This document shows, in pieces, positions 1 to 64,000 of a stretch of 64,000 nt of DNA. The notes beneath the pieces are model-generated. The model saw only the letters and a list, made by a program, of their open reading frames with translations. It was not told where the DNA came from and did not search any database. The DNA comes from an uncultured Clostridia bacterium (GTDB lineage: Bacteria > Bacillota > Clostridia > Christensenellales > Borkfalkiaceae), in NCBI GenBank assembly GCA_947626105.1, contig CANQQY010000003.1:1-64000 (forward strand), in the 5' to 3' direction. The position numbers were made by a program, and so were the translations under genes. Numbering within the stretch: the first letter of the stretch is position 1; each line of letters begins with the position of its first letter.

Positions 1-122
1 TTCTTTTGATCTTCGGTCAGAAGGAGCGCCTCTTCGAGCTCGTCGGCTTCTGCGCTTCGAAGCGCGAGCGCGAAGTTTGGATCCGAAACATCACATTTTA
101 CCAAGCTCTCAATGTTCGTCAT
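1..122 (-). CDS. N-terminal part of an unknown protein, cut by the window edge
   Basis: The reading frame starts with ATG at 122 and stays open for 40 codons to the window edge. It is preceded by a purine-rich ribosome site (GGAGAG) about 5 bases upstream. The visible residues begin MTNIESLVKCDVSDPNF and then become acidic and leucine-rich. No family can be recognised from this fragment. It lies 34 bases downstream of the next minus-strand gene, so the two are probably one transcript within the integrated element. Confidence 0.55.
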   Translation of the reverse strand, partial: MTNIESLVKCDVSDPNFALALRSAEADELEEALLLTEDQK

Positions 123-156
123 TTTCTCTCCTTGTCCATGCGACCGTCCGTAATAA

Positions 157-456
157 TCAATCTATAAGACAAAAACCCATGAGCTCGAAAATTTTATATA
201 CTTTTTCGATATCGGCATCGTATCTGCACAGAGTGTTCATTAGATCCATTATGATGATGTCATCTTCTGTCTCTAAGCACGTTATAAACCACAGACATTC
301 CGTTCCGAATTTCTCATTTGCTTGCTTTTTCGCCTTCCGATTTTCTTTTTGAAGCCGTTGAACGATCTTCATTTTTTCGAATTTGTTAAATTCACTATGG
401 TAAGTTTTTATCGCAGTATAGAAACGTTGAATGTTCGCTTTTCTAATATCTTTCAT
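157..456 (-). CDS. small hypothetical protein of the integrated element
   Basis: This 99-residue protein is rich in Lys, Glu and Asn in its first half (KDIRKANIQRF, then a charged helix at about 25-50). A more hydrophobic part follows, with CLWFITCLE and a cluster of acidic residues. It has no signal peptide or transmembrane segment, and I recognise no family. Base use is AT-rich compared with the chromosome beyond 4 kb, as in its neighbours, which fits acquisition with the element. It is divergent from the membrane protein gene at 514. No strong ribosome site is visible, so the start is uncertain. Confidence 0.5.
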   Translation of the reverse strand: MKDIRKANIQRFYTAIKTYHSEFNKFEKMKIVQRLQKENRKAKKQANEKFGTECLWFITCLETEDDIIIMDLMNTLCRYDADIEKVYKIFELMGFCLID

Positions 457-465
457 GTTTTGTAA

Positions 466-494
466 TTGCTTTTAGGAAAAAGATTTGATATAAT
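466..494 (+). promoter_or_regulatory. sigma-A type promoter for the membrane protein gene at 514
   Basis: A -35 element TTGCTT (466-471) and a perfect -10 TATAAT (489-494) are separated by 17 bases. Transcription would begin near 501, giving a leader of about 13 bases. This argues against a longer TTG start at 466, because that codon lies in the -35 box. Confidence 0.65.
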
Positions 495-513
495 CACTTT
501 TGGGGTATTACTT

Positions 514-1089
514 ATGAGTACATCTGAGATTATTGCTTTGGTCGCTTCAATTTGCGCGGCGATATCCGCTCTTGCAGCCGTTATCGGTACGGCATTGCAT
601 TATAGGCAATCGAAACCGGAAATTTGGATTGGTATCAAACAACGCCCCGGCGATTGCTGTTATATTTACAATTCCATTTCTCCAACGCAAACGGAGCGCT
701 TCGCAATTTTGACCGTAAGTTTTGCGAATTTCTCTTCAGCCAGCGGCGTTGTTGCCGCAGGCTACATCAAGTATCACGGTCAGCGATACGATGTAGAAAA
801 TCCGGGATCTCTTTATGAGCCACAGACGGTTCATTATCGTCCCGGGCGAAAGAGCGGATTTCCTCAGGATGCCAATAAACTTCGTTTACACGTGCCCGTT
901 TGCATTCCGCCTTATTCCGCTGTGTGGGGATTCTTTTACTTTCCGAGATTCCCGACGCTCTCATCGGACGGTGAAGATCTTGAGGTTTACTTTGAAATAA
1001 TCGGTAGAAAAATCATCAAGAAAAAATTTACCGTACACTTTGAAGATGCATCTAACAACTATTTGTTGATTGAAAAATATCCCTCATGA
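514..1089 (+). CDS. membrane-anchored hypothetical protein
   Basis: The protein has 191 residues from the ATG at 514. Residues of about 5-27 (IIALVASICAAISALAAVIG) form one transmembrane segment. The remainder is a soluble, beta-rich domain with many aromatic and proline residues (HYRPGRKSGFP, FFYFPRFP) and no catalytic motif that I can identify. It ends with a conserved-looking FTVHFED segment. The TTG at 466 would extend the frame but is inside the promoter. The gene converges on the helicase-loader-like gene, and their stop codons abut. Proteins of this shape are common in mobile elements, but function is unknown. Confidence 0.6.
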   Translation: MSTSEIIALVASICAAISALAAVIGTALHYRQSKPEIWIGIKQRPGDCCYIYNSISPTQTERFAILTVSFANFSSASGVVAAGYIKYHGQRYDVENPGSLYEPQTVHYRPGRKSGFPQDANKLRLHVPVCIPPYSAVWGFFYFPRFPTLSSDGEDLEVYFEIIGRKIIKKKFTVHFEDASNNYLLIEKYPS

Positions 1090-1539
1090 TTTTTTCCAAG
1101 AGATCCATGATTCGGGATCTACGAGGTTTTCGATCGCTCTTCTGTAAGGCAGGAGAGCCTTTTTTATGCCCTTTTTCCAGCATGAGCAGGGCGAACATTC
1201 GCCGTTCTTCAAGAATGTGCCCTTGTCAAAGCAACGTCGGCAATTGTGTAAAGTGTCATCCTCCCACGGGAAGAAGCCGAGTTCTAAAAGACGCATCCGC
1301 TTTTCTTGAAAGGCTGAGTAGGCCGTCACACCGCTTGAATCTTTGAGCGTGTCGGGGAATGATACCGAAATGAGATATTCTACTTGCAGATTCCTATACT
1401 CATCGTCTTTTTCAAGTTCGGCTTTTACCCGCTCGCGCCGTTCCCGCTCTTCACGTTGGATGCGGGTGTAGTAGAAATCGCGCAGCTCCTCTTTTTGGGT
1501 CTTGAACTTTTTGCAGATGTTCCTAATCGTGAAAAGCAC
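1084..1539 (-). CDS. zinc-cluster protein resembling the N-terminal part of DnaC/DnaI-type helicase loaders
   Basis: The 151-residue protein starts with a charged coiled-coil region (REERERRERVKAELEKDD). A Cys-rich knuckle follows (CRRCFDKGTFLKNGECSPCSC) at about residues 99-119. This layout resembles the N-terminal part of Firmicutes helicase loaders, where a helical arm is followed by CxxC-(10-15)-CxC. The AAA+ ATPase part that should follow is missing: the frame ends about 30 residues after the knuckle with no Walker motif. It could be a stand-alone helicase-interacting or DNA-binding accessory of the element. The likely start is GTG at 1539. An in-frame mini-ORF of three codons (ATG at 1560, stop at 1549) lies just upstream. 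It is read from a consensus promoter at 1580-1608. Confidence 0.55.
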   Translation of the reverse strand: MLFTIRNICKKFKTQKEELRDFYYTRIQREERERRERVKAELEKDDEYRNLQVEYLISVSFPDTLKDSSGVTAYSAFQEKRMRLLELGFFPWEDDTLHNCRRCFDKGTFLKNGECSPCSCWKKGIKKALLPYRRAIENLVDPESWISWKKS

Positions 1540-1579
1540 CTTGATTTCTCATTGCTCCATATTTATGGATTTTGGAACT

Positions 1580-1630
1580 ATTATAAATCCACAGATATGG
1601 ATTGTCAAGTATAAAATCCACATTTATGGT
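1580..1630. promoter_or_regulatory. overlapping divergent promoters with a palindromic operator in the spacer
   Basis: On the minus strand, a perfect TTGACA (complement of 1603-1608) and a perfect TATAAT (complement of 1580-1585) are 17 bases apart. The spacer and first base of the -35 box are occupied by the palindrome AATCCA-N6-TGGATT (1586-1603). On the plus strand, TTGTCA (1602-1607) and TATGGT (1625-1630) are also 17 apart. Further half sites (AATCCA or its complement TGGATT) recur at about 1567, 1615, 1653 and 1661. The natural reading is that the XRE repressor encoded at 1659 binds here, controlling itself and the divergent gene, as in a temperate-element switch. Confidence 0.7.
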
Positions 1631-1658
1631 AAAATTTTTTTGAGATAAGGGTGGATTT

Positions 1659-2018
1659 ATGGATTTTTCAAAAAGATTAAGGGAAATTAGGCTTGAACAC
1701 GGATTAAATCAAAAAGAGCTCGCGACTTTGAGTGAACTCTCTCCGCAAAGTATTTCGTCCTTTGAAAACGGTATAAACAGTCCGACAGTTCCGTCGCTAC
1801 TTGCTATATCGAAAGCCCTTGACGTCTCCGTCGACTATCTCCTCGGTAGAACAGACGATCTCGGTGCGCCCGTCTCTCTGCGTCAAGATCTTACCGATGA
1901 AGAGCGGTCTTTTTTGGATCTGTTCCGTCGTCTTTCGCGCGGGGAACGCGTGCAGCTCCTTGCCTTCGCCGCGGGGTTAGTAGGGAAGGGGCGCTCGGAG
2001 ACGGAGTCCAGGGGATAA
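1659..2018 (+). CDS. XRE-family transcriptional repressor, first of a tandem pair
   Basis: The 119-residue protein has an N-terminal HTH_3 (Cro/CI-like) domain. Residues 5-60 read RLREIRLEHGLNQKELATLS and continue with the recognition helix PQSISSFENG. The domain ends in the common DYLLGR boundary. A short C-terminal helical tail follows (DEERSFLDLFRRLSRGERVQLL), probably for dimerisation. There is no peptidase or effector domain. The start ATG follows a weak AAGGGTGG site. The promoter and palindromes at 1580-1630 suggest autoregulation. It lies next to an integrase and is probably the lysogeny-type regulator of the element. Confidence 0.85.
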   Translation: MDFSKRLREIRLEHGLNQKELATLSELSPQSISSFENGINSPTVPSLLAISKALDVSVDYLLGRTDDLGAPVSLRQDLTDEERSFLDLFRRLSRGERVQLLAFAAGLVGKGRSETESRG

Positions 2019-2374
2019 AAATGAAGAATTTAAGAGAAGCTCGGAATGAAGCAGGGTTAACTCAAAAGAAGATATCCGAAATAGTTGGCATAAGTCAGCA
2101 ATCGTATAGTGACTATGAGAACGGGCGGACTTTTCCCGATGAAGTGACGTTGATCAACCTTGCAAATGTCCTTAATGTTCCCATTGATTACCTTTTGGGT
2201 CGGATAGATGACTTCGGCGTTCCCGTCTCTCTGCGTCAAGATTTTACCGATGAAGAGCAGTCCTTTTTGGATCTGTTCCGTCGTCTTTCGCGCGGGGAAC
2301 GCGTGCAGCTCCTTGCCTTCGCCGCGGGGTTAGTGGGGAAGGGGCGCCCGGAGACGGAGACCGGGGGATAAAAT
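1869..2374 (+). repeat. duplicated segment shared by the two XRE genes (units 1869-2021 and 2222-2374)
   Basis: The two tandem XRE genes carry nearly identical 3' halves, offset by exactly 353 bases. Only a handful of substitutions separate about 153 bases that encode the tail from PVSLRQD to the stop codon. The 5' halves encoding the HTH domains are clearly divergent. Confidence 0.85.
2021..2371 (+). CDS. XRE-family transcriptional regulator, second of a tandem pair
   Basis: The 116-residue HTH_3 protein has a different DNA-reading domain from its neighbour (LREARNEAGLTQKKISEIVG, recognition helix QQSYSDYENG). It ends in the same DYLLGR boundary and an almost identical C-terminal tail. It starts two bases after the first XRE stop codon, so the pair is co-transcribed. 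A shared tail with different HTH domains would allow mixed dimers with different operator preferences. Whether this copy acts on the same operator cannot be seen. Confidence 0.85.
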   Translation: MKNLREARNEAGLTQKKISEIVGISQQSYSDYENGRTFPDEVTLINLANVLNVPIDYLLGRIDDFGVPVSLRQDFTDEEQSFLDLFRRLSRGERVQLLAFAAGLVGKGRPETETGG

Positions 2375-2433
2375 CGCTCGTCAAAAGAGAGGGCCCGTGA
2401 TACAATACTCCCCCGCGGGGGAGGCGGGAGAAC

Positions 2434-2685
2434 ATGAACGGAAGCGTTTTACACATTGAGCTGACGCAGGGTGACGTTGAGGCGCTATTGAGCGCTGCCG
2501 ACCGCATTTATTCGTTCATCGGATATGCGCAAGGAGAAGAGGCGCGGTATCAGATGCGCCGCGATCAGATCGTCGTTGCTCTGCCGTTGGGTAAAAAAAA
2601 GCCGTCAAGAAGGGGATCCGTGACGGGGAGGAGGTGGAAAGGGGTTCAGAATCGAAAAAGAATCGGCTTTCCAAATCGGCATTAA
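2434..2685 (+). CDS. small hypothetical protein between repressor and integrase
   Basis: This 83-residue ORF begins at an ATG with GGGAG just upstream. The first half looks like a folded small domain (HIELTQGDVEALLSAADRIYSFIGYAQGEEARY). The second half is very basic (KKKPSRRGSVTGRRWKG). Its location directly before the integrase is where excisionases are often found, but no MerR- or HTH-type excisionase motif is visible. It is more GC-rich than the genes to the left. Confidence 0.5.
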   Translation: MNGSVLHIELTQGDVEALLSAADRIYSFIGYAQGEEARYQMRRDQIVVALPLGKKKPSRRGSVTGRRWKGVQNRKRIGFPNRH

Positions 2686-2711
2686 GTAAATTTCAAAAGG
2701 AGATTTCTAAG

Positions 2712-3752
2712 ATGCCGAAAAATTTGCAGATGATCATTAAAAACGCGACTGCAAGAGATCCCCGATTTCATCACCGGGTCTACGAGAAGCGCGTTTGTAT
2801 CGACGGCGTTACGATTTCCGCGTCTTCGGCGGATATTGATCAATGCCAAGTCCTCTTTATGGAGCGACTGACGGAATATCTTTCCCAGCTCGTGGGGGAG
2901 ACCGAGAGGAAGGGCGCAAAGCGCCCGCTCTCGATGAACATGAGTTTTGCCGAGTTCTCGGAGATGTGGTTTGAGAAGATCCACAAGAACAAAGTCATCC
3001 CCGATACGCTGTATTCGGATCTCGCCGTATTCAGGAAGCACGTCCTTCCCTTTTTCGGCAACCGACGGCTGCGCTCTATCACCACGGCGGACTGTATCGA
3101 GTTCCTTCTTCACATGAAGGGGAAGGGATTGTCAAGGACGGTGGAGCAGTGCGACGGTCTTCTGCGGCAAGTCTTACAGTACGCCGTGGACAGCGAGCTC
3201 ATCCGAAAACATCCTATGGCGACTCTGAAGCGAGTGAAGGGCGAGCGCGAAAACGGTGTTCCTCTCACCAAAGATGAGGAGCGGGAATTTTTGCGATCGC
3301 TCGAAGGTACAAAGTACGAGATGATCTTTGTCGTCCGCCTTTATACGGGTATCAGACCCTGCGAGGTCTCGACCGTTCGGCTCGACGGGGAGTTTATCGT
3401 AGCTCAAAACCGAAAGCAGAAGAATCAAAAGCGTATCGTGTATAAGAAGATCCCGATCACGCCAATGTTACGGCCGTATCTTGCAAAGCTGAAAGAGGCT
3501 CTTTTGCATTGGGACGAGCTGACATCGCGGTCGTCTTCCTTCTACCGAGATGAGTTTGTACGGCATTGCCCCGGCGATCATACGTCTTACGACCTTCGCA
3601 CGACGTTCGCGACGCGCTGCCAAGAATGCGGAGCTTCCGAGCAGGCGGTTCAGGCGTGGATGGGACATTCGCCGGGCACGCTTTTGGGAAAGGTTTATAC
3701 GAAATTGTCGGACGAATACCTTCTGAAAGAAGGTAAAAAGGTTAAATATTAA
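2712..3752 (+). CDS. int: tyrosine recombinase (integrase) of the element
   Basis: This is a phage-type site-specific recombinase. From ATG 2712 it has 346 residues, with a strong AAAAGGAG site nine bases upstream. A GTG at 2634 would add 26 residues but overlaps the previous gene. The N-terminal part carries a SAM-like core-binding domain (SFAEFSEMWFEKIHKNKVIPDTL). The catalytic domain shows the first Arg in TGIRPCE, the beta-hairpin Lys in YKKIPI, the second Arg in YDLRTTFAT, His in MGHSPG and the nucleophilic Tyr in VYTKL. The first box II residue is Tyr rather than the usual His. It lies about 120 bases from the tRNA-Pro fragment that is its likely target site. Confidence 0.92.
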   Translation: MPKNLQMIIKNATARDPRFHHRVYEKRVCIDGVTISASSADIDQCQVLFMERLTEYLSQLVGETERKGAKRPLSMNMSFAEFSEMWFEKIHKNKVIPDTLYSDLAVFRKHVLPFFGNRRLRSITTADCIEFLLHMKGKGLSRTVEQCDGLLRQVLQYAVDSELIRKHPMATLKRVKGERENGVPLTKDEEREFLRSLEGTKYEMIFVVRLYTGIRPCEVSTVRLDGEFIVAQNRKQKNQKRIVYKKIPITPMLRPYLAKLKEALLHWDELTSRSSSFYRDEFVRHCPGDHTSYDLRTTFATRCQECGASEQAVQAWMGHSPGTLLGKVYTKLSDEYLLKEGKKVKY

Positions 3753-3755
3753 AAT

Positions 3756-3775
3756 TTGCCCCCAATATTGCCCCC
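3756..3775 (+). repeat. direct repeats next to the attachment site, possible integrase arm sites
   Basis: The octamer TTGCCCCC occurs at 3756-3763 and again at 3768-3775, one helical turn apart, just after the integrase stop codon. Short direct repeats here are typical arm-binding sites of tyrosine integrases. The assignment is by position only. Confidence 0.4.
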
Positions 3776-3870
3776 GATGGATCCAAGTTTTTCCCCTTTG
3801 AAAAACATCGTTTTTGGCCTCAAAATAGGCTAAAAATGGCCGTTTTTTGGGGAAAATCGCCATTTGGGCG

Positions 3871-3916
3871 CTTCGGGACCAAGAGGTCGCGTGTTCAAAT
3901 CACGTCTCCTCGACCA
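3871..3916 (+). other. attR: attachment site: 3' portion of a tRNA-Pro gene
   Basis: The segment reads as the right part of a tRNA: anticodon loop TTCGGGA (anticodon CGG, proline), the T arm with loop TTCAAAT, a 3' acceptor strand and terminal CCA at 3914-3916. The 5' half is absent, and the bases before 3871 do not pair with the anticodon or acceptor strands. This is the scar left when an element integrates into the 3' end of a tRNA gene. The intact, regenerated tRNA-Pro should lie to the left of the window. Confidence 0.75.
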
Positions 3917-3953
3917 AAACAAGACACGGGCATGCGTCCGTGTCTTGTTTTAT
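3917..3953 (+). terminator. intrinsic terminator after the tRNA-Pro fragment
   Basis: A perfect ten-base stem (CAAGACACGG with CCGTGTCTTG) and a seven-base loop are followed by TTTTA. It is immediately downstream of the CCA end, as expected of the original tRNA terminator. From here to 4228 I see no gene. Confidence 0.8.
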
Positions 3954-4228
3954 GTTATGGCTTGTATTACGCGGCCTCATGGTCAAAAAAGGGGCTCCCG
4001 AAAATATCGCAAAGTTTCTCTTGACAAAAGTCGTGGAATAGTATTGCTATTTAGGCAGACGGGTTTTGCAAGGTACCTGCGGAAACCGTCACCCCGAGTC
4101 TTGCGCAACGCGCCGGCTCGGATTTTTTTATTCTTTGAAGCCTATTTCAACGATTTTTGGGTCTTTTGATAGATTTTGCAGTTTCTTTGTATCGTAAGGA
4201 CGAACAAAAGAAGTGTAAAAAGAGGACA

Positions 4229-4299
4229 AAAAAATAGGGAGCAAGCCCTGCGGTTGAGATCCGCCAACTCTGACAAGCTCCCTACAGTATCTCTACTGC
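4229..4299 (-). ncRNA. small structured RNA gene with its own promoter and terminator
   Basis: On the minus strand, transcription from the promoter at 4306-4334 should start near 4299. The RNA would be about 70 bases. The outer stem AGGGAGC/GCTCCCT (4277-4283 with 4236-4242) is followed by a run of seven T on this strand (4228-4234), which is a terminator shape. Inside, GCGG and CCGC can form a small hairpin. Alternatively, GTTG/CAAC plus GCG/CGC could form an H-type pseudoknot. No ORF of note fits. I do not recognise the family with certainty. It could be a trans-acting RNA or a short attenuated leader with no following gene. Confidence 0.6.
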
Positions 4300-4305
4300 A
4301 CTATT

Positions 4306-4334
4306 ATTATATCTCACTACCGGTGAAAAGTCAA
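4306..4334 (-). promoter_or_regulatory. promoter of the small RNA
   Basis: On the minus strand, TTGACT (complement of 4329-4334) and a perfect TATAAT (complement of 4306-4311) are 17 bases apart. Nothing but the small RNA follows in this direction. Confidence 0.75.
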
Positions 4335-4437
4335 TAGATTTATTTTAGCAATATCCGAAGTTGTCAAATGTTTTTGGAAACGAAAAAACCGGGAAGAGAG
4401 GAGCTGAACGGAATTTTCGAAATTTCCGAAAAAACGC

Positions 4438-4467
4438 TTGACAGAACCTCTTCCGCTATGATAGGAT
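4438..4467 (+). promoter_or_regulatory. promoter of the metNIQ leader
   Basis: A perfect -35 TTGACA (4438-4443) and a -10 TAGGAT (4462-4467) are 18 bases apart. Transcription would start near 4474, about 12 bases before the first leader peptide and about 320 bases before metN. Confidence 0.65.
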
Positions 4468-4485
4468 ATAGGTACAGGTGTAAAA

Positions 4486-4569
4486 ATGATAGCTATTTTT
4501 GTGAAAAACGAAATGATGCGCATGTGCAAAGCCCGGGCAGAAATGTACGGACTTGTTGCCGCGCGCTGA
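4486..4569 (+). CDS. methionine leader peptide 1 of the metNIQ operon
   Basis: This 27-residue ORF starts at ATG 4486 after a modest CAGGTG site and ends at TGA 4569. Methionines are at residues 1, 10, 11, 13 and 20. The cluster ATG-ATG-CGC-ATG-TGC at 4513-4527 lies four bases before the antiterminator arm. Five Met in 27 codons upstream of a methionine transporter fits a ribosome-stalling control peptide. The product itself probably has no function. It is inferred from layout, not homology. Confidence 0.6.
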   Translation: MIAIFVKNEMMRMCKARAEMYGLVAAR

Positions 4570-4625
4570 AAACGGTTCAAGTCGATACATTCCGCCCCGG
4601 GCATTCGTGCTTCGGGGCTTTTTTA
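4531..4625 (+). promoter_or_regulatory. transcription attenuator 1 (antiterminator and terminator)
   Basis: Terminator: GCCCCG (4594-4599) pairs with CGGGGC (4613-4618), extended by GCA/TGC around a TTCG loop, then six T (4619-4624). Alternative hairpin: GCCCGGG (4531-4537) pairs with CCCGGGC (4596-4602), ATGTA (4543-4547) with TACAT (4586-4590), and GACTTG (4550-4555) with CAAGTC (4578-4583). The two structures share 4594-4602 and exclude each other. A ribosome stalled at the Met cluster leaves the antiterminator free. One that reaches the stop codon at 4567 covers its 5' strand, so the terminator forms. That predicts transcription only when charged Met-tRNA is low. Confidence 0.65.
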
Positions 4626-4649
4626 TTTGAAAAATCGGGAGATACAAGG

Positions 4650-4799
4650 ATGTTTTTATTGATTATGAGCGGCATGATGCAAATGTGTTCCTGCGGGCGG
4701 TTCCCTGCGGGAGATTTGCCATGCCGGCAGATCTTTCAACGGTGCGCCCGCGGTTCTTGCCGCGGGTTTTTATTTTATCCTGGAAAGGAGAGGTCATGA
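4650..4799 (+). CDS. methionine leader peptide 2, overlapping the metN start
   Basis: This 49-residue ORF starts at ATG 4650 behind GGGAGA (4637-4642). Methionines are at residues 1, 6, 9, 10 and 12. The cluster ATG-ATG-CAA-ATG-TGT (4674-4688) matches leader 1 in order and spacing. Unlike leader 1, the frame stays open through the second terminator. Its TGA (4797-4799) overlaps the metN ATG (4796-4798), so it may also couple translation to metN. Residues 13-37 contain five cysteines, which may reflect codons forced by the hairpin or a second sensed amino acid. Expression is unproven. Confidence 0.5.
   Translation: MFLLIMSGMMQMCSCGRFPAGDLPCRQIFQRCARGSCRGFLFYPGKERS
4693..4776 (+). promoter_or_regulatory. 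transcription attenuator 2 (antiterminator and terminator)
   Basis: Terminator: CCCGCGG (4747-4753), loop TTCTTG and CCGCGGG (4760-4766) are followed by TTTTTATTTT. Competing pairing: GCGGGCG (4693-4699) with CGCCCGC (4745-4751), enclosing an internal hairpin GATTTGCC/GGCAGATC (4713-4720 with 4726-4733). The antiterminator arm begins seven bases after the last clustered Met codon, much as in attenuator 1. The leader peptide does not stop before the terminator, so the exact ribosome logic is less clear than in attenuator 1. Confidence 0.6.
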
Positions 4800-5785
4800 T
4801 AGAACTCAAACACATCACAAAAGAATTTTCGGCAAAGGGGGGCGCGTTTCTCGCGCTCGACGATGTGTCGCTCACCGTGCGGGACGGCGAGATCTTCGGG
4901 ATCATCGGGCTTTCGGGGGCGGGGAAAAGCACCCTCGTAAGATGCGTGAATCTTCTCGAAAGACCCACCCGCGGGCAAGTCTTTCTCGACGGGGAGGAGC
5001 TCACCGCCATGCGGGAGAAGCGGTTGAGGGAGGTGCGGCGGAACATCGGCATGATATTCCAGAATTTCAACCTTTTGGAACAGCGGACGGCGGAGGCGAA
5101 CGTGCGCTTCCCTCTCGAGATCGCAGGCGTGAAACGGGAGGCGGCGCGGCGGAGGGCGGAGGAGCTCCTCTCTCTCGTGGGGCTGGGCGATAAAGCGAAG
5201 TCCTATCCCTCCCAGCTCTCGGGCGGACAGAAACAGCGGGTCGCGATCGCCCGCGCGCTTGCGACGCAGCCTAAGGTACTCCTCTGCGACGAGGCGACGA
5301 GCGCGCTCGACCCGTCGACGACCTTTTCGATCCTGGATCTTTTGCAGAAGATCAACCGCGACATGGGCGTCACGATCGTCGTCATTACGCACGAAATGCG
5401 GGTCGTGGAGCGCATCTGCGATCGGGTCGCCGTCCTCGACAGGGGCAGGATCGCGGAGGAGGGGACGGTCGCGGAGGTGTTCTCCCTTCCGAGGTCCGAG
5501 ATCGCGAAAAAACTCGTGCTCCCCGATCTTACCCGCGCCGCCCGACGGGCGGATGGAAGGGTGTGGCGGCTCGTTTTCAACGGGCAGAACTCGGACATGC
5601 CCCTGATCTTTTCGCTCGCAAGCGAGAAGGGCGTCGCCGTCAACATTCTCTATGCGGACACGCGTGAGATCGGGGGAGGGACGTTCGGGCACATGCTCGT
5701 GGGGCTCGCCCGCGAGGAAAACGAACCGATCCTTACGGCGTTCTGCCGTGAAAGAGGGGTCGAATGCAGGGAGGAAATCGTATGA
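4796..5785 (+). CDS. metN: methionine ABC transporter, ATP-binding protein
   Basis: This is the ATPase of the D/L-methionine importer (MetNIQ). It has 329 residues. Walker A GLSGAGKS is at 38-45, the signature LSGGQ at 141-145, Walker B VLLCDE at 161-166, and the switch His in ITHE at about 199. A C-terminal NIL domain (about 250-329) in this family binds methionine and gives feedback inhibition. ATG 4796 was chosen because homologous MetN proteins begin MIxLxxIxKxF and AAAGGAGAGG lies just upstream. It is the first gene of metN-metI-metQ and overlaps metI by ATGA. Expression is probably set by the two attenuators upstream. Confidence 0.95.
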   Translation: MIELKHITKEFSAKGGAFLALDDVSLTVRDGEIFGIIGLSGAGKSTLVRCVNLLERPTRGQVFLDGEELTAMREKRLREVRRNIGMIFQNFNLLEQRTAEANVRFPLEIAGVKREAARRRAEELLSLVGLGDKAKSYPSQLSGGQKQRVAIARALATQPKVLLCDEATSALDPSTTFSILDLLQKINRDMGVTIVVITHEMRVVERICDRVAVLDRGRIAEEGTVAEVFSLPRSEIAKKLVLPDLTRAARRADGRVWRLVFNGQNSDMPLIFSLASEKGVAVNILYADTREIGGGTFGHMLVGLAREENEPILTAFCRERGVECREEIV

Positions 5786-6507
5786 GCAGATTATTTGCGC
5801 AGCTCGGGTTCGGGGGATTTGCCCTCGGCGTTTGGGAAACCGTCTACATGACCGCCGTTTCCACCGCGGTCGCCTATCTCGCGGGGCTTCCGCTCGGGAT
5901 CCTTCTCTGCGTCACGGACAGGGACGGGCTCAAACCGATCCCCTGGCTGAATAAGATCGTGGGGTTTGCCGTCAATATTTTCAGAAGCATTCCCTTCATC
6001 ATTCTCATCGTTGCGCTCATTCCCGCCGCGCGGGCGGTCGTGGGGACGAGCATCGGGAACGGGGCGATGATCTTCATGCTTTCCGTCGCCGCCGCGCCCT
6101 ATGTCGCGCGCATGGTGGAGAGTTCGCTCAAAGAAGTGGATAAAGGCGTCGTGGAGGCGGCGCGCTCGATGGGGGCGGGGACGTTCACAATCATCCGCAA
6201 AACGCTCCTGCCCGAGGCGAAGCCCTCGCTGATCGTGGGAGCCGTCATCTCCACGGTGACGGTGCTCGGCTATTCCGCCATGGCGGGGACGATCGCGGGC
6301 GGCGGGCTCGGCGCGATCGCCGTGACGCAGGCGAGGCCTTCGGGCGCAGAGGACGTCATCTGGCTGTGCGTCGCGCTTACCGTCGTCATCGTCCAGATCT
6401 TGCAGGAGCTGGGCATGTACCTTGCGAAGCGTACCGACCGCCGCATCCAAAGGCGCAGAAGGGGTAAAACCCAAAAAACCGCGGAAGAAAATCCGCATCA
6501 ATCTTAA
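5782..6507 (+). CDS. metI: methionine ABC transporter, permease
   Basis: This is the membrane channel of the methionine importer, with 241 residues and about five to six transmembrane helices. The EAA loop that docks on MetN is visible at about 125-150 (EAARSMGAGTFTIIRKTLLPEA). ATG 5782 overlaps the metN stop codon and has GGGAGGAAAT upstream, so it is translationally coupled. The basic, Gln-rich tail after residue 215 is longer than I expect for MetI but shows no domain. Confidence 0.95.
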   Translation: MSRLFAQLGFGGFALGVWETVYMTAVSTAVAYLAGLPLGILLCVTDRDGLKPIPWLNKIVGFAVNIFRSIPFIILIVALIPAARAVVGTSIGNGAMIFMLSVAAAPYVARMVESSLKEVDKGVVEAARSMGAGTFTIIRKTLLPEAKPSLIVGAVISTVTVLGYSAMAGTIAGGGLGAIAVTQARPSGAEDVIWLCVALTVVIVQILQELGMYLAKRTDRRIQRRRRGKTQKTAEENPHQS

Positions 6508-6533
6508 AAATTTATTATAAGGAGATAAAAACC

Positions 6534-7376
6534 ATGAAAAAACTCATCAAAGGCATCTTTGCCGCAACGCTCGCCCTCGGGCTGACCTTTTCCGCCGCCG
6601 CCTGCGGCAGGAACATCGACACGGATCCCAACGTCATCGTCGTCGGCGCAAGCGCGACGCCGCACGCGGAGATCCTCGCCGTCATCAAAGACGACCTTGC
6701 GGAGGCGGGGTATACCCTCGAAATCAAGACGTTCGATGACTATATCACGCCCAACACCGCGCTCGAGGAGGGATCCGTCGACGCAAACTATTTCCAGCAT
6801 ACGCCCTATCTCAACGCCTTCAACGAGGAATACGGCACCCATCTTGCGGCGGTGGAGAAGATCCATTACGAGCCCTTCGGCGTTTACGGCAACGTGACAA
6901 AAGAACAGTACGAAAGCGTCAAAACGGGAAGGACGATCCTTGTGCCGAACGACAGCAGCAACCTGACCCGCGCGCTCTTCGTGCTCAGGGACGAGGGCTA
7001 TATCTCGCTTCCCGACGGCGCTTCGCCCGAGCAAAATCTCACGGAGCACGACATCGCGGACGCAAAGGGCAATACCGTGCGCCCCGTACAGGCGGAAACG
7101 GTCGCGCAGCTTTTGCGGGAATCGCAGGATGGGACGATCGCCGTTATCAACGGAAATTATGCGTTGCAGGCGGGGCTCAAAGCGACGGACGCCTTCGCCT
7201 TCGAGGACGCGTACGGGGACGCCGCACAGCTCTATGCAAACGTTCTCGCCGTCAAAGCGGGGAATGAGAACCACCCCAAGATCAAAGCGCTTCTTGCCGC
7301 GCTGAAATCGCAGAAGGTCGTCGATTTCATCAACGAGACGTACGGCGGCGCGGTGCAGGCTGTCTTTTCGGTGTGA
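6534..7376 (+). CDS. metQ: methionine-binding lipoprotein
   Basis: This is the extracytoplasmic solute-binding component of the importer (NlpA/MetQ family), 280 residues. A signal peptide ends in the lipobox SAAAC with the lipidated Cys at 24. The mature start VIVVGASATPHAEIL is typical of MetQ. It also has DDYITPNTALEEGSVDANYFQHTPYL-type family motifs and a C-terminal segment near KALLAALKSQKVVDFI. It starts 26 bases after metI behind AAGGAG. No clear terminator follows, but a new promoter lies before the next gene. Confidence 0.95.
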   Translation: MKKLIKGIFAATLALGLTFSAAACGRNIDTDPNVIVVGASATPHAEILAVIKDDLAEAGYTLEIKTFDDYITPNTALEEGSVDANYFQHTPYLNAFNEEYGTHLAAVEKIHYEPFGVYGNVTKEQYESVKTGRTILVPNDSSNLTRALFVLRDEGYISLPDGASPEQNLTEHDIADAKGNTVRPVQAETVAQLLRESQDGTIAVINGNYALQAGLKATDAFAFEDAYGDAAQLYANVLAVKAGNENHPKIKALLAALKSQKVVDFINETYGGAVQAVFSV

Positions 7377-7411
7377 CAAAGGATGAATTTTTATAATTTT
7401 GCGCAAATCGC

Positions 7412-7440
7412 GTGACAAACCGTAACCCCCCTGTTATAAT
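7412..7440 (+). promoter_or_regulatory. promoter of the Na/phosphate symporter-like gene
   Basis: GTGACA (7412-7417) and a perfect TATAAT (7435-7440) are 17 bases apart, about 37 bases before the start codon. Confidence 0.65.
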
Positions 7441-7476
7441 ATTTTTGTTTGACGACAGGAGAGGGCATGCAGGTCT

Positions 7477-9201
7477 ATGGGCGCATGGGAAATTCTTAAA
7501 ATCATCTTACAGATCCTCGGCGGAATGGGGACGTTCCTCGTCGGCATGAAAATGCTCTCCGAGAACATGACGCGGCTCGCGCACGGAAAATTGCAGACCA
7601 TGCTCAACAAGACGGCGAAGAGCCGCTTTGCGGGCGTGGGGATCGGCGCCGCCGTCACCGTGCTCGGGCAAAGTTCCGCCTTTACGACGGTCATGGTCGT
7701 CGGTCTCGTCAATGCGGGCATTATGACGCTCTTTCAGGCGACGGCGATCATCATGGGCGCGAACATCGGAACGACGCTCAACGCATGGGTCATCGCGCTG
7801 GGAGGGTCGGACGTCACCGTCTTTTTCCTCTGCCTCGCGGCGGTCGGCGTGCTCATGACGATGTTTTCGAAGAGAGAGCGCGTCGTCACGGTCGGCTCCG
7901 TGATCTCCGCCTTCGGGCTGATCTTCGTGGGGCTGAAAGTCATGTCGGGCGCGCTCACGTTCGACCGCGGGAGCGAAGCCTATGAGGCGGTCTCCGGCGT
8001 GCTGCACGTCATCGAAAACCCCATTCTGCTCCTTCTCATCGGCGTGGCGATCACCGCGCTGGTGCAGTCCTCTACGGCCGTCAATGCGATCATCCTCACC
8101 ATGGTCTCGTCGGGACTGACGATCGGAAACGGGGGAAACGCCGCGCTCTATATCATCATCGGTTCCAACATCGGCACCTGCGTCACCGCGCTCATCTCTT
8201 CGCTCGGCGCAAGCCCCAACGCAAAGCGCGCCGCCCTGATCCATTTCCTGTTCAATTTCTTCGGCGCGGTCATCTTCATGATCGTTCTCATGTGCTGGAC
8301 GGGATTTGCGGATACCGTTCTCGGCGGCGTCATCCCGTCGGGCTCCATGATCTTCCACGGGACGGATATGGCGCCGGGCATGCAGATCGCCCTCTTCCAT
8401 ACCCTCTTCAACGTCATCAATACCCTGCTTTTCCTGCCCTTTGTCAACGGATTCGTATGGATCGCGGAGCACCTCGTCTCCTCCAAAAAGGAAAAGGAAG
8501 CAAAGACAGAGGGAAGCGATCTGTACGGCGAACTCGACGACCGCCTTCTCCGCTCCCCGTCCGTCGCGCTCGGCTATATGGATCAGGAGACGGGCAAGGT
8601 ATTCGCCTTTGCGATGGAGACGCTCGACGGGGCGTTTTCCGCCTTCCTCGAAAAAGATCTCTCCGCGGCGGAGACCGTCCGCGCGCGCAATCTCGAACTC
8701 GCCGAGGCAAACAAGAAGGGGGTCTCCTATCTCGTCAAGCTCACCGCGCAGCCCCTCGTCCTCGAAGAAGAGCGCAAGATCTCCGATCTGCATTACGTTC
8801 TGAACGACATCATGCGCGTGGGCGAGCTCGCGGACAACGTCACGAAATACACCCGCAACTATGTTGAGGACGGGCTCGTCTTTTCGGAGGAGTTTCTCTC
8901 CATGCTCCGCGCGATGTATGAAAAGATCCAAAGGCTCTTCGAGATCTCCCACGCCGTGTTCCTCTATAACGACCGCGCGCGGCTTCCCGAACTCGACGCG
9001 CTCGAAGATGAGATAGATACCGACAAGCGCGCGCTCGTCCACACGCATATCAAGCGGCTCAACGAGGGAAAGTGCAGCCCGAACAATGCGAGCGTGTTCA
9101 TCAACCTCGTCGGGAATTTAGAGCGCGCCGCAGACCATATCACTTACATCGCCCATACCGTGGAGGAGGGCGGCAGGGAAGCATACCTTGCGAATAAATA
9201 G
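7477..9201 (+). CDS. Na/Pi-cotransporter family protein with PhoU-like tail
   Basis: This 574-residue protein belongs to the NptA/YjbB (SLC34-like) family. Two inverted transporter repeats each carry the hallmark QSS motif: GQSSAFTT near 64-71 and VQSSTAVN near 196-203. About eight to nine hydrophobic helices occupy residues 1-330. The C-terminal part from about 345 to 560 is soluble and helical and resembles PhoU, as in bacterial members of the family. It probably couples sodium to phosphate export or import. The direction cannot be judged from sequence. It is a single-gene transcript with its own promoter and a terminator at 9261. Confidence 0.9.
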   Translation: MGAWEILKIILQILGGMGTFLVGMKMLSENMTRLAHGKLQTMLNKTAKSRFAGVGIGAAVTVLGQSSAFTTVMVVGLVNAGIMTLFQATAIIMGANIGTTLNAWVIALGGSDVTVFFLCLAAVGVLMTMFSKRERVVTVGSVISAFGLIFVGLKVMSGALTFDRGSEAYEAVSGVLHVIENPILLLLIGVAITALVQSSTAVNAIILTMVSSGLTIGNGGNAALYIIIGSNIGTCVTALISSLGASPNAKRAALIHFLFNFFGAVIFMIVLMCWTGFADTVLGGVIPSGSMIFHGTDMAPGMQIALFHTLFNVINTLLFLPFVNGFVWIAEHLVSSKKEKEAKTEGSDLYGELDDRLLRSPSVALGYMDQETGKVFAFAMETLDGAFSAFLEKDLSAAETVRARNLELAEANKKGVSYLVKLTAQPLVLEEERKISDLHYVLNDIMRVGELADNVTKYTRNYVEDGLVFSEEFLSMLRAMYEKIQRLFEISHAVFLYNDRARLPELDALEDEIDTDKRALVHTHIKRLNEGKCSPNNASVFINLVGNLERAADHITYIAHTVEEGGREAYLANK

Positions 9202-9260
9202 CGCCCGCACGGAGCCCTTCGGGGCGGCGGAGCGTTGCAACTGAAAAACTTTTTTCCGAA

Positions 9261-9304
9261 ATCCCCCGAAAAGAATTTGCCTCGGGGGATTTTTGTGCTA
9301 TAAT
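9261..9304 (+). promoter_or_regulatory. terminator overlapped by the promoter of the next gene
   Basis: The stem ATCCCCCGA (9261-9269) with TCGGGGGAT (9282-9290) is followed by TTTTT and should end the transporter transcript. The promoter of the GH51 gene is built into it: TTGCCT (9277-9282), spacer 16, and TATAAT (9299-9304). Confidence 0.7.
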
Positions 9305-9333
9305 TGGGAAACGAAACTCTTCGGAGGGACTCT

Positions 9334-11298
9334 ATGAAAATCACGTTTACACAGGTTGGAAAGGTGCCCGTCGTTCCGGGCGGTGTGGGGCTGTTCTTCG
9401 AGGACCTCAACTATGCGCTGGACGGCGGATTATATGCGGAAATGCTCGAAAACCGCAATTTTGAGGCGAAGGACGTGCACGGCGAGTGGGACCGTTACAT
9501 CGTTGAAGAGGACGGGGGATACGGCTGGGATCCCTTCCCCGCGAACGCGAAGGTCACGCTTAAAATCAAGACGGACCGCGCGCTCTTTCCCGAAAATCCC
9601 CATTATTTGCGGATCGAAACGGCGGAAGGCGGGTCGGGCGTCTCCAACAAGGCGTACGACGGGATCTATCTCACCAAGGGCGCGGGCTATAAGATCTCTT
9701 TCTATGCGCGCTCTTACGATTACCGCGGAGCTGTCTGCGTTGGGGTGTTCGACGGGGCGGAGATGCTCGTCGGGCGGCGGATCAAACTCAAAGCGGACGG
9801 AAAATGGCACAGATACGCCTTTTCGGTCAAGGCGAAGAGGGACGCCGAACGGGCGCAATTCCGCTTTTTGCTCGAAAAGGCGGGCTGCGTGCATGCGGAC
9901 GCCTTCTCCATGATGCCCGAAAACGCCGTGCTCGGCGTGTTCCGGCGGGATCTTGTCGAGCTCATGAAGGCGATGAATCCCGGCTTTTTGCGCTTCCCGG
10001 GCGGGTGCGTCGTCGAGGGGAATAACCTCGCGAACAGGTATCTTTGGAAGAACTCGATCGGGCAGCCCGAGCGCAGAAAACAGAATTGGAACCGCTGGTC
10101 GGTGCATGCGACGGGGCCCGAGACGGGCTGGCGTTCGGCATACTCCCACTACGGGCAGACGCTCGGGATCGGGTATTACGAATATTTCCGCCTCTGCGAA
10201 TATCTCGGCGCAAAACCGCTGCCCGTCGTCTCCGTCGGGATCGCCTGCCAATATATGTCCACCGAATTCGTCCCGCTTGACAGCCCCGAACTCGAAACGT
10301 ATATTCAGGAGGCGCTGGACGTCGTGGAGTTCGCAAACGGCGGCAAGGACACCGTCTGGGGCAAGGTGCGTGCGGACATGGGTCACCCCGAGCCCTTCAA
10401 TCTCGAATATTTGGGGGTCGGAAACGAGCAGTGGGAAGCCTCTCCCGTACAGAAGGATACGGGCATGCCCGCCCCCAACGAGTTCTACAAGAGATTCGAG
10501 CTGTTCGAAAAACGGATCCATGAAAGATATCCCGATATCAAGATCGTCGGTACCGTGGGGCCGACCGTCGATACCGATTCCCACCGCGACGCATGGAAGT
10601 GGACGCGGGAGAATCTTCAAAAGAATCCCAATTTCGTCTATTGTTCGGACGAGCATTTTTACGTCTCCCCGCAGTGGCTGTACGAGCATACGGATGTGTA
10701 TGATCACTATCCCCGTCTCGGCACGGTGTATGCGGGCGAATATGCCGCGCATGTCCCGGGATCGGGGGCGGCGGGCTTCAACGCGCCGCAGTCCAACTGC
10801 TGGGAAGGCGCGCTCGCCGAAGCCGCGTTTATGACGGGCATGGAGCGCAATGCGGACGTCGTCGTGATGAAGTCCTTCGCGCCCCTGTTCGCACGGCTCG
10901 GCTATACGCAGTGGTGCCCCGACATGATCTGGTTCGACGGCAAGAGCGCATACGGTTCGGCGAGCTATTACGTTCAGCTCCTGTACAGCCAATACACGGG
11001 AAGCTGGTCCTTCCCCACGCGTACGGACGAAAAGGGGATCTACGCGTCCGTGACGGAGCGGGACGGCACTTTTTTTGTGAAGGTTGTCAACGCGGGTGAA
11101 GCGGAAGTGCATGCCGAGATCGAAGCGGACGTGGACTTCGGCTCCATGACGAGGATCATCCGCCTTTCGGGAGAGTTCGGGAAGTATAATACGATCGAAG
11201 AGCCTACGCTCATCTCCCCGCAGGAGGTCGCGCCGACTTCGCCGAACGCGCTCGATCTTCCGCCGCACAGTTTCAATGTATTGATTTTCAAGAAATAA
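9334..11298 (+). CDS. GH51 alpha-L-arabinofuranosidase, cytoplasmic
   Basis: The 654-residue enzyme has no signal peptide, so it probably acts on imported arabino-oligosaccharides. The N-terminal beta-sandwich includes a carbohydrate-binding-like part. The catalytic TIM barrel shows FLRFPGGCVVEGN, the acid/base Glu365 in GVGNEQW, and the likely nucleophile Glu469 in YAGEYAAH. The C-terminal beta domain ends LPPHSFNVLIFKK. The start ATG 9334 follows GGAGGGACTCT. An upstream in-frame ATG at 9304 lies in the -10 element and was rejected. It hydrolyses terminal arabinofuranosyl groups from arabinan or arabinoxylan. It is monocistronic and related to the lipoprotein at 22142. Confidence 0.9.
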   Translation: MKITFTQVGKVPVVPGGVGLFFEDLNYALDGGLYAEMLENRNFEAKDVHGEWDRYIVEEDGGYGWDPFPANAKVTLKIKTDRALFPENPHYLRIETAEGGSGVSNKAYDGIYLTKGAGYKISFYARSYDYRGAVCVGVFDGAEMLVGRRIKLKADGKWHRYAFSVKAKRDAERAQFRFLLEKAGCVHADAFSMMPENAVLGVFRRDLVELMKAMNPGFLRFPGGCVVEGNNLANRYLWKNSIGQPERRKQNWNRWSVHATGPETGWRSAYSHYGQTLGIGYYEYFRLCEYLGAKPLPVVSVGIACQYMSTEFVPLDSPELETYIQEALDVVEFANGGKDTVWGKVRADMGHPEPFNLEYLGVGNEQWEASPVQKDTGMPAPNEFYKRFELFEKRIHERYPDIKIVGTVGPTVDTDSHRDAWKWTRENLQKNPNFVYCSDEHFYVSPQWLYEHTDVYDHYPRLGTVYAGEYAAHVPGSGAAGFNAPQSNCWEGALAEAAFMTGMERNADVVVMKSFAPLFARLGYTQWCPDMIWFDGKSAYGSASYYVQLLYSQYTGSWSFPTRTDEKGIYASVTERDGTFFVKVVNAGEAEVHAEIEADVDFGSMTRIIRLSGEFGKYNTIEEPTLISPQEVAPTSPNALDLPPHSFNVLIFKK

Positions 11299-11320
11299 GA
11301 CTTTGTTCGATTTGTTTGTG

Positions 11321-11347
11321 AAAGTCCGCCCTTTTCGGGCGGACTTT
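11321..11347 (+). terminator. terminator of the GH51 gene
   Basis: A perfect 11-base stem AAAGTCCGCCC/GGGCGGACTTT (11321-11331 with 11337-11347) has a five-base loop. The T tract is short, so termination strength is uncertain. Confidence 0.6.
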
Positions 11348-11379
11348 CACAATAAATAGTCCTCACAGAGTGGGCAATG

Positions 11380-11700
11380 ACCTGCCCCCTTTCCAAGGGG
11401 GCAGGTGGCGCGCCGCCCTTGGCGCGTCAGGTGGGGGTTGTCTTGTCGCCCCTTTTAGGGCCCTTCCTTAGGGATGGCGGGAAAGGCGATCATTCTATTT
11501 TTGGAGCCTTTTCCGCCTGAGATGTCACGAGCAACACGAGTGACAGAGGGGTTTTGAAACCCCTTTCCCCTCACTTTGTTCGGGGACTTCCCCTAAGAGG
11601 GGCAGCGAGAACCCTTTCCCCACTACGTTCGGGACTTCCCCTAAGAGGGGCAGCGAGGAGTGGGAGCAGAGGGGAGCCAAGGGACGGGGGCAGAAGAAGG
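11380..11700 (+). repeat. mosaic intergenic repeat block 1
   Basis: No gene is visible between 11348 and 11730. The block holds GC-rich palindromic pieces that recur in other gaps of the window, such as cccctttccAAGGGGGCAGG, GGCGCGCCGCCCTTGGCGCG, and two copies of a CTTCCCCTAAGAGGGGCAGCGAG unit (about 11586 and 11634). The other gaps are at 16.1, 27.6, 34.4, 40.2, 44.2, 56.3 and 59.9 kb. Confidence 0.7.
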
Positions 11701-11730
11701 GGCGCTTTTTTATTTTCACCCCGATTTTTC

Positions 11731-11759
11731 TTTACAAAAAAAACTTTATCCGTTATAAT
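11731..11759 (+). promoter_or_regulatory. promoter positioned for a leaderless transcript
   Basis: TTTACA (11731-11736) and TATAAT (11754-11759) are 17 bases apart. The ATG at 11766 lies seven bases after the -10 box, exactly where transcription should start. Confidence 0.7.
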
Positions 11760-11765
11760 AGGGGC

Positions 11766-12626
11766 ATGATTCGCATTGCCGACGGCTGGAAGGATTTCTC
11801 CGTCCTCGCTACGGGAGACGGTTATAAATTAGAGCGGTGGGGGAGTATCACTCTTCTCCGCCCCGATCCGCAGGTCATCTGGAAGGGACAGGATCTCTTC
11901 TCCATGGACTACGACGCCGTGTACCGCCGCAGCGACAAGGGCGGGGGCGCATGGGAGTTCCGCCGCCCCATTCCCGCGGAGTGGACGATCGGCTATCGGG
12001 AGCTCCGCTTCAAAATCAAGCCCATGGGCTTCAAGCATACGGGGCTGTTTCCCGAACAGGCCGTCAATTGGGAACGGATGGGGGCGCTCGTCACGGCCGC
12101 CGCCGCAAAGGGGAGAAGACCGAAAATCCTCAACCTCTTCGCCTATACGGGGGGCGCGACGGTCGCGCTTGCCAAGGCGGGTGCGGAAGTCACCCATGTG
12201 GACGCCGCCAAGGGCATGGTGGAGCGCGCGGGAGAGAACGCGAGGCTCTCTGGGATCTCTTCGGGGATCCGCTACATTGTGGACGACTGTAAAAAATTCG
12301 TCCTCCGCGAGATCAGGCGGGGCAACCGCTACGACGGGATCGTCATGGATCCGCCCTCATACGGCAGGGGCCCGAACGGCGAAATGTGGAAGATCGAGAC
12401 GGAGCTCTTCCCCTTTGTGAAGCTCTGCGCGGAGCTTCTGTCGGACGACCCGCTCTTCTTCCTCATCAACAGCTATACGACGGGGCTGCAACCCACAGTT
12501 TTGAGCAACTTATTGACCATCGCCCTCGGCGGCGGGGGACATACGGAAGCGTACGAGGTGGGGCTGCCCACCGGGGAGGGGATCCCTCTTCCCTGCGGCG
12601 CGGGAGGTATCTGCATCTATGACTGA
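11766..12626 (+). CDS. class I SAM-dependent methyltransferase, RlmI/RlmK-like (probable rRNA cytosine-C5 or guanine methyltransferase)
   Basis: This 286-residue protein has a short N-terminal domain (no complete PUA), then a Rossmann methyltransferase fold. SAM-binding motif I is ILNLFAYTGG at 121-130, an acidic loop at VDAAKG follows, and the catalytic-type motif DPPSYG is at 195-200. The family modifies 23S rRNA bases. The exact target is not deducible here. The promoter puts the start site at the ATG, so the mRNA is probably leaderless. It overlaps the downstream pseudouridine synthase by eight bases, so both are likely one rRNA-modification operon. Confidence 0.8.
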   Translation: MIRIADGWKDFSVLATGDGYKLERWGSITLLRPDPQVIWKGQDLFSMDYDAVYRRSDKGGGAWEFRRPIPAEWTIGYRELRFKIKPMGFKHTGLFPEQAVNWERMGALVTAAAAKGRRPKILNLFAYTGGATVALAKAGAEVTHVDAAKGMVERAGENARLSGISSGIRYIVDDCKKFVLREIRRGNRYDGIVMDPPSYGRGPNGEMWKIETELFPFVKLCAELLSDDPLFFLINSYTTGLQPTVLSNLLTIALGGGGHTEAYEVGLPTGEGIPLPCGAGGICIYD

Positions 12627-13317
12627 CATCACCGAAAACATTCTCTATGAGGACAACCACATCATCGTCGTCGTGAAGGAGCAAAACCTCGCCTGCTGTC
12701 CCGACGAGAGCAAGGATGAGAATCTCCTCGATCTAATAAAGGAATACGTGCGCGTGAAATACCAAAAGGCGGGGAACGTCTACATCGGGCTCGTCCACAG
12801 GCTGGATAGACCCACGGGCGGCGTCATGGTGTTTGCGCGGACGAGCAAGGCGGCGGGCAGGCTCTCCGAACAGATGCAGACGGGAGATTTCGAAAAGAAA
12901 TATCTCGCCGTTCTGAACGGCGTCCCCGATCCCGAAGAGGGAAAGCTCGAGGGCTGGCTGAAAAAGAACGCCGTCAACAATATGGTCTATCTCTGTCCGC
13001 AGGGGACGGACGGGGCGAAGTTCGCTTCGCTCGATTACCGCACCGTTTCCTCCCGCGGCGGTTATTCCCTCGCAGAGATCAAGCTGCATACGGGCAGGAG
13101 CCACCAGATCCGCGTCCAGATGGCGGGCGCGGGACATCCCGTCTTTGGAGATATGCGCTACGGCGGGGAGCGCGCGCAGAAGGGGAAACTTGCGCTGTGG
13201 GCGTACAGTCTAGCCTTCACCCATCCCGTCACCAAAGAGCGCATGCGCTTTCTCTCCGAGCCGCCCGCGGCGACCCCGTGGAAGGAGTTCGACTCTGCCC
13301 CGCTTTTCAGTGTATGA
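12619..13317 (+). CDS. RluA-family pseudouridine synthase
   Basis: The 232-residue enzyme isomerises uridine to pseudouridine in RNA. The catalytic motif HRLDRPTGG has Asp63. A second family motif, LHTGRSHQIR, and the late GD.RYGG element are present. It lacks the N-terminal S4 domain found in RluC/RluD and in the paralogue at 18710. It is therefore a short RluA-type form whose target (rRNA or tRNA) is unknown. It overlaps the preceding methyltransferase stop codon, which indicates coupling. Confidence 0.88.
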   Translation: MTDITENILYEDNHIIVVVKEQNLACCPDESKDENLLDLIKEYVRVKYQKAGNVYIGLVHRLDRPTGGVMVFARTSKAAGRLSEQMQTGDFEKKYLAVLNGVPDPEEGKLEGWLKKNAVNNMVYLCPQGTDGAKFASLDYRTVSSRGGYSLAEIKLHTGRSHQIRVQMAGAGHPVFGDMRYGGERAQKGKLALWAYSLAFTHPVTKERMRFLSEPPAATPWKEFDSAPLFSV

Positions 13318-13372
13318 TCGGTGGAAATTCTGCGAAAATTTTAATTTCTTGTAAGATAAAGGCAAATACCGC

Positions 13373-13401
13373 TTGACGGGCGGGGAAAATTATTGTAAAA
13401 T
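13373..13401 (+). promoter_or_regulatory. promoter of the large surface protein gene
   Basis: TTGACG (13373-13378) and TAAAAT (13396-13401) are 17 bases apart, with about 40 bases of leader to the ATG at 13445. Confidence 0.65.
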
Positions 13402-13444
13402 AGAATGAGATGATCGTGCGGTATAGCCGCGTGGAGCAAGTTAT

Positions 13445-16003
13445 ATGAACAGAACAAAATCGCGTTTTATTACAATTCTCGCATGCTTTGCATTGCTTGT
13501 GCTGACGCTCGGGCTCGCCTTAGGCGCGCTCAATCCCGCAGTTTCCGCGGACGCGGCGCTCAATACGCCCTCCGGCCTCTTCGGCAACGCGCAGACAAGC
13601 GGCGACAAGACGGCGGCGTATGTTGCGGACGTCACGGAGGCGGCAAAAGAAGATCCTGCCGCCTATACGACGCTCATGCTTGCCACGAAATACGATACTT
13701 TCGACGCTTCCGGCAACGTGAACGGCTCCGTCCAGCCCACGGAAGGCAGACTCGAGTATCTCTCTTCCCTTGCGCTCAGATGGTTTGATCCCGTCAAGGA
13801 GGCTCCGAAGGACGAGCAGGAAGGGGAAGCGCAGTCCGCATCCGAAAGAGCCGCCGCGCAGAAGCCCGAATACAAATATTACAGCATGACTTTCGCATTC
13901 CCGGAAGTCAACTTCGAAACCTTTACCCTCACCTTCGAGTCCAAAGAAGAGAACGCCCGCGAAAAGAACGGAAAAGCCGTGAACGAGCTCATCTTCGAAA
14001 ACAAGGACGGCGCGGTCACCGTTTACATTAAAGACGCAGACCATCAGACGGAGGAAAACGAGGAATACACGCCCGAAGTTACCTATCCCGTCGGTACGGC
14101 AAGCGACGTCACGCTCTCCTTTACGGAAAGCTATGAAGATAAGTCCTGCGAACCCGGTAAATTTTTCGTGATCCTCAAAAGCGGCGAAAGCGAGACGAAC
14201 ATCGGCAAAGTGACGAACATCGGCGGCTATTACATCGAGCGCAACACCTCCACCGACCTCAAGATCGCTCCAATGATCTTCTCCGTCAAACTTCCCGCGG
14301 GTGCGGAAAAGGGGCAGAAGATCCTTTTGAAGGAGCTCAACGGTCAGTCTCTGGCAATCTCGGGCGGCAGCGTGACGAAGGGTTCGGACGGCAATCCTTC
14401 CGCCGAAGCGGACGGCACGGTGCTCTACACCGGTTCGACTTTGACGGATACGGCGGCTCCCGCGCTCATCTTCAACAGCGATTTCTACGGCTATACCATC
14501 GGGCAGAAACTTAGCCTCGATTATAAGTGGATCGACGTCGTCTCCGGTACCAAGTCGTCGGCGACGAGTGCAACTGCCGCGCGCTATCTGTATGTGGCGC
14601 ACAAGGACGAAAACGGCGCATGGGTCAAGCCCAATACCAAGACGCAGTCCGACAGCTACACCACTTTCTCGACGAACGATTATCTCTTCCCCACGGATGA
14701 CAATCAGGTGGAAAACGGTGAGATGTACCTCTCCGTCCGCTTTACGCTCGACGACGGGAGAAAAGATTGGGAGACGGAGTACTATTATCTCGATTGGTAC
14801 GCGATCTCCGAAGATCCCTCGATCGTGACGACGCTCGAAGAGGGCACGGAGAACGAGTTCCGCTATGTCGTTGCGAAGCGCAGAAGCGGCGAGGACCGCT
14901 CTCCCGAATACACCGTTCTTACCGCGGACGCAGAGACGAAAACAAACATAATTCCCGACCAAACGGAATACGACAGGATCGTAAACGCATATCAGGATAA
15001 GGTCAACGACCGCGCCAAGAACGCGAGTGCGGGTGACGGATCGGAATTCTATCTTCCTTCCCTCCGCGAGCTCATCGTCAGCAAGTATGCGGATTACCGC
15101 AATCTCAAATTTACGATCTGCTACTACAAGCCGGGCGTTGCAACGGGTTCCACCGCTTCTTCCGTGACGGGAAGGGCATACAACAATCTCCACTTCGAGA
15201 TCGAGGAGCCCGGTCCCTATACGTTCCGTATCTTCGCGACGGACAGCTTCAACAATACGATGAAGCTGTGGACGGACGAGGCGGATCTCAACGACCGCCA
15301 GCTCGTTTCGCTCACCACCTCGAACATCTGGGATTTTGACGACGTTCCCGAATTTACGTTCAACGTCGGTTACACGGGCGCGAAGATCGAAAAGCCCGAG
15401 AGGCAGGACGTCGCTTATCGCGGCACCTCTTACTCGATCTCCTCGTTCGACATCGTGGCGTACGGCAGCTGCAAGCGTTCCTATTCGCTGTATCACTTTG
15501 ATCCTTCCCTCCTTCCCGAGGGAGAGCAAGTCACATACAGCCAGCTCGTCGAAAACCCTGAAAAGTATATCGAGGACGAGAAATACGCCGATTGCTTCTC
15601 CGATCCGATCAAGGTATTTAATTCCAACATCAAGGAAGAGGATACCGAAGCATGGCAGAAAGCGCAGAACGATTATCATTGGAATCCCGGGACGACGCCC
15701 GGCTCCTTCGTTCCGCAGGAAGAGGGGTATTACTTCGTCAAGCTGGAACTGAAAGACCCGCTCAAAGGCAACGCCGTTTCGGTCGCATACCAGGTCATCG
15801 AAGTCCAGACGCCGTTCGAACAGACGACCGGGACGATCGACTGGTTCCGTAACAATATCACTTCCGTGGTGCTGTTCTCGATCTCTGCGGTACTTGCCAT
15901 TGTGATCGTGATCCTGTTCATCGTCAAGCCTTCCGAAAAGAATGTGGAGGAAGTCGACCTTAACGAGCTCAAAGGCAAGAAGTCCAAGAAGGATAAAAAG
16001 TAA
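13445..16003 (+). CDS. large secreted, C-terminally membrane-anchored protein of unknown function
   Basis: The 852-residue protein has a signal peptide at about 8-35 (FITILACFALLVLTLGLALG, then small residues). The long extracellular part is beta-rich and polar, with many Thr, Glu, Asp and Tyr residues. A single transmembrane helix at about 806-828 (VVLFSISAVLAIVIVILFIV) is followed by a short charged tail ending KGKKSKKDKK. The topology is type I with most of the chain outside. The exterior resembles repeats of Ig-like or bacterial surface domains but shows no recognised catalytic motif. It is flanked by its own promoter and a strong terminator and is transcribed alone. I do not recognise the family. 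Confidence 0.75.
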   Translation: MNRTKSRFITILACFALLVLTLGLALGALNPAVSADAALNTPSGLFGNAQTSGDKTAAYVADVTEAAKEDPAAYTTLMLATKYDTFDASGNVNGSVQPTEGRLEYLSSLALRWFDPVKEAPKDEQEGEAQSASERAAAQKPEYKYYSMTFAFPEVNFETFTLTFESKEENAREKNGKAVNELIFENKDGAVTVYIKDADHQTEENEEYTPEVTYPVGTASDVTLSFTESYEDKSCEPGKFFVILKSGESETNIGKVTNIGGYYIERNTSTDLKIAPMIFSVKLPAGAEKGQKILLKELNGQSLAISGGSVTKGSDGNPSAEADGTVLYTGSTLTDTAAPALIFNSDFYGYTIGQKLSLDYKWIDVVSGTKSSATSATAARYLYVAHKDENGAWVKPNTKTQSDSYTTFSTNDYLFPTDDNQVENGEMYLSVRFTLDDGRKDWETEYYYLDWYAISEDPSIVTTLEEGTENEFRYVVAKRRSGEDRSPEYTVLTADAETKTNIIPDQTEYDRIVNAYQDKVNDRAKNASAGDGSEFYLPSLRELIVSKYADYRNLKFTICYYKPGVATGSTASSVTGRAYNNLHFEIEEPGPYTFRIFATDSFNNTMKLWTDEADLNDRQLVSLTTSNIWDFDDVPEFTFNVGYTGAKIEKPERQDVAYRGTSYSISSFDIVAYGSCKRSYSLYHFDPSLLPEGEQVTYSQLVENPEKYIEDEKYADCFSDPIKVFNSNIKEEDTEAWQKAQNDYHWNPGTTPGSFVPQEEGYYFVKLELKDPLKGNAVSVAYQVIEVQTPFEQTTGTIDWFRNNITSVVLFSISAVLAIVIVILFIVKPSEKNVEEVDLNELKGKKSKKDKK

Positions 16004-16019
16004 TTGAGTTGATCAAAAA

Positions 16020-16044
16020 CCGCCGCTTTTGCGGCGGTTTTTTT
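16020..16044 (+). terminator. strong intrinsic terminator of the surface protein gene
   Basis: Stem CCGCCGC/GCGGCGG (16020-16026 with 16031-16037) with a TTTT loop is followed by seven T. Confidence 0.9.
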
Positions 16045-16099
16045 GTAATACGAAAACCACGCGATAGTCGCGAGTAAAGCGATGAAGGATATGAACGTT

Positions 16100-16427
16100 T
16101 CTTGGCTGCCCCTTGAGGGGGAGCTCCGCCGTAGGCGGTGAGGGGGTGTCTTGCTGCCCCTCGTAAGTACGGACGCCCGTGGGTCTATGGGATCCGCTCG
16201 GCTTCGCCTCGGGATGAGGAGTATTACCTTGTCGCCCTTTGTTCTAAACCACGGCGCGTGGCAGGGTTTCCCTGCCTAAGCGCACCCAATTTGGTACCCT
16301 ACGGGAACCTTAATGTCGTGACAAGCGAACGAGACAGTGACTTAATATCCCAAAAACGTGACTTCCTCGCTCGTATTTATTTTGAGCGCGCGCCGACAAA
16401 GCGCAAGCTCAAAATAAATACGAGCGA
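16100..16427 (+). repeat. mosaic intergenic repeat block 2 with a 21-base perfect inverted repeat
   Basis: The first part (about 16107-16155) is the GC-rich module GAGGGGGAGCTCCGCCGTAG. It is followed by fragments also seen near 44.2 and 56.3 kb. The end of the block holds a perfect 21-base inverted repeat (16367-16387 with 16407-16427, loop 19) built around CTCGTATTTATTTTGAG. It is related to the hairpins near 55.9 and 56.0 kb. No gene was found between 16045 and 16480. Confidence 0.7.
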
Positions 16428-16480
16428 AACTAATGCATAATCCTTTCCAAACCGCTCACACTGCTTGCAGGAGGCAAGTA

Positions 16481-16723
16481 ATGGTCATTGCAAACATCAT
16501 CTCTTATATCCTTGTACTGACGGGTGCGCTGAACTGGGGGCTCTTCGGGATCTTCAACTTCAATCTCGTATCCGCGATCTTCCAGGGGCCGAGAGCGGTC
16601 GGTTCGATCATCGTTTATTCGCTGATCGCGCTTGCGGCGATTTGGCTCATCATCTCGCCGATCATCACGAACGGCATGCTGAAACTCCAAGGGAACAGAG
16701 AAGCACGCGAGACGAACGCGTAA
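16481..16723 (+). CDS. DUF378 small membrane protein
   Basis: The 80-residue protein starts at ATG 16481 behind AGGAGG. It has two transmembrane helices (about 5-25 and 45-65) and the DUF378 signature LTGALNWGLFGIFNFNLV. The family is widespread in Firmicutes (YuzA-like) and its function is unknown. It is followed by a terminator and then feoAB. Possible co-transcription with feoAB depends on read-through of that terminator. Confidence 0.85.
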   Translation: MVIANIISYILVLTGALNWGLFGIFNFNLVSAIFQGPRAVGSIIVYSLIALAAIWLIISPIITNGMLKLQGNREARETNA

Positions 16724-16737
16724 AAACGCTGCGCGGC

Positions 16738-16775
16738 TGCGGACGGGCATAAACGTTGCCCCGTCCGCATTTTTT
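16738..16775 (+). terminator. terminator directly in front of the feoA start codon
   Basis: Stem TGCGGACGGG/CCCGTCCGCA (16738-16747 with 16760-16769) is followed by six T. The feoA ATG comes six bases after the T tract, leaving no room for a ribosome site outside the hairpin. Confidence 0.8.
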
Positions 16776-16780
16776 ATAGT

Positions 16781-17005
16781 ATGAATCTGTGCGATCTGAA
16801 ACGGGGGAAGAGCGCGGTCGTGCTCAAAGTTACCCATGACGAAGCGGTACGTGAACGGCTCCGCGCGCTCGGCGTCTATACGGGCGCGAAAGTCCGTCTT
16901 TTGAAAGTATCTCTTTTCAAAAAAACCTTTCTTTTGCAGGCGGGATCGAGCAAGGTCGCACTCGGAAGAGACGTGGCGGCGGGGGTGCGGATATGGACAA
17001 CGTGA
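16781..17005 (+). CDS. feoA: ferrous iron transport accessory protein FeoA
   Basis: This 74-residue SH3-like protein begins MNLCDLKRGKSAVVL, the usual FeoA opening, and contains LRALGVYTGAKVRLL and LGRDVAAGVRI. It supports FeoB in ferrous iron uptake. The start codon sits immediately after an intrinsic terminator and no ribosome site is visible. Either the mRNA is leaderless, starting around 16781, or translation depends on an unusual arrangement. It overlaps feoB by 13 bases. Confidence 0.88.
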   Translation: MNLCDLKRGKSAVVLKVTHDEAVRERLRALGVYTGAKVRLLKVSLFKKTFLLQAGSSKVALGRDVAAGVRIWTT

Positions 17006-18762
17006 GCCTTCTCCTCGTGGGAAACCCGAATGCGGGGAAGAGCACCCTCTTCAACGCGCTCACGGGCGGGCATGCCAAGGTCGGGAACTGGCACGGCGTT
17101 ACGGTCGGCGTGCTCGAACGGGACGCGGTGATCGGCGAAAGACGGTACACCGTGTGCGATCTTCCCGGGATCTACGCCCTCGACAGTATGAGTATGGAGG
17201 AAAAGATCACCCGCGACTACCTCGCCTCGCACGGGGATGCCGCTGTGCTCTTTGTCGCGGAGTGTGCGGAGCTGAAACGGGCACTGCCCCTCTTTTTTTC
17301 TGTCGCAAAGGGGAGAAAATGCGTGCTCGTGCTCACCAAGCGCAAGCGGTTCGGGCGGGAAGGGGGCTCTTTGGACGAGGGTGCGCTCTCCGCGCGGATT
17401 GGTATCCCCGTCCTGCTTTCGGAAGGAAAGGGGCTGAAAGAGCGGCTCTCTGCCGCCTTAAAGGAAGCGGGGGAACCCGTCTTTGCAGACATTCGGGATA
17501 TCTATACGCCCGTCAAAGAGGGCTTGACGAGGGCGGACAAGGCGCTTCTCAACGGATTCGTGTGCGTGCCGCTCTTTTTGGCTCTGCTCCTTGGGGTCTT
17601 TTTCGTGACGTTCGCCCCCGGGCTGCCGGGCGACATTCTCAAAACAAAAATTGAGTATTTTTTCTCGGGATTTTTGGGGGATTATGCGGAGAAGATCCCT
17701 TCCGCCGCCGTGCGTTCGCTGGTGAGGGACGGCATTCTCGGGGGGCTCGGGAGCGTGCTGTGCTTTCTCCCGCAGATCGCCCTTTTGTACTTTTTTCTCA
17801 TACTGTTTGAGGAAAGCGGACTGCTCAGCCGCCTTGCCTATCTCACGGACGGCCTGTTTTCGCGCGTCGGGCTCAACGGAAGGGCTGTTTTTTCGCTGTT
17901 GATGGGATTCGGCTGTACCGCCGCCGCCGTGCTCACGACGCGTGGGCTGGACGATAAAAAGATGCAACGGCGCGCCATTCTATGCCTTCCTTACATTCCT
18001 TGCAGTGCAAAATTGCCCGTATTTTTGACGCTCGCCTCCTCCTTTTTCGAAAATCCCTTTCCCGCCGTCGTGGGGCTGTATGTTGCGGGGGTCTCTTTGA
18101 GCCTGCTTGCCGCACGGCTCATGCGGGGGAAGCGTCCGCTCTTTTTGATGGAGCTTGCCCCCCTGCAACTCCCAAGGCCGCTTTTTGTCTTAAAAGGCTT
18201 GCTCTTTCAGATCAAACAGTTTATAATAAAGACGGCAACCGTCATTTTGGCGTTTCTGATGCTCTCGTGGCTGCTCTCTTCCTTCGATTTTTCCTTCCGA
18301 TTCTGCGAACCGGACGGGAGCATGCTCGCCACGATCTGCGGAGGGCTTAAATGGCTGTTTGCACCCGCGGGCATGGGGGACTGGCGGATCGCCTATGCCG
18401 CGCTCTCGGGACTCGTCGCGAAGGAGAACGTCGCGGGGGCGATCGAGATGTTTTTCGGGCATTTTCCGTTCGGCGCGGCAAGCGCGGCGGCGTTTTCGGT
18501 GTTCATTCTCACCTGTTCGCCCTGCGTTTCCGCCGTCGCGGCGACGGCGCGGGAGGTCGGCTGGAAGCGCGCGCTTCTCTATGCGCTGTTTCAGACGGTT
18601 TCCGCCCTGCTCTTTTGCTATCTCACCTACTTTTTGATGCGCGGCGGGATCGTTTATGCTTTTCTTTCTGCGATCCCCGTTGCCGCACTGCTTCTCGCGA
18701 GGTCTGCTTTTGAAAGAATACACCGTACAAGAGGACGTCACCCTCAAAAAATTCACCGATGA
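16993..18762 (+). CDS. feoB: ferrous iron transporter FeoB-like GTPase, variant
   Basis: The 589-residue protein has an N-terminal G domain: G1 GNPNAGKS at 10-17, G2 NWHGVTV, and G3 DLPG at 56-59. A helical spacer and a membrane domain with about eight helices follow. Two features are unusual. The G4 position, normally NxxD for guanine recognition, reads TKRK at 115-118 and lacks the Asp. The first membrane Cys motif, usually GCNVPA, is GCTAAA (in MGFGCTAAAV). The second gate motif, PCSAKLPVF, and the CSPCVSAVAA element are conserved. It is shorter than E. coli FeoB. It probably imports Fe(II), but altered nucleotide or metal specificity is possible. Confidence 0.85.
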   Translation: MDNVSLLLVGNPNAGKSTLFNALTGGHAKVGNWHGVTVGVLERDAVIGERRYTVCDLPGIYALDSMSMEEKITRDYLASHGDAAVLFVAECAELKRALPLFFSVAKGRKCVLVLTKRKRFGREGGSLDEGALSARIGIPVLLSEGKGLKERLSAALKEAGEPVFADIRDIYTPVKEGLTRADKALLNGFVCVPLFLALLLGVFFVTFAPGLPGDILKTKIEYFFSGFLGDYAEKIPSAAVRSLVRDGILGGLGSVLCFLPQIALLYFFLILFEESGLLSRLAYLTDGLFSRVGLNGRAVFSLLMGFGCTAAAVLTTRGLDDKKMQRRAILCLPYIPCSAKLPVFLTLASSFFENPFPAVVGLYVAGVSLSLLAARLMRGKRPLFLMELAPLQLPRPLFVLKGLLFQIKQFIIKTATVILAFLMLSWLLSSFDFSFRFCEPDGSMLATICGGLKWLFAPAGMGDWRIAYAALSGLVAKENVAGAIEMFFGHFPFGAASAAAFSVFILTCSPCVSAVAATAREVGWKRALLYALFQTVSALLFCYLTYFLMRGGIVYAFLSAIPVAALLLARSAFERIHRTRGRHPQKIHR

Positions 18763-19534
18763 AGTCTGCGCGCAGGCGTCGTTTGCCTTCCGCACCCTTC
18801 TGAAAGAGAAGAAGATCCGCGTCAACGGCGAGAGGGTGGGGCAAGACGTTCCGCTTCTCTGCGGCGACCGCGTGCAGTATTTTCTCACCCCCGCGCAGGA
18901 GCAAAAAACGGCGTTTACCATTCTCTATGAGGACGAAAATGTCGCCGTCATCGATAAGGAGAGCGGGGTGAATGCCGAAGCGGTTTGCTCCGCTTTGGGC
19001 GGGCAGGGCGCCCGCCTCGTTCACCGCCTCGACCGCAATACGGAGGGGTTGATGATCCTCGCAAAGAACGCCGTAGCCGAGGAAGAGCTCCTCTGTGCGT
19101 TCCGTGAAAGAAGGGTGCAAAAGGTCTATCTCGCGGTCGTCGTCGGCAATGTGAAAGCCGCCCATGCGGTCGAAGAGGCGTACCTTGTCAAGGACGAACG
19201 GGCGGCACGGGTGAGCGTTTCTTCCTCTCCCAGGGGGGAGAAGATCGTCACAGAGTACGATGTTTTGGAGCGGAAAGGGGGATTTTCCCTGCTCCGCGTG
19301 ACCCTTCACACGGGCAAAACGCACCAGATCCGCGCCCACCTTGCCTTTCTCGGGTATCCCGTCCTCGGCGACGAAAAATACGGAGCGGAAGAGGTGAACC
19401 GCGCCTATCACGCGAAGCGGCAAAGGCTCCTTTCCAAGGAATTGACCCTGACTTTGAGCGGAGGGCTTTCTTATCTCAACGGAAAAACCTTTGTTTCGCC
19501 GAAAAATCTCTCGATCCCGCAAAAAAACGCTTGA
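18710..19534 (+). CDS. RluA-family pseudouridine synthase with S4 domain
   Basis: The 274-residue enzyme starts at TTG 18710, within the end of feoB. Homology begins at KEYTVQEDVTLKKF, and upstream codons are feoB sequence. Residues 1-60 form an S4 RNA-binding domain (RTLLKEKKIRVNG). The catalytic domain has HRLDRNTEG with Asp108, then LHTGKTHQIRAH and GDEKYG. It resembles the RluC/RluD group acting on 23S rRNA. It is coupled to feoB by overlap, with no evident functional link. Confidence 0.85.
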   Translation: MKEYTVQEDVTLKKFTDEVCAQASFAFRTLLKEKKIRVNGERVGQDVPLLCGDRVQYFLTPAQEQKTAFTILYEDENVAVIDKESGVNAEAVCSALGGQGARLVHRLDRNTEGLMILAKNAVAEEELLCAFRERRVQKVYLAVVVGNVKAAHAVEEAYLVKDERAARVSVSSSPRGEKIVTEYDVLERKGGFSLLRVTLHTGKTHQIRAHLAFLGYPVLGDEKYGAEEVNRAYHAKRQRLLSKELTLTLSGGLSYLNGKTFVSPKNLSIPQKNA

Positions 19535-19580
19535 CAGCGTTTTTTTGTTGTGGTAATATATGAACAGTTATTCATATATT
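19531..19580 (+). promoter_or_regulatory. promoter and SmtB/CadC-type operator
   Basis: TTGACA (19531-19536) and TAATAT (19554-19559) are 17 bases apart. A perfect inverted repeat AATATATGAA-N6-TTCATATATT (19555-19580) covers the -10 box and start site. Its core ATGAAC..TTATTCAT is the usual ArsR/SmtB metalloregulator site. Metal-free repressor should block transcription of arsR-cadA. Confidence 0.8.
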
Positions 19581-19595
19581 GATATAGGAGAAGAT

Positions 19596-19946
19596 ATGAC
19601 AGTCTGCAATCATGAAGAAGAGCATTTGCAAGCCGCGGAGCGGGCGAAGAGGAGCATGCCGAAGGAAGAGGACGTCATGCGGGTCGCCGCGTCCTTCAAG
19701 GCGATCTCCGAGCCCTGCCGTCTCAAAATCCTGTTTGCCCTGCGGCACGGCGAAATGTGCGTCTTGCACATCGTCGGGGCGGTGGGCGGCACGCAGAGCG
19801 CGGTTTCGCACCAGCTGCGGATCCTCAAAGCGAACGGCGTCGTCAAGTCGAGGCGGGAGGGGCAGAATATCCTCTATTCCCTCGACGACGAGCACGTCCT
19901 CGCCGTTCTCGAACTCGCCTGTGCCCATTTGCATTGCCACATTTGA
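19596..19946 (+). CDS. ArsR/SmtB-family metal-responsive repressor
   Basis: This 116-residue winged helix protein has the sequence EPCRLKILFALRHGEMCVLHI and recognition helix TQSAVSHQLRILKANGVV. Potential metal ligands cluster at the N-terminus (CNHEEEH), in MCVLH at the alpha-3 position and at the C-terminus (CAHLHCH). This suggests Zn, Cd or Pb sensing of the CadC/CzrA kind. ATG 19596 is preferred because AGGAG precedes it. An ATG at 19560 lies inside the operator. It probably represses itself and the ATPase that follows nine bases later. Confidence 0.88.
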   Translation: MTVCNHEEEHLQAAERAKRSMPKEEDVMRVAASFKAISEPCRLKILFALRHGEMCVLHIVGAVGGTQSAVSHQLRILKANGVVKSRREGQNILYSLDDEHVLAVLELACAHLHCHI

Positions 19947-19954
19947 GGGAATTT

Positions 19955-22048
19955 ATGGAAAAAGTCATCAAAATCAAAAATCTAGATTGTGCCGCATGCG
20001 CGGCGGAACTTTCCGAAGAGCTCCAACAAATCGAAGGGGTGAACGCCGCAACGGCGGATTTCATCAACCAGCGCGTGTCGCTCTCCTACGAGAGCGCGGA
20101 GGCGCTTGAAAGGGCGATCGGCGTCATTGCGGGCTTCGAGGAAGTGGAGATCGTGGACGGGAACGCGCCCGAAAAGCGGGAGAGCCGCCTCAAAGAGATC
20201 CTTTCGATCGCGATCTCGGCGGCATTCTTTGTCGCGGGGCTCATCCTCACGATTTTCGGCGGCGATGGCCGCTTGGTTTTTTGCCTCCGCGTGAGTTTCT
20301 GGATCGCATCCTTCCTTGCCGCGGGCTGGGAAGTCGGCTTCAACGCGGGAAAAAATGCCGTGCGCGCCTTCCAAGGCGGGTTTCATCCGTCCGTGCTCCT
20401 CGACGAGAACCTTTTGATGCTCGTCGCGGCAATCGGGGCGATCGCGATCGGGGAGTATATGGAAGCGGCGGCGGTCGTCCTGCTCTACCAGATCGGGGAG
20501 CTCTTGCAATCGGTTGCGGTCGGTTCTTCGCGGGGGGCGATCAAACGCCTCATGGAGATGAAGAGCGAAAGCGCGATCCGCCTCACCGACGGCGGACAGG
20601 AAGAGGTGGAGCCCGAAGCGCTCGAAGCGGGCGATCTCATTCTCATCCGCCGCGGCGACAAGGTGCCCGTGGACTGCATTATGACGGAAGGGGAGAGCGA
20701 GCTCGACACGAAATCCCTCACGGGGGAGAGCTATTTGAGAGAGGTAAAGGCGGGCGACGAACTTCTTGCAGGCTGCGTCAACGAGGGAAACGCCTTTTCG
20801 GCGCGCGTCCTTCGCCCCTATACGGAGAGCGCGGTCGCAAAGGTCTTGGAACTCGTCGAAAATTCCTCCGCCTCCAAGGCGAAACCCGAGAAGTTCATCA
20901 CAAAGTTCGCGCGGATCTATACGCCCGTCGTCGTGCTCCTCGCCGTGCTGATCGCCCTGATCCCGCCCCTCTTCCAAAATTATAACTTTGCGGAATGGCT
21001 GGTGCCGGCGATCGAATTTCTCGTTATCTCCTGCCCCTGCGCCCTCATCATTTCGGTGCCGCTCACCTATTTTTCGGGCGTGGGCGCGCTCGCCCGCATC
21101 GGCGTTCTGACAAAGGGCGCGGTTTGGCTCGATAAGCTCGCGGCGGTGAAGGTCGCCGCCTTCGATAAGACGGGGACGCTCACCGAGGGGAAATTCTCGG
21201 TCGCAAGCGCGGAAGGCGGGGAAAAAGTCCTCCTCTATGCCGCCGCCGCCGAAAAAAATTCTTCCCATCCCCTTGCGCAGGCGTTCGCAAACATCGAGAC
21301 CCCGTATGTCGCGGAACACGTCGAGGAGATCGCGGGCATGGGGATCGCATGCGAGATCGGAGGCAGCCATGTCCTCGTCGGCTCGTCGCGGCTCATGCGC
21401 GGACATGGGGTAGCGGTCGAGGAGAACGTTTCGGACATGGTAACGGTCTACGTTGCGGAAAACGGCGTCTTGCTCGGAAAGATCGGGATCGCGGATAAGA
21501 TCCGTTCGGAGGCGGCGGACGCCCTCTCCGCGCTTAAAAAGACGGGCGTGAAGAAGATCGCGGTTTTGACGGGCGATACGGCGGAACGCGCCGCGGAAAC
21601 TCTCAAAGGTTTGCCCGTGGACGAGGTCTGCGCGCGGCTGCTTCCCGACGAAAAGCCGCTCCGTGCGGGAGAGCTGAAACGAGAGGGGACTCTTCTCTAC
21701 GTCGGAGACGGCATCAACGATACGCCCGTCATGGCGATGAGCGACGTCTCGGCGGCGATGGGGGGACTCGGGAGCGACGCGGCGATCGAAGCGAGCGATT
21801 TCGTCCTCGCGGGCGACGATCTCTCCGCCCTGCCCAAGGCGGTGCGGGGCGCAAAAAAAACGCGCAAGATCGTTGCGGAGAACATCGTCTTTTCGATCGC
21901 GGTCAAAGTTGCGCTCATGGCGGTCTCCCTCGCCGCGACGGCGACGGGCGCGTTTGCCCTTCCCATCTGGGCGGCGGTGTTCGGCGACGTCGGCGTGATG
22001 CTGCTCGCCGTGCTCAACTCCATGCGCATGCGGCGCAGGCTTCAATAA
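19955..22048 (+). CDS. cadA: heavy-metal-exporting P1B-type ATPase (Zn/Cd/Pb type)
   Basis: The 697-residue pump has an N-terminal HMA domain with DCAACA (Cys12 and Cys15), eight predicted helices, the ion-pathway motif SCPCAL (Cys360-Pro-Cys362), the phosphorylated Asp404 in DKTGTLTEG, and the hinge GDGINDTPVM. The CPC motif with a single HMA and no His-rich tail fits ZntA/CadA-type exporters of divalent soft metals rather than CopA, although copper cannot be excluded. Downstream of arsR in one transcript, it would be induced by the exported metal. Confidence 0.9.
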   Translation: MEKVIKIKNLDCAACAAELSEELQQIEGVNAATADFINQRVSLSYESAEALERAIGVIAGFEEVEIVDGNAPEKRESRLKEILSIAISAAFFVAGLILTIFGGDGRLVFCLRVSFWIASFLAAGWEVGFNAGKNAVRAFQGGFHPSVLLDENLLMLVAAIGAIAIGEYMEAAAVVLLYQIGELLQSVAVGSSRGAIKRLMEMKSESAIRLTDGGQEEVEPEALEAGDLILIRRGDKVPVDCIMTEGESELDTKSLTGESYLREVKAGDELLAGCVNEGNAFSARVLRPYTESAVAKVLELVENSSASKAKPEKFITKFARIYTPVVVLLAVLIALIPPLFQNYNFAEWLVPAIEFLVISCPCALIISVPLTYFSGVGALARIGVLTKGAVWLDKLAAVKVAAFDKTGTLTEGKFSVASAEGGEKVLLYAAAAEKNSSHPLAQAFANIETPYVAEHVEEIAGMGIACEIGGSHVLVGSSRLMRGHGVAVEENVSDMVTVYVAENGVLLGKIGIADKIRSEAADALSALKKTGVKKIAVLTGDTAERAAETLKGLPVDEVCARLLPDEKPLRAGELKREGTLLYVGDGINDTPVMAMSDVSAAMGGLGSDAAIEASDFVLAGDDLSALPKAVRGAKKTRKIVAENIVFSIAVKVALMAVSLAATATGAFALPIWAAVFGDVGVMLLAVLNSMRMRRRLQ

Positions 22049-22090
22049 ACCTTGCGCCGCAAGAAAACCAAGCAAAAAGACGGAAAATAT

Positions 22091-22120
22091 TTGACAAACG
22101 GGCGTTTCCGGTGATATAAT
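22091..22120 (+). promoter_or_regulatory. promoter of the GH51 lipoprotein gene
   Basis: TTGACA (22091-22096) and TATAAT (22115-22120) are 18 bases apart. The ATG at 22142 follows AAGGGGGT. Confidence 0.7.
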
Positions 22121-22141
22121 TCACCCCAAAGGGGGTAACTT

Positions 22142-24655
22142 ATGAAACGGATCTTTCATCTTTTGATGGCGGGGATCCTCGGGACGGCGATGCTTTTCGG
22201 CACGACGGCTTGCGGGGGTTCCGATACGGGGGAAAGCCCGAACGGCGGTCAAAACGAACAGAACTCGGGCGAACAGGGCTCGGGCAGCGGCGAACAAGGT
22301 TCGGGCAGCGGAGAGCAGGGCTCGGGCAGCGGCGAGCAGGGCTCGGGCAGCGGCGAGCAGGGCTCGGGCAGCGGCGAGCAGGGCTCGGGCAGCGGCGAGC
22401 AGGGCTCGGGCGGCGGAGAGGAAGAAAAGCCTTCTCAGCCCGAATACGATAAAGAGGCGCCCGCGTTCGATAACGCACAGGCGACGCTCACCGTCGGCGG
22501 CGTTCCCGATAAAAATGCCGAGATTTCGAGCGAACTCTTCGGCGTCTTTCTCGAAGATATCAACTTCGCCTCGCAGGCGCTCGACGATAATCTGGTCGTC
22601 AACGGGTCGTTCTCTTCCCGCTACGGCGGTAGGAACTACGGCTGGAAGGCGGAAAAGGCGACGCTCACCGTCACAACGGAGGGCAGCCTTCTCGGCGACG
22701 ATTTTTGCGACTACAACGGCGTAAACAGCGTTGCGTCCTACGCGCTTGTCGAGACGCAGGCGGGCGGATATGTCGAAAACAGCGGCTATGTGCCCGTTCC
22801 CATGGCGGTGCAGGAGGGGACGGAGTACATCTTTTCCGCATATATCAAGGCGGAGGGCGTCGGAGAGATGTCTTTTGCCGTGACGGACGGCACGCAGGAA
22901 TATGCCGCCGGGAGCGTCCTTCTCGAAGAGGACGGCGGATGGGTCAAATATGTCCGCAGGGTGAAGGCGTCGGGCACGGCCGAAGAGGGGCTCAAACTGC
23001 GTCTCTCCTTCCCGCAAGCGGGAACGGTGGGGCTCGACGGGGTCTCCTTCGAGACGACGGATTCCACCGTCGGCATCAAAAATTACTTATATGACGCCGT
23101 GAAGGAGCTTTCTCCCAAATTTATCCGCTTCCCCGGCGGGTGCATCATCGAGGGCGAAAATCTCGAACAGGCGTACGATTGGAAAAATTCGGTCGGCGCG
23201 GTCGCGAGCGGGGAGAAAAGCGGCGAGGATACCGTCCCCGCGTTCACCTATCTTCTGAATACCGAGGACGGCAAGAAGGCGGAAGAGGTCACGACGTACG
23301 GCGAGGCGGTCACCCGCAAGTCCAATACCGACCTCTGGGAAAACAACGGGACGCAATACTATCAGATGGACTACGGGATCGGTTTCTACGAATATTTCCT
23401 GCTCTGCGAATCGCTCGGGGCGTCCGCTCTTCCCGTCCTGAATTGCGGGTTGAGCTGCCAGGGGCAGGCGTACCCCGGCGCGCCGCTTGCGGGCAGACAC
23501 GGGAATTATGTCGCGGATTACATCCAAGACGCCGCCGATCTCATCGAGTTCGCCAAGGGGGATAAGAACACGAAGTGGGGCTCCGTCCGCGCCGCGATGG
23601 GGCACGAGGCGCCCTTCGAGATGAATTATATCGGCATCGGCAACGAACAGTGGGACGCAGGTACGGCGCAGTCCGATTACTATGAGAGCTACTACGAGAA
23701 ATTCCTCGAAGATGAGGCGTTCATGGCGGCATGCAAAAAGTACGGTGTGCAGCTCATCGTCGGGAATCATCAACAGCTCATCCACTGCGAGGGCTCGATC
23801 GACTTCACGACGGGTCAGCCCCGCACGTCGGGCGTCGCAAAGGACGCCGCGATCGCCTACCGGAACAAGGGCAAGATCACGGCGCTCTCCGAATACGGGA
23901 TCCACGACCAGCATTACTACAACAGTCCCGTCGATTTTCTCCTTCACACAAAGATGTACGATAACTACGTCCGCGAGGGGAACGACCGCTACGAAGTCTT
24001 TGTCGGGGAATACTCCGCCAACAACAATTTCAAGGAATCGGGGAATTTCAACACGCTCTACGAGACAAATAATTGGTTCTCGGCGCTCAGCGAAGCCGCC
24101 GCGATGACGGGCTTCGAGCGGAACGGCGACATCGTCAGGCTCGCCGCCTACGCTCCCATGTTTGCGCCCGTCGATCCGCAGTACCGCCATTGGGGCGTCG
24201 ATATGATGCTCTTCACGAATACCCGGCTCGTCCGCACGGCAAATTACTACGTCCAGCAGCTCTTCATGCAGAACACGGGTTCCAAAAAATTGAGTTCTTC
24301 CCTCGAATACGCGAGCGGATTCGCGCAGACGGTGAAGATCTCGGGCACCGAGAAGAGCGTCGATGTGGAGAAACTCTACTTTGTGACCAGCCTCGACGAG
24401 GCGACGGGGGATATCATTCTCAAAATCGTCAACGTCGCGGAGGCGACCGTACGGCTCAATATCGACCTCGGCGGCGCAAATCTTACGGGGGTCGCGGACG
24501 TCATACGCCTCTCGGCGGACAGAACAGACGTGAATACGCTCGAAGAAACGCCCGTCTCTCCCAGATCTTCGACGATCGGGGGATTTACGGACGGCGTGAT
24601 CGGGCTCTCCCTCTCCCGTTCCAGCGTGACTTGCGTGCGGATCCATACCAAGTGA
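22142..24655 (+). CDS. GH51-like alpha-L-arabinofuranosidase lipoprotein with repeat linker
   Basis: The 837-residue exported enzyme has a signal peptide and lipobox TTAC with the lipidated Cys at 24. A flexible linker of seven GEQGSGS units (residues 43-91) follows. A carbohydrate-binding-like beta domain (about 130-320) precedes the GH51 barrel. Catalytic residues are the acid/base Glu502 in GIGNEQW and probable nucleophile Glu623 in VGEYSANN. FIRFPGGCIIEGEN matches the cytoplasmic GH51 at 9334. The linker should hold the enzyme away from the membrane through the wall, so arabinose would be released outside. Monocistronic. Confidence 0.88.
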   Translation: MKRIFHLLMAGILGTAMLFGTTACGGSDTGESPNGGQNEQNSGEQGSGSGEQGSGSGEQGSGSGEQGSGSGEQGSGSGEQGSGSGEQGSGGGEEEKPSQPEYDKEAPAFDNAQATLTVGGVPDKNAEISSELFGVFLEDINFASQALDDNLVVNGSFSSRYGGRNYGWKAEKATLTVTTEGSLLGDDFCDYNGVNSVASYALVETQAGGYVENSGYVPVPMAVQEGTEYIFSAYIKAEGVGEMSFAVTDGTQEYAAGSVLLEEDGGWVKYVRRVKASGTAEEGLKLRLSFPQAGTVGLDGVSFETTDSTVGIKNYLYDAVKELSPKFIRFPGGCIIEGENLEQAYDWKNSVGAVASGEKSGEDTVPAFTYLLNTEDGKKAEEVTTYGEAVTRKSNTDLWENNGTQYYQMDYGIGFYEYFLLCESLGASALPVLNCGLSCQGQAYPGAPLAGRHGNYVADYIQDAADLIEFAKGDKNTKWGSVRAAMGHEAPFEMNYIGIGNEQWDAGTAQSDYYESYYEKFLEDEAFMAACKKYGVQLIVGNHQQLIHCEGSIDFTTGQPRTSGVAKDAAIAYRNKGKITALSEYGIHDQHYYNSPVDFLLHTKMYDNYVREGNDRYEVFVGEYSANNNFKESGNFNTLYETNNWFSALSEAAAMTGFERNGDIVRLAAYAPMFAPVDPQYRHWGVDMMLFTNTRLVRTANYYVQQLFMQNTGSKKLSSSLEYASGFAQTVKISGTEKSVDVEKLYFVTSLDEATGDIILKIVNVAEATVRLNIDLGGANLTGVADVIRLSADRTDVNTLEETPVSPRSSTIGGFTDGVIGLSLSRSSVTCVRIHTK
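22268..22414 (+). repeat. 21-base tandem repeat, seven units, in the GH51 linker
   Basis: Seven in-frame copies of a 21-base unit (core GGCTCGGGCAGCGGCGAGCA) encode GEQGSGS. The middle four are nearly identical, so copy number can change by slippage without a frameshift. Confidence 0.9.
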
Positions 24656-24662
24656 TCAAGGC

Positions 24663-24690
24663 ATAGGACAAAACCTCTCTTTCATACAAT
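24663..24690 (+). promoter_or_regulatory. sigma-E type sporulation promoter of sigK
   Basis: CATACAAT (24683-24690) equals the Bacillus sigma-E -10 consensus. ATA at 24663-24665 lies 17 bases upstream, as expected for its -35 element. Transcription would start near 24697, just before the ribosome site. Confidence 0.55.
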
Positions 24691-24706
24691 GGAAGAGAGG
24701 TGGAAC

Positions 24707-25408
24707 ATGCTGGAACTTTTTTATGCCGTCCTCGGACGGCTTTTCTTTTTTACGGGCGGCGTCTCGGACGGGAGCTCTTACCCCAAGCCCCTCTCCAAAG
24801 AGGACGAAGAGAAATATCTCGCCTTGGCGCGGCAGGGGGATAAGCATGCGAAGGATATGCTCGTCAAGCACAACATGCGGCTGGTGGCGCACATTGTCAA
24901 AAAATACACGGGGGCGGCGGAGACAGACGACATGATCTCCGTGGGCTCCATCGGGCTCATCAAGGCGATCAATACCTATGAACCCGGACATGGTACCCGC
25001 CTCGCGACCTATACGGCGCGCTGTATCGAGAACGAGATCTTAATGCTCATCCGCGCCGGCAAAAAACATCGGGGCAATATGTCCCTGTCTGATCCCGTCG
25101 GCACGGACAAGGACGGCAACGAACTCACGCTCATGGATCTTCTCTTCGAGAAGGAAGATAAGATCTTCGGGAGCGTTGAGCGCAGCATCATGCAGGAGAA
25201 GTTTCTCTCCGCCATCAGGGAGCTGCTGTCGGAACGGGAGATGCAGATCGTGTGCATGCGCTATGCGCTCACGGGGGAGGCGCCGCTCGCCCAGCGCGAA
25301 GTGGCGTTGAAGCTCAGGATCTCGCGTTCCTATGTCTCGCGGATCGAGAAGCGCGCCCTCGAAAAACTGCGCGCAGGATTGAAACGGGAAGATTTTTTGA
25401 GCGAATGA
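24707..25408 (+). CDS. sigK: RNA polymerase sporulation sigma factor, SigK type
   Basis: The 233-residue sigma-70 family protein starts LELFYAVLGRLFFFTGGV, the hydrophobic pro-sequence typical of SigK. PKPLSKEDEEKYL and region 2 (HNMRLVAHIVKKY, DDMISVGSIGLIKAINTYEP) follow. Region 4 is near LSEREMQIVCMRY and the helix-turn-helix SRSYVSRIEKRALEK. ATG 24707 has GAGAGGTGG before it. The gene is whole, with no skin-type interruption. It should direct late mother-cell transcription and be activated by cleavage of the pro-sequence. The sigma-E-like promoter fits the known cascade. Confidence 0.92.
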   Translation: MLELFYAVLGRLFFFTGGVSDGSSYPKPLSKEDEEKYLALARQGDKHAKDMLVKHNMRLVAHIVKKYTGAAETDDMISVGSIGLIKAINTYEPGHGTRLATYTARCIENEILMLIRAGKKHRGNMSLSDPVGTDKDGNELTLMDLLFEKEDKIFGSVERSIMQEKFLSAIRELLSEREMQIVCMRYALTGEAPLAQREVALKLRISRSYVSRIEKRALEKLRAGLKREDFLSE

Positions 25409-25465
25409 TTTTTTGGGACATCGGATCATTGCTTTTTGAATGCTCCGTATCCTTCGCTCAAACAT

Positions 25466-25494
25466 TTGACTTCACGGAAGAAAAATCATATAAT
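25466..25494 (+). promoter_or_regulatory. promoter of glnN
   Basis: TTGACT (25466-25471) and TATAAT (25489-25494) are 17 bases apart. The start codon is at 25524 behind GAGAGGTG. Confidence 0.75.
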
Positions 25495-25523
25495 GAACAG
25501 AAAAGCACACGAGAGGTGAGCAT

Positions 25524-27596
25524 ATGCGCGTGACAGAGTACTTCGGCGAAAACGTATTCAACGACGAAGTGATGAAAAACTCCCTGCCGAAGGAAGTATA
25601 CAGGTCTTTGCGGAAAACGGTCGACGAGGGCGAACCCTTGGATACTTCCATCGCGGGCGCCGTCGCCAACGCCATGAAGGATTGGGCAGTGAAGAAGGGC
25701 GCGACCCACTACACCCACTGGTTCCAGCCGCTCACAAACCTCACCGCGGAAAAGCACGACAGCTTTATCGAGCCCTCGGGGGACAAAGTCATCATGCAGC
25801 TGACGGGAAAGAGCTTGATTGTCGGCGAGCCCGACGCCTCTTCTTTCCCCTCTGACGGCATGCGCGCGACGAGCGCCGCCCGCGGCTACACGGCATGGGA
25901 TCCGACCTCTCCCGCCTTTGTCAAAGAGGGGACGCTGTATATCCCGACCGTCTTTGTCTCCTACACGGGGGAGACGCTCGACAAAAAGGCGCCCCTTTTG
26001 AAGTCCATGACCGCGCTCGACCTGCAAGCAAAGCGCCTGTTGAAACTGTTCGGCGTCGAATGCAGAAAGGTCTCCACGACGGTGGGACCCGAACAGGAGT
26101 ACTTTCTCATCGACGAGGACGTATATCTCAAAAGAAAGGATCTCATTTTGACGGGAAGGACGCTGTTCGGCGCGCCGCCTTCCCGCGGGCAGGAGATGGA
26201 CGACCACTATTTCGGCTCTCTCAAAACCCGCGTCTCCGAATATATGCGCGATCTCGACGAGACGCTCTGGCGGTACGGCATCTTTGCGAAGTCCAAACAC
26301 AACGAGGTCGCGCCCGCCCAGCACGAGCTCGCCCCCGTCTTTACGACGGCAAACGTCGCCGTGGACGCCAACCAGCTCACCATGGAACTCATGAAAAAGA
26401 CGGCGCAGAAGCACCACCTCGTCTGTCTTCTCCATGAGAAGCCCTTCGAGGGCGTGAACGGTTCGGGCAAGCACAATAATTGGTCGCTCTCCACCGATAC
26501 GGGGATCAATCTGCTCGACCCCGGCGACGATCCCGAGGACGATCCCCGCTTCATGCTCATTCTCGCCTGTGTGATCGCGGCCGTGGATACATATCAGGGC
26601 ATTTTGCGCGCATGCGTCGCGTCGGCGGGCAACGATCACCGCCTCGGCGCAAACGAGGCGCCCCCCGCGATCATCTCCGTCTATCTCGGCGACCAGCTCG
26701 GCGCCCTCGTCGACAGTATCGTCCTCGGCAGACAGTACGTCCCCAAAAAGGCGGTTCCGGGCTCCATCGGCGTGCCCGAGAGCCCGATCTTCCCCATTGA
26801 TACGACGGATAGAAACCGCACGTCGCCCTTTGCCTTTACGGGGAACAAGTTCGAATTCAGAATGCTCGGCTCGCAGGCGTCCGTCGCCGATCCCAATATC
26901 GTTTTGAATACCATTGCCGCGCAGGCGTTTTCGGACGCCGTTGACGCGCTCTCGGGCGCAGAGGACTTCCCGAAGGCGTGCAAGGAGTACACCGAAAAGC
27001 TCCTCAAAGAGCATTACCGCATCATCTTCAATTACAACGGCTACGGCCCCGACTGGGAGCCCGAGGCGGAGAGAAGGGGACTGCTCAACAACAAGACGAC
27101 CGCCGACGCCGTGCCCGAATTCTTCAAACGGGAGAACATCGACGTGTTCGTCAAGCAGGGGGTGTATACGGAGAAAGAGCTTGCCGCCCGTGCGAATATT
27201 TCCCTCGAATATTACAGAAAGGCGATCAATATCGAGGCGCTCACCCTCGCCGAAATGATGAAACAGGAGGTCTACCCTGCCGTCAACAAATATATTGCGG
27301 AGCTCTGCTCCGTCGCCGCTTTGAAACGGGGGGAGAAGCTCCCCTGCGGCACGGACGCCGCCCTTGCAAGACGGCTTGCCGAGATGAACGAAGCGCTCTA
27401 TGAGGCAGTCGGGAAGCTCGAAACCGATCTTGGCGAGATGCCCGCGGGGAACCTGCCCGCGGCGGAGAAGATGGCGCACGTCATCGTCCCCGACATGGAC
27501 GCCGTCCGCCGCCTCTCCGACGGCATGGAAAAGCTCTGCGCGGCGAAGTATTGGCCTTTCCCCACCTATACCGATATCCTGTATTCGGTGAAGTAA
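25524..27596 (+). CDS. glnN: glutamine synthetase, type III
   Basis: The 690-residue enzyme condenses glutamate and ammonia at the cost of ATP. Its length and opening (MRVTEYFGENVFNDEVM) are those of GlnN rather than the about 450-residue type I. Family motifs include THWFQPLTNLTAEKHDSF, the ATP/metal segment EVAPAQHELAPVF, GVNGSGKHNNWS with active-site residues, and NDHRLGANEAPPAI. No regulatory GlnR-like operator or riboswitch is evident in the 30-base leader. It is transcribed alone. Confidence 0.95.
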   Translation: MRVTEYFGENVFNDEVMKNSLPKEVYRSLRKTVDEGEPLDTSIAGAVANAMKDWAVKKGATHYTHWFQPLTNLTAEKHDSFIEPSGDKVIMQLTGKSLIVGEPDASSFPSDGMRATSAARGYTAWDPTSPAFVKEGTLYIPTVFVSYTGETLDKKAPLLKSMTALDLQAKRLLKLFGVECRKVSTTVGPEQEYFLIDEDVYLKRKDLILTGRTLFGAPPSRGQEMDDHYFGSLKTRVSEYMRDLDETLWRYGIFAKSKHNEVAPAQHELAPVFTTANVAVDANQLTMELMKKTAQKHHLVCLLHEKPFEGVNGSGKHNNWSLSTDTGINLLDPGDDPEDDPRFMLILACVIAAVDTYQGILRACVASAGNDHRLGANEAPPAIISVYLGDQLGALVDSIVLGRQYVPKKAVPGSIGVPESPIFPIDTTDRNRTSPFAFTGNKFEFRMLGSQASVADPNIVLNTIAAQAFSDAVDALSGAEDFPKACKEYTEKLLKEHYRIIFNYNGYGPDWEPEAERRGLLNNKTTADAVPEFFKRENIDVFVKQGVYTEKELAARANISLEYYRKAINIEALTLAEMMKQEVYPAVNKYIAELCSVAALKRGEKLPCGTDAALARRLAEMNEALYEAVGKLETDLGEMPAGNLPAAEKMAHVIVPDMDAVRRLSDGMEKLCAAKYWPFPTYTDILYSVK

Positions 27597-27599
27597 AAG

Positions 27600-28240
27600 A
27601 CAAGGCTTACCCCTTTGTGTTGGAAACCGCCCCGCACATAAGGCCTACCCCTATGGGGGGAGGCTCCGCCGCAGGCGGTGGTGGGGGGCTCGGCTCCCCT
27701 CATAGGGGAGCTGTCACGCGCTCTTTGCGTGACTGAAGGGTTTCCGAGAACCCCTTCGGCCTTCGGCCACTTCCCCTAAAAGGGGCAGCGAGCCCCCCAT
27801 CCGTCTTTGAGGGGGTAGGGCTTAGCGCAACCGCGTCGTCCAAGGGGGCTACCGCGTCATCCTGCCCTGTTTACCGCGTCATGTTGAGCGTAGCGAAACA
27901 TCCCGAACAACGAAGTCCGCACATGCCCCCTCCCGAGGATCGCGCCGCCAGACATGCCCCCTCCCGAGGAGGGGGGTAGGGGGGTGGGCAATGCTTCCTA
28001 ATTACGTCCCGCCTGATTCCTTGCCCGCCCCTCGAGGGCACCCGAAGGGCGTGCCTTGTGCTGTGGGTGGCACGGCTGCCTTTTAGGAGAGGGGGTTTCC
28101 TGCTTCAACCCCCACCACCCGCTACGCGGGAGCCGCCCCCTTCAAAGGGGGCAGCTACACCTAAGTCACCTACGGTGAAGGCTCCTTCTTACGAGGAGCC
28201 TTTTTCTTGCCGCCCCTCGAGGGTCGCCTCATATATTTAA
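27600..28240 (+). repeat. mosaic intergenic repeat block 3
   Basis: About 640 bases without a credible gene. GC-rich palindromic modules (ATGGGGGGAGGCTCCGCCGC at about 27653, CTCCCCTCATAGGGGAGC at about 27694, CCCCTCCCGAGGAGGGGG at about 27957) alternate with the CATCCTGAGC-family module (about 27850-27905) and CTACGCGGGAGCCGCCCCCT (about 28121). The block ends just before the promoter at 28250. Confidence 0.75.
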
Positions 28241-28249
28241 TTTTTTTGC

Positions 28250-28278
28250 TTGATTTTTTCCGCTGCTTGTGCTATACT
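28250..28278 (+). promoter_or_regulatory. promoter of the structured leader
   Basis: TTGATT (28250-28255) and TATACT (28273-28278) are 17 bases apart. The predicted start near 28285 coincides with the first bases of the large hairpin. Confidence 0.7.
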
Positions 28279-28282
28279 GACT

Positions 28283-28387
28283 TTGCGCCACAATAGAATA
28301 TTAAAACAGTAAATGGCTACAATAGGCATCGTTGTATCCTTTTTTTCCGTTTACTGTTTTGTATGGAAAAAATCTATTGTGGCGCAA
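28283..28387 (+). ncRNA. large structured 5' leader RNA
   Basis: A perfect 15-base inverted repeat (TTGCGCCACAATAGA at 28283-28297 with its complement at 28373-28387) encloses a perfect 11-base one (AAAACAGTAAA at 28303-28313 with 28350-28360). A TACAA/TTGTA pair lies near the tip. The RNA would start at the base of this coaxial stem. It precedes a terminator (28408-28440) and the gene at 28470. It could be a cis-regulatory leader or an independent stable RNA of about 150 bases. No known riboswitch core is visible. Confidence 0.55.
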
Positions 28388-28407
28388 CACATTCGGGATA
28401 CGCATGC

Positions 28408-28440
28408 GGGCGTTCCCAATGTGGAGCGCCCTTATTTTTT
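28408..28440 (+). terminator. leader terminator before the coiled-coil membrane protein gene
   Basis: Stem GGGCGTTCC (28408-28416) with GGAGCGCCC (28423-28431) has a six-base loop and is followed by TTATTTTTT. It lies between promoter and gene, so it must be read through or regulated for the gene to be expressed. Confidence 0.75.
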
Positions 28441-28469
28441 GCCCGCAAATTTATTACGGAGGAAAAGAG

Positions 28470-29720
28470 ATGGAACAAGACAAGACAAAGATTTTAAGCG
28501 ACCTCTACGCTATCCGCGCCACCATGTCGGTCGTGGCGGAAAATGACGACGAGGCGGAAGCGGAAGACAAAAAGGTATCTGAATGCAAGCAGTCAATTTC
28601 AAGATTAAAAGACGACAGATCTCAAAGAGAGAAAGACGTTGAGCAAATTCTTTATGGCTATACGATCAATAATGAAATTGCTCATTTGCAGCAAGAACTT
28701 TCAGCAAAAGAAAGCGAACTGAAAGACTTGCAGGAAAAGGAATCAAAGGCTTGTGATGCATTAAATAAATGCGGCGGGTATTTTGGAAAAGCGGTAAACG
28801 CTTTTTTTGACTATGTTAGTAATGATTATGAATATGAAGGTTTTTATTCATGGGAAGCGCCAATGTTCCTTACATTAGGTACAGCAATTATTTTTTATTT
28901 GATTGGTTGGGGGATTTATGCTCATGGCTTAAAAAAAGACGATAAGCGCAAAAAAAGAGAAGCTCTCAATCAAGTAATTTGCGAAGAAAATGATTGTATA
29001 AACGAAATAGATCGCTTGAAAGTACAAATAGCAGCCTTAAAGCAACGCGAAGATAGCGGCCATCGCTATCTTGTTGAAAAAACAGATGTTGCGGAGGAAC
29101 AAGAGCGGTCATTAAAGCAATATTATATCCAAGTCGCGCAAGATATCGCCGCAAACGAAGAAAATATACCAAAGCATCTTGAAATAATTGATAATTTGTC
29201 AGAGAAATCAAAGGCAATCGTGCAAAGTGCCGTTAAAGCCTATCCGCTCATTGATTTTCGCGATTGGGAAAATGTGGATCTGCTCATATATTACTTTGAG
29301 ACGGGTAGGGCGGACGATATGAAAGAGGCGTTGCAACTCGTAGATCGGCAAAGGCAGACCGATCAGATCACCCGTGCGCTCTCGATTGCATCTGCATCAA
29401 TATGCAAGACATTTGACAATACGATGAGACAGCTCGGAAGTTCTTTGGCGCAGTCATTCACCGTATTATCGAGGCAAATGGCGCGGCAGCATGCCGAGAT
29501 GATGTATCGAATGGATCAACAGGCGGCGGATTGGAGAGAAATGTCCGAAGCGCAGAACAGAGAGCTCCGCGGGCTTCGCGAGCAGGCGGCGGCAGAAATG
29601 AGCATGCAGGTCAGCGCGCAGGCGATGAATCAAGCGCTCCTTGATAAGATCTCCGTGTCAAGCAAGCACCTCGCCGAGCAAATGGACAGGCAGATGAGAG
29701 AAGTGCATGGGTTGTATTGA
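28470..29720 (+). CDS. coiled-coil membrane protein of unknown function
   Basis: The 416-residue protein starts at ATG 28470 behind a strong GGAGG. Residues of about 20-90 are a charged coiled coil (KQSISRLKDDRSQREKDVEQ, LQQELSAKESELKDLQEKE). One clear membrane helix lies near 130-150 (FLTLGTAIIFYLIGWGIYA). A second long coiled coil follows, with a Met/Gln-rich C-terminus (MARQHAEMMYRMDQQAADW). No signal peptide is seen. The first two thirds are much more AT-rich than neighbouring genes, while the last third has chromosome-like composition, suggesting acquisition or fusion. I do not recognise a family. It is preceded by a structured, terminator-bearing leader. Confidence 0.7.
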   Translation: MEQDKTKILSDLYAIRATMSVVAENDDEAEAEDKKVSECKQSISRLKDDRSQREKDVEQILYGYTINNEIAHLQQELSAKESELKDLQEKESKACDALNKCGGYFGKAVNAFFDYVSNDYEYEGFYSWEAPMFLTLGTAIIFYLIGWGIYAHGLKKDDKRKKREALNQVICEENDCINEIDRLKVQIAALKQREDSGHRYLVEKTDVAEEQERSLKQYYIQVAQDIAANEENIPKHLEIIDNLSEKSKAIVQSAVKAYPLIDFRDWENVDLLIYYFETGRADDMKEALQLVDRQRQTDQITRALSIASASICKTFDNTMRQLGSSLAQSFTVLSRQMARQHAEMMYRMDQQAADWREMSEAQNRELRGLREQAAAEMSMQVSAQAMNQALLDKISVSSKHLAEQMDRQMREVHGLY

Positions 29721-29759
29721 GGACTGGGACGTCTCGCGCAGGTGCCGAGAGGTCGACGC

Positions 29760-29995
29760 GACGTCCTAATTACGTCATGTTGCCCCGCGCGCATTCTATT
29801 GTACTAAGCGCGGCACGAGCGCCGTCCTTGGCGCGAAGTAGCCGCCGCTACAAAAGCGGCGTGTCGAAACATCACCTTATTATCATGCGGTGACCCTTCG
29901 ACAAGCTCAGGGTGACGTGATTGAGAATGACACCCCCTCAGTCACCTACGGTGACAGCTCCCCCTCAAGGGGGAGCCGAGGAATGAGGACAAGGG
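29760..29995 (+). repeat. mosaic intergenic repeat block 4
   Basis: No gene is visible between 29721 and 30012. The gap contains fragments shared with other gaps: a CCTTCGACAAGCTCAGGGTG-type module near 29888 and a TCACCTACGGTGACAGCTCC palindrome near 29941, followed by GGGGGAGCCGAG repeats. Confidence 0.65.
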
Positions 29996-30012
29996 GGAGC
30001 CGAGAAGAAAAA

Positions 30013-30042
30013 GAAAGTCCGACCACGAAGGGTCGGACTTTC
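30013..30042 (-). terminator. terminator of the hydrogenase operon
   Basis: A perfect 12-base stem (GAAAGTCCGACC at 30013-30024 with 30031-30042) is followed on the minus strand by a T-rich tract (TTTCTTTTTCTTC). It lies 22 bases after the hydA stop codon. Confidence 0.8.
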
Positions 30043-30064
30043 TTCACAAAGGAGTTTGGTGTGG

Positions 30065-31789
30065 TTAAATTCTCTTGTCCTCGTGGTAGTGCGTGTGGAG
30101 GACTTTGTGCGCCTTCTCGCTGTTAGGGGCGCCGAAATATTCGTCATAGATCATCTTGATGACGGGCGTGTCGGCAGAGCGGCGGTATTCGTTCTTTGTA
30201 TCGCTCTTATAGAGCGCTTCCGCGCGCAGAGATTTGAGGTCGAGGGAATTGCGGATGCTGTCTGGAAGGGTGGGTTGTCCGCCGCCGTTCACGCAGCCGC
30301 CGGGGCACGCCATGATCTCAACGAAATCGTAGTGGCGGGTGCCGTTCTTCACGCCTTCGATGATCTCTTTCGCGTTCGCAAGTCCGCTTGCGACAGCGAC
30401 GCGGATCTCCTTCCCCGCGATCTTATAGGTAGCTTCCTTGATGGGAGTCGTGCCGCGCACTTCGTGGAAGTCGATAACTTCGAAATTGCCGTCGAGCAGC
30501 TTTGCGGCGACGCGGAGCGCCGCTTCCATCACGCCGCCCGTTGCGCCGAAGATGGTACCGCCGCCCGAGCAGGTCGCAAACGGGTTGTCGAACTCTTCTT
30601 CGGGCAGAGAATTGAAGTCGATGCCCGCCGTCTTGATCATGCGGGCGAGCTCCCTCGTCGTGAGGGCGGTATCGACTTCGCCGCCCATCTCCGGACGGGA
30701 TGCCTCGTACTTTTTCGCCGTGCAAGGGATCACGGAGACGACGTAGAGATCTTTGGGGTCGATCCCCATCTTCTCGCAGTAATATGTTTTGAGAAGCCCG
30801 CCGAACATCTCCTGCGGAGATTTGCAGGTGGAGAGGTGGGGGATCATCTCGGGATACTTCTGTTCCACAAACTTGACCCAACCGGGACAGCAGCTCGTGA
30901 ACATGGGCATCGTGCCGCCTGTCTGGATGCGGTTGAGAAGTTCGGTCGCCTCTTCCATAATGGTAAGGTCGGCGGTGACGTCCATGTTGAACACTTCCAC
31001 GTCCCCGAGCCGTCTGATCGCGGCGACCATCTTGCCCTCGACGTTGGTGCCGACGGGATTATCGAACGCCTCGCCGAGCGTCGCGCGGACGGACGGAGCG
31101 GTGAAGAAAACCACCTTCTTTTGAGGATTTGCGATGGCGTCCCAAACGTCGTCGACGGTGGTGCGCTCTTTGAGCGCGCCGACGGGGCAGGCAACGACGC
31201 ATTGGCCGCAGCCGACGCATACGGAGGACATCAGATCCATCTCGAACGCGCTGCCGACGTGGGCGTTATAGCCTCTCTGAATGGCGCCGATCGCGCCGAC
31301 CGCCTGTTTGTTGCACGCCGCAACGCAGCGCATGCAGTTGATGCACTTGTCTCTGTCGCGTACGACATAGGGGGCGGAGAAGTCGATGGGGTGGCGGGTA
31401 TCGTCGCTCGCAAAATATTGCGGATCGCAGTGATACTCGATGGAGAGCCGTTGCAGTTCGCAGTTGCCCGCTCTCTCGCAGGCGAGGCACTCCTTCTTAT
31501 GCTTCGAGAGCATGAGTTCGAGGGTCATTTTGCGGCTCTTTCTCACTTTCTCCGTATTTGTCTTGACTTCCATGCCCTCGGAAACGGGGTACACGCATGC
31601 GGCGACAAGCCCGCGCGCGCCCGTCGCTTCCACGAGGCACATACGGCAGGAGCCGACGCAGTTGACGTCCTTCAAATAGCAGAGGGTGGGAATGACGATA
31701 TTTGCCTGTCTCGCCGCGTCGAGGATGGTGGAACCCTCGGGCACGGTCACGGGAATATTATTGATTTTCAGATTGATCATGTTAGCCAT
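30065..31789 (-). CDS. hydA: [FeFe] hydrogenase catalytic subunit of a trimeric NAD(P)-linked enzyme
   Basis: The 574-residue protein has a 2Fe-2S domain (Cys37, 44, 48, 51), a His-Cys3 4Fe-4S site (His97, Cys101, 104, 110), and two 4Fe-4S motifs (from Cys149 and from Cys191). The H-cluster domain has L1 TSCCPGW at 298-304, L2 IPCTAKKYE at 354-362 and L3 EIMACPGGCVNGGGQP at 491-506. L2 usually starts with Met near the active-site iron; here it is Ile354. The segment FATCSGGGTIFGATGG is also unusual. It makes or uses H2 and, with HydB and HydC, probably performs electron bifurcation between ferredoxin and NADH. Start follows GAGGTG; last gene of the operon. Confidence 0.93.
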   Translation of the reverse strand: MANMINLKINNIPVTVPEGSTILDAARQANIVIPTLCYLKDVNCVGSCRMCLVEATGARGLVAACVYPVSEGMEVKTNTEKVRKSRKMTLELMLSKHKKECLACERAGNCELQRLSIEYHCDPQYFASDDTRHPIDFSAPYVVRDRDKCINCMRCVAACNKQAVGAIGAIQRGYNAHVGSAFEMDLMSSVCVGCGQCVVACPVGALKERTTVDDVWDAIANPQKKVVFFTAPSVRATLGEAFDNPVGTNVEGKMVAAIRRLGDVEVFNMDVTADLTIMEEATELLNRIQTGGTMPMFTSCCPGWVKFVEQKYPEMIPHLSTCKSPQEMFGGLLKTYYCEKMGIDPKDLYVVSVIPCTAKKYEASRPEMGGEVDTALTTRELARMIKTAGIDFNSLPEEEFDNPFATCSGGGTIFGATGGVMEAALRVAAKLLDGNFEVIDFHEVRGTTPIKEATYKIAGKEIRVAVASGLANAKEIIEGVKNGTRHYDFVEIMACPGGCVNGGGQPTLPDSIRNSLDLKSLRAEALYKSDTKNEYRRSADTPVIKMIYDEYFGAPNSEKAHKVLHTHYHEDKRI

Positions 31790-31800
31790 TGTCTGTCACC

Positions 31801-33714
31801 TCACTTTCTCTCAACTGCCTTGAACTTGCAGTTGCTCTGGCACACGCCGCACTTGATGCACTTTGTTTGGTCGATCGCCATGGAAGGGAGCTTGTGCCCG
31901 GGGGCGGTGTAATCTGTCTTGGAGATCGCCGAAACGGGGCAGTTCCTCGCGCAGAGGCCGCAGCCGATGCACTTCTCCTTGTCGATCGTGTAGCTCAAAA
32001 GCGCCTTGCACACGCCCGCGGTGCAGTGATGATTCTTGATATGATCCTCGTACTCGTTGCGGAAGTGGTGCAGGGTGGAGAGTACGGGGTTGGGCGCGGA
32101 TTGCCCCAAAGCGCAAAGAGAAGAGGACTTCATGTGCTCTGCGAGCGCTTCGATTTTTTCGATGTCACCCTCCTCGCCCTTGCCTTCGGTGATCTTGGTG
32201 AGCATGTCGAGAAGGCGCCTTGTGCCGATGCGGCAGGGGGTGCACTTCCCGCACGATTCGTCCGCCGTAAATTCAAGGTAGAACTTGGAAAGGTCGACCA
32301 TGCAGGTATCTTCGTCGAGGACGATGAGGCCGCCCGAGCCCATCATGGAGCCGATCGCAACCAAGTTGTCGAAGTCGATGGGGGTGTCGATGAGGTCGGC
32401 GGGGATACAGCCGCCCGAAGGGCCGCCCGTCTGCGCCGCCTTGAACTTCTTCCCGTTGGGAATGCCGCCGCCGATCTCTTCGATGATCTCGCGGAGCGTC
32501 GTGCCCATGGGGACTTCGACGAGGCCGACGTTGGTGATCTTGCCGCCGAGCGCAAAGACCTTGGTGCCCTTGCTCTTTTCGGTGCCGATCGAGGAATACC
32601 ACTTCGCCCCCTTCATGATGATGGGGTTGATGTTCGCCCATGTTTCGACGTTATTCAGAATGGTGGGCTTGCCGAAGAGACCCTTGACGGCGGGGAAAGG
32701 AGGACGGGGACGGGGTTCGCCGCGGTGACCTTCGATGGAAGTCATGAGCGCGGTCTCCTCGCCGCAGACGAACGCGCCCGCGCCGAGGCGGATGTCGATA
32801 TCGAAATCGAACCCGCTGTCCAAAATGTTCTTGCCGAGAAGGCCGTATTCATGCGCCTGCTTGATTGCGATCTTCAAGCGTTCGACGGCGATGGGGTACT
32901 CCGCACGGACGTAGATGTAGCCCTGATGTGCGCCGATCGCATAGCCCGCGATCGTCATCGCCTCCAAGACGCAGTGGGGGTCGCCTTCCAGAACGGAACG
33001 GTCCATGAACGCGCCGGGGTCGCCCTCGTCCGCGTTGCAGCAGACATATTTGACGTCGCCCGCGGAAGCCTTCGCGAAGCTCCACTTTCTGCCGGTGGGG
33101 AAACCTGCGCCGCCGCGGCCGCGGAGCCCCGAGTCGAGCACTTCTTTGATGACGTCGTCGGGCGACATTGTCGTGAGGACTTTTTCGACGGCGGCATAGT
33201 CGCCCGCCGCGATCGCTTCCTCGATGTCCTCCGCCGCGATCACGCCGCAGTTTCTGAGCGCGATACGCATTTGCTTCTTATAGAAAGGCGTCTCCGCGAA
33301 GGGGGTGATGGAGCCGTCGGTGTGGACGGTATCCTGATAGAGGAGCTCTTTGACGATCTCCCCGCCCGGGATGAGATGCTTTTTGACGACCGTTTCGACA
33401 TGTTCGGGGGTCATCTGCGCATAGAACGCGCCTTCGGGATAGACGATCATGATGGGGCCGAGGGTGCAGAGACCGAAGCAGCCCGTCTTGACGACGAGGA
33501 CGTCGTGGATATCGCACTCCGCCATCGTCTTTTCAAGATGTTCGATGACCTGTTTGGAGTGGGAGGAGGTGCAGCCCGTGCCGCCGCAGACGAGGACTTG
33601 CTTTCTGTACCCCGTGTGCTTCGCCATCTCTTCGGCCTGTTCCCGCACGAGGCGTCTTACGTCGATGAGTTGCTGTTTTTTTGCGCGGAGCGCGTCTAAT
33701 TCTTTGACAGTCAT
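31801..33714 (-). CDS. hydB: NADH-binding NuoF-like subunit of the bifurcating hydrogenase
   Basis: The 637-residue flavoprotein has four parts in order. A thioredoxin-like 2Fe-2S domain (CGGTGC ... CFGLC) comes first. The NuoF core follows, with GLRGRGGAGFPTGRKW, NADEGDPGAFMDR and GAGAFVCGEETAL for NADH and FMN. The C-terminal NuoF 4Fe-4S site is SCGKCTPCRIGTRRL. Two ferredoxin clusters (CIGCGLCARNCP and CIKCGVCQSNC) end the protein. This layout is typical of HydB/HndC. It exchanges electrons with NAD(P)H. ATG 33714 overlaps the hydC stop (ATGA) and has AAGGAGG upstream. Confidence 0.95.
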   Translation of the reverse strand: MTVKELDALRAKKQQLIDVRRLVREQAEEMAKHTGYRKQVLVCGGTGCTSSHSKQVIEHLEKTMAECDIHDVLVVKTGCFGLCTLGPIMIVYPEGAFYAQMTPEHVETVVKKHLIPGGEIVKELLYQDTVHTDGSITPFAETPFYKKQMRIALRNCGVIAAEDIEEAIAAGDYAAVEKVLTTMSPDDVIKEVLDSGLRGRGGAGFPTGRKWSFAKASAGDVKYVCCNADEGDPGAFMDRSVLEGDPHCVLEAMTIAGYAIGAHQGYIYVRAEYPIAVERLKIAIKQAHEYGLLGKNILDSGFDFDIDIRLGAGAFVCGEETALMTSIEGHRGEPRPRPPFPAVKGLFGKPTILNNVETWANINPIIMKGAKWYSSIGTEKSKGTKVFALGGKITNVGLVEVPMGTTLREIIEEIGGGIPNGKKFKAAQTGGPSGGCIPADLIDTPIDFDNLVAIGSMMGSGGLIVLDEDTCMVDLSKFYLEFTADESCGKCTPCRIGTRRLLDMLTKITEGKGEEGDIEKIEALAEHMKSSSLCALGQSAPNPVLSTLHHFRNEYEDHIKNHHCTAGVCKALLSYTIDKEKCIGCGLCARNCPVSAISKTDYTAPGHKLPSMAIDQTKCIKCGVCQSNCKFKAVERK

Positions 33715-34208
33715 TTGCTTGCCTCCTTGTACTGGTCGAGGATGCCCTTCACTTTATCGGGCGTGAGCTTGCCGTAGACCTCTTCGCCCACCATCATGAC
33801 GGGCGCAAGGCCGCACGCGCCGACGCAGCGGCAGCTGTCGATGGAGAAAAGCCCGTCCTCGGTGCATTCGCCGCACTTGATGCCGAGTTCTTTTTCGACC
33901 TCTTCGAGGATCTTGTCGGAGCCCTTGACGTAGCAGGCGGTGCCGAGGCACACGCTGATACGGTGTTTGCCCTTGGGTTTGAGAGAAAACTGCGAGTAGA
34001 AGGTAGCGACGCCGTACACCTCCGAGAGGGAAATGCCGAGCCCCTCCGCAATTTTCTTTTGAACGGGCATCGGCAAATACCCGTAGATCGCCTGTGCTTC
34101 CTGCAAAATGTGCATGAGGCAACCGGGCGTCGAGCGCGATGCTTCGATGACGGCTTCAAGAGCTTGCTCTTGTTCCGCCGTTCCGCATTTCGCTTCACAG
34201 TGTTCCAT
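33711..34208 (-). CDS. hydC: NuoE-like 2Fe-2S subunit of the bifurcating hydrogenase
   Basis: The 165-residue thioredoxin-like ferredoxin has four cluster ligands in CLGTACYVKGS and CRCVGACGLAP. The helical N-terminal part includes LMHILQEAQAIYGYLP. ATG 34208 is chosen because AAGGAGG lies just upstream. The frame is open further, but that part is the 5' leader. It is the first gene of hydC-hydB-hydA. The leader contains a hairpin (AGGCTTCC with GGGAGCCT, about 34232-34259) but no T tract. Confidence 0.93.
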   Translation of the reverse strand: MEHCEAKCGTAEQEQALEAVIEASRSTPGCLMHILQEAQAIYGYLPMPVQKKIAEGLGISLSEVYGVATFYSQFSLKPKGKHRISVCLGTACYVKGSDKILEEVEKELGIKCGECTEDGLFSIDSCRCVGACGLAPVMMVGEEVYGKLTPDKVKGILDQYKEASK

Positions 34209-34281
34209 ACCAACCTCCTTAAAGTTATCTTTCGAGGCTCCCGTTTCCGAAAAAGGAAGCCTGCGGATTTTTTGCATGTGT

Positions 34282-34310
34282 ATTATAACATACTCCGATT
34301 TATTTTTCAA
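34282..34310 (-). promoter_or_regulatory. promoter of the hydrogenase operon
   Basis: On the minus strand, TTGAAA (complement of 34305-34310) and TATAAT (complement of 34282-34287) are 17 bases apart. This gives a leader of about 65 bases before hydC. No Rex-like palindrome was recognised. Confidence 0.75.
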
Positions 34311-34374
34311 CCTGTTTTCGCCATTTGACTGAAATTGTCGAAGATTTTATTGTTTGGCAGTTTTTAGGTGGGAT

Positions 34375-34474
34375 TGTGTCTCCCTCCCCCTCGAGGGGGA
34401 GCCAAGGAACGGGGCAGCAAGGAACCCCTTTCCCCTGCGGGGACTTCCCCTAAGAGGGGCAGCGAGGGGCGGGG
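34375..34474 (+). repeat. short mosaic repeat block 5
   Basis: GC-rich palindromic modules (CCCTCGAGGGGGAGCCAAGG, CTTCCCCTAAGAGGGGCAGC) identical in kind to those near 11.6, 44.2 and 59.9 kb fill the gap downstream of ridA. Confidence 0.7.
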
Positions 34475-34846
34475 TCAAAGCTCGGCGATGCACTCCACTT
34501 CCGCGAGGACGTTTTTGGGGAGCGTTTTCACCGCGACGCAGCTCCTTGCGGGCTTTTCGGTGAAATACTGCGCATAGACCGCGTTGAATGCGGCAAAATC
34601 GCCCATATCCGCGAGAAAACAGGTGGTTTTGACGACCTTTTCAAGCCCCGTCCCCGCCGCTTCGAGCACCGCTTTCAGATTCTTGCAGATCCGCTCCGTC
34701 TGCGCCTCGATATCGCCTTCCACGATTTCGCCCGTCGCGGGGTCGATGGGGATCTGCCCCGAAGTAAAGAGGAAATTTCCGACGCGCACTGCCTGTGAGT
34801 AGGGCCCGATCGCCGCGGGCGCCTTTTCCGTGTGAATTTTCTGCAT
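34475..34846 (-). CDS. ridA: RidA-family enamine/imine deaminase
   Basis: The 123-residue protein of the YjgF/YER057c family has the signature region [18 protein letters not shown] at the N-terminus. Its C-terminal motif is [21 protein letters not shown], containing the Arg and Glu that bind the substrate carboxylate. It hydrolyses reactive 2-aminoacrylate and 2-iminobutyrate formed by PLP enzymes. It lies 18 bases downstream of threonine ammonia-lyase, which produces 2-iminobutyrate, so the pairing is functionally coherent. ATG follows AAGGAGAC. Confidence 0.93.
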
Positions 34847-34864
34847 ATCATGTCTCCTTTTGGG

Positions 34865-36058
34865 TTATGAAATTTTGAATCCAGCCTCTTTGAACGCCTT
34901 GCGGATATGGTCGATGTGGGCAAAGTCCCGCGTCTCCATTTCGATGCGTACGAAACAGCCGATGATGCCGTTTTCGCTCGCGTGTTCGTGGTGTACGCTC
35001 GTGATGTTCGCCCCGCATTCCGCAATGATCCCCGTGACCCGTACGAGCTGCCCCGGCTGGTCGGCAAGTTCGATATTGAGCGTGCACTTCCTGCCCGACA
35101 TCAGGAGCCCTCTGTCGATGATGCGGGAGAGGATGGTGACGTCGATGTTGCCGCCCGAGACGACGCAGCACACCCGTTTCCCTTTCAGTTCGGGGAGTTT
35201 CCCCGCTAAGATCGCCGCGACGGGCGTTGCGCCCGCTCCCTCGGCAACCATCTTTTCCCGCTCCAACAGGGCGAGGATGGCGCGGGCGATCTCCTCATCC
35301 GAGACGGTGACGATCCCGTTCACATATCGCTTGCAATAGTCGTAAGTATATTTCCCGGGCTGTTTTACCGCGATGCCGTCCGCGATCGTCGAGACGGAAG
35401 AAAGCGCCCCGATCCTGCCGTCGCGGAGCGCATTGAGCATGGAGGGCGCGCCCGCCGCCTGAACGCCGTACACCTTGACGTGCGGCGCGACGGACTTGAT
35501 CGCAAAGGCGACGCCCGAGATGAGCCCGCCGCCCCCCACGGGTACGACGACCGCGTCGACGCCTTCGAGCTGTTCTATGATTTCCAGCCCCACGGTGCCC
35601 TGCCCCGCGATGACGTCCTCGTCGTCGAAGGGGTGGATGAAGGTATATCCGCGCTCCTTTTGCAACTGTACGGCACGGGCATAGGCGTCGTCGTACACTC
35701 CCGGCACGAGGCAGACGTCCGCGCCGTACCCCTTGGTCGCTTCCACCTTGGAAATGGGCGCGCCCGCGGGCAGACAGATGAGTGAACGGATATGATTTTT
35801 GGTCGCCGCGAGGGCCACCCCTTGGGCATGGTTGCCCGCGGAGCAGGCAATGACGCCCCGCGCCTTCTCTTCTTCGGAGAGGCGGGAGATCTTGTAATAG
35901 GCGCCGCGGAGCTTGAAAGAACCCGTCGTTTGCAGGTTCTCCGTCTTTAAGAAGAGCTCGTATTCGTCGGTGAGCCTTGCCGCGCGGATGACGTCCGTCT
36001 TATGGACGGCTTGGGATAAGACGCGCTGTGCGTCCCGTAATTTTTCAAGTGTGAGCAT
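34865..36058 (-). CDS. ilvA: threonine ammonia-lyase with ACT domain
   Basis: The 397-residue PLP enzyme converts threonine to 2-oxobutyrate. The PLP lysine is Lys49 in TTGSFKLRGA. The phosphate-binding glycine loop is PVGGGGLISG near 183. A C-terminal ACT domain (about 325-397, LNIELADQPGQLVRVTGIIAE) suggests allosteric control. The length fits the short TdcB/IlvA form with one ACT domain. No other isoleucine genes are adjacent, so a biosynthetic or catabolic role is open. Transcribed with ridA from a consensus promoter. Confidence 0.92.
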   Translation of the reverse strand: MLTLEKLRDAQRVLSQAVHKTDVIRAARLTDEYELFLKTENLQTTGSFKLRGAYYKISRLSEEEKARGVIACSAGNHAQGVALAATKNHIRSLICLPAGAPISKVEATKGYGADVCLVPGVYDDAYARAVQLQKERGYTFIHPFDDEDVIAGQGTVGLEIIEQLEGVDAVVVPVGGGGLISGVAFAIKSVAPHVKVYGVQAAGAPSMLNALRDGRIGALSSVSTIADGIAVKQPGKYTYDYCKRYVNGIVTVSDEEIARAILALLEREKMVAEGAGATPVAAILAGKLPELKGKRVCCVVSGGNIDVTILSRIIDRGLLMSGRKCTLNIELADQPGQLVRVTGIIAECGANITSVHHEHASENGIIGCFVRIEMETRDFAHIDHIRKAFKEAGFKIS

Positions 36059-36086
36059 AGTCGGTTTCCCTTTGAAAGATGATATT

Positions 36087-36149
36087 ATTATAGACCCGAA
36101 AATTCATACTGTCAAGTCTATTGACAGAAAGTTCATATTGTGATATAAT
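36087..36149. promoter_or_regulatory. divergent promoters with palindromic -35 boxes
   Basis: Minus strand: TTGACA (complement of 36110-36115), spacer 17, TATAAT (complement of 36087-36092), driving ilvA-ridA. Plus strand: TTGACA (36121-36126), spacer 17, TATAAT (36144-36149), driving the GH16 gene. The two -35 boxes form CTGTCAA-N5-TTGACAG. A shared regulator or polymerase competition is likely. Confidence 0.8.
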
Positions 36150-36156
36150 GCGGAAA

Positions 36157-36969
36157 ATGGAAAAGAGATCGGGAGCGCATACTGCGATCGTCCTCTCCCT
36201 GCTCCTCTGTATGCTTACGGGTTGCACATTCGGGAGGGGCGCGGAACAGGGCGCGGAAAACGCGGACGAACCCCCTGCTTCGGACGGGGAAACACAGGGC
36301 GGGAGACACCCTTCCGCCGAAGGATTGCCCGGGCGGCTGACGCCCGAGGAGGACAAGATCTATCTTAGCGGCGGCGCGGAAGGGTTTTATAGTTCCAACG
36401 GCTACTCCAACGGGGATCCGTTCAATTGCGTGTGGCGGTCGGACTGCGTGCGCTTTGAAGGCGGCGCGATGCACATGAGCGTCCGAAGAGAGGGCGGCGG
36501 CTTCGCGGGCGCGGAGTACCGCTCGCGGGGCTATTATTCATATGGTTTTTATTCCGTCTCTATGAAGGCGGCGAAGTGCTCGGGGGTCATCTCTTCCTTC
36601 TTCACCTATACGGGGCACCCGTGGGACGAGATCGACTTCGAATTTTTGGGGAAGGATACCACCGAGATCCAGCTCAACTATTACACGAAAGGGCAGGGCG
36701 GGCACGAATATCTGTACAAACTCGGCTTTGACGGCGCAGAGGACTTCCACGAGTACGGTTTTTTATGGCTGCCCGACTCCATCACATGGTATGTGGACGG
36801 CATGCCCGTATACCGTGCAACGGAAAATATCCCTACGACAGAAACGCAGATCATGATGAACGTATGGAATTGTAAGGGGATCGACGGTTGGAGCGGCGCT
36901 TTTGACGAAAGTTCGCTGCCCGCGACCGCCTCTTACCAATGGATCGGCTATTCGCCTTATCAGGCGTAA
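36157..36969 (+). CDS. GH16 beta-glucanase lipoprotein
   Basis: The 270-residue lipoprotein has a signal peptide with lipobox LTGC (Cys23). The jelly-roll GH16 domain carries the catalytic motif DEIDFEF with nucleophile Glu158, Asp160 and acid/base Glu162, and aromatic subsites (ITWYVDGMPVYR). It should cleave mixed-linkage or beta-1,3-glucans outside the cell. The ATG at 36157 lies eight bases after the -10 box, so the mRNA is leaderless or nearly so. An ATG at 36148 is inside the -10. The next gene, a larger GH16 protein, starts 17 bases later and is probably co-transcribed. Confidence 0.9.
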   Translation: MEKRSGAHTAIVLSLLLCMLTGCTFGRGAEQGAENADEPPASDGETQGGRHPSAEGLPGRLTPEEDKIYLSGGAEGFYSSNGYSNGDPFNCVWRSDCVRFEGGAMHMSVRREGGGFAGAEYRSRGYYSYGFYSVSMKAAKCSGVISSFFTYTGHPWDEIDFEFLGKDTTEIQLNYYTKGQGGHEYLYKLGFDGAEDFHEYGFLWLPDSITWYVDGMPVYRATENIPTTETQIMMNVWNCKGIDGWSGAFDESSLPATASYQWIGYSPYQA

Positions 36970-36986
36970 AATAAAGGAGGGAAACT

Positions 36987-39977
36987 ATGAAGGCAAAAAG
37001 AATATCCGCATTGTTGCTTTCGGCGATCTTCTCGTTGGGTTGCCTCGCGGCTTGCGGAGAGAAAAAGGATAACGGTGACGACCAGCCCGAAACGCCGCCC
37101 GCGCCGCTGACCGATCAGGCGCTCGAAGGGGATTATGTCGCCGATTTCTCGAAAGGGGATCCCGGCGAGAAAGTGCTCTTTGCGTCCGACGGCTGGACGA
37201 ACGGAACCGTATTTAACACAAATTGGAGCGCATCCCAGCTTAGCTATGCGGACGGGCAGATGCACCTCGGCCTTGCGGAAAATCCCGACGGCTCTCTCGA
37301 GACCCGCACCCAGTGGAACGGCGGCGAGGCGCGGACGACCTATTACTACGGCTACGGCGACTATGAGGTCAGGATGAAGCCCTCCACCTCCGTGGGCACG
37401 GCTTCCACCTTCTTCCTCTGCACGGGGAATTACGACGTCTGGCCGGACGGCACGCAGAACCCGTGGGACGAGATCGACATCGAGTTCCTCGGCAAGGATA
37501 CGACGAAAGTGCAGTTCAACTACTTTGCGGACGGCGTCGGCGGACATGAGCACATGTACGATCTCGGCTTCGACGCGAGCAAGGAATTCCACAACTACGG
37601 TTTCCGTTGGGCGGAGAACTATATCACATGGTTCGTGGACGGAACCCCTGTTTACCGTGTGAACAAAGCGGACGTCAAAGCGGGCGAGGCGTTCCCCAAG
37701 ACAGCGGGCCGTATCCTCATGAACTATTGGGCGGGCGCACCCGGCGAGGGCGAGAACACCGCCGAGGGCTGGATGGGCAAGTTCAACGGCCCCGACGGCA
37801 AGACTGCCGATTATGAGTGGTTCAAGACCAACGCGCAAAAGCAAAATCCTCCGACGGGCGATCCCTATGCGCCTGAACCCGGCGACGCGTACGACGGAGA
37901 TTGGAGCGGGATCGAAGCGGTAGAGATGAACTTCGCTTCCGCAGCGGAATACACCGTGGCTCCCGCGGCGGATAAGAAGTCCGCGCAGATTACCTATACG
38001 GGCGTGGTGGGCAACGAATACCACAACGTCCAGACGGATATCGCCGCGGCGGCGGCAGGGCACGGCTTCATGCAGCTCACTGTCAAGAACAACGGCACGG
38101 CGGCTGTGGATCTCCGTATCAACGTGCAGAACGCAAGCAACGGGTGTATCAACAGAGCGGCGTCGCAGGACGGCGAAAAGGTCACGACGGATACCGTGCA
38201 CGGCGGCTCCTTCTTCACGATCGGAGCGGGCAAGACGGCGGTCTGCGAAGTAAAATATGTCGGCATTGCGGCGGCGTTGCAGCTCATGATCGACTCCGCG
38301 ACCAACAAGGCGGACAAGCGCAGCGGCGATGTTACCGTTTCGGGTCTCAAATTCGCGGGTGAGGGCGAGAAACCTCCCGTCGAAGCGACGCTCGATTGGA
38401 GCAAGGTAGAGGCGCAGGAGCTCGGGTTTGTTTCGGTAGAGGAATACACCGTCGTCCCCGCAGAGGACAACAAGTCGGCGCAGGTCACCTATACGGACGT
38501 GACGGTCAATTATCACAACGTCGAAATGGAGATCACCGACGCGGCGGCGGACAAGAATTATGTCCATCTCACCGTGCAGAATAACGGCGAAAATACGGTC
38601 AACGTGCGCGTCAACCTCGTCAACGACGCATTGCTGAATGCGGGAGCCCAGAATTCCGCCGTCAACAAATCCGCGACGCAGAACGGCGCGACGGTCAGGA
38701 CGGATACCCTGTACGGCGGCTCCTTCTTCGATATCCCCGCGGGCGAGACGGCGGAGCTCGTCATCGTCTATGAGGGCGTTGCGAATAAATTGCAGCTCAT
38801 GATCGACTCCGCGATCTTCGGCGATACGGAAAAGCACAGCGGCGACATCACCGTCTCCGAACTCAAATTCGCAAGCGGCGAAGAGGGCGGCGCCGATACG
38901 CCCGATCTTCCCGAAGCGGATAACAATGGCGTCACGGTGAACGGCGCAAAGCTCAACGTCGAGGGCAATGTGGACGACTACGTTGTGATCTCGGACGGGA
39001 CTTCAAGCTCCATGCGGGTCGCCTATGCGGATCTTACGGGCGCCGGCTATCAGAATCTCAATATGAACGTCGAGAGCATCTCCCGCGATAAGAACATTTT
39101 CACCGTGAAGATCAAAAACAACGGGACGGCGAGTGTGACCGTCCGTATCGACGTCAACAGCGTGACCAAAGTCAACGAGACGAACGCGTGCAACATCTCC
39201 GCGACGCAGGACGGGGAAGCTGTCGCGACGGACACGACCTACGGCGGTTCGATGTTCACGGTCGGCGCGGGTGAGGAGGCCGTGTGCGTCGTCACCTACG
39301 ACACTTCCCGCGGACCCGACAGACTCTTCTTCTATTTCGATTCCGCCACCTATGGCGATACGGACGTTCACAGAGGCGACGTGACGCTTTCCGAGATGGC
39401 ATTCTCGGGCGAGGGCAGCTATACGCCTTCCGAACCCGAAGAACCAGAAGTCCCCTCGGGCGATCCCGTTGCGCTCACCTTCAACACGGAGGAGAACTCG
39501 GGCTATACCATGTCCGCGGGCGAGGAGAATAAATCGTGGACGCTGGGCTACGTCGGTAAGGGTAATACCTATAAGCCCGTGACCGCCGCATGCGCCGAAC
39601 TCGCCGCGGGGAAGGACACCTTCACCATCAAGATCAAGAACAACAAGGATACCGACGTCACCGTCCGCGTAGATGTACAGGGCACGACTTCCGTCTCTAC
39701 GGGAGAGGGGAGCTCGACCGACTGCACGAATAAATCTGCCGTCTGCACGGGCGGCACGGGGCTCTACACCGATACGACGTGGGGCGGCACGAAAGTGACC
39801 CTTGCGGCGGGCGAGGAAGTCACCCTCACCATCACTTACGATGAGAGCATGGCGCAGGGCGCAGTGAAAAACATCCTGATCTTCGTCGATTCCATGGGCG
39901 GGGACGAGAACGATCACAACGCGAGCGTTACGGTGAGCGGATTCCTCTTCACCAAGGCGGAACAGGCGGCGGAGTGA
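36987..39977 (+). CDS. GH16 glucanase lipoprotein with four repeated C-terminal modules
   Basis: The 996-residue lipoprotein has lipobox LAAC (Cys23) and a GH16 domain (about 45-290). The catalytic motif is WDEIDIEFLG with Glu162, Asp164 and Glu166. Four related modules of about 150 residues begin near residues 305, 470, 648 and 824. Each contains VKNNGTAAVDLRINV-like and GGSFFTIGAG-like segments followed by a beta strand pattern with ..GDVTVSGLKF. They are probably carbohydrate-binding modules that tether the enzyme to glucan, but the family is not recognised. Start follows AAAGGAGG. It shares the GH16 core with its upstream neighbour. Confidence 0.9.
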   Translation: MKAKRISALLLSAIFSLGCLAACGEKKDNGDDQPETPPAPLTDQALEGDYVADFSKGDPGEKVLFASDGWTNGTVFNTNWSASQLSYADGQMHLGLAENPDGSLETRTQWNGGEARTTYYYGYGDYEVRMKPSTSVGTASTFFLCTGNYDVWPDGTQNPWDEIDIEFLGKDTTKVQFNYFADGVGGHEHMYDLGFDASKEFHNYGFRWAENYITWFVDGTPVYRVNKADVKAGEAFPKTAGRILMNYWAGAPGEGENTAEGWMGKFNGPDGKTADYEWFKTNAQKQNPPTGDPYAPEPGDAYDGDWSGIEAVEMNFASAAEYTVAPAADKKSAQITYTGVVGNEYHNVQTDIAAAAAGHGFMQLTVKNNGTAAVDLRINVQNASNGCINRAASQDGEKVTTDTVHGGSFFTIGAGKTAVCEVKYVGIAAALQLMIDSATNKADKRSGDVTVSGLKFAGEGEKPPVEATLDWSKVEAQELGFVSVEEYTVVPAEDNKSAQVTYTDVTVNYHNVEMEITDAAADKNYVHLTVQNNGENTVNVRVNLVNDALLNAGAQNSAVNKSATQNGATVRTDTLYGGSFFDIPAGETAELVIVYEGVANKLQLMIDSAIFGDTEKHSGDITVSELKFASGEEGGADTPDLPEADNNGVTVNGAKLNVEGNVDDYVVISDGTSSSMRVAYADLTGAGYQNLNMNVESISRDKNIFTVKIKNNGTASVTVRIDVNSVTKVNETNACNISATQDGEAVATDTTYGGSMFTVGAGEEAVCVVTYDTSRGPDRLFFYFDSATYGDTDVHRGDVTLSEMAFSGEGSYTPSEPEEPEVPSGDPVALTFNTEENSGYTMSAGEENKSWTLGYVGKGNTYKPVTAACAELAAGKDTFTIKIKNNKDTDVTVRVDVQGTTSVSTGEGSSTDCTNKSAVCTGGTGLYTDTTWGGTKVTLAAGEEVTLTITYDESMAQGAVKNILIFVDSMGGDENDHNASVTVSGFLFTKAEQAAE

Positions 39978-40137
39978 GCGTGTAACAGTGAAATCGGGAG
40001 GATCCCGCAGGTTTTGCGGGTTCCTCCATGCGCCCGCCGGGGACGGAGGGCGGACCATTGGCGCGGCGTAAAGCCGCGCTTTTGCGTATCTTCGGGCGGC
40101 TCCGCGCGGCTCGGAACGACAAATTTGCGCAAATCTC

Positions 40138-40166
40138 TTTACACGGATAAAAATTTGTTATATAAT
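40138..40166 (+). promoter_or_regulatory. promoter separated from its gene by a repeat block
   Basis: TTTACA (40138-40143) and TATAAT (40161-40166) are 17 bases apart. The next start codon is at 40476, so the leader would be about 300 bases and consist almost wholly of mosaic repeats. Confidence 0.65.
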
Positions 40167-40179
40167 AAATAGAGACGGG

Positions 40180-40430
40180 GACGAACCCTCGCCCCTCGTA
40201 GGGGAGCTGCCCCCTTTGAAGGGGGCGGCTCCGCCGCTTGCGGCGGTGGTGGGGGTTGTCTTGTCGCCCCTTGTAGGGGGCAGCGAGAGGACTACCGCGT
40301 CATCCTGAACCCCTTAGGGGGTGAAGGATCCAGAAGAACGGAGTCCGAACTTTCATCCTCGGGATTCTTCGCTATGCTCAGAATGACGCGTGCGCGGGAC
40401 GCTACGCTCGAATGACGCGTGCGGGAACTG
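40180..40430 (+). repeat. mosaic intergenic repeat block 6
   Basis: GC-rich modules (CTCGTAGGGGAGCTGCCCCC, GGGGGCGGCTCCGCCGCTTG) come first. A CATCCTGAACCCCTTAGGGG module with AGAACGGAGTCCGAACTTTC and TCCTCGGGATTCTTC follows (about 40298-40395). The order and sequence resemble the blocks at 51.1 and 62.55 kb. There is no gene between 39978 and 40475. Confidence 0.75.
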
Positions 40431-40475
40431 TCGCGTCGAAGATACTCTGTAACACTAAGATAAGGAAGAGGCTAT

Positions 40476-41306
40476 ATGCGAATCATCTTCGGACAATGGA
40501 AATACATCTTGAAGAATCTGTGGTCTGTGCTGCCGTTCGCGCTGCTGCCTGCGGCAATGCTTGCCTTATCGCTCGATTACGATGCGATCTCCGCCGTTAC
40601 GCATGCCTTTTTTACCGGGGGGCTCAAAGACATGGGGTATGTCGTTTTGTTCCGCGCTTTCAGTCTCGTGCGGATCGACAGCGTATGGATGGCGCTCCTG
40701 TCGGTCGGAACGGCGGCGGTCTCCTGCGTGTGTTTCACCCTTCTTCTCATCCTTGTGGAAAAGCATATGCGCATCGGGAAACGCACGTTGAGCGGACTTT
40801 GGCGGCAGTTCACATGGCTGGTTTTGCCCGTTCTGTGGATCCTCGTCATCTACACGCTGCTGTATGAAGCGTGGGCGGCGGTTCTCTCCGCGCTTCTCTT
40901 TGTGGTGTGCGCTCTGCCCTCGACGGCATTTTTATACATCCTGTTCCTGGTTGTCATCTGCGTCTTTTCGTTCTTTCTCATCTATCTCGTCGCCCTGCTC
41001 TATCTGTTCCTGCCCTGCAAACAGGTGACGGGATTCCGCACTTATGACGCATTCTTTTATTCGTACCGCCTGATGACGGGGGTTCGGGGAAAACTTCTCA
41101 TTTCCCTTCTCATCTCGTTCGGGGGCACCCTTGTCGTGCTCGCCGCCACATCTCTTCTGCCCATGGCTGTCTTTGCGATCGTCGGCTTCATCCTCTTCAA
41201 CTTCCTGTTTATGAGTTTTGGCGTGCGGATGGAGACCGTCTATTTTGCGACGGATAAGCTGGACAGGGAGGACAGACTGAAAAGTTACCGGGAGCTGTTG
41301 CCATGA
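40476..41306 (+). CDS. polytopic membrane protein, unknown
   Basis: The 276-residue protein has about six hydrophobic helices. These include a first near 15-35, paired helices at about 60-90 and a very hydrophobic block at 115-175 (VLWILVIYTLLYEAWAAVLS). No transporter signature, Cys pair or catalytic motif is visible. It overlaps the next gene by ATGA and both have similar topology and size, so they may form a heteromeric complex. I do not recognise a family. Confidence 0.75.
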   Translation: MRIIFGQWKYILKNLWSVLPFALLPAAMLALSLDYDAISAVTHAFFTGGLKDMGYVVLFRAFSLVRIDSVWMALLSVGTAAVSCVCFTLLLILVEKHMRIGKRTLSGLWRQFTWLVLPVLWILVIYTLLYEAWAAVLSALLFVVCALPSTAFLYILFLVVICVFSFFLIYLVALLYLFLPCKQVTGFRTYDAFFYSYRLMTGVRGKLLISLLISFGGTLVVLAATSLLPMAVFAIVGFILFNFLFMSFGVRMETVYFATDKLDREDRLKSYRELLP

Positions 41307-42250
41307 GATTTCGCAATGCCGTCTATATCGCGGGAGAAAATTTTTCGACCGTTTTCAAATATCTGTTGTACCGCCTGTTCACCGCGGCGATCATCGGAAG
41401 CCTTGCCTATGTCATTCTGAAACTCGGGCTTGCCGCGATCACGGGAAGCGCGGAGGTCGCGGCGATCAAAGAGCTCGTCGGCTCCTTTGTGCATGCGCTT
41501 TTTACGGGCGAGTCGGAGACGCTGCAAACTTTTTCCGGGGAATTTCAGTCCGCGTTTACCGCCCTGATGAAGCTCATCGCCTTCAACTCCGCTTCCATCA
41601 TCGGCTGCGTCATCGGGCTCTGCCTTTTATACCTTTTGTCCCGGTTTGTGAACGGGCTTGCGCTGTTTGCGGTGGGGAACGTCGTGTGCGACAGAATGAG
41701 CACCTATTCCCGCACGAGCTTCTCGCAGGCGTATTTCAGGAGCATCTCCAAGGCTTCGCTCTATCAGGTCATTTATGTGCCGATCTGCTTTGTATATGAC
41801 GCCTTAGCGCTTCTTGCCTGTTGGTTCTTCTTCTTTTATGCGCCGTCCTTTCTGCCCTCGTGGGGCTTTGTGACGGTGCTCATCGCCGTCTCCTTGACGC
41901 TCACCGCGATCGTATGTTTCGAATCGCTCAAAATGACGCTCATCTCCTCGTGGATGCCCGCGGTCGTTGCGGACGGCATGTCCGTCGCGGCGGCGTTCCG
42001 CGCAAGCGTGCGCGAGAGAAAGGGCTTCGGCGCAAGGTTTGCGGGCTTTGTCGCGGCGATCTATCTCGTCATCGGCGTCAACGTGCTTTTTGCGGTCGCG
42101 ACGGTCGGGAGCGCGCTCCTCATCACCGTGCCGCTCAGCTATATCTTCCTGCTCTGTCTGCAATTCGTCAACTACTACACGGCACAGGGGAAGAAGTTCT
42201 TTGTCGCGAAAAATGTCATCGAAGATCCTTCGGACATTCAGCCTAACTAA
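41303..42250 (+). CDS. polytopic membrane protein, unknown, partner of the preceding gene
   Basis: The 315-residue protein has about six transmembrane helices (examples: LLYRLFTAAIIGSLAYVILK, IIGCVIGLCLLYLLSRFV, VIGVNVLFAVATVGSALLI). A loop with SAEVAAIKELVGSFV and the segment VVADGMSVAAAFRASVRERKGFGARF lie between them. The last pattern, a basic motif after a small-residue stretch, occurs in several integral membrane families without a known function. It starts inside the stop codon of the upstream gene, and a weak terminator follows at 42258. Confidence 0.75.
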   Translation: MRFRNAVYIAGENFSTVFKYLLYRLFTAAIIGSLAYVILKLGLAAITGSAEVAAIKELVGSFVHALFTGESETLQTFSGEFQSAFTALMKLIAFNSASIIGCVIGLCLLYLLSRFVNGLALFAVGNVVCDRMSTYSRTSFSQAYFRSISKASLYQVIYVPICFVYDALALLACWFFFFYAPSFLPSWGFVTVLIAVSLTLTAIVCFESLKMTLISSWMPAVVADGMSVAAAFRASVRERKGFGARFAGFVAAIYLVIGVNVLFAVATVGSALLITVPLSYIFLLCLQFVNYYTAQGKKFFVAKNVIEDPSDIQPN

Positions 42251-42257
42251 AAAAACC

Positions 42258-42279
42258 AAAGGCGCAAGACGCGCCTTTT
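42258..42279 (+). terminator. weak intrinsic terminator
   Basis: AAAGGCGC/GCGCCTTT (42258-42265 with 42271-42278) with a five-base loop. The T tract is short. It lies between the membrane pair and the phosphoglucomutase gene. Confidence 0.55.
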
Positions 42280-42295
42280 ATCGTAAGGAGGGAAC

Positions 42296-44011
42296 ATGAA
42301 CTACCAACAAAACTATGAAAAATGGGTCTCCGATCCCCGTCTCCCCGAAGGGTGCAGAAGGGAACTTGCGGCGATCCGTGACGACGAAAAAGAGAAAGAA
42401 TACCGCTTCGGCGGGGAGCTGGAATTCGGTACGGCGGGCATGCGCGGGATCATCGGATGCGGCATGAATATGATGAATTGCTTCACCGTCATGCGCGCGA
42501 CGCAGGGGCTTGCGGAGTATCTGAAAACCCTTCCCGAAGAGGACCGCGCGCGGGGCGTCGTCATTTCCTATGATACGAGAAGGAACAGCCGCAAATTTGC
42601 CGAAAAGGCGGCGGCGGTGCTCGCAAAGAACGGGATCAAGGCGTATCTTTTCGACGATGTGCATCCCGTGCCCATGCTCTCCTATGCCGTGCGGTATCTC
42701 CATACCATTGCGGGGATCATGATCACCGCCTCGCATAATCCCAAGGAATACAACGGCTATAAGGTCTACGGCGAGGACGGCGCGCAGATGTCCCCCGAAG
42801 CGACGGCGATCGTCGTGAAATTCATCAACGCGATCGACGATTATCTCTCCGTTTCGGGCGATGAGAATAGCCCGCTCATTCTCCCCGTTCCCAAGGAAAC
42901 GGACGAGACGTATATCCAAGAACTTTCGAAGCTCACCCTTTCCAAGGAAGCCGTCGAGAAGTGCGGGAAGGATCTCAAACTCGTCTATACCCCCGTGCAC
43001 GGTTCGGGATATGTGCCCGTCATGACGATCCTGAAAAAGCTCGGCATCAACGTCTCCGTCGTCGAGGAACAGACGACGAAGGACACGGAGTTTTCCACCG
43101 TCAAAGTTCCCAATCCCGAGTTCAAGGAAACGCTCTCGATGGGCATCGACCTTGCGAACAAGATCCGGGCGGACGTCGTGTTCGGCACCGACCCCGACTC
43201 CGACCGCCTCGGCGTTGCCGTCAAGGACGATAAGGGAGAGTTTACGGCGCTTTCGGGCAACCAGGTCGGCGTCCTGCTCCTCGATTATATCTTGACGAGG
43301 CTCCGCGAGGAGGACGCCCTTCCCGCAAATGCCGCCGTCGTAAAGTCGTTCGTCTCCACCGGAATGGCAAGGGCGGTCTGTGAGGAATTCGGCGTCGCGC
43401 TCTTCGAAACGCCCGTCGGATTCAAATTCATCGGCGAGAAGATCAAGGAGTGGGAGAGGAATGGCTCGCATACCTTTGTGTTCGGGTTTGAGGAGTCCTG
43501 CGGGTATCTCCGCGGCACCCATGCCCGCGATAAGGACGCTGTTGTCGCCTCCATGCTCTGCGCCGAAATGGTCTGTTACTATACCTATATCGGCAAGACG
43601 GTCTGGGGCAGATTGCAGGAGCTCTACCAAAAGTACGGCTTTGTGCTCGATAAGAATATTTCCATCCAGTATGCGGGGCTCAACGCCATGAAGGAGATGA
43701 ACGCCGCCGTAGACGCGCTGAAATCGGTCAAGGTGGAAAGATTCGGAGATCTTGCGGTCGAGGCTGTGCGCGACTACTCCAAGGACGTCCGCATTGCCGC
43801 GGACGGCACGACGACGGCGCTCGGGATCCCCGTGTGCAACTGCGTCTATTACGAGCTTGCGGGCGGGAGTTTCATCTGCGTCCGCCCGAGCGGCACGGAG
43901 CCGAAATTGAAGATCTATTATTCCATCCGCGCCACGGACGAGGCGGCGGCGGAGAAAAAGATGTCCGCCGCGAAATCGGACGTCGAAAAGCTGCTTTCCG
44001 AACTCAAATAA
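42296..44011 (+). CDS. pgcA: phosphoglucomutase/phosphomannomutase
   Basis: The 571-residue alpha-D-phosphohexomutase interconverts glucose-1- and glucose-6-phosphate (or mannose phosphates). The active-site phosphoserine is Ser146 in TASHNPKEYNG, the metal loop is DPDSDRLGV, the sugar loop is FGFEESCGYL, and the phosphate loop is RPSGTEPKLK near the C-terminus. The length and opening YEKWVSDPRLPEG fit the PgcA type of Firmicutes. Start follows AAGGAGGGAAC. It is monocistronic with a strong terminator at 44033. Confidence 0.95.
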   Translation: MNYQQNYEKWVSDPRLPEGCRRELAAIRDDEKEKEYRFGGELEFGTAGMRGIIGCGMNMMNCFTVMRATQGLAEYLKTLPEEDRARGVVISYDTRRNSRKFAEKAAAVLAKNGIKAYLFDDVHPVPMLSYAVRYLHTIAGIMITASHNPKEYNGYKVYGEDGAQMSPEATAIVVKFINAIDDYLSVSGDENSPLILPVPKETDETYIQELSKLTLSKEAVEKCGKDLKLVYTPVHGSGYVPVMTILKKLGINVSVVEEQTTKDTEFSTVKVPNPEFKETLSMGIDLANKIRADVVFGTDPDSDRLGVAVKDDKGEFTALSGNQVGVLLLDYILTRLREEDALPANAAVVKSFVSTGMARAVCEEFGVALFETPVGFKFIGEKIKEWERNGSHTFVFGFEESCGYLRGTHARDKDAVVASMLCAEMVCYYTYIGKTVWGRLQELYQKYGFVLDKNISIQYAGLNAMKEMNAAVDALKSVKVERFGDLAVEAVRDYSKDVRIAADGTTTALGIPVCNCVYYELAGGSFICVRPSGTEPKLKIYYSIRATDEAAAEKKMSAAKSDVEKLLSELK

Positions 44012-44032
44012 GATTCTTTTCACAAAGACAGA

Positions 44033-44062
44033 AAAACACGGGAATTTTTTCCCGTGTTTTTT
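44033..44062 (+). terminator. terminator of the phosphoglucomutase gene
   Basis: Stem AAAACACGGG/CCCGTGTTTT (44033-44042 with 44051-44060) is followed by T. The loop AATTTTTT may add A-T pairs. Confidence 0.85.
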
Positions 44063-44149
44063 GTAATACGAAAAGCACGCAACAGTGACGTGGTTCAAAA
44101 GAGGTAATGCCGATGAACAGAAATTTATGAAAGACGAGTAAAGCGAAGA

Positions 44150-44478
44150 AGGATATGAACGTTTCTTGGCTGCCCCTTGAGGGGGGGCTCCGCCGTAGGC
44201 GGTGAGGGGGTGTCTCGCTGCCCCTCATAGGGGAAGTACCCGCGTAGCGGGGGATAGGGTTTCTTGAAAACCCCTCTGTCACTCGCAAGTTCGTGACATC
44301 TCAGGCGAAAAAGGCTCCCAAAATAGAATGGTCGCCTTTTTCCGCCATCCCTTAGGAAGGACCCTAAAAGGGGCGACGAGCCCCACCCCTTCCGTCACTC
44401 GCGTTGCTCGTGCCACCCACCCCTCGAAGGGGTGGGCAAGGACAAAGCCCGCAAGTGCGCAAAAAAGCGGCCTGCCGG
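44150..44478 (+). repeat. mosaic intergenic repeat block 7, next to a broken toxin gene
   Basis: The order of modules copies block 2: GAGGGGGGGCTCCGCCGTAG, then CTCATAGGGGAAGTACCCGC, CACTCGCAAGTTCGTGAC and CCCACCCCTCGAAGGGGTGG. The last abuts the remnant of the Doc toxin on the minus strand. No gene was found between 44063 and 44478. Confidence 0.75.
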
Positions 44479-44583
44479 TCACTGCATGTTTGTTACTTTA
44501 CCCGTCATACCTTCTTCACCGCCCGTCTGTTCAATGAGCAGGCGATGAAGGAGCATCACTTTTTCTTTGTTGAATTTGATCAT
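44479..44583 (-). pseudogene. doc: truncated Doc/Fic-type toxin
   Basis: Thirty-four codons start at ATG 44583, overlapping the antitoxin stop codon by ATGA as in intact phd-doc pairs. The sequence MIKFNKEKVMLLHRLLIEQT-GGEEG matches the N-terminus of Doc proteins (MIKhsKEQVLLLHxxLIEETGG). Homology stops after GGEEG, where Doc continues GhRDEGLLESA. The frame ends at TGA 44479, and repeat DNA follows. The Fic catalytic motif HPFxxGNKR is absent, so the toxin is dead. Confidence 0.7.
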
Positions 44584-44831
44584 TTTGCGAGTTCCTCAAA
44601 CGCTTTGCGGTGCTTTTCCAAGATACGCCCCGCCACCACGTCGATCTTCTCGTCGTCCGTAAGATCGAGCGCGGGATTATCTTGGAGATTCACAAGCATA
44701 TAACGCGGTCTGTTGTTCTTAAAGATCACAACGCTTCCTTCTCTGTCGGCAATCCGCGTCGCACGGGAAAAGTTTTGGTTTGCTTCCGAAATGGAAAGAA
44801 CCTGATTTGTATTGATGAGCATGTTTATCAC
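44580..44831 (-). CDS. phd: Phd/YefM-family antitoxin
   Basis: The 83-residue antitoxin shows the family core ISEANQNFSRATRIADREGSV-type opening, then VVIFKNNRPRYMLVN, the beta strand region that binds operator DNA. A helical C-terminal tail (LEKHRKAFEELAK) wraps the toxin. The start near 44831 follows GAGGTGA. A downstream in-frame Met four codons in (MLINTNQ) is an alternative. Its partner toxin is truncated, so the antitoxin is now an orphan, although it could still act on a related toxin elsewhere. Confidence 0.88.
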   Translation of the reverse strand: MINMLINTNQVLSISEANQNFSRATRIADREGSVVIFKNNRPRYMLVNLQDNPALDLTDDEKIDVVAGRILEKHRKAFEELAK

Positions 44832-44998
44832 CTCACCTCTATTATAACCGAATGATAGCTAAAAATCAACCTATTTCAAAAAATTTCTCGTGCAGTGGAG
44901 TTGGGGGCGCCCCTTGCCGCTTGTCGCCCCTTCAGCGAGACCTCCTTTTCGTATTCTTTAATTTTTTCTGAAACTTTTATGTAAGACTTTCCCATAGG

Positions 44999-45027
44999 TT
45001 GACAAAGCGGCGGAAAAATCGTAAAAT
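44999..45027 (+). promoter_or_regulatory. promoter positioned for a leaderless transcript
   Basis: TTGACA (44999-45004) and TAAAAT (45022-45027) are 17 bases apart. The start codon at 45034 lies seven bases after the -10 box, at the expected first transcribed base. Confidence 0.75.
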
Positions 45028-45033
45028 ATCCTT

Positions 45034-45945
45034 ATGATCTATCTGAAAGATTTTCGTCAAGGTAAACTATTGTATGAAGCGCTCGATTCGGACGTGCGGC
45101 TCGGAATGCTCGAAGAGCTTCTGACACGCGGCGAGCTCAATCTCGCCTATTTTGCAAAGCGATTCGGCGTTTCCAACGGAGCGATCACGGCGCACGCGAA
45201 AAAACTGCATGCGGCGGGGCTCATCGAGATCTCCACTTCTTCGGGCGTGAGGGGCACGCAGAAGATCTGCTCGCTTGCGACGGACAAGATCATCGTGGAC
45301 TTTCTCGCCCATCCGCAGGCGGAGGGCAGGGTGGAATCCGCACACATCGACGTGGGGCAATACGTCGGATACGAAGTCCATCCGACCTGCGGGATCGCGA
45401 CGGGGGAGCATATCATCGGCGGATTTGACGATCCCGCCTGTTTCTCCTATCCCGAGCGGGTCAAAGCGGGGATCCTGTGGCTTTCCTACGGGTATGTGGA
45501 ATATCTTCTGCCCAATTATCTCACCGAAAATACGGCGCTCAAAGAGTTCCGTCTTTCCCTCGAGATCGCCTCGGAGGCGCCCGGGTACGCCGCTTATTAT
45601 CCCAGCGATATCCATTTTCTCGTCAACGGGAAGGATCTCGGCGTCTATACGAGCAAGGGGGAATATAACGACCGCACGGGCACCTGTAACCCGACATGGT
45701 GGTACGGGAATTTGGGACAGTACGGCAAGAAGATCCTCATGGTGGTGGGGAGCGAGGGGACGCTCATCAACGGCGTCAAGGTCTCGGATACCACCCTTGC
45801 GGATCTTGCCTTGAAGCCCGCAGAGCAGATCCGTTTCCGCATCGCCGTCTATGAGAACGCCGAAAACCGCGGGGGATTCACCCTCTTCGGGAAGGGCTTC
45901 GGCGACTATGACGAGGGCGTCGTCTGCCAATTTGTATATCGCTGA
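45034..45945 (+). CDS. winged-helix regulator with a large C-terminal beta domain
   Basis: The 303-residue protein begins with an ArsR-like winged helix (residues about 10-75: VRLGMLEELLTRGELNLAYF, recognition helix VSNGAITAHAKKLHAAGLI). The remainder, about 100-303, is beta-rich and resembles a sugar-binding jelly roll (PSDIHFLVNGKDLGVYTSKG, TCNPTWWYG). No Cys-based metal site is present. I infer a ligand-responsive regulator, perhaps for carbohydrates, but the target is unknown. The mRNA is probably leaderless. Confidence 0.8.
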   Translation: MIYLKDFRQGKLLYEALDSDVRLGMLEELLTRGELNLAYFAKRFGVSNGAITAHAKKLHAAGLIEISTSSGVRGTQKICSLATDKIIVDFLAHPQAEGRVESAHIDVGQYVGYEVHPTCGIATGEHIIGGFDDPACFSYPERVKAGILWLSYGYVEYLLPNYLTENTALKEFRLSLEIASEAPGYAAYYPSDIHFLVNGKDLGVYTSKGEYNDRTGTCNPTWWYGNLGQYGKKILMVVGSEGTLINGVKVSDTTLADLALKPAEQIRFRIAVYENAENRGGFTLFGKGFGDYDEGVVCQFVYR

Positions 45946-46019
45946 AAGAAAACCGCCCCGCCCAAGCCCGATGTTTTTTCCGAAAAGTAAAAATTTCCGC
46001 GAAAGGGGGCGGAAAGCGT

Positions 46020-46048
46020 TTGACAGGCTTCTTCCTTTTTGCTATAAT
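46020..46048 (+). promoter_or_regulatory. promoter of rpsU
   Basis: TTGACA (46020-46025) and TATAAT (46043-46048) are 17 bases apart, both perfect consensus. Confidence 0.85.
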
Positions 46049-46089
46049 ATGGAAGAAAATAAGTGCTGCGGCGAAGGAGGGTAGTGAAT

Positions 46090-46266
46090 ATGTCCACGAT
46101 CAGAGTCGGAGAAAACGAGAATCTGGAATCGGCGCTCCGCCGTTTCAAGAGAAAGTGCTCGCGCGACGGCATCATCGGCGATCTTCGTAAGAAGGAATTT
46201 TACGAGAAGCCTTCCGTCAAAAAGAGAAAGAAGTCCGAAGCCGCGAGAAAGAGAAGTAGGAACTGA
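46090..46266 (+). CDS. rpsU: 30S ribosomal protein S21
   Basis: The 58-residue protein [20 protein letters not shown] with a Lys/Arg-rich C-terminus is typical S21. It binds the 30S platform near the anti-Shine-Dalgarno sequence. ATG 46090 is preceded by GAAGGAGGG. An upstream in-frame TTG was rejected because homology begins at MSTIRV. A terminator follows at once. Confidence 0.95.
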
Positions 46267-46272
46267 TGAGGG

Positions 46273-46300
46273 ATCCGCAAGAGTTTGCGGATTTTCTTTT
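46273..46300 (+). terminator. terminator after rpsU
   Basis: ATCCGCAA/TTGCGGAT (46273-46280 with 46285-46292) is followed by TTTCTTTT. Leaky read-through into the small gene at 46339 is possible. Confidence 0.75.
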
Positions 46301-46338
46301 ACGCGAAATTTGTCGGATCGTATCCGCGGAGGGGCGGC

Positions 46339-46731
46339 ATGGAAAAGACCTTGAAAATGCTTGCAAAAGAGGCGAAAACGCGCATGAAGAAGGGATTTTG
46401 GCAGCAGTGCAAGGAGGAGCTCCACAAAGAGCGCAGCCATGCCCGCGAGCAGGGGATCAACGAGAGCAAGATGGAACGCTACTTTCAGGCGAAAGTCGGG
46501 GCGCAGATCAAGGGAGAAACGCCCGACGCGTTCTATCTGAAAGTCAAAAACATGCTTCTTGCCGAGGGCGAGGTCTCCGACGCGATCGGCAGGCTCACGG
46601 ACAGGGAATATTACGATTCCCTGAGCTATTCCGACCGCCAGCGTTACACGTTGGAGCTGTCGGAAAAGTATCTCGCCGCCCTCGAACGCTTCAAACGGGA
46701 GTACGAGTTCGAGATCAAGGGAAGAAAATAG
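46339..46731 (+). CDS. hypothetical helical protein downstream of rpsU
   Basis: The 130-residue protein starts at ATG 46339 behind GGAGGGG. It is almost wholly helical and charged (LAKEAKTRMKKGFWQQCKEEL, LSYSDRQRYTLELSEKYLAALERF), with no membrane segment. In many Clostridia, rpsU is followed by GatB/YqeY-like genes. This is not one by any motif I can see. Cytoplasmic; function unknown. Confidence 0.75.
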   Translation: MEKTLKMLAKEAKTRMKKGFWQQCKEELHKERSHAREQGINESKMERYFQAKVGAQIKGETPDAFYLKVKNMLLAEGEVSDAIGRLTDREYYDSLSYSDRQRYTLELSEKYLAALERFKREYEFEIKGRK

Positions 46732-46788
46732 GGCGTTTCGGCGGGACGGGCGTTTCGTTTCCCGCGGCGTTTGCGGCGCGCCAAATAC

Positions 46789-46817
46789 TTGCGTTTTCCC
46801 TCCCGCTTTGCTATAAT
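46789..46817 (+). promoter_or_regulatory. promoter of pcrA-ligA
   Basis: TTGCGT (46789-46794) and TATAAT (46812-46817) are 17 bases apart. The start codon at 46826 is only nine bases after the -10 box, so the leader is at most a few bases. Confidence 0.7.
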
Positions 46818-46825
46818 AGAGGGGT

Positions 46826-51063
<4,238 letters not shown>

Positions 51064-51102
51064 GGAGCCCTGACGGGGCGGAGTTCCCTCGGCGCCCCGC
51101 AT

Positions 51103-51345
51103 GCGTCATTCTGAGCGTAGCGCCCTGCATGCGTCATTCTGAGCGTAGCGAAGAATCCCGAAGAACGGAGTCCGAACTTTGATCCTCGGGATCCTTCACC
51201 CCCTATGGGGGTTCAGGATGACGCGGTTGTTCTCCTCGGCTCCCTGCGCGCGTCATTCTGAGTGTAGCGAAGAATCCCGAAGAACGGAGTCCGAACTTTG
51301 ATCCCCGGGATCCTTCACCCCTACGGGGGTTCAGGATGACGCGGT
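51103..51345 (+). repeat. two tandem copies of the CATTCTGAGC module
   Basis: Copy 1 (about 51129-51223) and copy 2 (about 51250-51345) share GCGTCATTCTGAG, then TAGCGAAGAATCCCGAAGAA, CGGAGTCCGAACTTTGATC, GGGATCCTTCACCCC and GGTTCAGGATGACGCGG. A partial copy precedes them at 51103. The module is an imperfect inverted repeat (TCATTCTGA with TCAGGATGA). No gene is present between 51064 and 51464. Confidence 0.8.
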
Positions 51346-51407
51346 CGTTTTCCTCGGCGCCCATCGCGGCAAAATTTGTTCGGCGGAGAGATTTGGGCGA
51401 ATTTTGC

Positions 51408-51436
51408 TTGACCGTCCCGCGCGCGTGTGTTATAAT
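51408..51436 (+). promoter_or_regulatory. promoter of yicC-gmk-rpoZ
   Basis: TTGACC (51408-51413) and TATAAT (51431-51436) are 17 bases apart. The leader is about 22 bases. Confidence 0.8.
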
Positions 51437-51464
51437 GGTCGAAAATCGGAGAGGCGTTTTTCCT

Positions 51465-52337
51465 ATGTACAGCATGACAGGTTACGGAAAAGGGGAATAC
51501 CGCGAGGCGGGGCTCGAGCTCACCGTCGAGGTGAAGTCGGTCAACAACCGTTATCTCGATATCGCCGTCAAGAGTCCGCGCATTTTCCTCTGCGCCGAGG
51601 AATTGATCCGCGCTACGGTGAGAAAATATCTCTCCCGCGGGCATATCGACGTGTTTGTGAGCTATTCCGATAAGCGGGAAAAGGCCCGTACGATCACCGT
51701 GGATTGGAACACCGTTTCCGCCTATATGAAGGCGGCGGAGGAGATCTCCGCGGCGTATCCCGCCCTTGAAAAGGACGCGACGCTCTCCTTCTTCCTGCGC
51801 CTTCCCGACGCGGTGAAGGCGGACGACGTGTCGGGCGCGGACGGCGAACTTCTCTCCGCCCTCGAAACCGCCTGCGGAAAAGCGCTCGAAGCGCTCTCGA
51901 TCATGCGCCATGCCGAGGGGGAACGCCTGAAAACCGATCTCATCGCCCGCATGGGGACGATCGGGACGCTCCGCGACAAGATCGCGCTCCGCGCCCCGTC
52001 CGTCGCGGAGGAATACAGAAAGAAACTTTCCGAGCGCATCGGGGAATACCTTGCGGGCAAGGTGGACGAGACGCGGATCCTGACGGAGGCCGCCGTCTTT
52101 GCCGATAAGTGCAATATTGATGAGGAACTCACCCGTCTTTCTTCGCACATCACGGAATTTTATGCGATCTGCGAAAATGATACGGTGGGCAGAAAGCTCG
52201 ACTTCCTCATCCAGGAATTCAACCGCGAGTGCAATACGATCTGCTCCAAGTCCTGCGATAAGGAAGTCACATCCCTTGCGCTCGAAATGAAGAACGAGAT
52301 CGAAAAAGTACGCGAACAAATTCAGAATTTGGAGTAG
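51465..52337 (+). CDS. yicC: YicC-family endoribonuclease
   Basis: The 290-residue protein starts MYSMTGYGKGEYREAG, the classic YicC opening. It also has VKSVNNRYLDIAVKSPR and the C-terminal acidic block with TRILTEAAVFADKCNIDEEL and LDFLIQEFNRECNTICSKS, where metal ligands are expected. Family members cleave RNA. ATG 51465 is chosen by homology, and upstream codons are intergenic. It is followed at once by gmk, as in Bacillus (yloC). Confidence 0.93.
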   Translation: MYSMTGYGKGEYREAGLELTVEVKSVNNRYLDIAVKSPRIFLCAEELIRATVRKYLSRGHIDVFVSYSDKREKARTITVDWNTVSAYMKAAEEISAAYPALEKDATLSFFLRLPDAVKADDVSGADGELLSALETACGKALEALSIMRHAEGERLKTDLIARMGTIGTLRDKIALRAPSVAEEYRKKLSERIGEYLAGKVDETRILTEAAVFADKCNIDEELTRLSSHITEFYAICENDTVGRKLDFLIQEFNRECNTICSKSCDKEVTSLALEMKNEIEKVREQIQNLE

Positions 52338-52340
52338 CGA

Positions 52341-52901
52341 ATGAGGAATATACCTATTGTCATCTCGGGCCCTTCGGGGGTCGGGAAGGGCACGATCGTC
52401 AAGGAGCTCTTGAAGAAAGATCCCACCCTCGTGGAGTCCGTTTCCATGACGACCCGCGCGCCCCGTCCGGGGGAAGTCTCGGGGAAAACTTACATCTACG
52501 TTACGAAAGAGGACTTCGAGCGGCGGATCCGCGAAAACGATTTTCTCGAATACGACGAGCATTTCAGTGGGCTTTACGGCACCCCCCGCTCCTTTGTGGA
52601 GGAGCAGCTGAAAAAGACGTCCGTCATTCTCGAAATCGACGTTGTGGGCGGCTTGAACGCCAAAAAACTGTTGGAGAATACTCTTCTCATCTTCATTGAT
52701 CCGCCCTCCAAGGAGGAGCTCGTCGACCGTTTGAAGAAGCGCGGCACGGAGTCCGAACAGGCGCTCCGCGAGCGGCTCCAACGGGTGAAGTACGAGATGA
52801 TCATGCGCGACCAGTATGATTACACGGTTTTGAACGACGATCTGGACAGGGCGGTGGAGGAAGTTCTCTCCATCATCGAAAAAGAAAGAAACAAGGAGTG
52901 A
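52341..52901 (+). CDS. gmk: guanylate kinase
   Basis: The 186-residue enzyme phosphorylates GMP to GDP. The P loop GPSGVGKGT is at 10-18. The GMP-binding residues are in SVSMTTRAPRPGEVSGKTY and EYDEHFSGLYGTP. The lid is near RGTESEQALRERLQR. It is shorter than E. coli Gmk by about 20 residues, which is normal for the family. Three bases separate it from yicC. Confidence 0.97.
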   Translation: MRNIPIVISGPSGVGKGTIVKELLKKDPTLVESVSMTTRAPRPGEVSGKTYIYVTKEDFERRIRENDFLEYDEHFSGLYGTPRSFVEEQLKKTSVILEIDVVGGLNAKKLLENTLLIFIDPPSKEELVDRLKKRGTESEQALRERLQRVKYEMIMRDQYDYTVLNDDLDRAVEEVLSIIEKERNKE

Positions 52902-52907
52902 AAAGAT

Positions 52908-53129
52908 ATGATCAACGAACCTTCTGTAGACGCGCTTGTGCGCAAACTCGGCACGGAGGAGGAACCCGCCAGCAAATACGAGCTTTGCATTCTCATCGCC
53001 AAACGCACGCGGCAGATCATCGAACAGATGCAATCCACGGGCGCGACGGAGCTCCCCGGCAAGCAAAAGGAGATCGTCCTCGCCTGCCAGGAAGTCATGA
53101 ACGGCAAGGTAAAATTCGCAAGAGACTGA
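52908..53129 (+). CDS. rpoZ: RNA polymerase omega subunit
   Basis: The 73-residue protein follows gmk as in other Firmicutes. It has the core SKYELCILIAKRTRQIIEQM and KEIVLACQEVMNGKVKF. It stabilises beta-prime in the polymerase. A short extension MINEPSVDALVRKLGT precedes the conserved part. The usual coaBC gene between rpoZ and priA is absent here. Confidence 0.9.
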   Translation: MINEPSVDALVRKLGTEEEPASKYELCILIAKRTRQIIEQMQSTGATELPGKQKEIVLACQEVMNGKVKFARD

Positions 53130-53133
53130 AAAA

Positions 53134-53160
53134 CTCCCCGTCAACGCGGGGTTGTTTTTT
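53134..53160 (+). terminator. probable terminator after rpoZ
   Basis: CCCCG (53136-53140) with CGGGG (53147-53151), then TTGTTTTTT. The stem is short. Confidence 0.6.
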
Positions 53161-53222
53161 CATTCGTCCCGCCCTCTTTGCACGGACGGTTCAGACGTGC
53201 GTAGGCAGTGCACGGAAATTTT

Positions 53223-55391
53223 ATGATCGCGGAAGTCATCGTGGACGTCGCGCACAGCGACGTCGATAAGATCTTTGATTACGGCTGCGGCGAAGAGGTC
53301 GCCGCGGGCATGCGCGTCGTCGTCCCCTTCGGGAACAGGACGGAGACGGGCTTTGTCATGCGCGTGAAGGAGAGCACGGACTGCCCTCCCGAAAAGCTCA
53401 AAAAGATCTACCGCGTCGAGGACGACCTGCCCGCAATCAACCCCGAGTGCCTCCTTCTTGCGCAAAAGATCTCCGCCCGCTACCTCTGCCCGATGGCGCT
53501 CTCTCTGCGCCTCTTTCTTCCCGCCGAAATGCGGACGGGCAAGGTGGACAAGACCTATCGCGAATACGTCCGTCTCGCGGCGGAACTCCCCGCCGTCAAC
53601 CCAAGAGCGGCGGCGCAGCTTAGGTGCATCCAATATCTGGAAGAACACGGCGAAACGCCCGCCGCGGAGCTTAGAAAGCTCTTTCCTTCCGCCGTGGGAG
53701 CCCTCAAAAAAAACGGGGCGCTTATCATTGAAAAGAAACGGGTCATGCGCAGACCCTATGAGGACGTTGCGGCGGGTGCGGAAGAGCACACGCTGACGCC
53801 CGCGCAGGAAAACGCCGTCGCAAGGGTGAAAGAGACGCAAAAAACCGTGACCCTGCTTCACGGCGTGACGGGAAGCGGCAAGACGGAAGTGTATCTCACG
53901 CTCATCGCCGCCGCCCTCAAAGAGGGGAAAACCGCGCTCTTTCTGGTGCCCGAGATCTCTCTTACGCCGCAGATGTTTTCCAAACTCCGCGGCAGATTCC
54001 GCCGCCGCGTTGCCATTCTGCACAGCGGGCTCTCCGCGGGGGAGCGGTTCGACGAATGGGAACGCCTGCGGAGCGGGGAAGCGCGGATCGCCGTTGGGGC
54101 GCGTTCCGCCGTCTTTGCGCCCGTCGAAAACATCGGGCTCATCGTCATCGACGAGGAACACGACGGAAGTTACTCCTCCGAGACTTCTCCCCGCTACAAT
54201 ACCTTCGATATCGCCTACCTCCGTGCGAAGTACAACGGCTGTAAGCTCGTGCTCGGCAGTGCGACGCCCTCCGTCGAGACCTACCGCCGCGCAAAGGAAG
54301 GGGAGTTCGAGCTCATTTCGATGCCCGACAGGATCAACGCCCGCCCCATGCCCAAAGTGGAGCTCGTCGATATGCGCCGCGAGGTGCGGCGGGGGAACGC
54401 GACGCCCTTTTCCCTTGCCCTGCGGGAAAAACTCAAAACCTGTCTCGAAAAGGGGAATCAGGCAATTATTTTCCTCAACCGCAGAGGGTATTCCCAGACG
54501 GTCATGTGCCGTGACTGCGGGCATGTCGTCAAATGCGAGAGCTGCGACGTCGCGCTCACCTATCACAGCGAAGAGGATTGCCTGAAATGCCACTACTGCG
54601 GCGCGAGATACAAGCCTCTTTCCGCCTGTCCCGCATGCGGGGGGATGCATATCCACTACATGGGAACGGGAACCCAGCGCGTTGCGGGGGAACTGAAAAA
54701 ACTCTATCCCGCGGCGAGGATCCTGCGCATGGATCTGGATACGACGAGCGGAAAAGAGGGGCATTATAAAATTCTGAAACAGTTTGCGGAGCGTTCCGCC
54801 GATATCCTTGTCGGGACGCAGATGGTCGCAAAGGGGCACGATTTCCCCGCCGTCACCCTCGTGGGCATTCTCGACGCGGATATGAGCCTGCATTTTCCCG
54901 ATTACCGCAGCGGAGAGAGGACGTTCCAGCTCATTACGCAGGTTGCGGGCAGGAGCGGACGCGCGGGCGCGGAGGGCGAGGTCGTCCTTCAAACCTACGA
55001 CCCCGAAAATTACATTCTGCGCTTTGCCGCAAAGTACGACTATGAGGGTTTTTATGAACACGAGATTTCCATGCGCGCCGCAACGATGTTCCCGCCCTTT
55101 GTGAAGGTCGTCCGCGTCATGGTGACGGGGGAGGACGAAAAGGAGACGATTGAGGCTTTACGCTCCGTTTATGAAAAACTCCAAAGGATCTATGCGGCGC
55201 ACGAGGAGGAGTTCCTCTTTTTCAACCGGATGCACGCGCCCATCAAGCGCATCCAGAATAAATTCCGTTATCAGGTACTCATGCGCATGACGCCCAAAGG
55301 CCCTTTGAAAGAGGTCTACGCCGCCGCCATGGAAGAAAAATATAAAAACGTGCTCGTGTATGTGGAAGAAAATCCGAGCAATTTGAGTTGA
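53223..55391 (+). CDS. priA: primosomal helicase PriA
   Basis: The 722-residue protein has an N-terminal 3'-DNA-binding domain (MIAEVIVDVAHSDVDKIFDY), Walker A GVTGSGKT, the DEEH motif in VIDEEHDGSY, two zinc-binding knuckles (CRDCGHVVKCESC and CHYCGARYKPLSACPACG), and helicase motifs GTQMVAKGHDFP and QVAGRSGRAG. It reloads the replisome at stalled forks. ATG 53223 was preferred over a GTG at 53208 because homology starts at MIAEVIV. It is followed by def seven bases later. Confidence 0.95.
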   Translation: MIAEVIVDVAHSDVDKIFDYGCGEEVAAGMRVVVPFGNRTETGFVMRVKESTDCPPEKLKKIYRVEDDLPAINPECLLLAQKISARYLCPMALSLRLFLPAEMRTGKVDKTYREYVRLAAELPAVNPRAAAQLRCIQYLEEHGETPAAELRKLFPSAVGALKKNGALIIEKKRVMRRPYEDVAAGAEEHTLTPAQENAVARVKETQKTVTLLHGVTGSGKTEVYLTLIAAALKEGKTALFLVPEISLTPQMFSKLRGRFRRRVAILHSGLSAGERFDEWERLRSGEARIAVGARSAVFAPVENIGLIVIDEEHDGSYSSETSPRYNTFDIAYLRAKYNGCKLVLGSATPSVETYRRAKEGEFELISMPDRINARPMPKVELVDMRREVRRGNATPFSLALREKLKTCLEKGNQAIIFLNRRGYSQTVMCRDCGHVVKCESCDVALTYHSEEDCLKCHYCGARYKPLSACPACGGMHIHYMGTGTQRVAGELKKLYPAARILRMDLDTTSGKEGHYKILKQFAERSADILVGTQMVAKGHDFPAVTLVGILDADMSLHFPDYRSGERTFQLITQVAGRSGRAGAEGEVVLQTYDPENYILRFAAKYDYEGFYEHEISMRAATMFPPFVKVVRVMVTGEDEKETIEALRSVYEKLQRIYAAHEEEFLFFNRMHAPIKRIQNKFRYQVLMRMTPKGPLKEVYAAAMEEKYKNVLVYVEENPSNLS

Positions 55392-55398
55392 GGTAAAT

Positions 55399-55851
55399 AT
55401 GATCCGTGAAGTCTTACAGGTCGGAGATCCCGTTTTACGCAAAAAATGCGAAAAAGTGACCCGCTTTGACGAAAACTTAGCTGCCCTTCTCGACGATTTG
55501 AAGGATACCGTCTTAGAGGAAGAGGGCGCGGGGCTTGCGGCGCCGCAGGTGGGCGTTTCCGTCCGCGCGTTTGTCGTCAATGTGGACGAGGGTTATTTTG
55601 AGTTTGTCAATCCCATCTTTGTATGGCAGAAAGGGGAGCAGACGGGGGCGGAAGGGTGCCTCTCCGTCCGCGGCAAGGCGGGTACCGTCACCCGTCCGAA
55701 TAAAGTCAAGGTCGTCTTTTCCGACAGAAAGGGGGACCGCTATTCCCTCGTCGCGCAAGGCTTTTTCGCCCGCGCGATCTGCCACGAGGCGGACCACCTC
55801 GACGGCATTTTATACACCGATAAGGCGAAGAATGTAAGGGACGCGGAGTAA
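55399..55851 (+). CDS. def: peptide deformylase
   Basis: The 150-residue metalloenzyme removes the N-formyl group from nascent proteins. Motif 1 GAGLAAPQVG is near 43-52, motif 2 is EGCLSV with the metal Cys, and motif 3 is HEADHLDG with the two metal His and catalytic Glu. Its length corresponds to type I. It is co-directional with priA and upstream of fmt, whose product adds the formyl group. A repeat array now separates def and fmt. Confidence 0.97.
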   Translation: MIREVLQVGDPVLRKKCEKVTRFDENLAALLDDLKDTVLEEEGAGLAAPQVGVSVRAFVVNVDEGYFEFVNPIFVWQKGEQTGAEGCLSVRGKAGTVTRPNKVKVVFSDRKGDRYSLVAQGFFARAICHEADHLDGILYTDKAKNVRDAE

Positions 55852-55856
55852 AAGAT

Positions 55857-56214
55857 TTGTTTCGCTCGATTTCTTTGCTGCGCAAAGAAATACGAGCGAG
55901 GGGTTAATTCTTCTGCCTTGTAATTACAAGTCGGCCGACACCTTTCTGTTTCACGCGACATTAAGCCGAAAGGGTTCGACAAATTGAGTCGCCCACGGCG
56001 GAAGTGAATTCCGCCTAAGGCAAGAAATTTCAAACTTGTTTCGCTCGATTTCTTTGCTGCGCAAAGAAATACGAGCGAGGGGTTAGTTCTTTTGCCTTGT
56101 AAAAGCGATTCGGCCGCCCCTTTTCTGTTTCACACGACATTAAGCCGAAAGGGTTCGGCAAATTGAGTCGCCCACGGCGGAAGTGAATTCCGCCTAAGGC
56201 AAGAAATTTTAGAA
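55857..56214 (+). repeat. tandem 179-base duplication (55857-56035 and 56036-56214)
   Basis: Two adjacent, nearly identical units are offset by exactly 179 bases. Each begins with a hairpin built on CGCTCGATTTCTTTG and CAAAGAAATACGAGCG. Each then contains TCTGCCTTGTA or TTTGCCTTGTA, TTCTGTTTCAC, GACATTAAGCCGAAAGGGTT, AATTGAGTCGCCCACGGCGG and TGAATTCCGCCTAAGGCAAG. A third partial copy lies near 59842-59890. No protein-coding frame spans a unit. Confidence 0.9.
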
Positions 56215-56580
56215 CGAAGGGCGACCCTTGCCCACCCCTCGAGGGGTGGGTGGCACGGCTGTCCTTGCCGTGACGGAAGGGGTGTCGTTCTCAATTACGT
56301 CATTTTGTCCTCATCCCGAGCGAAGCCGAGCGGATCTCATAGACCCACAGACGTCCGTACTTACGAGGGGATTCACTCGCCCCTTGCGGGGCTCGGAATG
56401 AGGGGGCTCTCGAAGCCCCGACCCCTTGGCTCCCCTCTTAGGGGAGCTGGCGCGCTACCCTTGGCGCGACTGAGGGGTTTACTGCGTCATCCTGAGACAG
56501 TGATATATACGAAGTCCGAAAAGCAAGTCCCGAAGGATCCCGATAAACGAAGTCCGCTCTCAACATCAAAACAGGAGACA
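56215..56580 (+). repeat. mosaic intergenic repeat block 8
   Basis: A CCACCCCTCGAGGGGTGGGTGG palindrome is interrupted by unit borders. It is followed by fragments similar to block 2 (about 56310-56380), CTCCCCTCTTAGGGGAGCTG, and a CATCCTGAGACAGTG module (about 56484-56560). The gap between def and fmt is over 700 bases and holds no gene. Confidence 0.7.
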
Positions 56581-56584
56581 GAAA

Positions 56585-57505
56585 GTGAAAATTCTCTTTG
56601 CGGGCACGCCCGAATTTGCGGTGGAGCCCCTCGTACAGATCCATGCACAGTTCGGCGTCGCCGCCGTCCTCACCCAGCCCGACAAGCCGCAGGGGCGCAA
56701 GGGCGTTTTGACGCCCCCGCCCGTGAAGGAGACGGCGCAGCTTCTCGGGATCCCCGTTATGCAGCCCGTACGGCTTAGGGACAGCGTTTCCCTCTTAAAA
56801 GAGGTCGGTGCGGATCTCATGGTCACCTGCGCATACGGGCAGATTTTGACGCAGGAAGCGCTCGACAGCTTTCCCAAAGGGGTATGGAATATCCATGCGT
56901 CCCTTCTTCCCGCCTACCGCGGCGCGGCGCCCATTGCCCGTGCGCTCATCGACGGCTGCCGCGAGACGGGCGTCACCATCATGAAAACGGAACTCGGGCT
57001 GGACACGGGGGACATGCTCCTCTCCGAACGGACGCCCATCTATGACAGCGACACGTGCGGCACCCTCGAAGAGCGGCTCTCCCGCCTCGGCGCGGAACTC
57101 ATCGTGAAGGCGATCCCCATGATCGAAGGGGGAGCCACCCTCACAAAACAGGGAGAGGGCTTTGTCTGCAAAAAGGTACAGCGCACCGAGGTCGATTTTG
57201 AAAAGACCGCACGGGAAGTAAGTTGCCTCATCCGCGGGCTCTCTCCCGCTCCCTTCGCCTATGCGAAGATCGGGGAGCTCATCCTGAATTTCTGGTATGC
57301 GGAAGAAGTCCCCTGTGATACGATTGTCCCCGCAGGTACGGTGCTTGACGCTTCCCCCAAGGGGGGGCTCGTCGTGAAGTGCGGCGCGGGAGCGGTGCGG
57401 ATCGACGAATTGCAGCCCGCGGGCGGAAGAAGGATGTCCGCGCGCGATTTCCTCAACGGAAGAAAGATCAAAGAGGGACAGTGTTTTGACAAACCCGTTT
57501 TATGA
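56585..57505 (+). CDS. fmt: methionyl-tRNA formyltransferase
   Basis: The 306-residue enzyme formylates initiator Met-tRNA. It opens KILFAGTPEFAVEPL and contains WNIHASLLPAYRGAAPI with the catalytic His and the formyl-donor loop. The C-terminal OB-like domain is RTEVDFEKTAREVSCLIRGL. The start is GTG 56585 after AGGAGACAGAAA. It overlaps rsmB by 20 bases. Confidence 0.95.
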   Translation: MKILFAGTPEFAVEPLVQIHAQFGVAAVLTQPDKPQGRKGVLTPPPVKETAQLLGIPVMQPVRLRDSVSLLKEVGADLMVTCAYGQILTQEALDSFPKGVWNIHASLLPAYRGAAPIARALIDGCRETGVTIMKTELGLDTGDMLLSERTPIYDSDTCGTLEERLSRLGAELIVKAIPMIEGGATLTKQGEGFVCKKVQRTEVDFEKTAREVSCLIRGLSPAPFAYAKIGELILNFWYAEEVPCDTIVPAGTVLDASPKGGLVVKCGAGAVRIDELQPAGGRRMSARDFLNGRKIKEGQCFDKPVL

Positions 57506-58712
57506 CCCCTATGTCGTCCTGACGAAAGTATATTCGGATGGGGCGCATTTGAAAATCGCCCTTGCGGAGACGCCGCTCGAAGAATTGCACCGCGCCCGCA
57601 CGGTTAAGACGGTCTACGGCGTCCTCGAACATGACGGGTATCTCTCGCTCTGCATCCGCACCTTTTGCGAAAAAACTCCGAAGAGCGCCGTGCGGATCGT
57701 CTTGAAGATCGCCCTGTATCACCTCATTTTTTTGGAAAAGCCGCGCTACATGGTGACGGATACCGCCGTCGACCTTCTCAAAAAGCTCGGGAAAGGGGGC
57801 GCGGCGGGGTTTGCGAACGCATTTCTCCGGCGGTTCGAGATCGACGCCGTTCATCTCCCCGCGGGGGACGAAGGGCTCTCCGTCGAGAGCAATTTTCCGC
57901 TTTTCGCTATCAGAATGCTTCGGGAAAGCTACGGTAGCCGCGTCGGGGACATCGTGCGTGCAAAGAGCTGCGGCGTTTCCGTCCGCTTTGTGCGGAATAT
58001 GGAAACCTATCTCGGGATCGGGCATCTCGATACGCCCTTTCCCGATCTGAAAATTTTCGAAAAATTCACGCGGGACGAGGGATTCGGCCGCGGCGATTAT
58101 ACCTTTCAATCGGTGGGGAGCGTTGCGATCTGCTCCGTCGTGGAGCCGTGCGGGGAGTTTCTTGACGCATGCGCCGCCCCCGGAGGCAAGAGCGTGCTTT
58201 TGAGCGGAAAATGCGATCATATCACGGCTTGCGAGCTCCACCCCCACCGCGTTTCGCTCATCGAAAGCTACTTGAAGCGGATGGGCGTCGGGAACGTGGA
58301 CGCCGTGCAAAAGGACAGCTCTCTGTTCGATCCCGCATGGGAGAACGCCTTCGACGGCATTTTGTGCGACGCGCCCTGTTCGGGTCTCGGCACGGTCGCG
58401 GAGAATCCCGACCTCGCTCTCAACAAGTGCGAAGAGGATCTCATTGAGCTCGGACGCGTCCAGCTTGCGATCCTTACGAATTGCGCCCGCTATCTCAAAA
58501 AGGGCGGCGCGCTGTATTATTCGACTTGCTCCGTTCTCCCCTGCGAAAATGACGGCGTCGTCCGAAAATTCTTGGAAGCAGCAGCGGGGTATACTGCGGA
58601 GGAGACCGACTGTCCGCTTCCCCATGAAAAGACCGTCTACGGGCTGCAATTTTTGCCCGATACGGCATACGGGGCGGGGTTTTACGTCGCGAAGCTGAGG
58701 AGAAAGGCATGA
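57486..58712 (+). CDS. rsmB: 16S rRNA m5C methyltransferase
   Basis: The 408-residue RsmB/Sun family protein has an N-terminal NusB-like helical domain (about 1-120). The SAM domain has DACAAPGGKSVLL, the catalytic region CDAPCSGLGT and STCSVLPCEND with the nucleophilic Cys. It probably methylates C967. The start is TTG 57486, inside the end of fmt, as homology begins at once (NPFYDPYVVLTKVY). It overlaps rlmN by ATGA. Confidence 0.92.
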   Translation: MTNPFYDPYVVLTKVYSDGAHLKIALAETPLEELHRARTVKTVYGVLEHDGYLSLCIRTFCEKTPKSAVRIVLKIALYHLIFLEKPRYMVTDTAVDLLKKLGKGGAAGFANAFLRRFEIDAVHLPAGDEGLSVESNFPLFAIRMLRESYGSRVGDIVRAKSCGVSVRFVRNMETYLGIGHLDTPFPDLKIFEKFTRDEGFGRGDYTFQSVGSVAICSVVEPCGEFLDACAAPGGKSVLLSGKCDHITACELHPHRVSLIESYLKRMGVGNVDAVQKDSSLFDPAWENAFDGILCDAPCSGLGTVAENPDLALNKCEEDLIELGRVQLAILTNCARYLKKGGALYYSTCSVLPCENDGVVRKFLEAAAGYTAEETDCPLPHEKTVYGLQFLPDTAYGAGFYVAKLRRKA

Positions 58713-59740
58713 AAAAGATATTGCAGGATCATAGCTTCGGGGAGCTGTCCGAACTCGTCGCGGCGGCGGGAGAAAAGCCCTTCCGCGCGAAACAGCTCTT
58801 CGAGGGGCTCATGCAGGGGAAAGCGCTCTCTGCGATCCCCGTCTCTCCCGCGCTCAAAGAGAGACTTTTAGAGGAGTATGAGGACGAGCCCGTCAAAATT
58901 TACAAGACTTTTGTCTCCGAAGATGGGACGAAAAAGTATCTCTTCCTGCTTGCGGACGGCAATATCGTCGAAGGCGTCCTCATGAAATATAAGTACGGCA
59001 ACACGCAGTGCGTTTCGACGCAGGTGGGTTGCAGAATGGGATGCAAGTTCTGCGCTTCCACTTTGGGCGGCAGGGTGCGCGATCTCACGGCGGGGGAAAT
59101 TTTGGGGCAGATCCTCACGGTCAACCGCGCCGAGGGCGGAAACTTGAAGGAGCGCGCCGTGACGAACGTCGTGCTCATGGGGAGCGGCGAACCCTTCGAT
59201 AATTACGACAACGTCGTCAAATTTTTACGCCTTGTCACGGCGGAGGGAGGGATCCGCATCAGCGCGAGGAATATTTCCCTCTCTACCTGCGGGCTTGTGC
59301 CCGAGATGAGAAGGTTTGCAAAGGAGGGGATCCCGCTCAATCTGACGGTTTCGCTCCACGCCGTTACCGACGAGGAGCGGCAGCGCACGATGCCCATCGC
59401 GAAGAAATATAAGATTGCGGAGATCCTCGACGCATGCGCCTATTATTTCGAAAAGACGGGGCGGCGGTACATCTTTGAATATAGTCTCATTGCGGGGGAG
59501 AACAGCGACGAGGCGCACGCGCTTGCCCTTGCCGCGCTCTTAAAGGGGAAGCCCTGCCATGTCAATCTCATCCGACTGAACGAGGTCGAGGAGCGGGAAC
59601 TCAAAGCGACGTCCGAAAAGGACGCTTACCGCTTTTTGGGCGTGCTGGAAAAGCAGGGCATTTCGGCGACGCTGCGCCGCAGCATGGGAAGCGACATCGC
59701 GGGCGCGTGCGGACAGCTTAGAGCGAAGTTTATTCGTTGA
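58709..59740 (+). CDS. rlmN: 23S rRNA/tRNA adenine-C2 methyltransferase, radical SAM
   Basis: The 343-residue enzyme contains the radical SAM motif CRMGCKFC, preceded by TQVG. GSGEPFDNYDNVVKFL, SARNISLSTCGLVP, LTVSLHAVTDEER and the C-terminal RSMGSDIAGACGQL with the second catalytic Cys are all present. It methylates A2503 of 23S rRNA and A37 of some tRNAs. In related genomes stp-prkC-rsgA follow, but here a repeat array follows. Confidence 0.96.
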   Translation: MKKILQDHSFGELSELVAAAGEKPFRAKQLFEGLMQGKALSAIPVSPALKERLLEEYEDEPVKIYKTFVSEDGTKKYLFLLADGNIVEGVLMKYKYGNTQCVSTQVGCRMGCKFCASTLGGRVRDLTAGEILGQILTVNRAEGGNLKERAVTNVVLMGSGEPFDNYDNVVKFLRLVTAEGGIRISARNISLSTCGLVPEMRRFAKEGIPLNLTVSLHAVTDEERQRTMPIAKKYKIAEILDACAYYFEKTGRRYIFEYSLIAGENSDEAHALALAALLKGKPCHVNLIRLNEVEERELKATSEKDAYRFLGVLEKQGISATLRRSMGSDIAGACGQLRAKFIR

Positions 59741-60060
59741 ATTTCTTTTTCGTCCACCCCTTGCCCGCCCCTTGAGGGGTGGGTGGCACGGCAAAGCCGT
59801 GACGGAAGGGGTGTTCTTCAAAACAAATTCAACGAGGAGTTAGTTTTCTTGCCTTGTAAAAGCGATTCGCCCGCCGACGTTCTGTTTTACAGGACTCCGA
59901 CCCCTGTCGCCCCTCTTAGGGGAGATGTCTAGCGTTAGCGAGACAGAGGGGTTTCAAACCCTATCCCCCGCTGCGCGGGTACTTCCCCTAAGAGGGGAAG
60001 CAAGTGGTGGCGCTGCGCGAGTACTTCCCCTACGAGGGGAAGCAAGGGGGAGGGCTTAAA
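59741..60060 (+). repeat. mosaic intergenic repeat block 9 between rlmN and rpe
   Basis: A CCCCTTGAGGGGTGGGTGGC module (about 59768), a partial copy of the 179-base unit (about 59842-59890), CCCCTCTTAGGGGAGATG, and two near copies of a CTTCCCCTAAGAGGGGAAGCAAG unit (about 59982 and 60024) fill this gap. No gene is present. Confidence 0.75.
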
Positions 60061-60085
60061 ATATCACATTTCAGGAGGGAAGGTC

Positions 60086-60736
60086 ATGAAAATCAAAATC
60101 GCGCCGAGTATTTTGGCAAGCGACTTTTCAAAGCTCGGGGAAACGGTGAAACTGCTCGAGAGGAGCGGCGCAGACCTCGTGCACTGCGACGTCATGGACG
60201 GGAATTTCGTGCCGCCCATCACCTTTGGCGCACAGGCTGTGAAGGCGATCCGTCCGCATACCGCCCTTCCCCTCGATTGCCACCTGATGGTTCTGCACCC
60301 CGAGACGCACATCGAGGACTTCGCAAAAGCGGGCGCGGACAATCTCACCGTACACGTTGAAACCTGCGATATTCCCGCGCTCTTCAAAATGATTGCCTCA
60401 TACGGCGTAAAAAAATCCGCCGTCATCAACCCCGAAACGGCGGTCGAAAAGGCGTTTCCCGCCGTGGAAGCGGGGGCGGACATGATCCTTCTCATGAGCG
60501 TGCACCCCGGCTGGGGCGGACAGAAATTTATTCCCGAGACCCTCAAAAAGATCGAGACGCTCCGCAATTTCTGCATTACGCACGGCGCGGGGGAGCTCGA
60601 TCTCGAAGTGGACGGCGGCGTCACCGAGGAGAACGTCCATGACGTGATCGCGGCGGGGGCGAACGTCATCGTTGCAGGCAGCGCGGTGTTCAGATCCGCA
60701 GACATGGCGGCGACGATCGCGAGGCTCCGCGGATGA
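60086..60736 (+). CDS. rpe: ribulose-phosphate 3-epimerase
   Basis: The 216-residue TIM barrel interconverts ribulose- and xylulose-5-phosphate. It opens IKIAPSILASDFSKLGE, with metal and catalytic residues in VHCDVMDGNFVPPITFG and DCHLMVLHPE, the motif MSVHPGWGGQKFI, and LEVDGGVTEENV. ATG follows CAGGAGGG. It overlaps thiN by ATGA. Confidence 0.97.
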   Translation: MKIKIAPSILASDFSKLGETVKLLERSGADLVHCDVMDGNFVPPITFGAQAVKAIRPHTALPLDCHLMVLHPETHIEDFAKAGADNLTVHVETCDIPALFKMIASYGVKKSAVINPETAVEKAFPAVEAGADMILLMSVHPGWGGQKFIPETLKKIETLRNFCITHGAGELDLEVDGGVTEENVHDVIAAGANVIVAGSAVFRSADMAATIARLRG

Positions 60737-61335
60737 AGGCGCTGATTCTTCTCAACGGCGAGCCCTTCAACGGGGAGATCCCCGCCGACAATGCCTATGT
60801 GATCTGCTGCGACGGCGCCTATTCTTGGGCGAAGGGGAAGGTGCGGATCGACGAAAATTTGGGCGACTTCGACTCGTTGGACGAAGTTCCCGATCCCGTG
60901 CCCCGCATGAAGTTCCCCTCCGAAAAGAACGAGACGGACGGAGAGCTCGCCGTAGACAGGGCCTTGGACATGGGCGCCACGGAAATCGTCTTTTACGGCG
61001 GCGGAGGGAAGCGAGAGGATCACTTCCTCGGCAATCTTCATCTCTTATATAAGGCGCACAGGGCGGGCGCGGCGGCTTGCATGATGTTGGAACATGCGCA
61101 AATGTTCATGTGCGGCGAGGGCGAACACGTTTTTCACTGCGGCAAAGGGCAGACCGTCTCCGTTGTCCCGTTCGGGGGCGACGCGCATATACTGCATTGC
61201 AGGGGACTTTTTTATCCTATGGACTCCCTTGCGCTCCGCTACGGCTCCACGCGGGGGATCTCGAATCTTACGGTGTCGGACGCGTTCTCCGTCACGGTGG
61301 AGAAGGGGCATGTGCTCTTCATTTTGAACGATTGA
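60733..61335 (+). CDS. thiN: thiamine pyrophosphokinase
   Basis: The 200-residue enzyme makes thiamine diphosphate from thiamine and ATP. Key segments are CCDGAYSWAKG, LGDFDSL, the ATP/Mg region FPSEKNETDGELAVDRAL, YGGGGKREDHFLGNL, and the C-terminal ALRYGSTRGISNLTV that contacts thiamine. Co-transcribed with rpe. The pair precedes spoVM as in Bacillus. Confidence 0.94.
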   Translation: MKALILLNGEPFNGEIPADNAYVICCDGAYSWAKGKVRIDENLGDFDSLDEVPDPVPRMKFPSEKNETDGELAVDRALDMGATEIVFYGGGGKREDHFLGNLHLLYKAHRAGAAACMMLEHAQMFMCGEGEHVFHCGKGQTVSVVPFGGDAHILHCRGLFYPMDSLALRYGSTRGISNLTVSDAFSVTVEKGHVLFILND

Positions 61336-61339
61336 AAGA

Positions 61340-61500
61340 GGGGCAAGGCTCCCTTGAGGGGGAGCTGGCGCCGCAGGCGACTGAGGGGGTGTCGTTCCCA
61401 ATCACGTCATGGTGAGCTTGTCGAACCATCACCTTATTTTTTTAATGCGGTGATCCTTCGACACGCCGCAAGGACAGCGGCGGCTCAGGATGACGAATTT
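61340..61500 (+). repeat. mosaic intergenic repeat block 10 between thiN and spoVM
   Basis: A CCCTTGAGGGGGAGCTGGCG module is followed by a TCATGGTGAGCTTGTCGAAC and CGGCTCAGGATGACGAATTT inverted module (about 61404-61500). A separate perfect eight-base stem CGCTTGGT/ACCAAGCG lies at about 61505-61526, without a T tract. Confidence 0.7.
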
Positions 61501-61561
61501 GGAACGCTTGGTCGGTTCACCAAGCGCAAAAGAAATCGCGCGAAAAAAACAAGGAGGTTGT

Positions 61562-61627
61562 ATGATCATCTGTATCAAGCTACCGAGGGTGCTCGGTTGC
61601 ATCGTACGGTTGTTCTACAAAGGATGA
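61562..61627 (+). CDS. spoVM: SpoVM-like sporulation micro-protein
   Basis: A 21-codon ORF starts at ATG 61562 behind a perfect AAGGAGG and ends in a TGA that overlaps the next gene by ATGA. The peptide has the core IKLPRVLG.IVR. Bacillus SpoVM has IKLPKFLGGIVR, including the proline needed for membrane-curvature sensing. The location after rpe-thiN and before rpmB-asp23 is the same as in Bacillus. SpoVM marks the convex forespore membrane and anchors SpoIVA for coat assembly. It is too short for usual gene callers. Confidence 0.8.
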   Translation: MIICIKLPRVLGCIVRLFYKG

Positions 61628-62502
61628 AATATATTGATCTGCATGCGGACGCTCTCACCAAAGAGGGCGTCCGTTCGGTTACAAAAGAGAGCCTGTCGGC
61701 GGGGAATTGTCTTTTACAGTGCTTTGCGGCGTTTGTGGACGGCACCAAGGGCGAGGGGTTTGCCCGCGCGATTTCTCTTTGCGATACATTTGATGAAATG
61801 TGTCTGAAAAATTCTTTCAACCCCGTCCGCGGGGGCGCGGAAATTGATTCGGAGCGTATCAACGCCCTTCTGACGGTGGAGGGCGGCGAGGCGGTCGGGG
61901 ACGACCTTGAAAATCTTGCCGTTCTCTATGAGCGCGGCGTGAGAATGATGACGCTCACATGGAATCAAAGCAACAAGATCGGCGCGGCGAACGGGACGGC
62001 GGGAGGTCTCACGCCGTTCGGGCGGGACTGCGTGGAGCGCATGTGCGACATGGGCATGCTCGTTGACGTTTCCCACGGGAGCGACGGGCTCCTTTCGGAC
62101 GTTGCGGTAGTTTGCAAGAGGAAGGGCGCGCCCTTCGTTGCGAGCCATTCGAACGCCCGCGCCGTCTTTTTTCATTCCAGAAATTTAACAGACAGGGGGA
62201 TCCGTGCCGTGGCGGAAAGCGGCGGGGTCGTCGGGCTGTGTTTTGTGGAAAAATTTCTCGCGGCGGACGGGAGCGCGGAAAGGCAGCGGGCGGCGATCCT
62301 CGCTCACGCGCGGCATATTGTGAACGTCGGCGGAGAGGACGTTTTGGCTCTCGGGAGCGATTTCGACGGCGCGCTCGAAAATCCGTATGTCAAGAGCCCC
62401 GCCGATCTGCCGAAATTGCTCTTTGATTTAGAAAAAACGTTCGGCGCGCGCGTCGCCGAAAAGATCGCCTGCAAAAACGCCCTGCGCGTGCTGGGAAAAT
62501 GA
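61624..62502 (+). CDS. membrane dipeptidase (peptidase M19)
   Basis: The 292-residue metallopeptidase starts at ATG 61624, coupled to spoVM. Motifs are the metal pair in IDLHADAL, the bridging Glu in LLTVEGGEAVGDD, TWNQSNKIGAANG, a His ligand in VDVSHGSD, ASHSNARAVFFHSRNLTD, and GSDFDG near the end. It cleaves dipeptides, including D-amino-acid forms, with two zinc ions. There is no signal peptide, so it is probably cytoplasmic. Coupling to spoVM suggests a role in sporulation or spore peptide turnover, which is inference. Confidence 0.92.
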   Translation: MKYIDLHADALTKEGVRSVTKESLSAGNCLLQCFAAFVDGTKGEGFARAISLCDTFDEMCLKNSFNPVRGGAEIDSERINALLTVEGGEAVGDDLENLAVLYERGVRMMTLTWNQSNKIGAANGTAGGLTPFGRDCVERMCDMGMLVDVSHGSDGLLSDVAVVCKRKGAPFVASHSNARAVFFHSRNLTDRGIRAVAESGGVVGLCFVEKFLAADGSAERQRAAILAHARHIVNVGGEDVLALGSDFDGALENPYVKSPADLPKLLFDLEKTFGARVAEKIACKNALRVLGK

Positions 62503-62509
62503 GGTAAGC

Positions 62510-62660
62510 GCGCAGAAGGCCCCTTCGAGGGGGAGCCGAGGGGTCAACCGCGTCATGTTGAGCGTAGCGAAACATCCCGATAAACGGAGTCCGAACTTTC
62601 ATCCTCGGGATTCTTCCCCTTCGACTGCGCTCAGGGTCAGAATGACGCGCGGGGCGGCGC
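62510..62660 (+). repeat. mosaic intergenic repeat block 11
   Basis: A CCCCTTCGAGGGGGAGCCGA module and a full GCGTCATGTTGAGC...TAGCGAAACATCCC module with AAACGGAGTCCGAACTTTC, TCCTCGGGATTCTTC and TCAGGGTCAGAATGACGC (about 62551-62650). It closely parallels block 6. Confidence 0.75.
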
Positions 62661-62671
62661 GCCGAGAGCAA

Positions 62672-62706
62672 CAAAAAAATAAAAGCGGATCCCCGCAGGG
62701 ATCCGC
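62672..62706 (-). terminator. terminator of rpmB
   Basis: On the minus strand, GCGGATCCC/GGGATCCGC (62698-62706 with 62685-62693) has a four-base loop (TGCG). It is followed by a T-rich tract (complement of 62672-62684). Confidence 0.85.
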
Positions 62707-62723
62707 TTCTTTTGATGTTTCGG

Positions 62724-62912
62724 TTAAACTCTTTCGACCTTGTTGCTTTTGAGGCATCTTGTGCAGACGTAGCCGTTTTCCACTTTTCCGTCCTTCACGT
62801 AAGCGACCTTCTGCACGTTTGCCGCAAATGTTCTTCTCGTCTTGCGGTTGGAGTGGCTCACGTTGTTTCCCGACGTCTGACCCTTCCCGCAGATGCTGCA
62901 TACTCTCGACAT
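62724..62912 (-). CDS. rpmB: 50S ribosomal protein L28
   Basis: The 62-residue protein has two Cys pairs (CSICGKG and CTRC), which form a zinc ribbon. It also has the conserved [14 protein letters not shown] segment. It starts at ATG 62912 behind GGAGGTGGAGAT. The frame is open further, but that is the leader. It has the usual genomic place next to asp23 but is transcribed divergently from it. Confidence 0.96.
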
Positions 62913-62973
62913 ATCTCCACCTCCATAGGTAATTTCCGTATGATTTCGGTCTTTTTCCTGAAAACCGATATAT

Positions 62974-63093
62974 ATCATACCATAGAAGGCGGGGAAAAAT
63001 CAATTAAAATCGGGCGGAAAGCGCAAAAAATTTTTCCGATTCTGGAAATTTTTTATGATATTGCTTGCAAAAATGAACGTAATGGGGTAGAAT
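62974..63093. promoter_or_regulatory. divergent promoters of rpmB and asp23
   Basis: Minus strand: TTGATT (complement of 62998-63003), spacer 18, TATGAT (complement of 62974-62979), giving a leader of about 55 bases for rpmB. Plus strand: TTGCAA (63065-63070), spacer 17, TAGAAT (63088-63093), for asp23. Confidence 0.7.
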
Positions 63094-63124
63094 AGGAAGG
63101 TAAGAGAACCTCGAAGGAGCAAGT

Positions 63125-63475
63125 ATGTCTGTCAGCACAAGCAACGCTTACGGAAAAATTTCAATCTCCGATCTTGCGATTGCCAAGGTCGCGGCGCAAG
63201 CCGCGGTGGAGAGCTACGGGATCGTCGATACCGTTTCCCATCGGTTCTCGGACACGCTTGCGGAGCTTCTCAAAAAGGATGCGGGAGGCAAGGGCGTCAA
63301 GGTCACGACACAGGGAAACCGGATCTTTATCGACGTCTATGTTCTCATCAAGTACGGCGTTTCGATCGAGGCGGTCGCAGAAGCCTTGAAGGAGTCCGTA
63401 AAGTACAAGGTGGAAAACTTTACGGGTATGATCGTCGACACCGTCAACGTCAATATCACAGGCCTTAAATTATAA
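63125..63475 (+). CDS. asp23: Asp23/Gls24 family protein (YloU-like)
   Basis: The 116-residue protein has the family pattern YGKISISDLAIAKVAAQAAVESYGIVDTV and GVSIEAVAEALKESVKYKVENFTGMIVDTVNVNI. It is cytoplasmic and often membrane-associated through a partner, linked to envelope homeostasis. In Firmicutes it lies directly before the DAK/FakA-like gene, as here. ATG follows CGAAGGAGCAAGT. Confidence 0.93.
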   Translation: MSVSTSNAYGKISISDLAIAKVAAQAAVESYGIVDTVSHRFSDTLAELLKKDAGGKGVKVTTQGNRIFIDVYVLIKYGVSIEAVAEALKESVKYKVENFTGMIVDTVNVNITGLKL

Positions 63476-63509
63476 CGCGCCTCCGCATTCCGCGTCAGGA
63501 GAATTATTC

Positions 63510-64000
63510 ATGCAAAAAACAATCAATTGCGCCGCATTCCGCAAAATGGTGCTGGTCGGCGCAAAGATGCTCGAAAACAACAGGGCAAAGGTGGACGCGC
63601 TCAACGTGTTCCCCGTGCCGGACGGAGATACGGGCACCAATATGTCGCTTACGTTGCAGTCCGCCGTCAAGGAGCTTTCCTCCTGTACGACGAACGCATT
63701 CCCCGATGTGTGCGATTGTATCTCGAAGGGGGCGCTGCGCGGCGCGAGGGGGAATTCCGGGGTCATTCTGTCCCAGATCTTCCGCGGGATCTGCTCCGTG
63801 CTCCGCGACGGCAAGCCCGAAGTGGATACCCGCACGTTTGCCAAGGCGCTTGAAGCGGGCACCAAGGTCGCCTATAACGCCGTTTCCATTCCCAAAGAGG
63901 GGACGATCCTCACCGTCGTCCGCATGATGAGCGAATTTGCCTCGAAGAATGCGGGAAAATACCGCGACTTCGAAGCCTTCCTTCCCGCCGTCATCGAAGA
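63510..64000 (+). CDS. DAK1/DegV-like kinase domain protein (YloV/FakA-like), cut by the window edge
   Basis: One hundred and sixty-three residues are visible from ATG 63510 behind AGGAG. They match the N-terminal DhaL-type domain of YloV/FakA: NCAAFRKMVLVGAKMLENNR, then the nucleotide and metal loop FPVPDGDTGTNMSLTL, GALRGARGNSGVILSQIFRG, and IPKEGTILTVVRMMSEFA. FakA phosphorylates fatty acids bound to FakB proteins for phospholipid synthesis. The protein should continue several hundred residues beyond the window. Confidence 0.93.
   Translation, partial: MQKTINCAAFRKMVLVGAKMLENNRAKVDALNVFPVPDGDTGTNMSLTLQSAVKELSSCTTNAFPDVCDCISKGALRGARGNSGVILSQIFRGICSVLRDGKPEVDTRTFAKALEAGTKVAYNAVSIPKEGTILTVVRMMSEFASKNAGKYRDFEAFLPAVIE

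Follow-up and report, generated by a model that had tools for sequence, protein, structure and literature searches.

The DNA before the metNIQ methionine importer in the window (the whole stretch analysed here, 64,000 nucleotides from an uncultured Clostridia bacterium) raises the question of how such an importer might be adjusted to methionine supply where the familiar RNA sensors do not appear. An earlier note, made from the sequence alone, had placed a methionine leader-peptide attenuator at this site and had seen neither a SAM riboswitch nor a T-box. That negative is borne out by Rfam, which at gathering score finds no riboswitch in the window, whether SAM (RF00162) or otherwise, and no T-box (RF00230), and gives no SAM riboswitch or T-box match at the 17 of 43 homologous leader loci that were scanned. 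With E values up to 5 allowed, positions 3850-4850 yield nine matches, all far below cut-off and at chance level, the best being anti-hemB (21 bits against a cut-off of 49.5). Within the same genus, RF00162 is absent from 22 of 23 genomes, including the window's own, where it is found nowhere; two T-box matches below cut-off in that genome lie at places other than the metN leader. In our judgement it is very probable that metNIQ is instead controlled by two tandem ribosome-mediated transcription attenuators that sense charged Met-tRNA.

The three downstream genes match methionine-importer families of NCBIfam, all under the curated cut-offs (Table 1), and the start previously assigned to metN has been corrected. 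Neither metH nor metE was found in the seven same-genus genomes that carry both metN and the leader (13 genomes searched; as the genomes are incomplete, these absences are soft); judged by gene content, the genomes with the leader are apparent methionine auxotrophs. Three congeners without this metN (G001, G004 and G011) give a metH-like match below the curated cut-off, and three others (G008, G010 and G012) give none of metN, metH and metE. Upstream of the leader, positions 3868-3916 resemble the 3' part of a tRNA gene (ending GTTCAAATCACGTCTCCTCGACCA, single copy in the window), at which ARAGORN, run on the window, calls no tRNA; this tRNA-like stretch adjoins a tyrosine-recombinase ORF (2634-3752) and is probably where an integrated element ends, shortly ahead of the metNIQ leader. 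A TTGACA-like box, a GC-rich stretch and a hairpin with a T-run, recognised by eye at 4018-4135, could represent a small RNA; Rfam at E up to 5 gives no match there.

Table 1. Features of the metNIQ leader region and operon (window coordinates)
Feature	Position	Strand	Evidence or remark
Putative sigma-70-type promoter of leader transcript, TTGACA-18-TAGGAT	4438..4467	+	10/12 matches
Leader peptide 1, MIAIFVKNEMMRMCKARAEMYGLVAAR	4486..4569	+	ATG 4486, stop 4567-4569; 27 codons
Putative regulatory Met codons, leader 1: ATG ATG CGC ATG (Met-Met-x-Met)	4513..4524	+	Met-x-Met in 43/43 homologs
Alpha hairpin within leader ORF	4532..4551	+	5' arm common to antiterminator; 96.3% of cells paired
Antiterminator 1	4531..4602	+	GCCCGGG 4531-4537 pairs with CCCGGGC 4596-4602, plus inner helix
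Intrinsic terminator 1 with T-tract	4594..4625	+	Folding, alignment
Leader peptide 2, MFLLIMSGMMQMCSCGRFPAG... (49 aa)	4650..4799	+	R1 match 27.5 bits, E 7e-4 (L001 1355-1480)
Putative regulatory Met codons, leader 2: ATG ATG CAA ATG	4674..4685	+	
Antiterminator 2, CTGCGGGCG with CGCCCGCGG	4691..4753	+	-37.2 kcal/mol, z -3.8 for 4686-4758
Intrinsic terminator 2 with T-tract	4746..4777	+	4740-4780 fold -18.5 kcal/mol, z -3.4; terminator scan
metN, methionine importer ATPase	4796..5785	+	TIGR02314 371 bits (cut-off 499.7)
metI, permease	about 5782..6507	+	ORF from 5764: NF008049 183.9 bits (cut-off 212)
metQ, substrate-binding lipoprotein	6534..7376	+	NF008285 121.3 bits (cut-off 374); TIGR00363 107.8 (cut-off 228.85)

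The first leader has the architecture that the earlier note described. The 27-residue frame with its five Met (start included) and its Met-Met-x-Met cluster is confirmed, as is, by folding, the antiterminator overlapping a terminator: the 3' arm of antiterminator 1 is the 5' arm of terminator 1, so that the two helices overlap. Folding energies are -34.9 kcal/mol (z -3.4) for 4525-4602, which holds the antiterminator, and -16.9 kcal/mol (z -2.5) for 4590-4632, which holds the terminator. A simple terminator scan of the window missed terminator 1 and listed terminator 2, at 4746-4767. A simple regex finds no Shine-Dalgarno match for this leader, and the outermost pair of its alpha hairpin is mismatched. 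A TTGAC box stands within 100 nt upstream of the Met cluster in all 42 homologs with sufficient upstream DNA (L258 is left out of this count; a DNA end cuts the locus, and the apparent match there is an artefact).

Homologous leaders were collected in several ways. To keep the motif from biasing the collection, the first loci were gathered through MetN protein matches only; 15 of these 22 loci (L001-L022) carry an upstream short frame with Met-x-Met, followed by CCCGrGCA....TGCgCGGG and then a terminator. L015 and L017 have Met-bearing upstream frames of a different kind, the upstream regions of L019-L021 have a T-box-like appearance, and no leader of the window type was found upstream at L016, at L018 or in the rest of the L020 region. 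The 15 leaders formed alignment A1 and, from it, covariance model R1, which the window's first leader matches at 99.7 bits, being itself part of the model seed. Run on the family (121 genomes) and on the order (248 genomes), R1 gave 11 distinct matches at E 1.8e-9 or better, all 11 preceding metN, in families f1, f3, f16 and f19; four were already in A1, and two of the matches, L031 and L032, coincide with L014 and L001. On 291 genomes of the class (E 0.001, strict filters) it recovered the window genome and one congener only. A pattern scan of named genomes, requiring Met-x-Met and CCCGRGC, listed at least 119 stretches and added leaders from uncultured Clostridia: 80 of the stretches were run through R1 and yielded 15 leaders, four further stretches (L230, L239, L249 and L258) proved to be leaders when run through R1, and the other 35 listed have no metN within 900 nt downstream.

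With identical copies removed, alignment A2 holds 43 distinct leaders, of which 33 were found, or also found, via MetN, nine by the pattern only and one (L035) by R1 only. All 43 have metN downstream, seen at L216 and L249 as its first 64 and 43 codons only. Among the genomes searched, leaders of the window type occur only within this order, and their hosts are uncultured Clostridia, probably of animal guts. Ten loci with weak R1 matches (E 4e-4 to 0.024) had no metN by tblastn, and these matches were taken as chance. One such site, in a same-genus genome without metN (L037, about 1500-1600, minus strand; R1 E 4e-4), has ATGATGCAGATG directly before a GC-rich hairpin with a T-run, upstream of a putative membrane protein; it may be chance or a leader remnant.

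Both codons of Met-x-Met are present in 43 of 43 leaders, with the codon between them and most neighbours variable, although nine of the 43 came from the pattern that itself required Met-x-Met. The cluster upstream of metN, whose conservation in relatives had been proposed as a check, is kept in frame. An in-frame start is found in 42 of 43 leaders (L258 is cut by the DNA end), and the script-chosen start lies 24, 27, 30 or 33 nt from the Met run in 32 of 43, a distance that is a multiple of three by construction since starts were sought in frame. With 4-mers allowed, 37 of 43 leaders have a Shine-Dalgarno-like match; those with none are L001 (the window), L005, L013, L110, L216 and L239. Also informative is L065, in which the RNA element sits one base closer to the Met run (a spacer of 6 rather than 7) and the peptide after the run reads CKPGLG instead of xxRAE, while Met-x-Met is kept. 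Going by this frame shift, Met-x-Met behaves as though conserved as codons, and the element after it as though conserved as RNA. Short ORFs in which some six residues include three or more Met occur upstream of metN in 31 of 67 regions on the sense strand, in none of the 67 on the antisense strand and in 0.6% of shuffles; an additional 29 metN upstream regions gave 16 and 0 by the same measure.

Three helices share arms in this RNA: alpha, within the ORF; the antiterminator, formed by the 5' arm of alpha and the 5' arm of the terminator; and the terminator. In A2, antiterminator column pair 54:139 is G-C in 18 leaders, A-U in 16 and G-U in nine, with no mismatch in 43 (Fisher p 1e-5, uncorrected for relatedness), and the same terminator base, in pair 139:181, is C-G in 16, U-G in 13 and U-A in 12, with two mismatches. 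Over the whole antiterminator 93.3% of cells are paired, with 18 double-changed cells, and over the terminator 93.0%, with 30; none of 500 shuffles was as good in either case, relatedness not being removed. These are the compensatory changes in both hairpins that the earlier note had suggested looking for. The number of pair types in the antiterminator is not above that of the shuffles, 471 of 500 reaching as high. For alpha, 96.3% of cells are paired, four of seven pairs have both sides changed and five cells are double-changed; its pairing measures were equalled in 0 of 500 shuffles, which ignore relatedness. When the partners are displaced by 1-3 columns, pairing is no higher than 50.5% for antiterminator and terminator or 57.4% for alpha. 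The central stem that spans the stop codon has a mean score of 17.6 against 12.5 in shuffles, reaching p <=0.05 in only 16 of 43 leaders, with a p of 0.06 for the window's own. Covariation in A2 thus supports an antiterminator and an intrinsic terminator that are mutually exclusive.

The spacing of these elements is nearly fixed. The alpha arm follows the last Met codon after 7 nt in 41 of 42 measured leaders and after 6 in L065, and the stop codon follows the end of alpha after 13, 16 or 19 nt in 36 of 42. The front edge of a ribosome lies about 9-10 nt past the A-site codon and its rear about 12-15 nt behind the P site; on that footprint, a ribosome paused at the first Met codon would end immediately ahead of the shared arm, a pause at the last Met would bring it into contact with that arm, and at the stop codon alpha could form directly to its rear. 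For 42 leaders, equilibrium folding in which an unpaired mask represents the ribosome, and in which folding order and steric effects play no part, gave mean antiterminator/terminator probabilities of 0.23/0.73 without a ribosome, 0.47/0.46 with the mask on the run's first Met (the highest antiterminator mean of the four states), 0.06/0.90 on the last Met (the lowest) and 0.31/0.63 at the stop codon. Before the 3' arm of the terminator is made, the antiterminator dominates in the free, last-Met and stop states (means 0.86-0.94). The support that this modelling lends to a switch is mixed.

Sequence comparison shows the ORF, the Met run with its fixed spacing, the covarying alternative helices, the terminator, the association with metN and the tandem copies; from these elements we infer the following course of stalling and folding, the part played by alpha and the response to methionine. 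With ample methionine, the ribosome would pass the Met run, reach the stop codon and sit on the inner stem of the antiterminator; alpha would refold behind it and take the shared 5' arm, and the terminator would form. With charged Met-tRNA in short supply, the ribosome would wait at the first Met codons of the run, covering upstream RNA; the shared arm, 7 nt beyond the last Met codon, would remain available to the 5' arm of the terminator, the antiterminator would form and the importer would be transcribed. The pause is placed at the first rather than the last Met codons because the last-Met mask favoured the terminator and the first-Met mask the antiterminator. The trp-like logic proposed earlier gains comparative support in this scheme, but it may go beyond a ribosome simply occupying the 5' strand of the antiterminator, given that alpha shares that 5' arm and that its distance from the Met codons is constant.

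The earlier note had described a single attenuator. Its first leader stands, and a second attenuator (4650-4777) had been overlooked: immediately downstream lies a homologous leader (MFLLIMSGMMQMC..., 4650-4799) with its own antiterminator and terminator. The sequence ATGATGNNNATGTG occurs twice in the 64-kb window, once per leader, against 0.04 copies expected. The same tandem is present at L002, L003 and L097, with matching antiterminators and terminators; L097 is a near-twin of L003, their leaders being near-identical, and the pair counts as one case. In the window, L002, L003 and L097, R1 finds the second copies at 27.5, 31.5, 26 and 24.7 bits (E 9e-5 to 3e-3). That a model seeded with first leaders only should recognise them supports an origin of leaders 1 and 2 by tandem duplication. 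At L002, L003 and L097 the second leader ends MMQMRTRGLFPTGGLP and a stop after 24 aa; in the window the corresponding stop has been lost, and the frame stays open for 49 codons, ending at a TGA that overlaps the start of metN. This overlap has the form ATGA, and leader 2 might be translationally coupled to metN.

Several points count against an attenuator. Methionine shortage also limits the initiator tRNA needed to start the leader, and in the window leader 1 is without an obvious Shine-Dalgarno sequence and has its outer alpha pair broken, while leader 2 has lost its stop. One alternative is that the leader still carries a terminator but that its Met-rich ORF is no longer regulatory in this genome, leader 2 especially. 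The frame of leader 2 into the metN start and the missing Shine-Dalgarno match of leader 1 fit that idea, yet the helices, Met run and spacing of leader 1 are intact and antiterminator 2 and terminator 2 still fold well, and we think it very unlikely.

The conservation of the downstream element as RNA raises a different alternative, a ligand-binding riboswitch for SAM or methionine whose core would be alpha plus the antiterminator and which would lie in an open frame by chance. Such a riboswitch would fit the retention of the alpha element even out of frame (L065, L064), the fact that several alpha columns are as invariant as the Met codons, and folding that gives both states without any translation. 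It sits poorly with a Met-x-Met that is invariant and in frame with the start codon, with Met-rich leaders in other families that do not match the RNA element (six loci tested), and with the Rfam searches, in which neither the window nor the scanned leaders gave a riboswitch at gathering score and weaker matches were at chance level; we regard it as improbable. The peptide could also act in its own right, with methionine or SAM, and not codon starvation, as the signal on which Met-x-Met...Arg-Ala-Glu would stall the ribosome, and an Arg-Ala-Glu-like stretch is indeed conserved after the Met run in most A1 leaders. That stretch is, however, explained by the RNA hairpin: L063, L064, L065 and L105 retain the hairpin although the stretch is altered or out of frame there. 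Leaders of other families have Met richness in common and nothing more; nascent-peptide arrest accordingly seems highly improbable. Codon-dependent attenuation by charged Met-tRNA is the reading that we carry forward.

T-boxes recognised by Rfam precede metN at 10 of 20 loci without a leader, a set picked in part for T-box-like sequence; of the ten, eight are in the sister genus g26 of the same family and two in other families. All ten have an ATG within GAACATGGT, which we take, from the usual layout of T-boxes, to be the specifier. Five loci that resemble T-boxes by regex or eye (L019, L020, L094, L095 and L108) are below the Rfam cut-off where scanned, and L142 and L143 are regex-positive and Rfam-negative; none of these was accepted. 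Met-rich leaders of unlike sequence precede metN at 22 further loci in other families or genera (six seen by eye, 16 by script among 29 regions). Examples are MESVFATMMMPMSCMSMMMCGS... in f11 and MQITAMMMRMSMMMCEASPRFFCCVA in f4. Because of the likeness among many of them, the number of origins is below 22. R1 recognised none of the first six (L085, at E 0.36, is chance level). Several have a terminator of their own, and at L085 and L017 its 5' arm can form a long antiterminator; L082 and L084 show no convincing one. Neither a Met-rich leader nor an Rfam T-box was found at metN in L083, L086, L087, L089, L093, L096, L124 and L128, nor at ten f4 loci (L120, L123, L125, L126, L127, L129 and L131-L134).

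Other observations at these loci may merit attention. Five f4 leaders (L135, L137, L139, L140 and L142) combine Met runs with Cys near the end (e.g., MTNRCAMRMYMMCACEDSRYLCCAA), and joint Met/Cys sensing is possible. At L090, L109, L111 and L112 a metQ-like coding sequence, recognised by eye, lies directly 5' of metN, an order unlike metN-metI-metQ. A ZMP/ZTP riboswitch at L017 (1085-1168, minus strand), opposite the metN strand, was the only Rfam match among one set of leader loci.

A broader reading, which we offer tentatively and would not yet favour, is that this order has swapped or supplemented a Met T-box of the importer, apparently repeatedly, with Met-codon attenuators, some of them in tandem. 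Since every leader itself begins with fMet, initiator as well as elongator Met-tRNA would be sensed by a switch of this kind. Alpha would then serve as a footprint gauge: at 7 nt, its arm would be just clear of a ribosome on the first Met and in contact with one on the last, so that the hairpin would report where the ribosome waits. Methionine looks like the amino acid for which leader-peptide control is hardest, because starvation also limits initiation, and a conserved set of probable Met attenuators, widespread in the order, makes that problem testable. The T-box and the ribosome would also provide a case in which one tRNA sensor replaces another before the same gene within one family, and the arrangement suggests how apparent methionine auxotrophs may control their importer without a SAM riboswitch.

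Leader-peptide attenuation is textbook biology, with the trp, his, leu and thr operons as the classical cases. The leaders described here resemble those in having a short ORF with many codons for whichever amino acid the downstream genes supply, a competing antiterminator and intrinsic terminator, and a promoter close upstream; they differ in that the amino acid is Met rather than Trp, His, Leu or Thr, that the genes encode an importer rather than biosynthesis, that the 5' arm of the antiterminator is shared with an in-ORF hairpin 7 nt from the Met codons, and that copies occur in tandem. The T-box (RF00230), found before metN in g26 and at two loci of other families, likewise senses charged tRNA, but it has no ORF and binds the tRNA itself. 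Within the Firmicutes, His leader peptides of bacilli are reported in place of a T-box at hisS/hisZ (Naville and Gautheret, 2010, PMC2965389); there too a leader peptide stands in for a T-box, although for histidine and other genes. In Streptococcus, a candidate uORF of fthC may, its authors suggest, have a translation that depends on methionine via initiator tRNA (PMC11109978); the gene is different, and the available text shows no run of Met codons. A 2005 survey of Actinobacteria reported no conserved RNA structure before methionine operons (PMC1262725). A precedent is the metL leader before metNIQ in Streptomyces lividans TK24, an actinobacterium, where a short ORF ending CMCRRMCAF has been proposed as an attenuator on a leaderless transcript with, according to its authors, no typical Rho-independent terminator (PMC8079986); its peptide is unlike ours save in Met/Cys richness. 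The earlier statement that no classical Met-sensing leader is known in this setting is thus tempered by this metNIQ case in print. Our literature search, which covered few subscription papers, recognised no Met leader peptide beyond that of S. lividans. The class of mechanism is a known one, and its Met specificity together with a terminator switch looks new in the literature searched.
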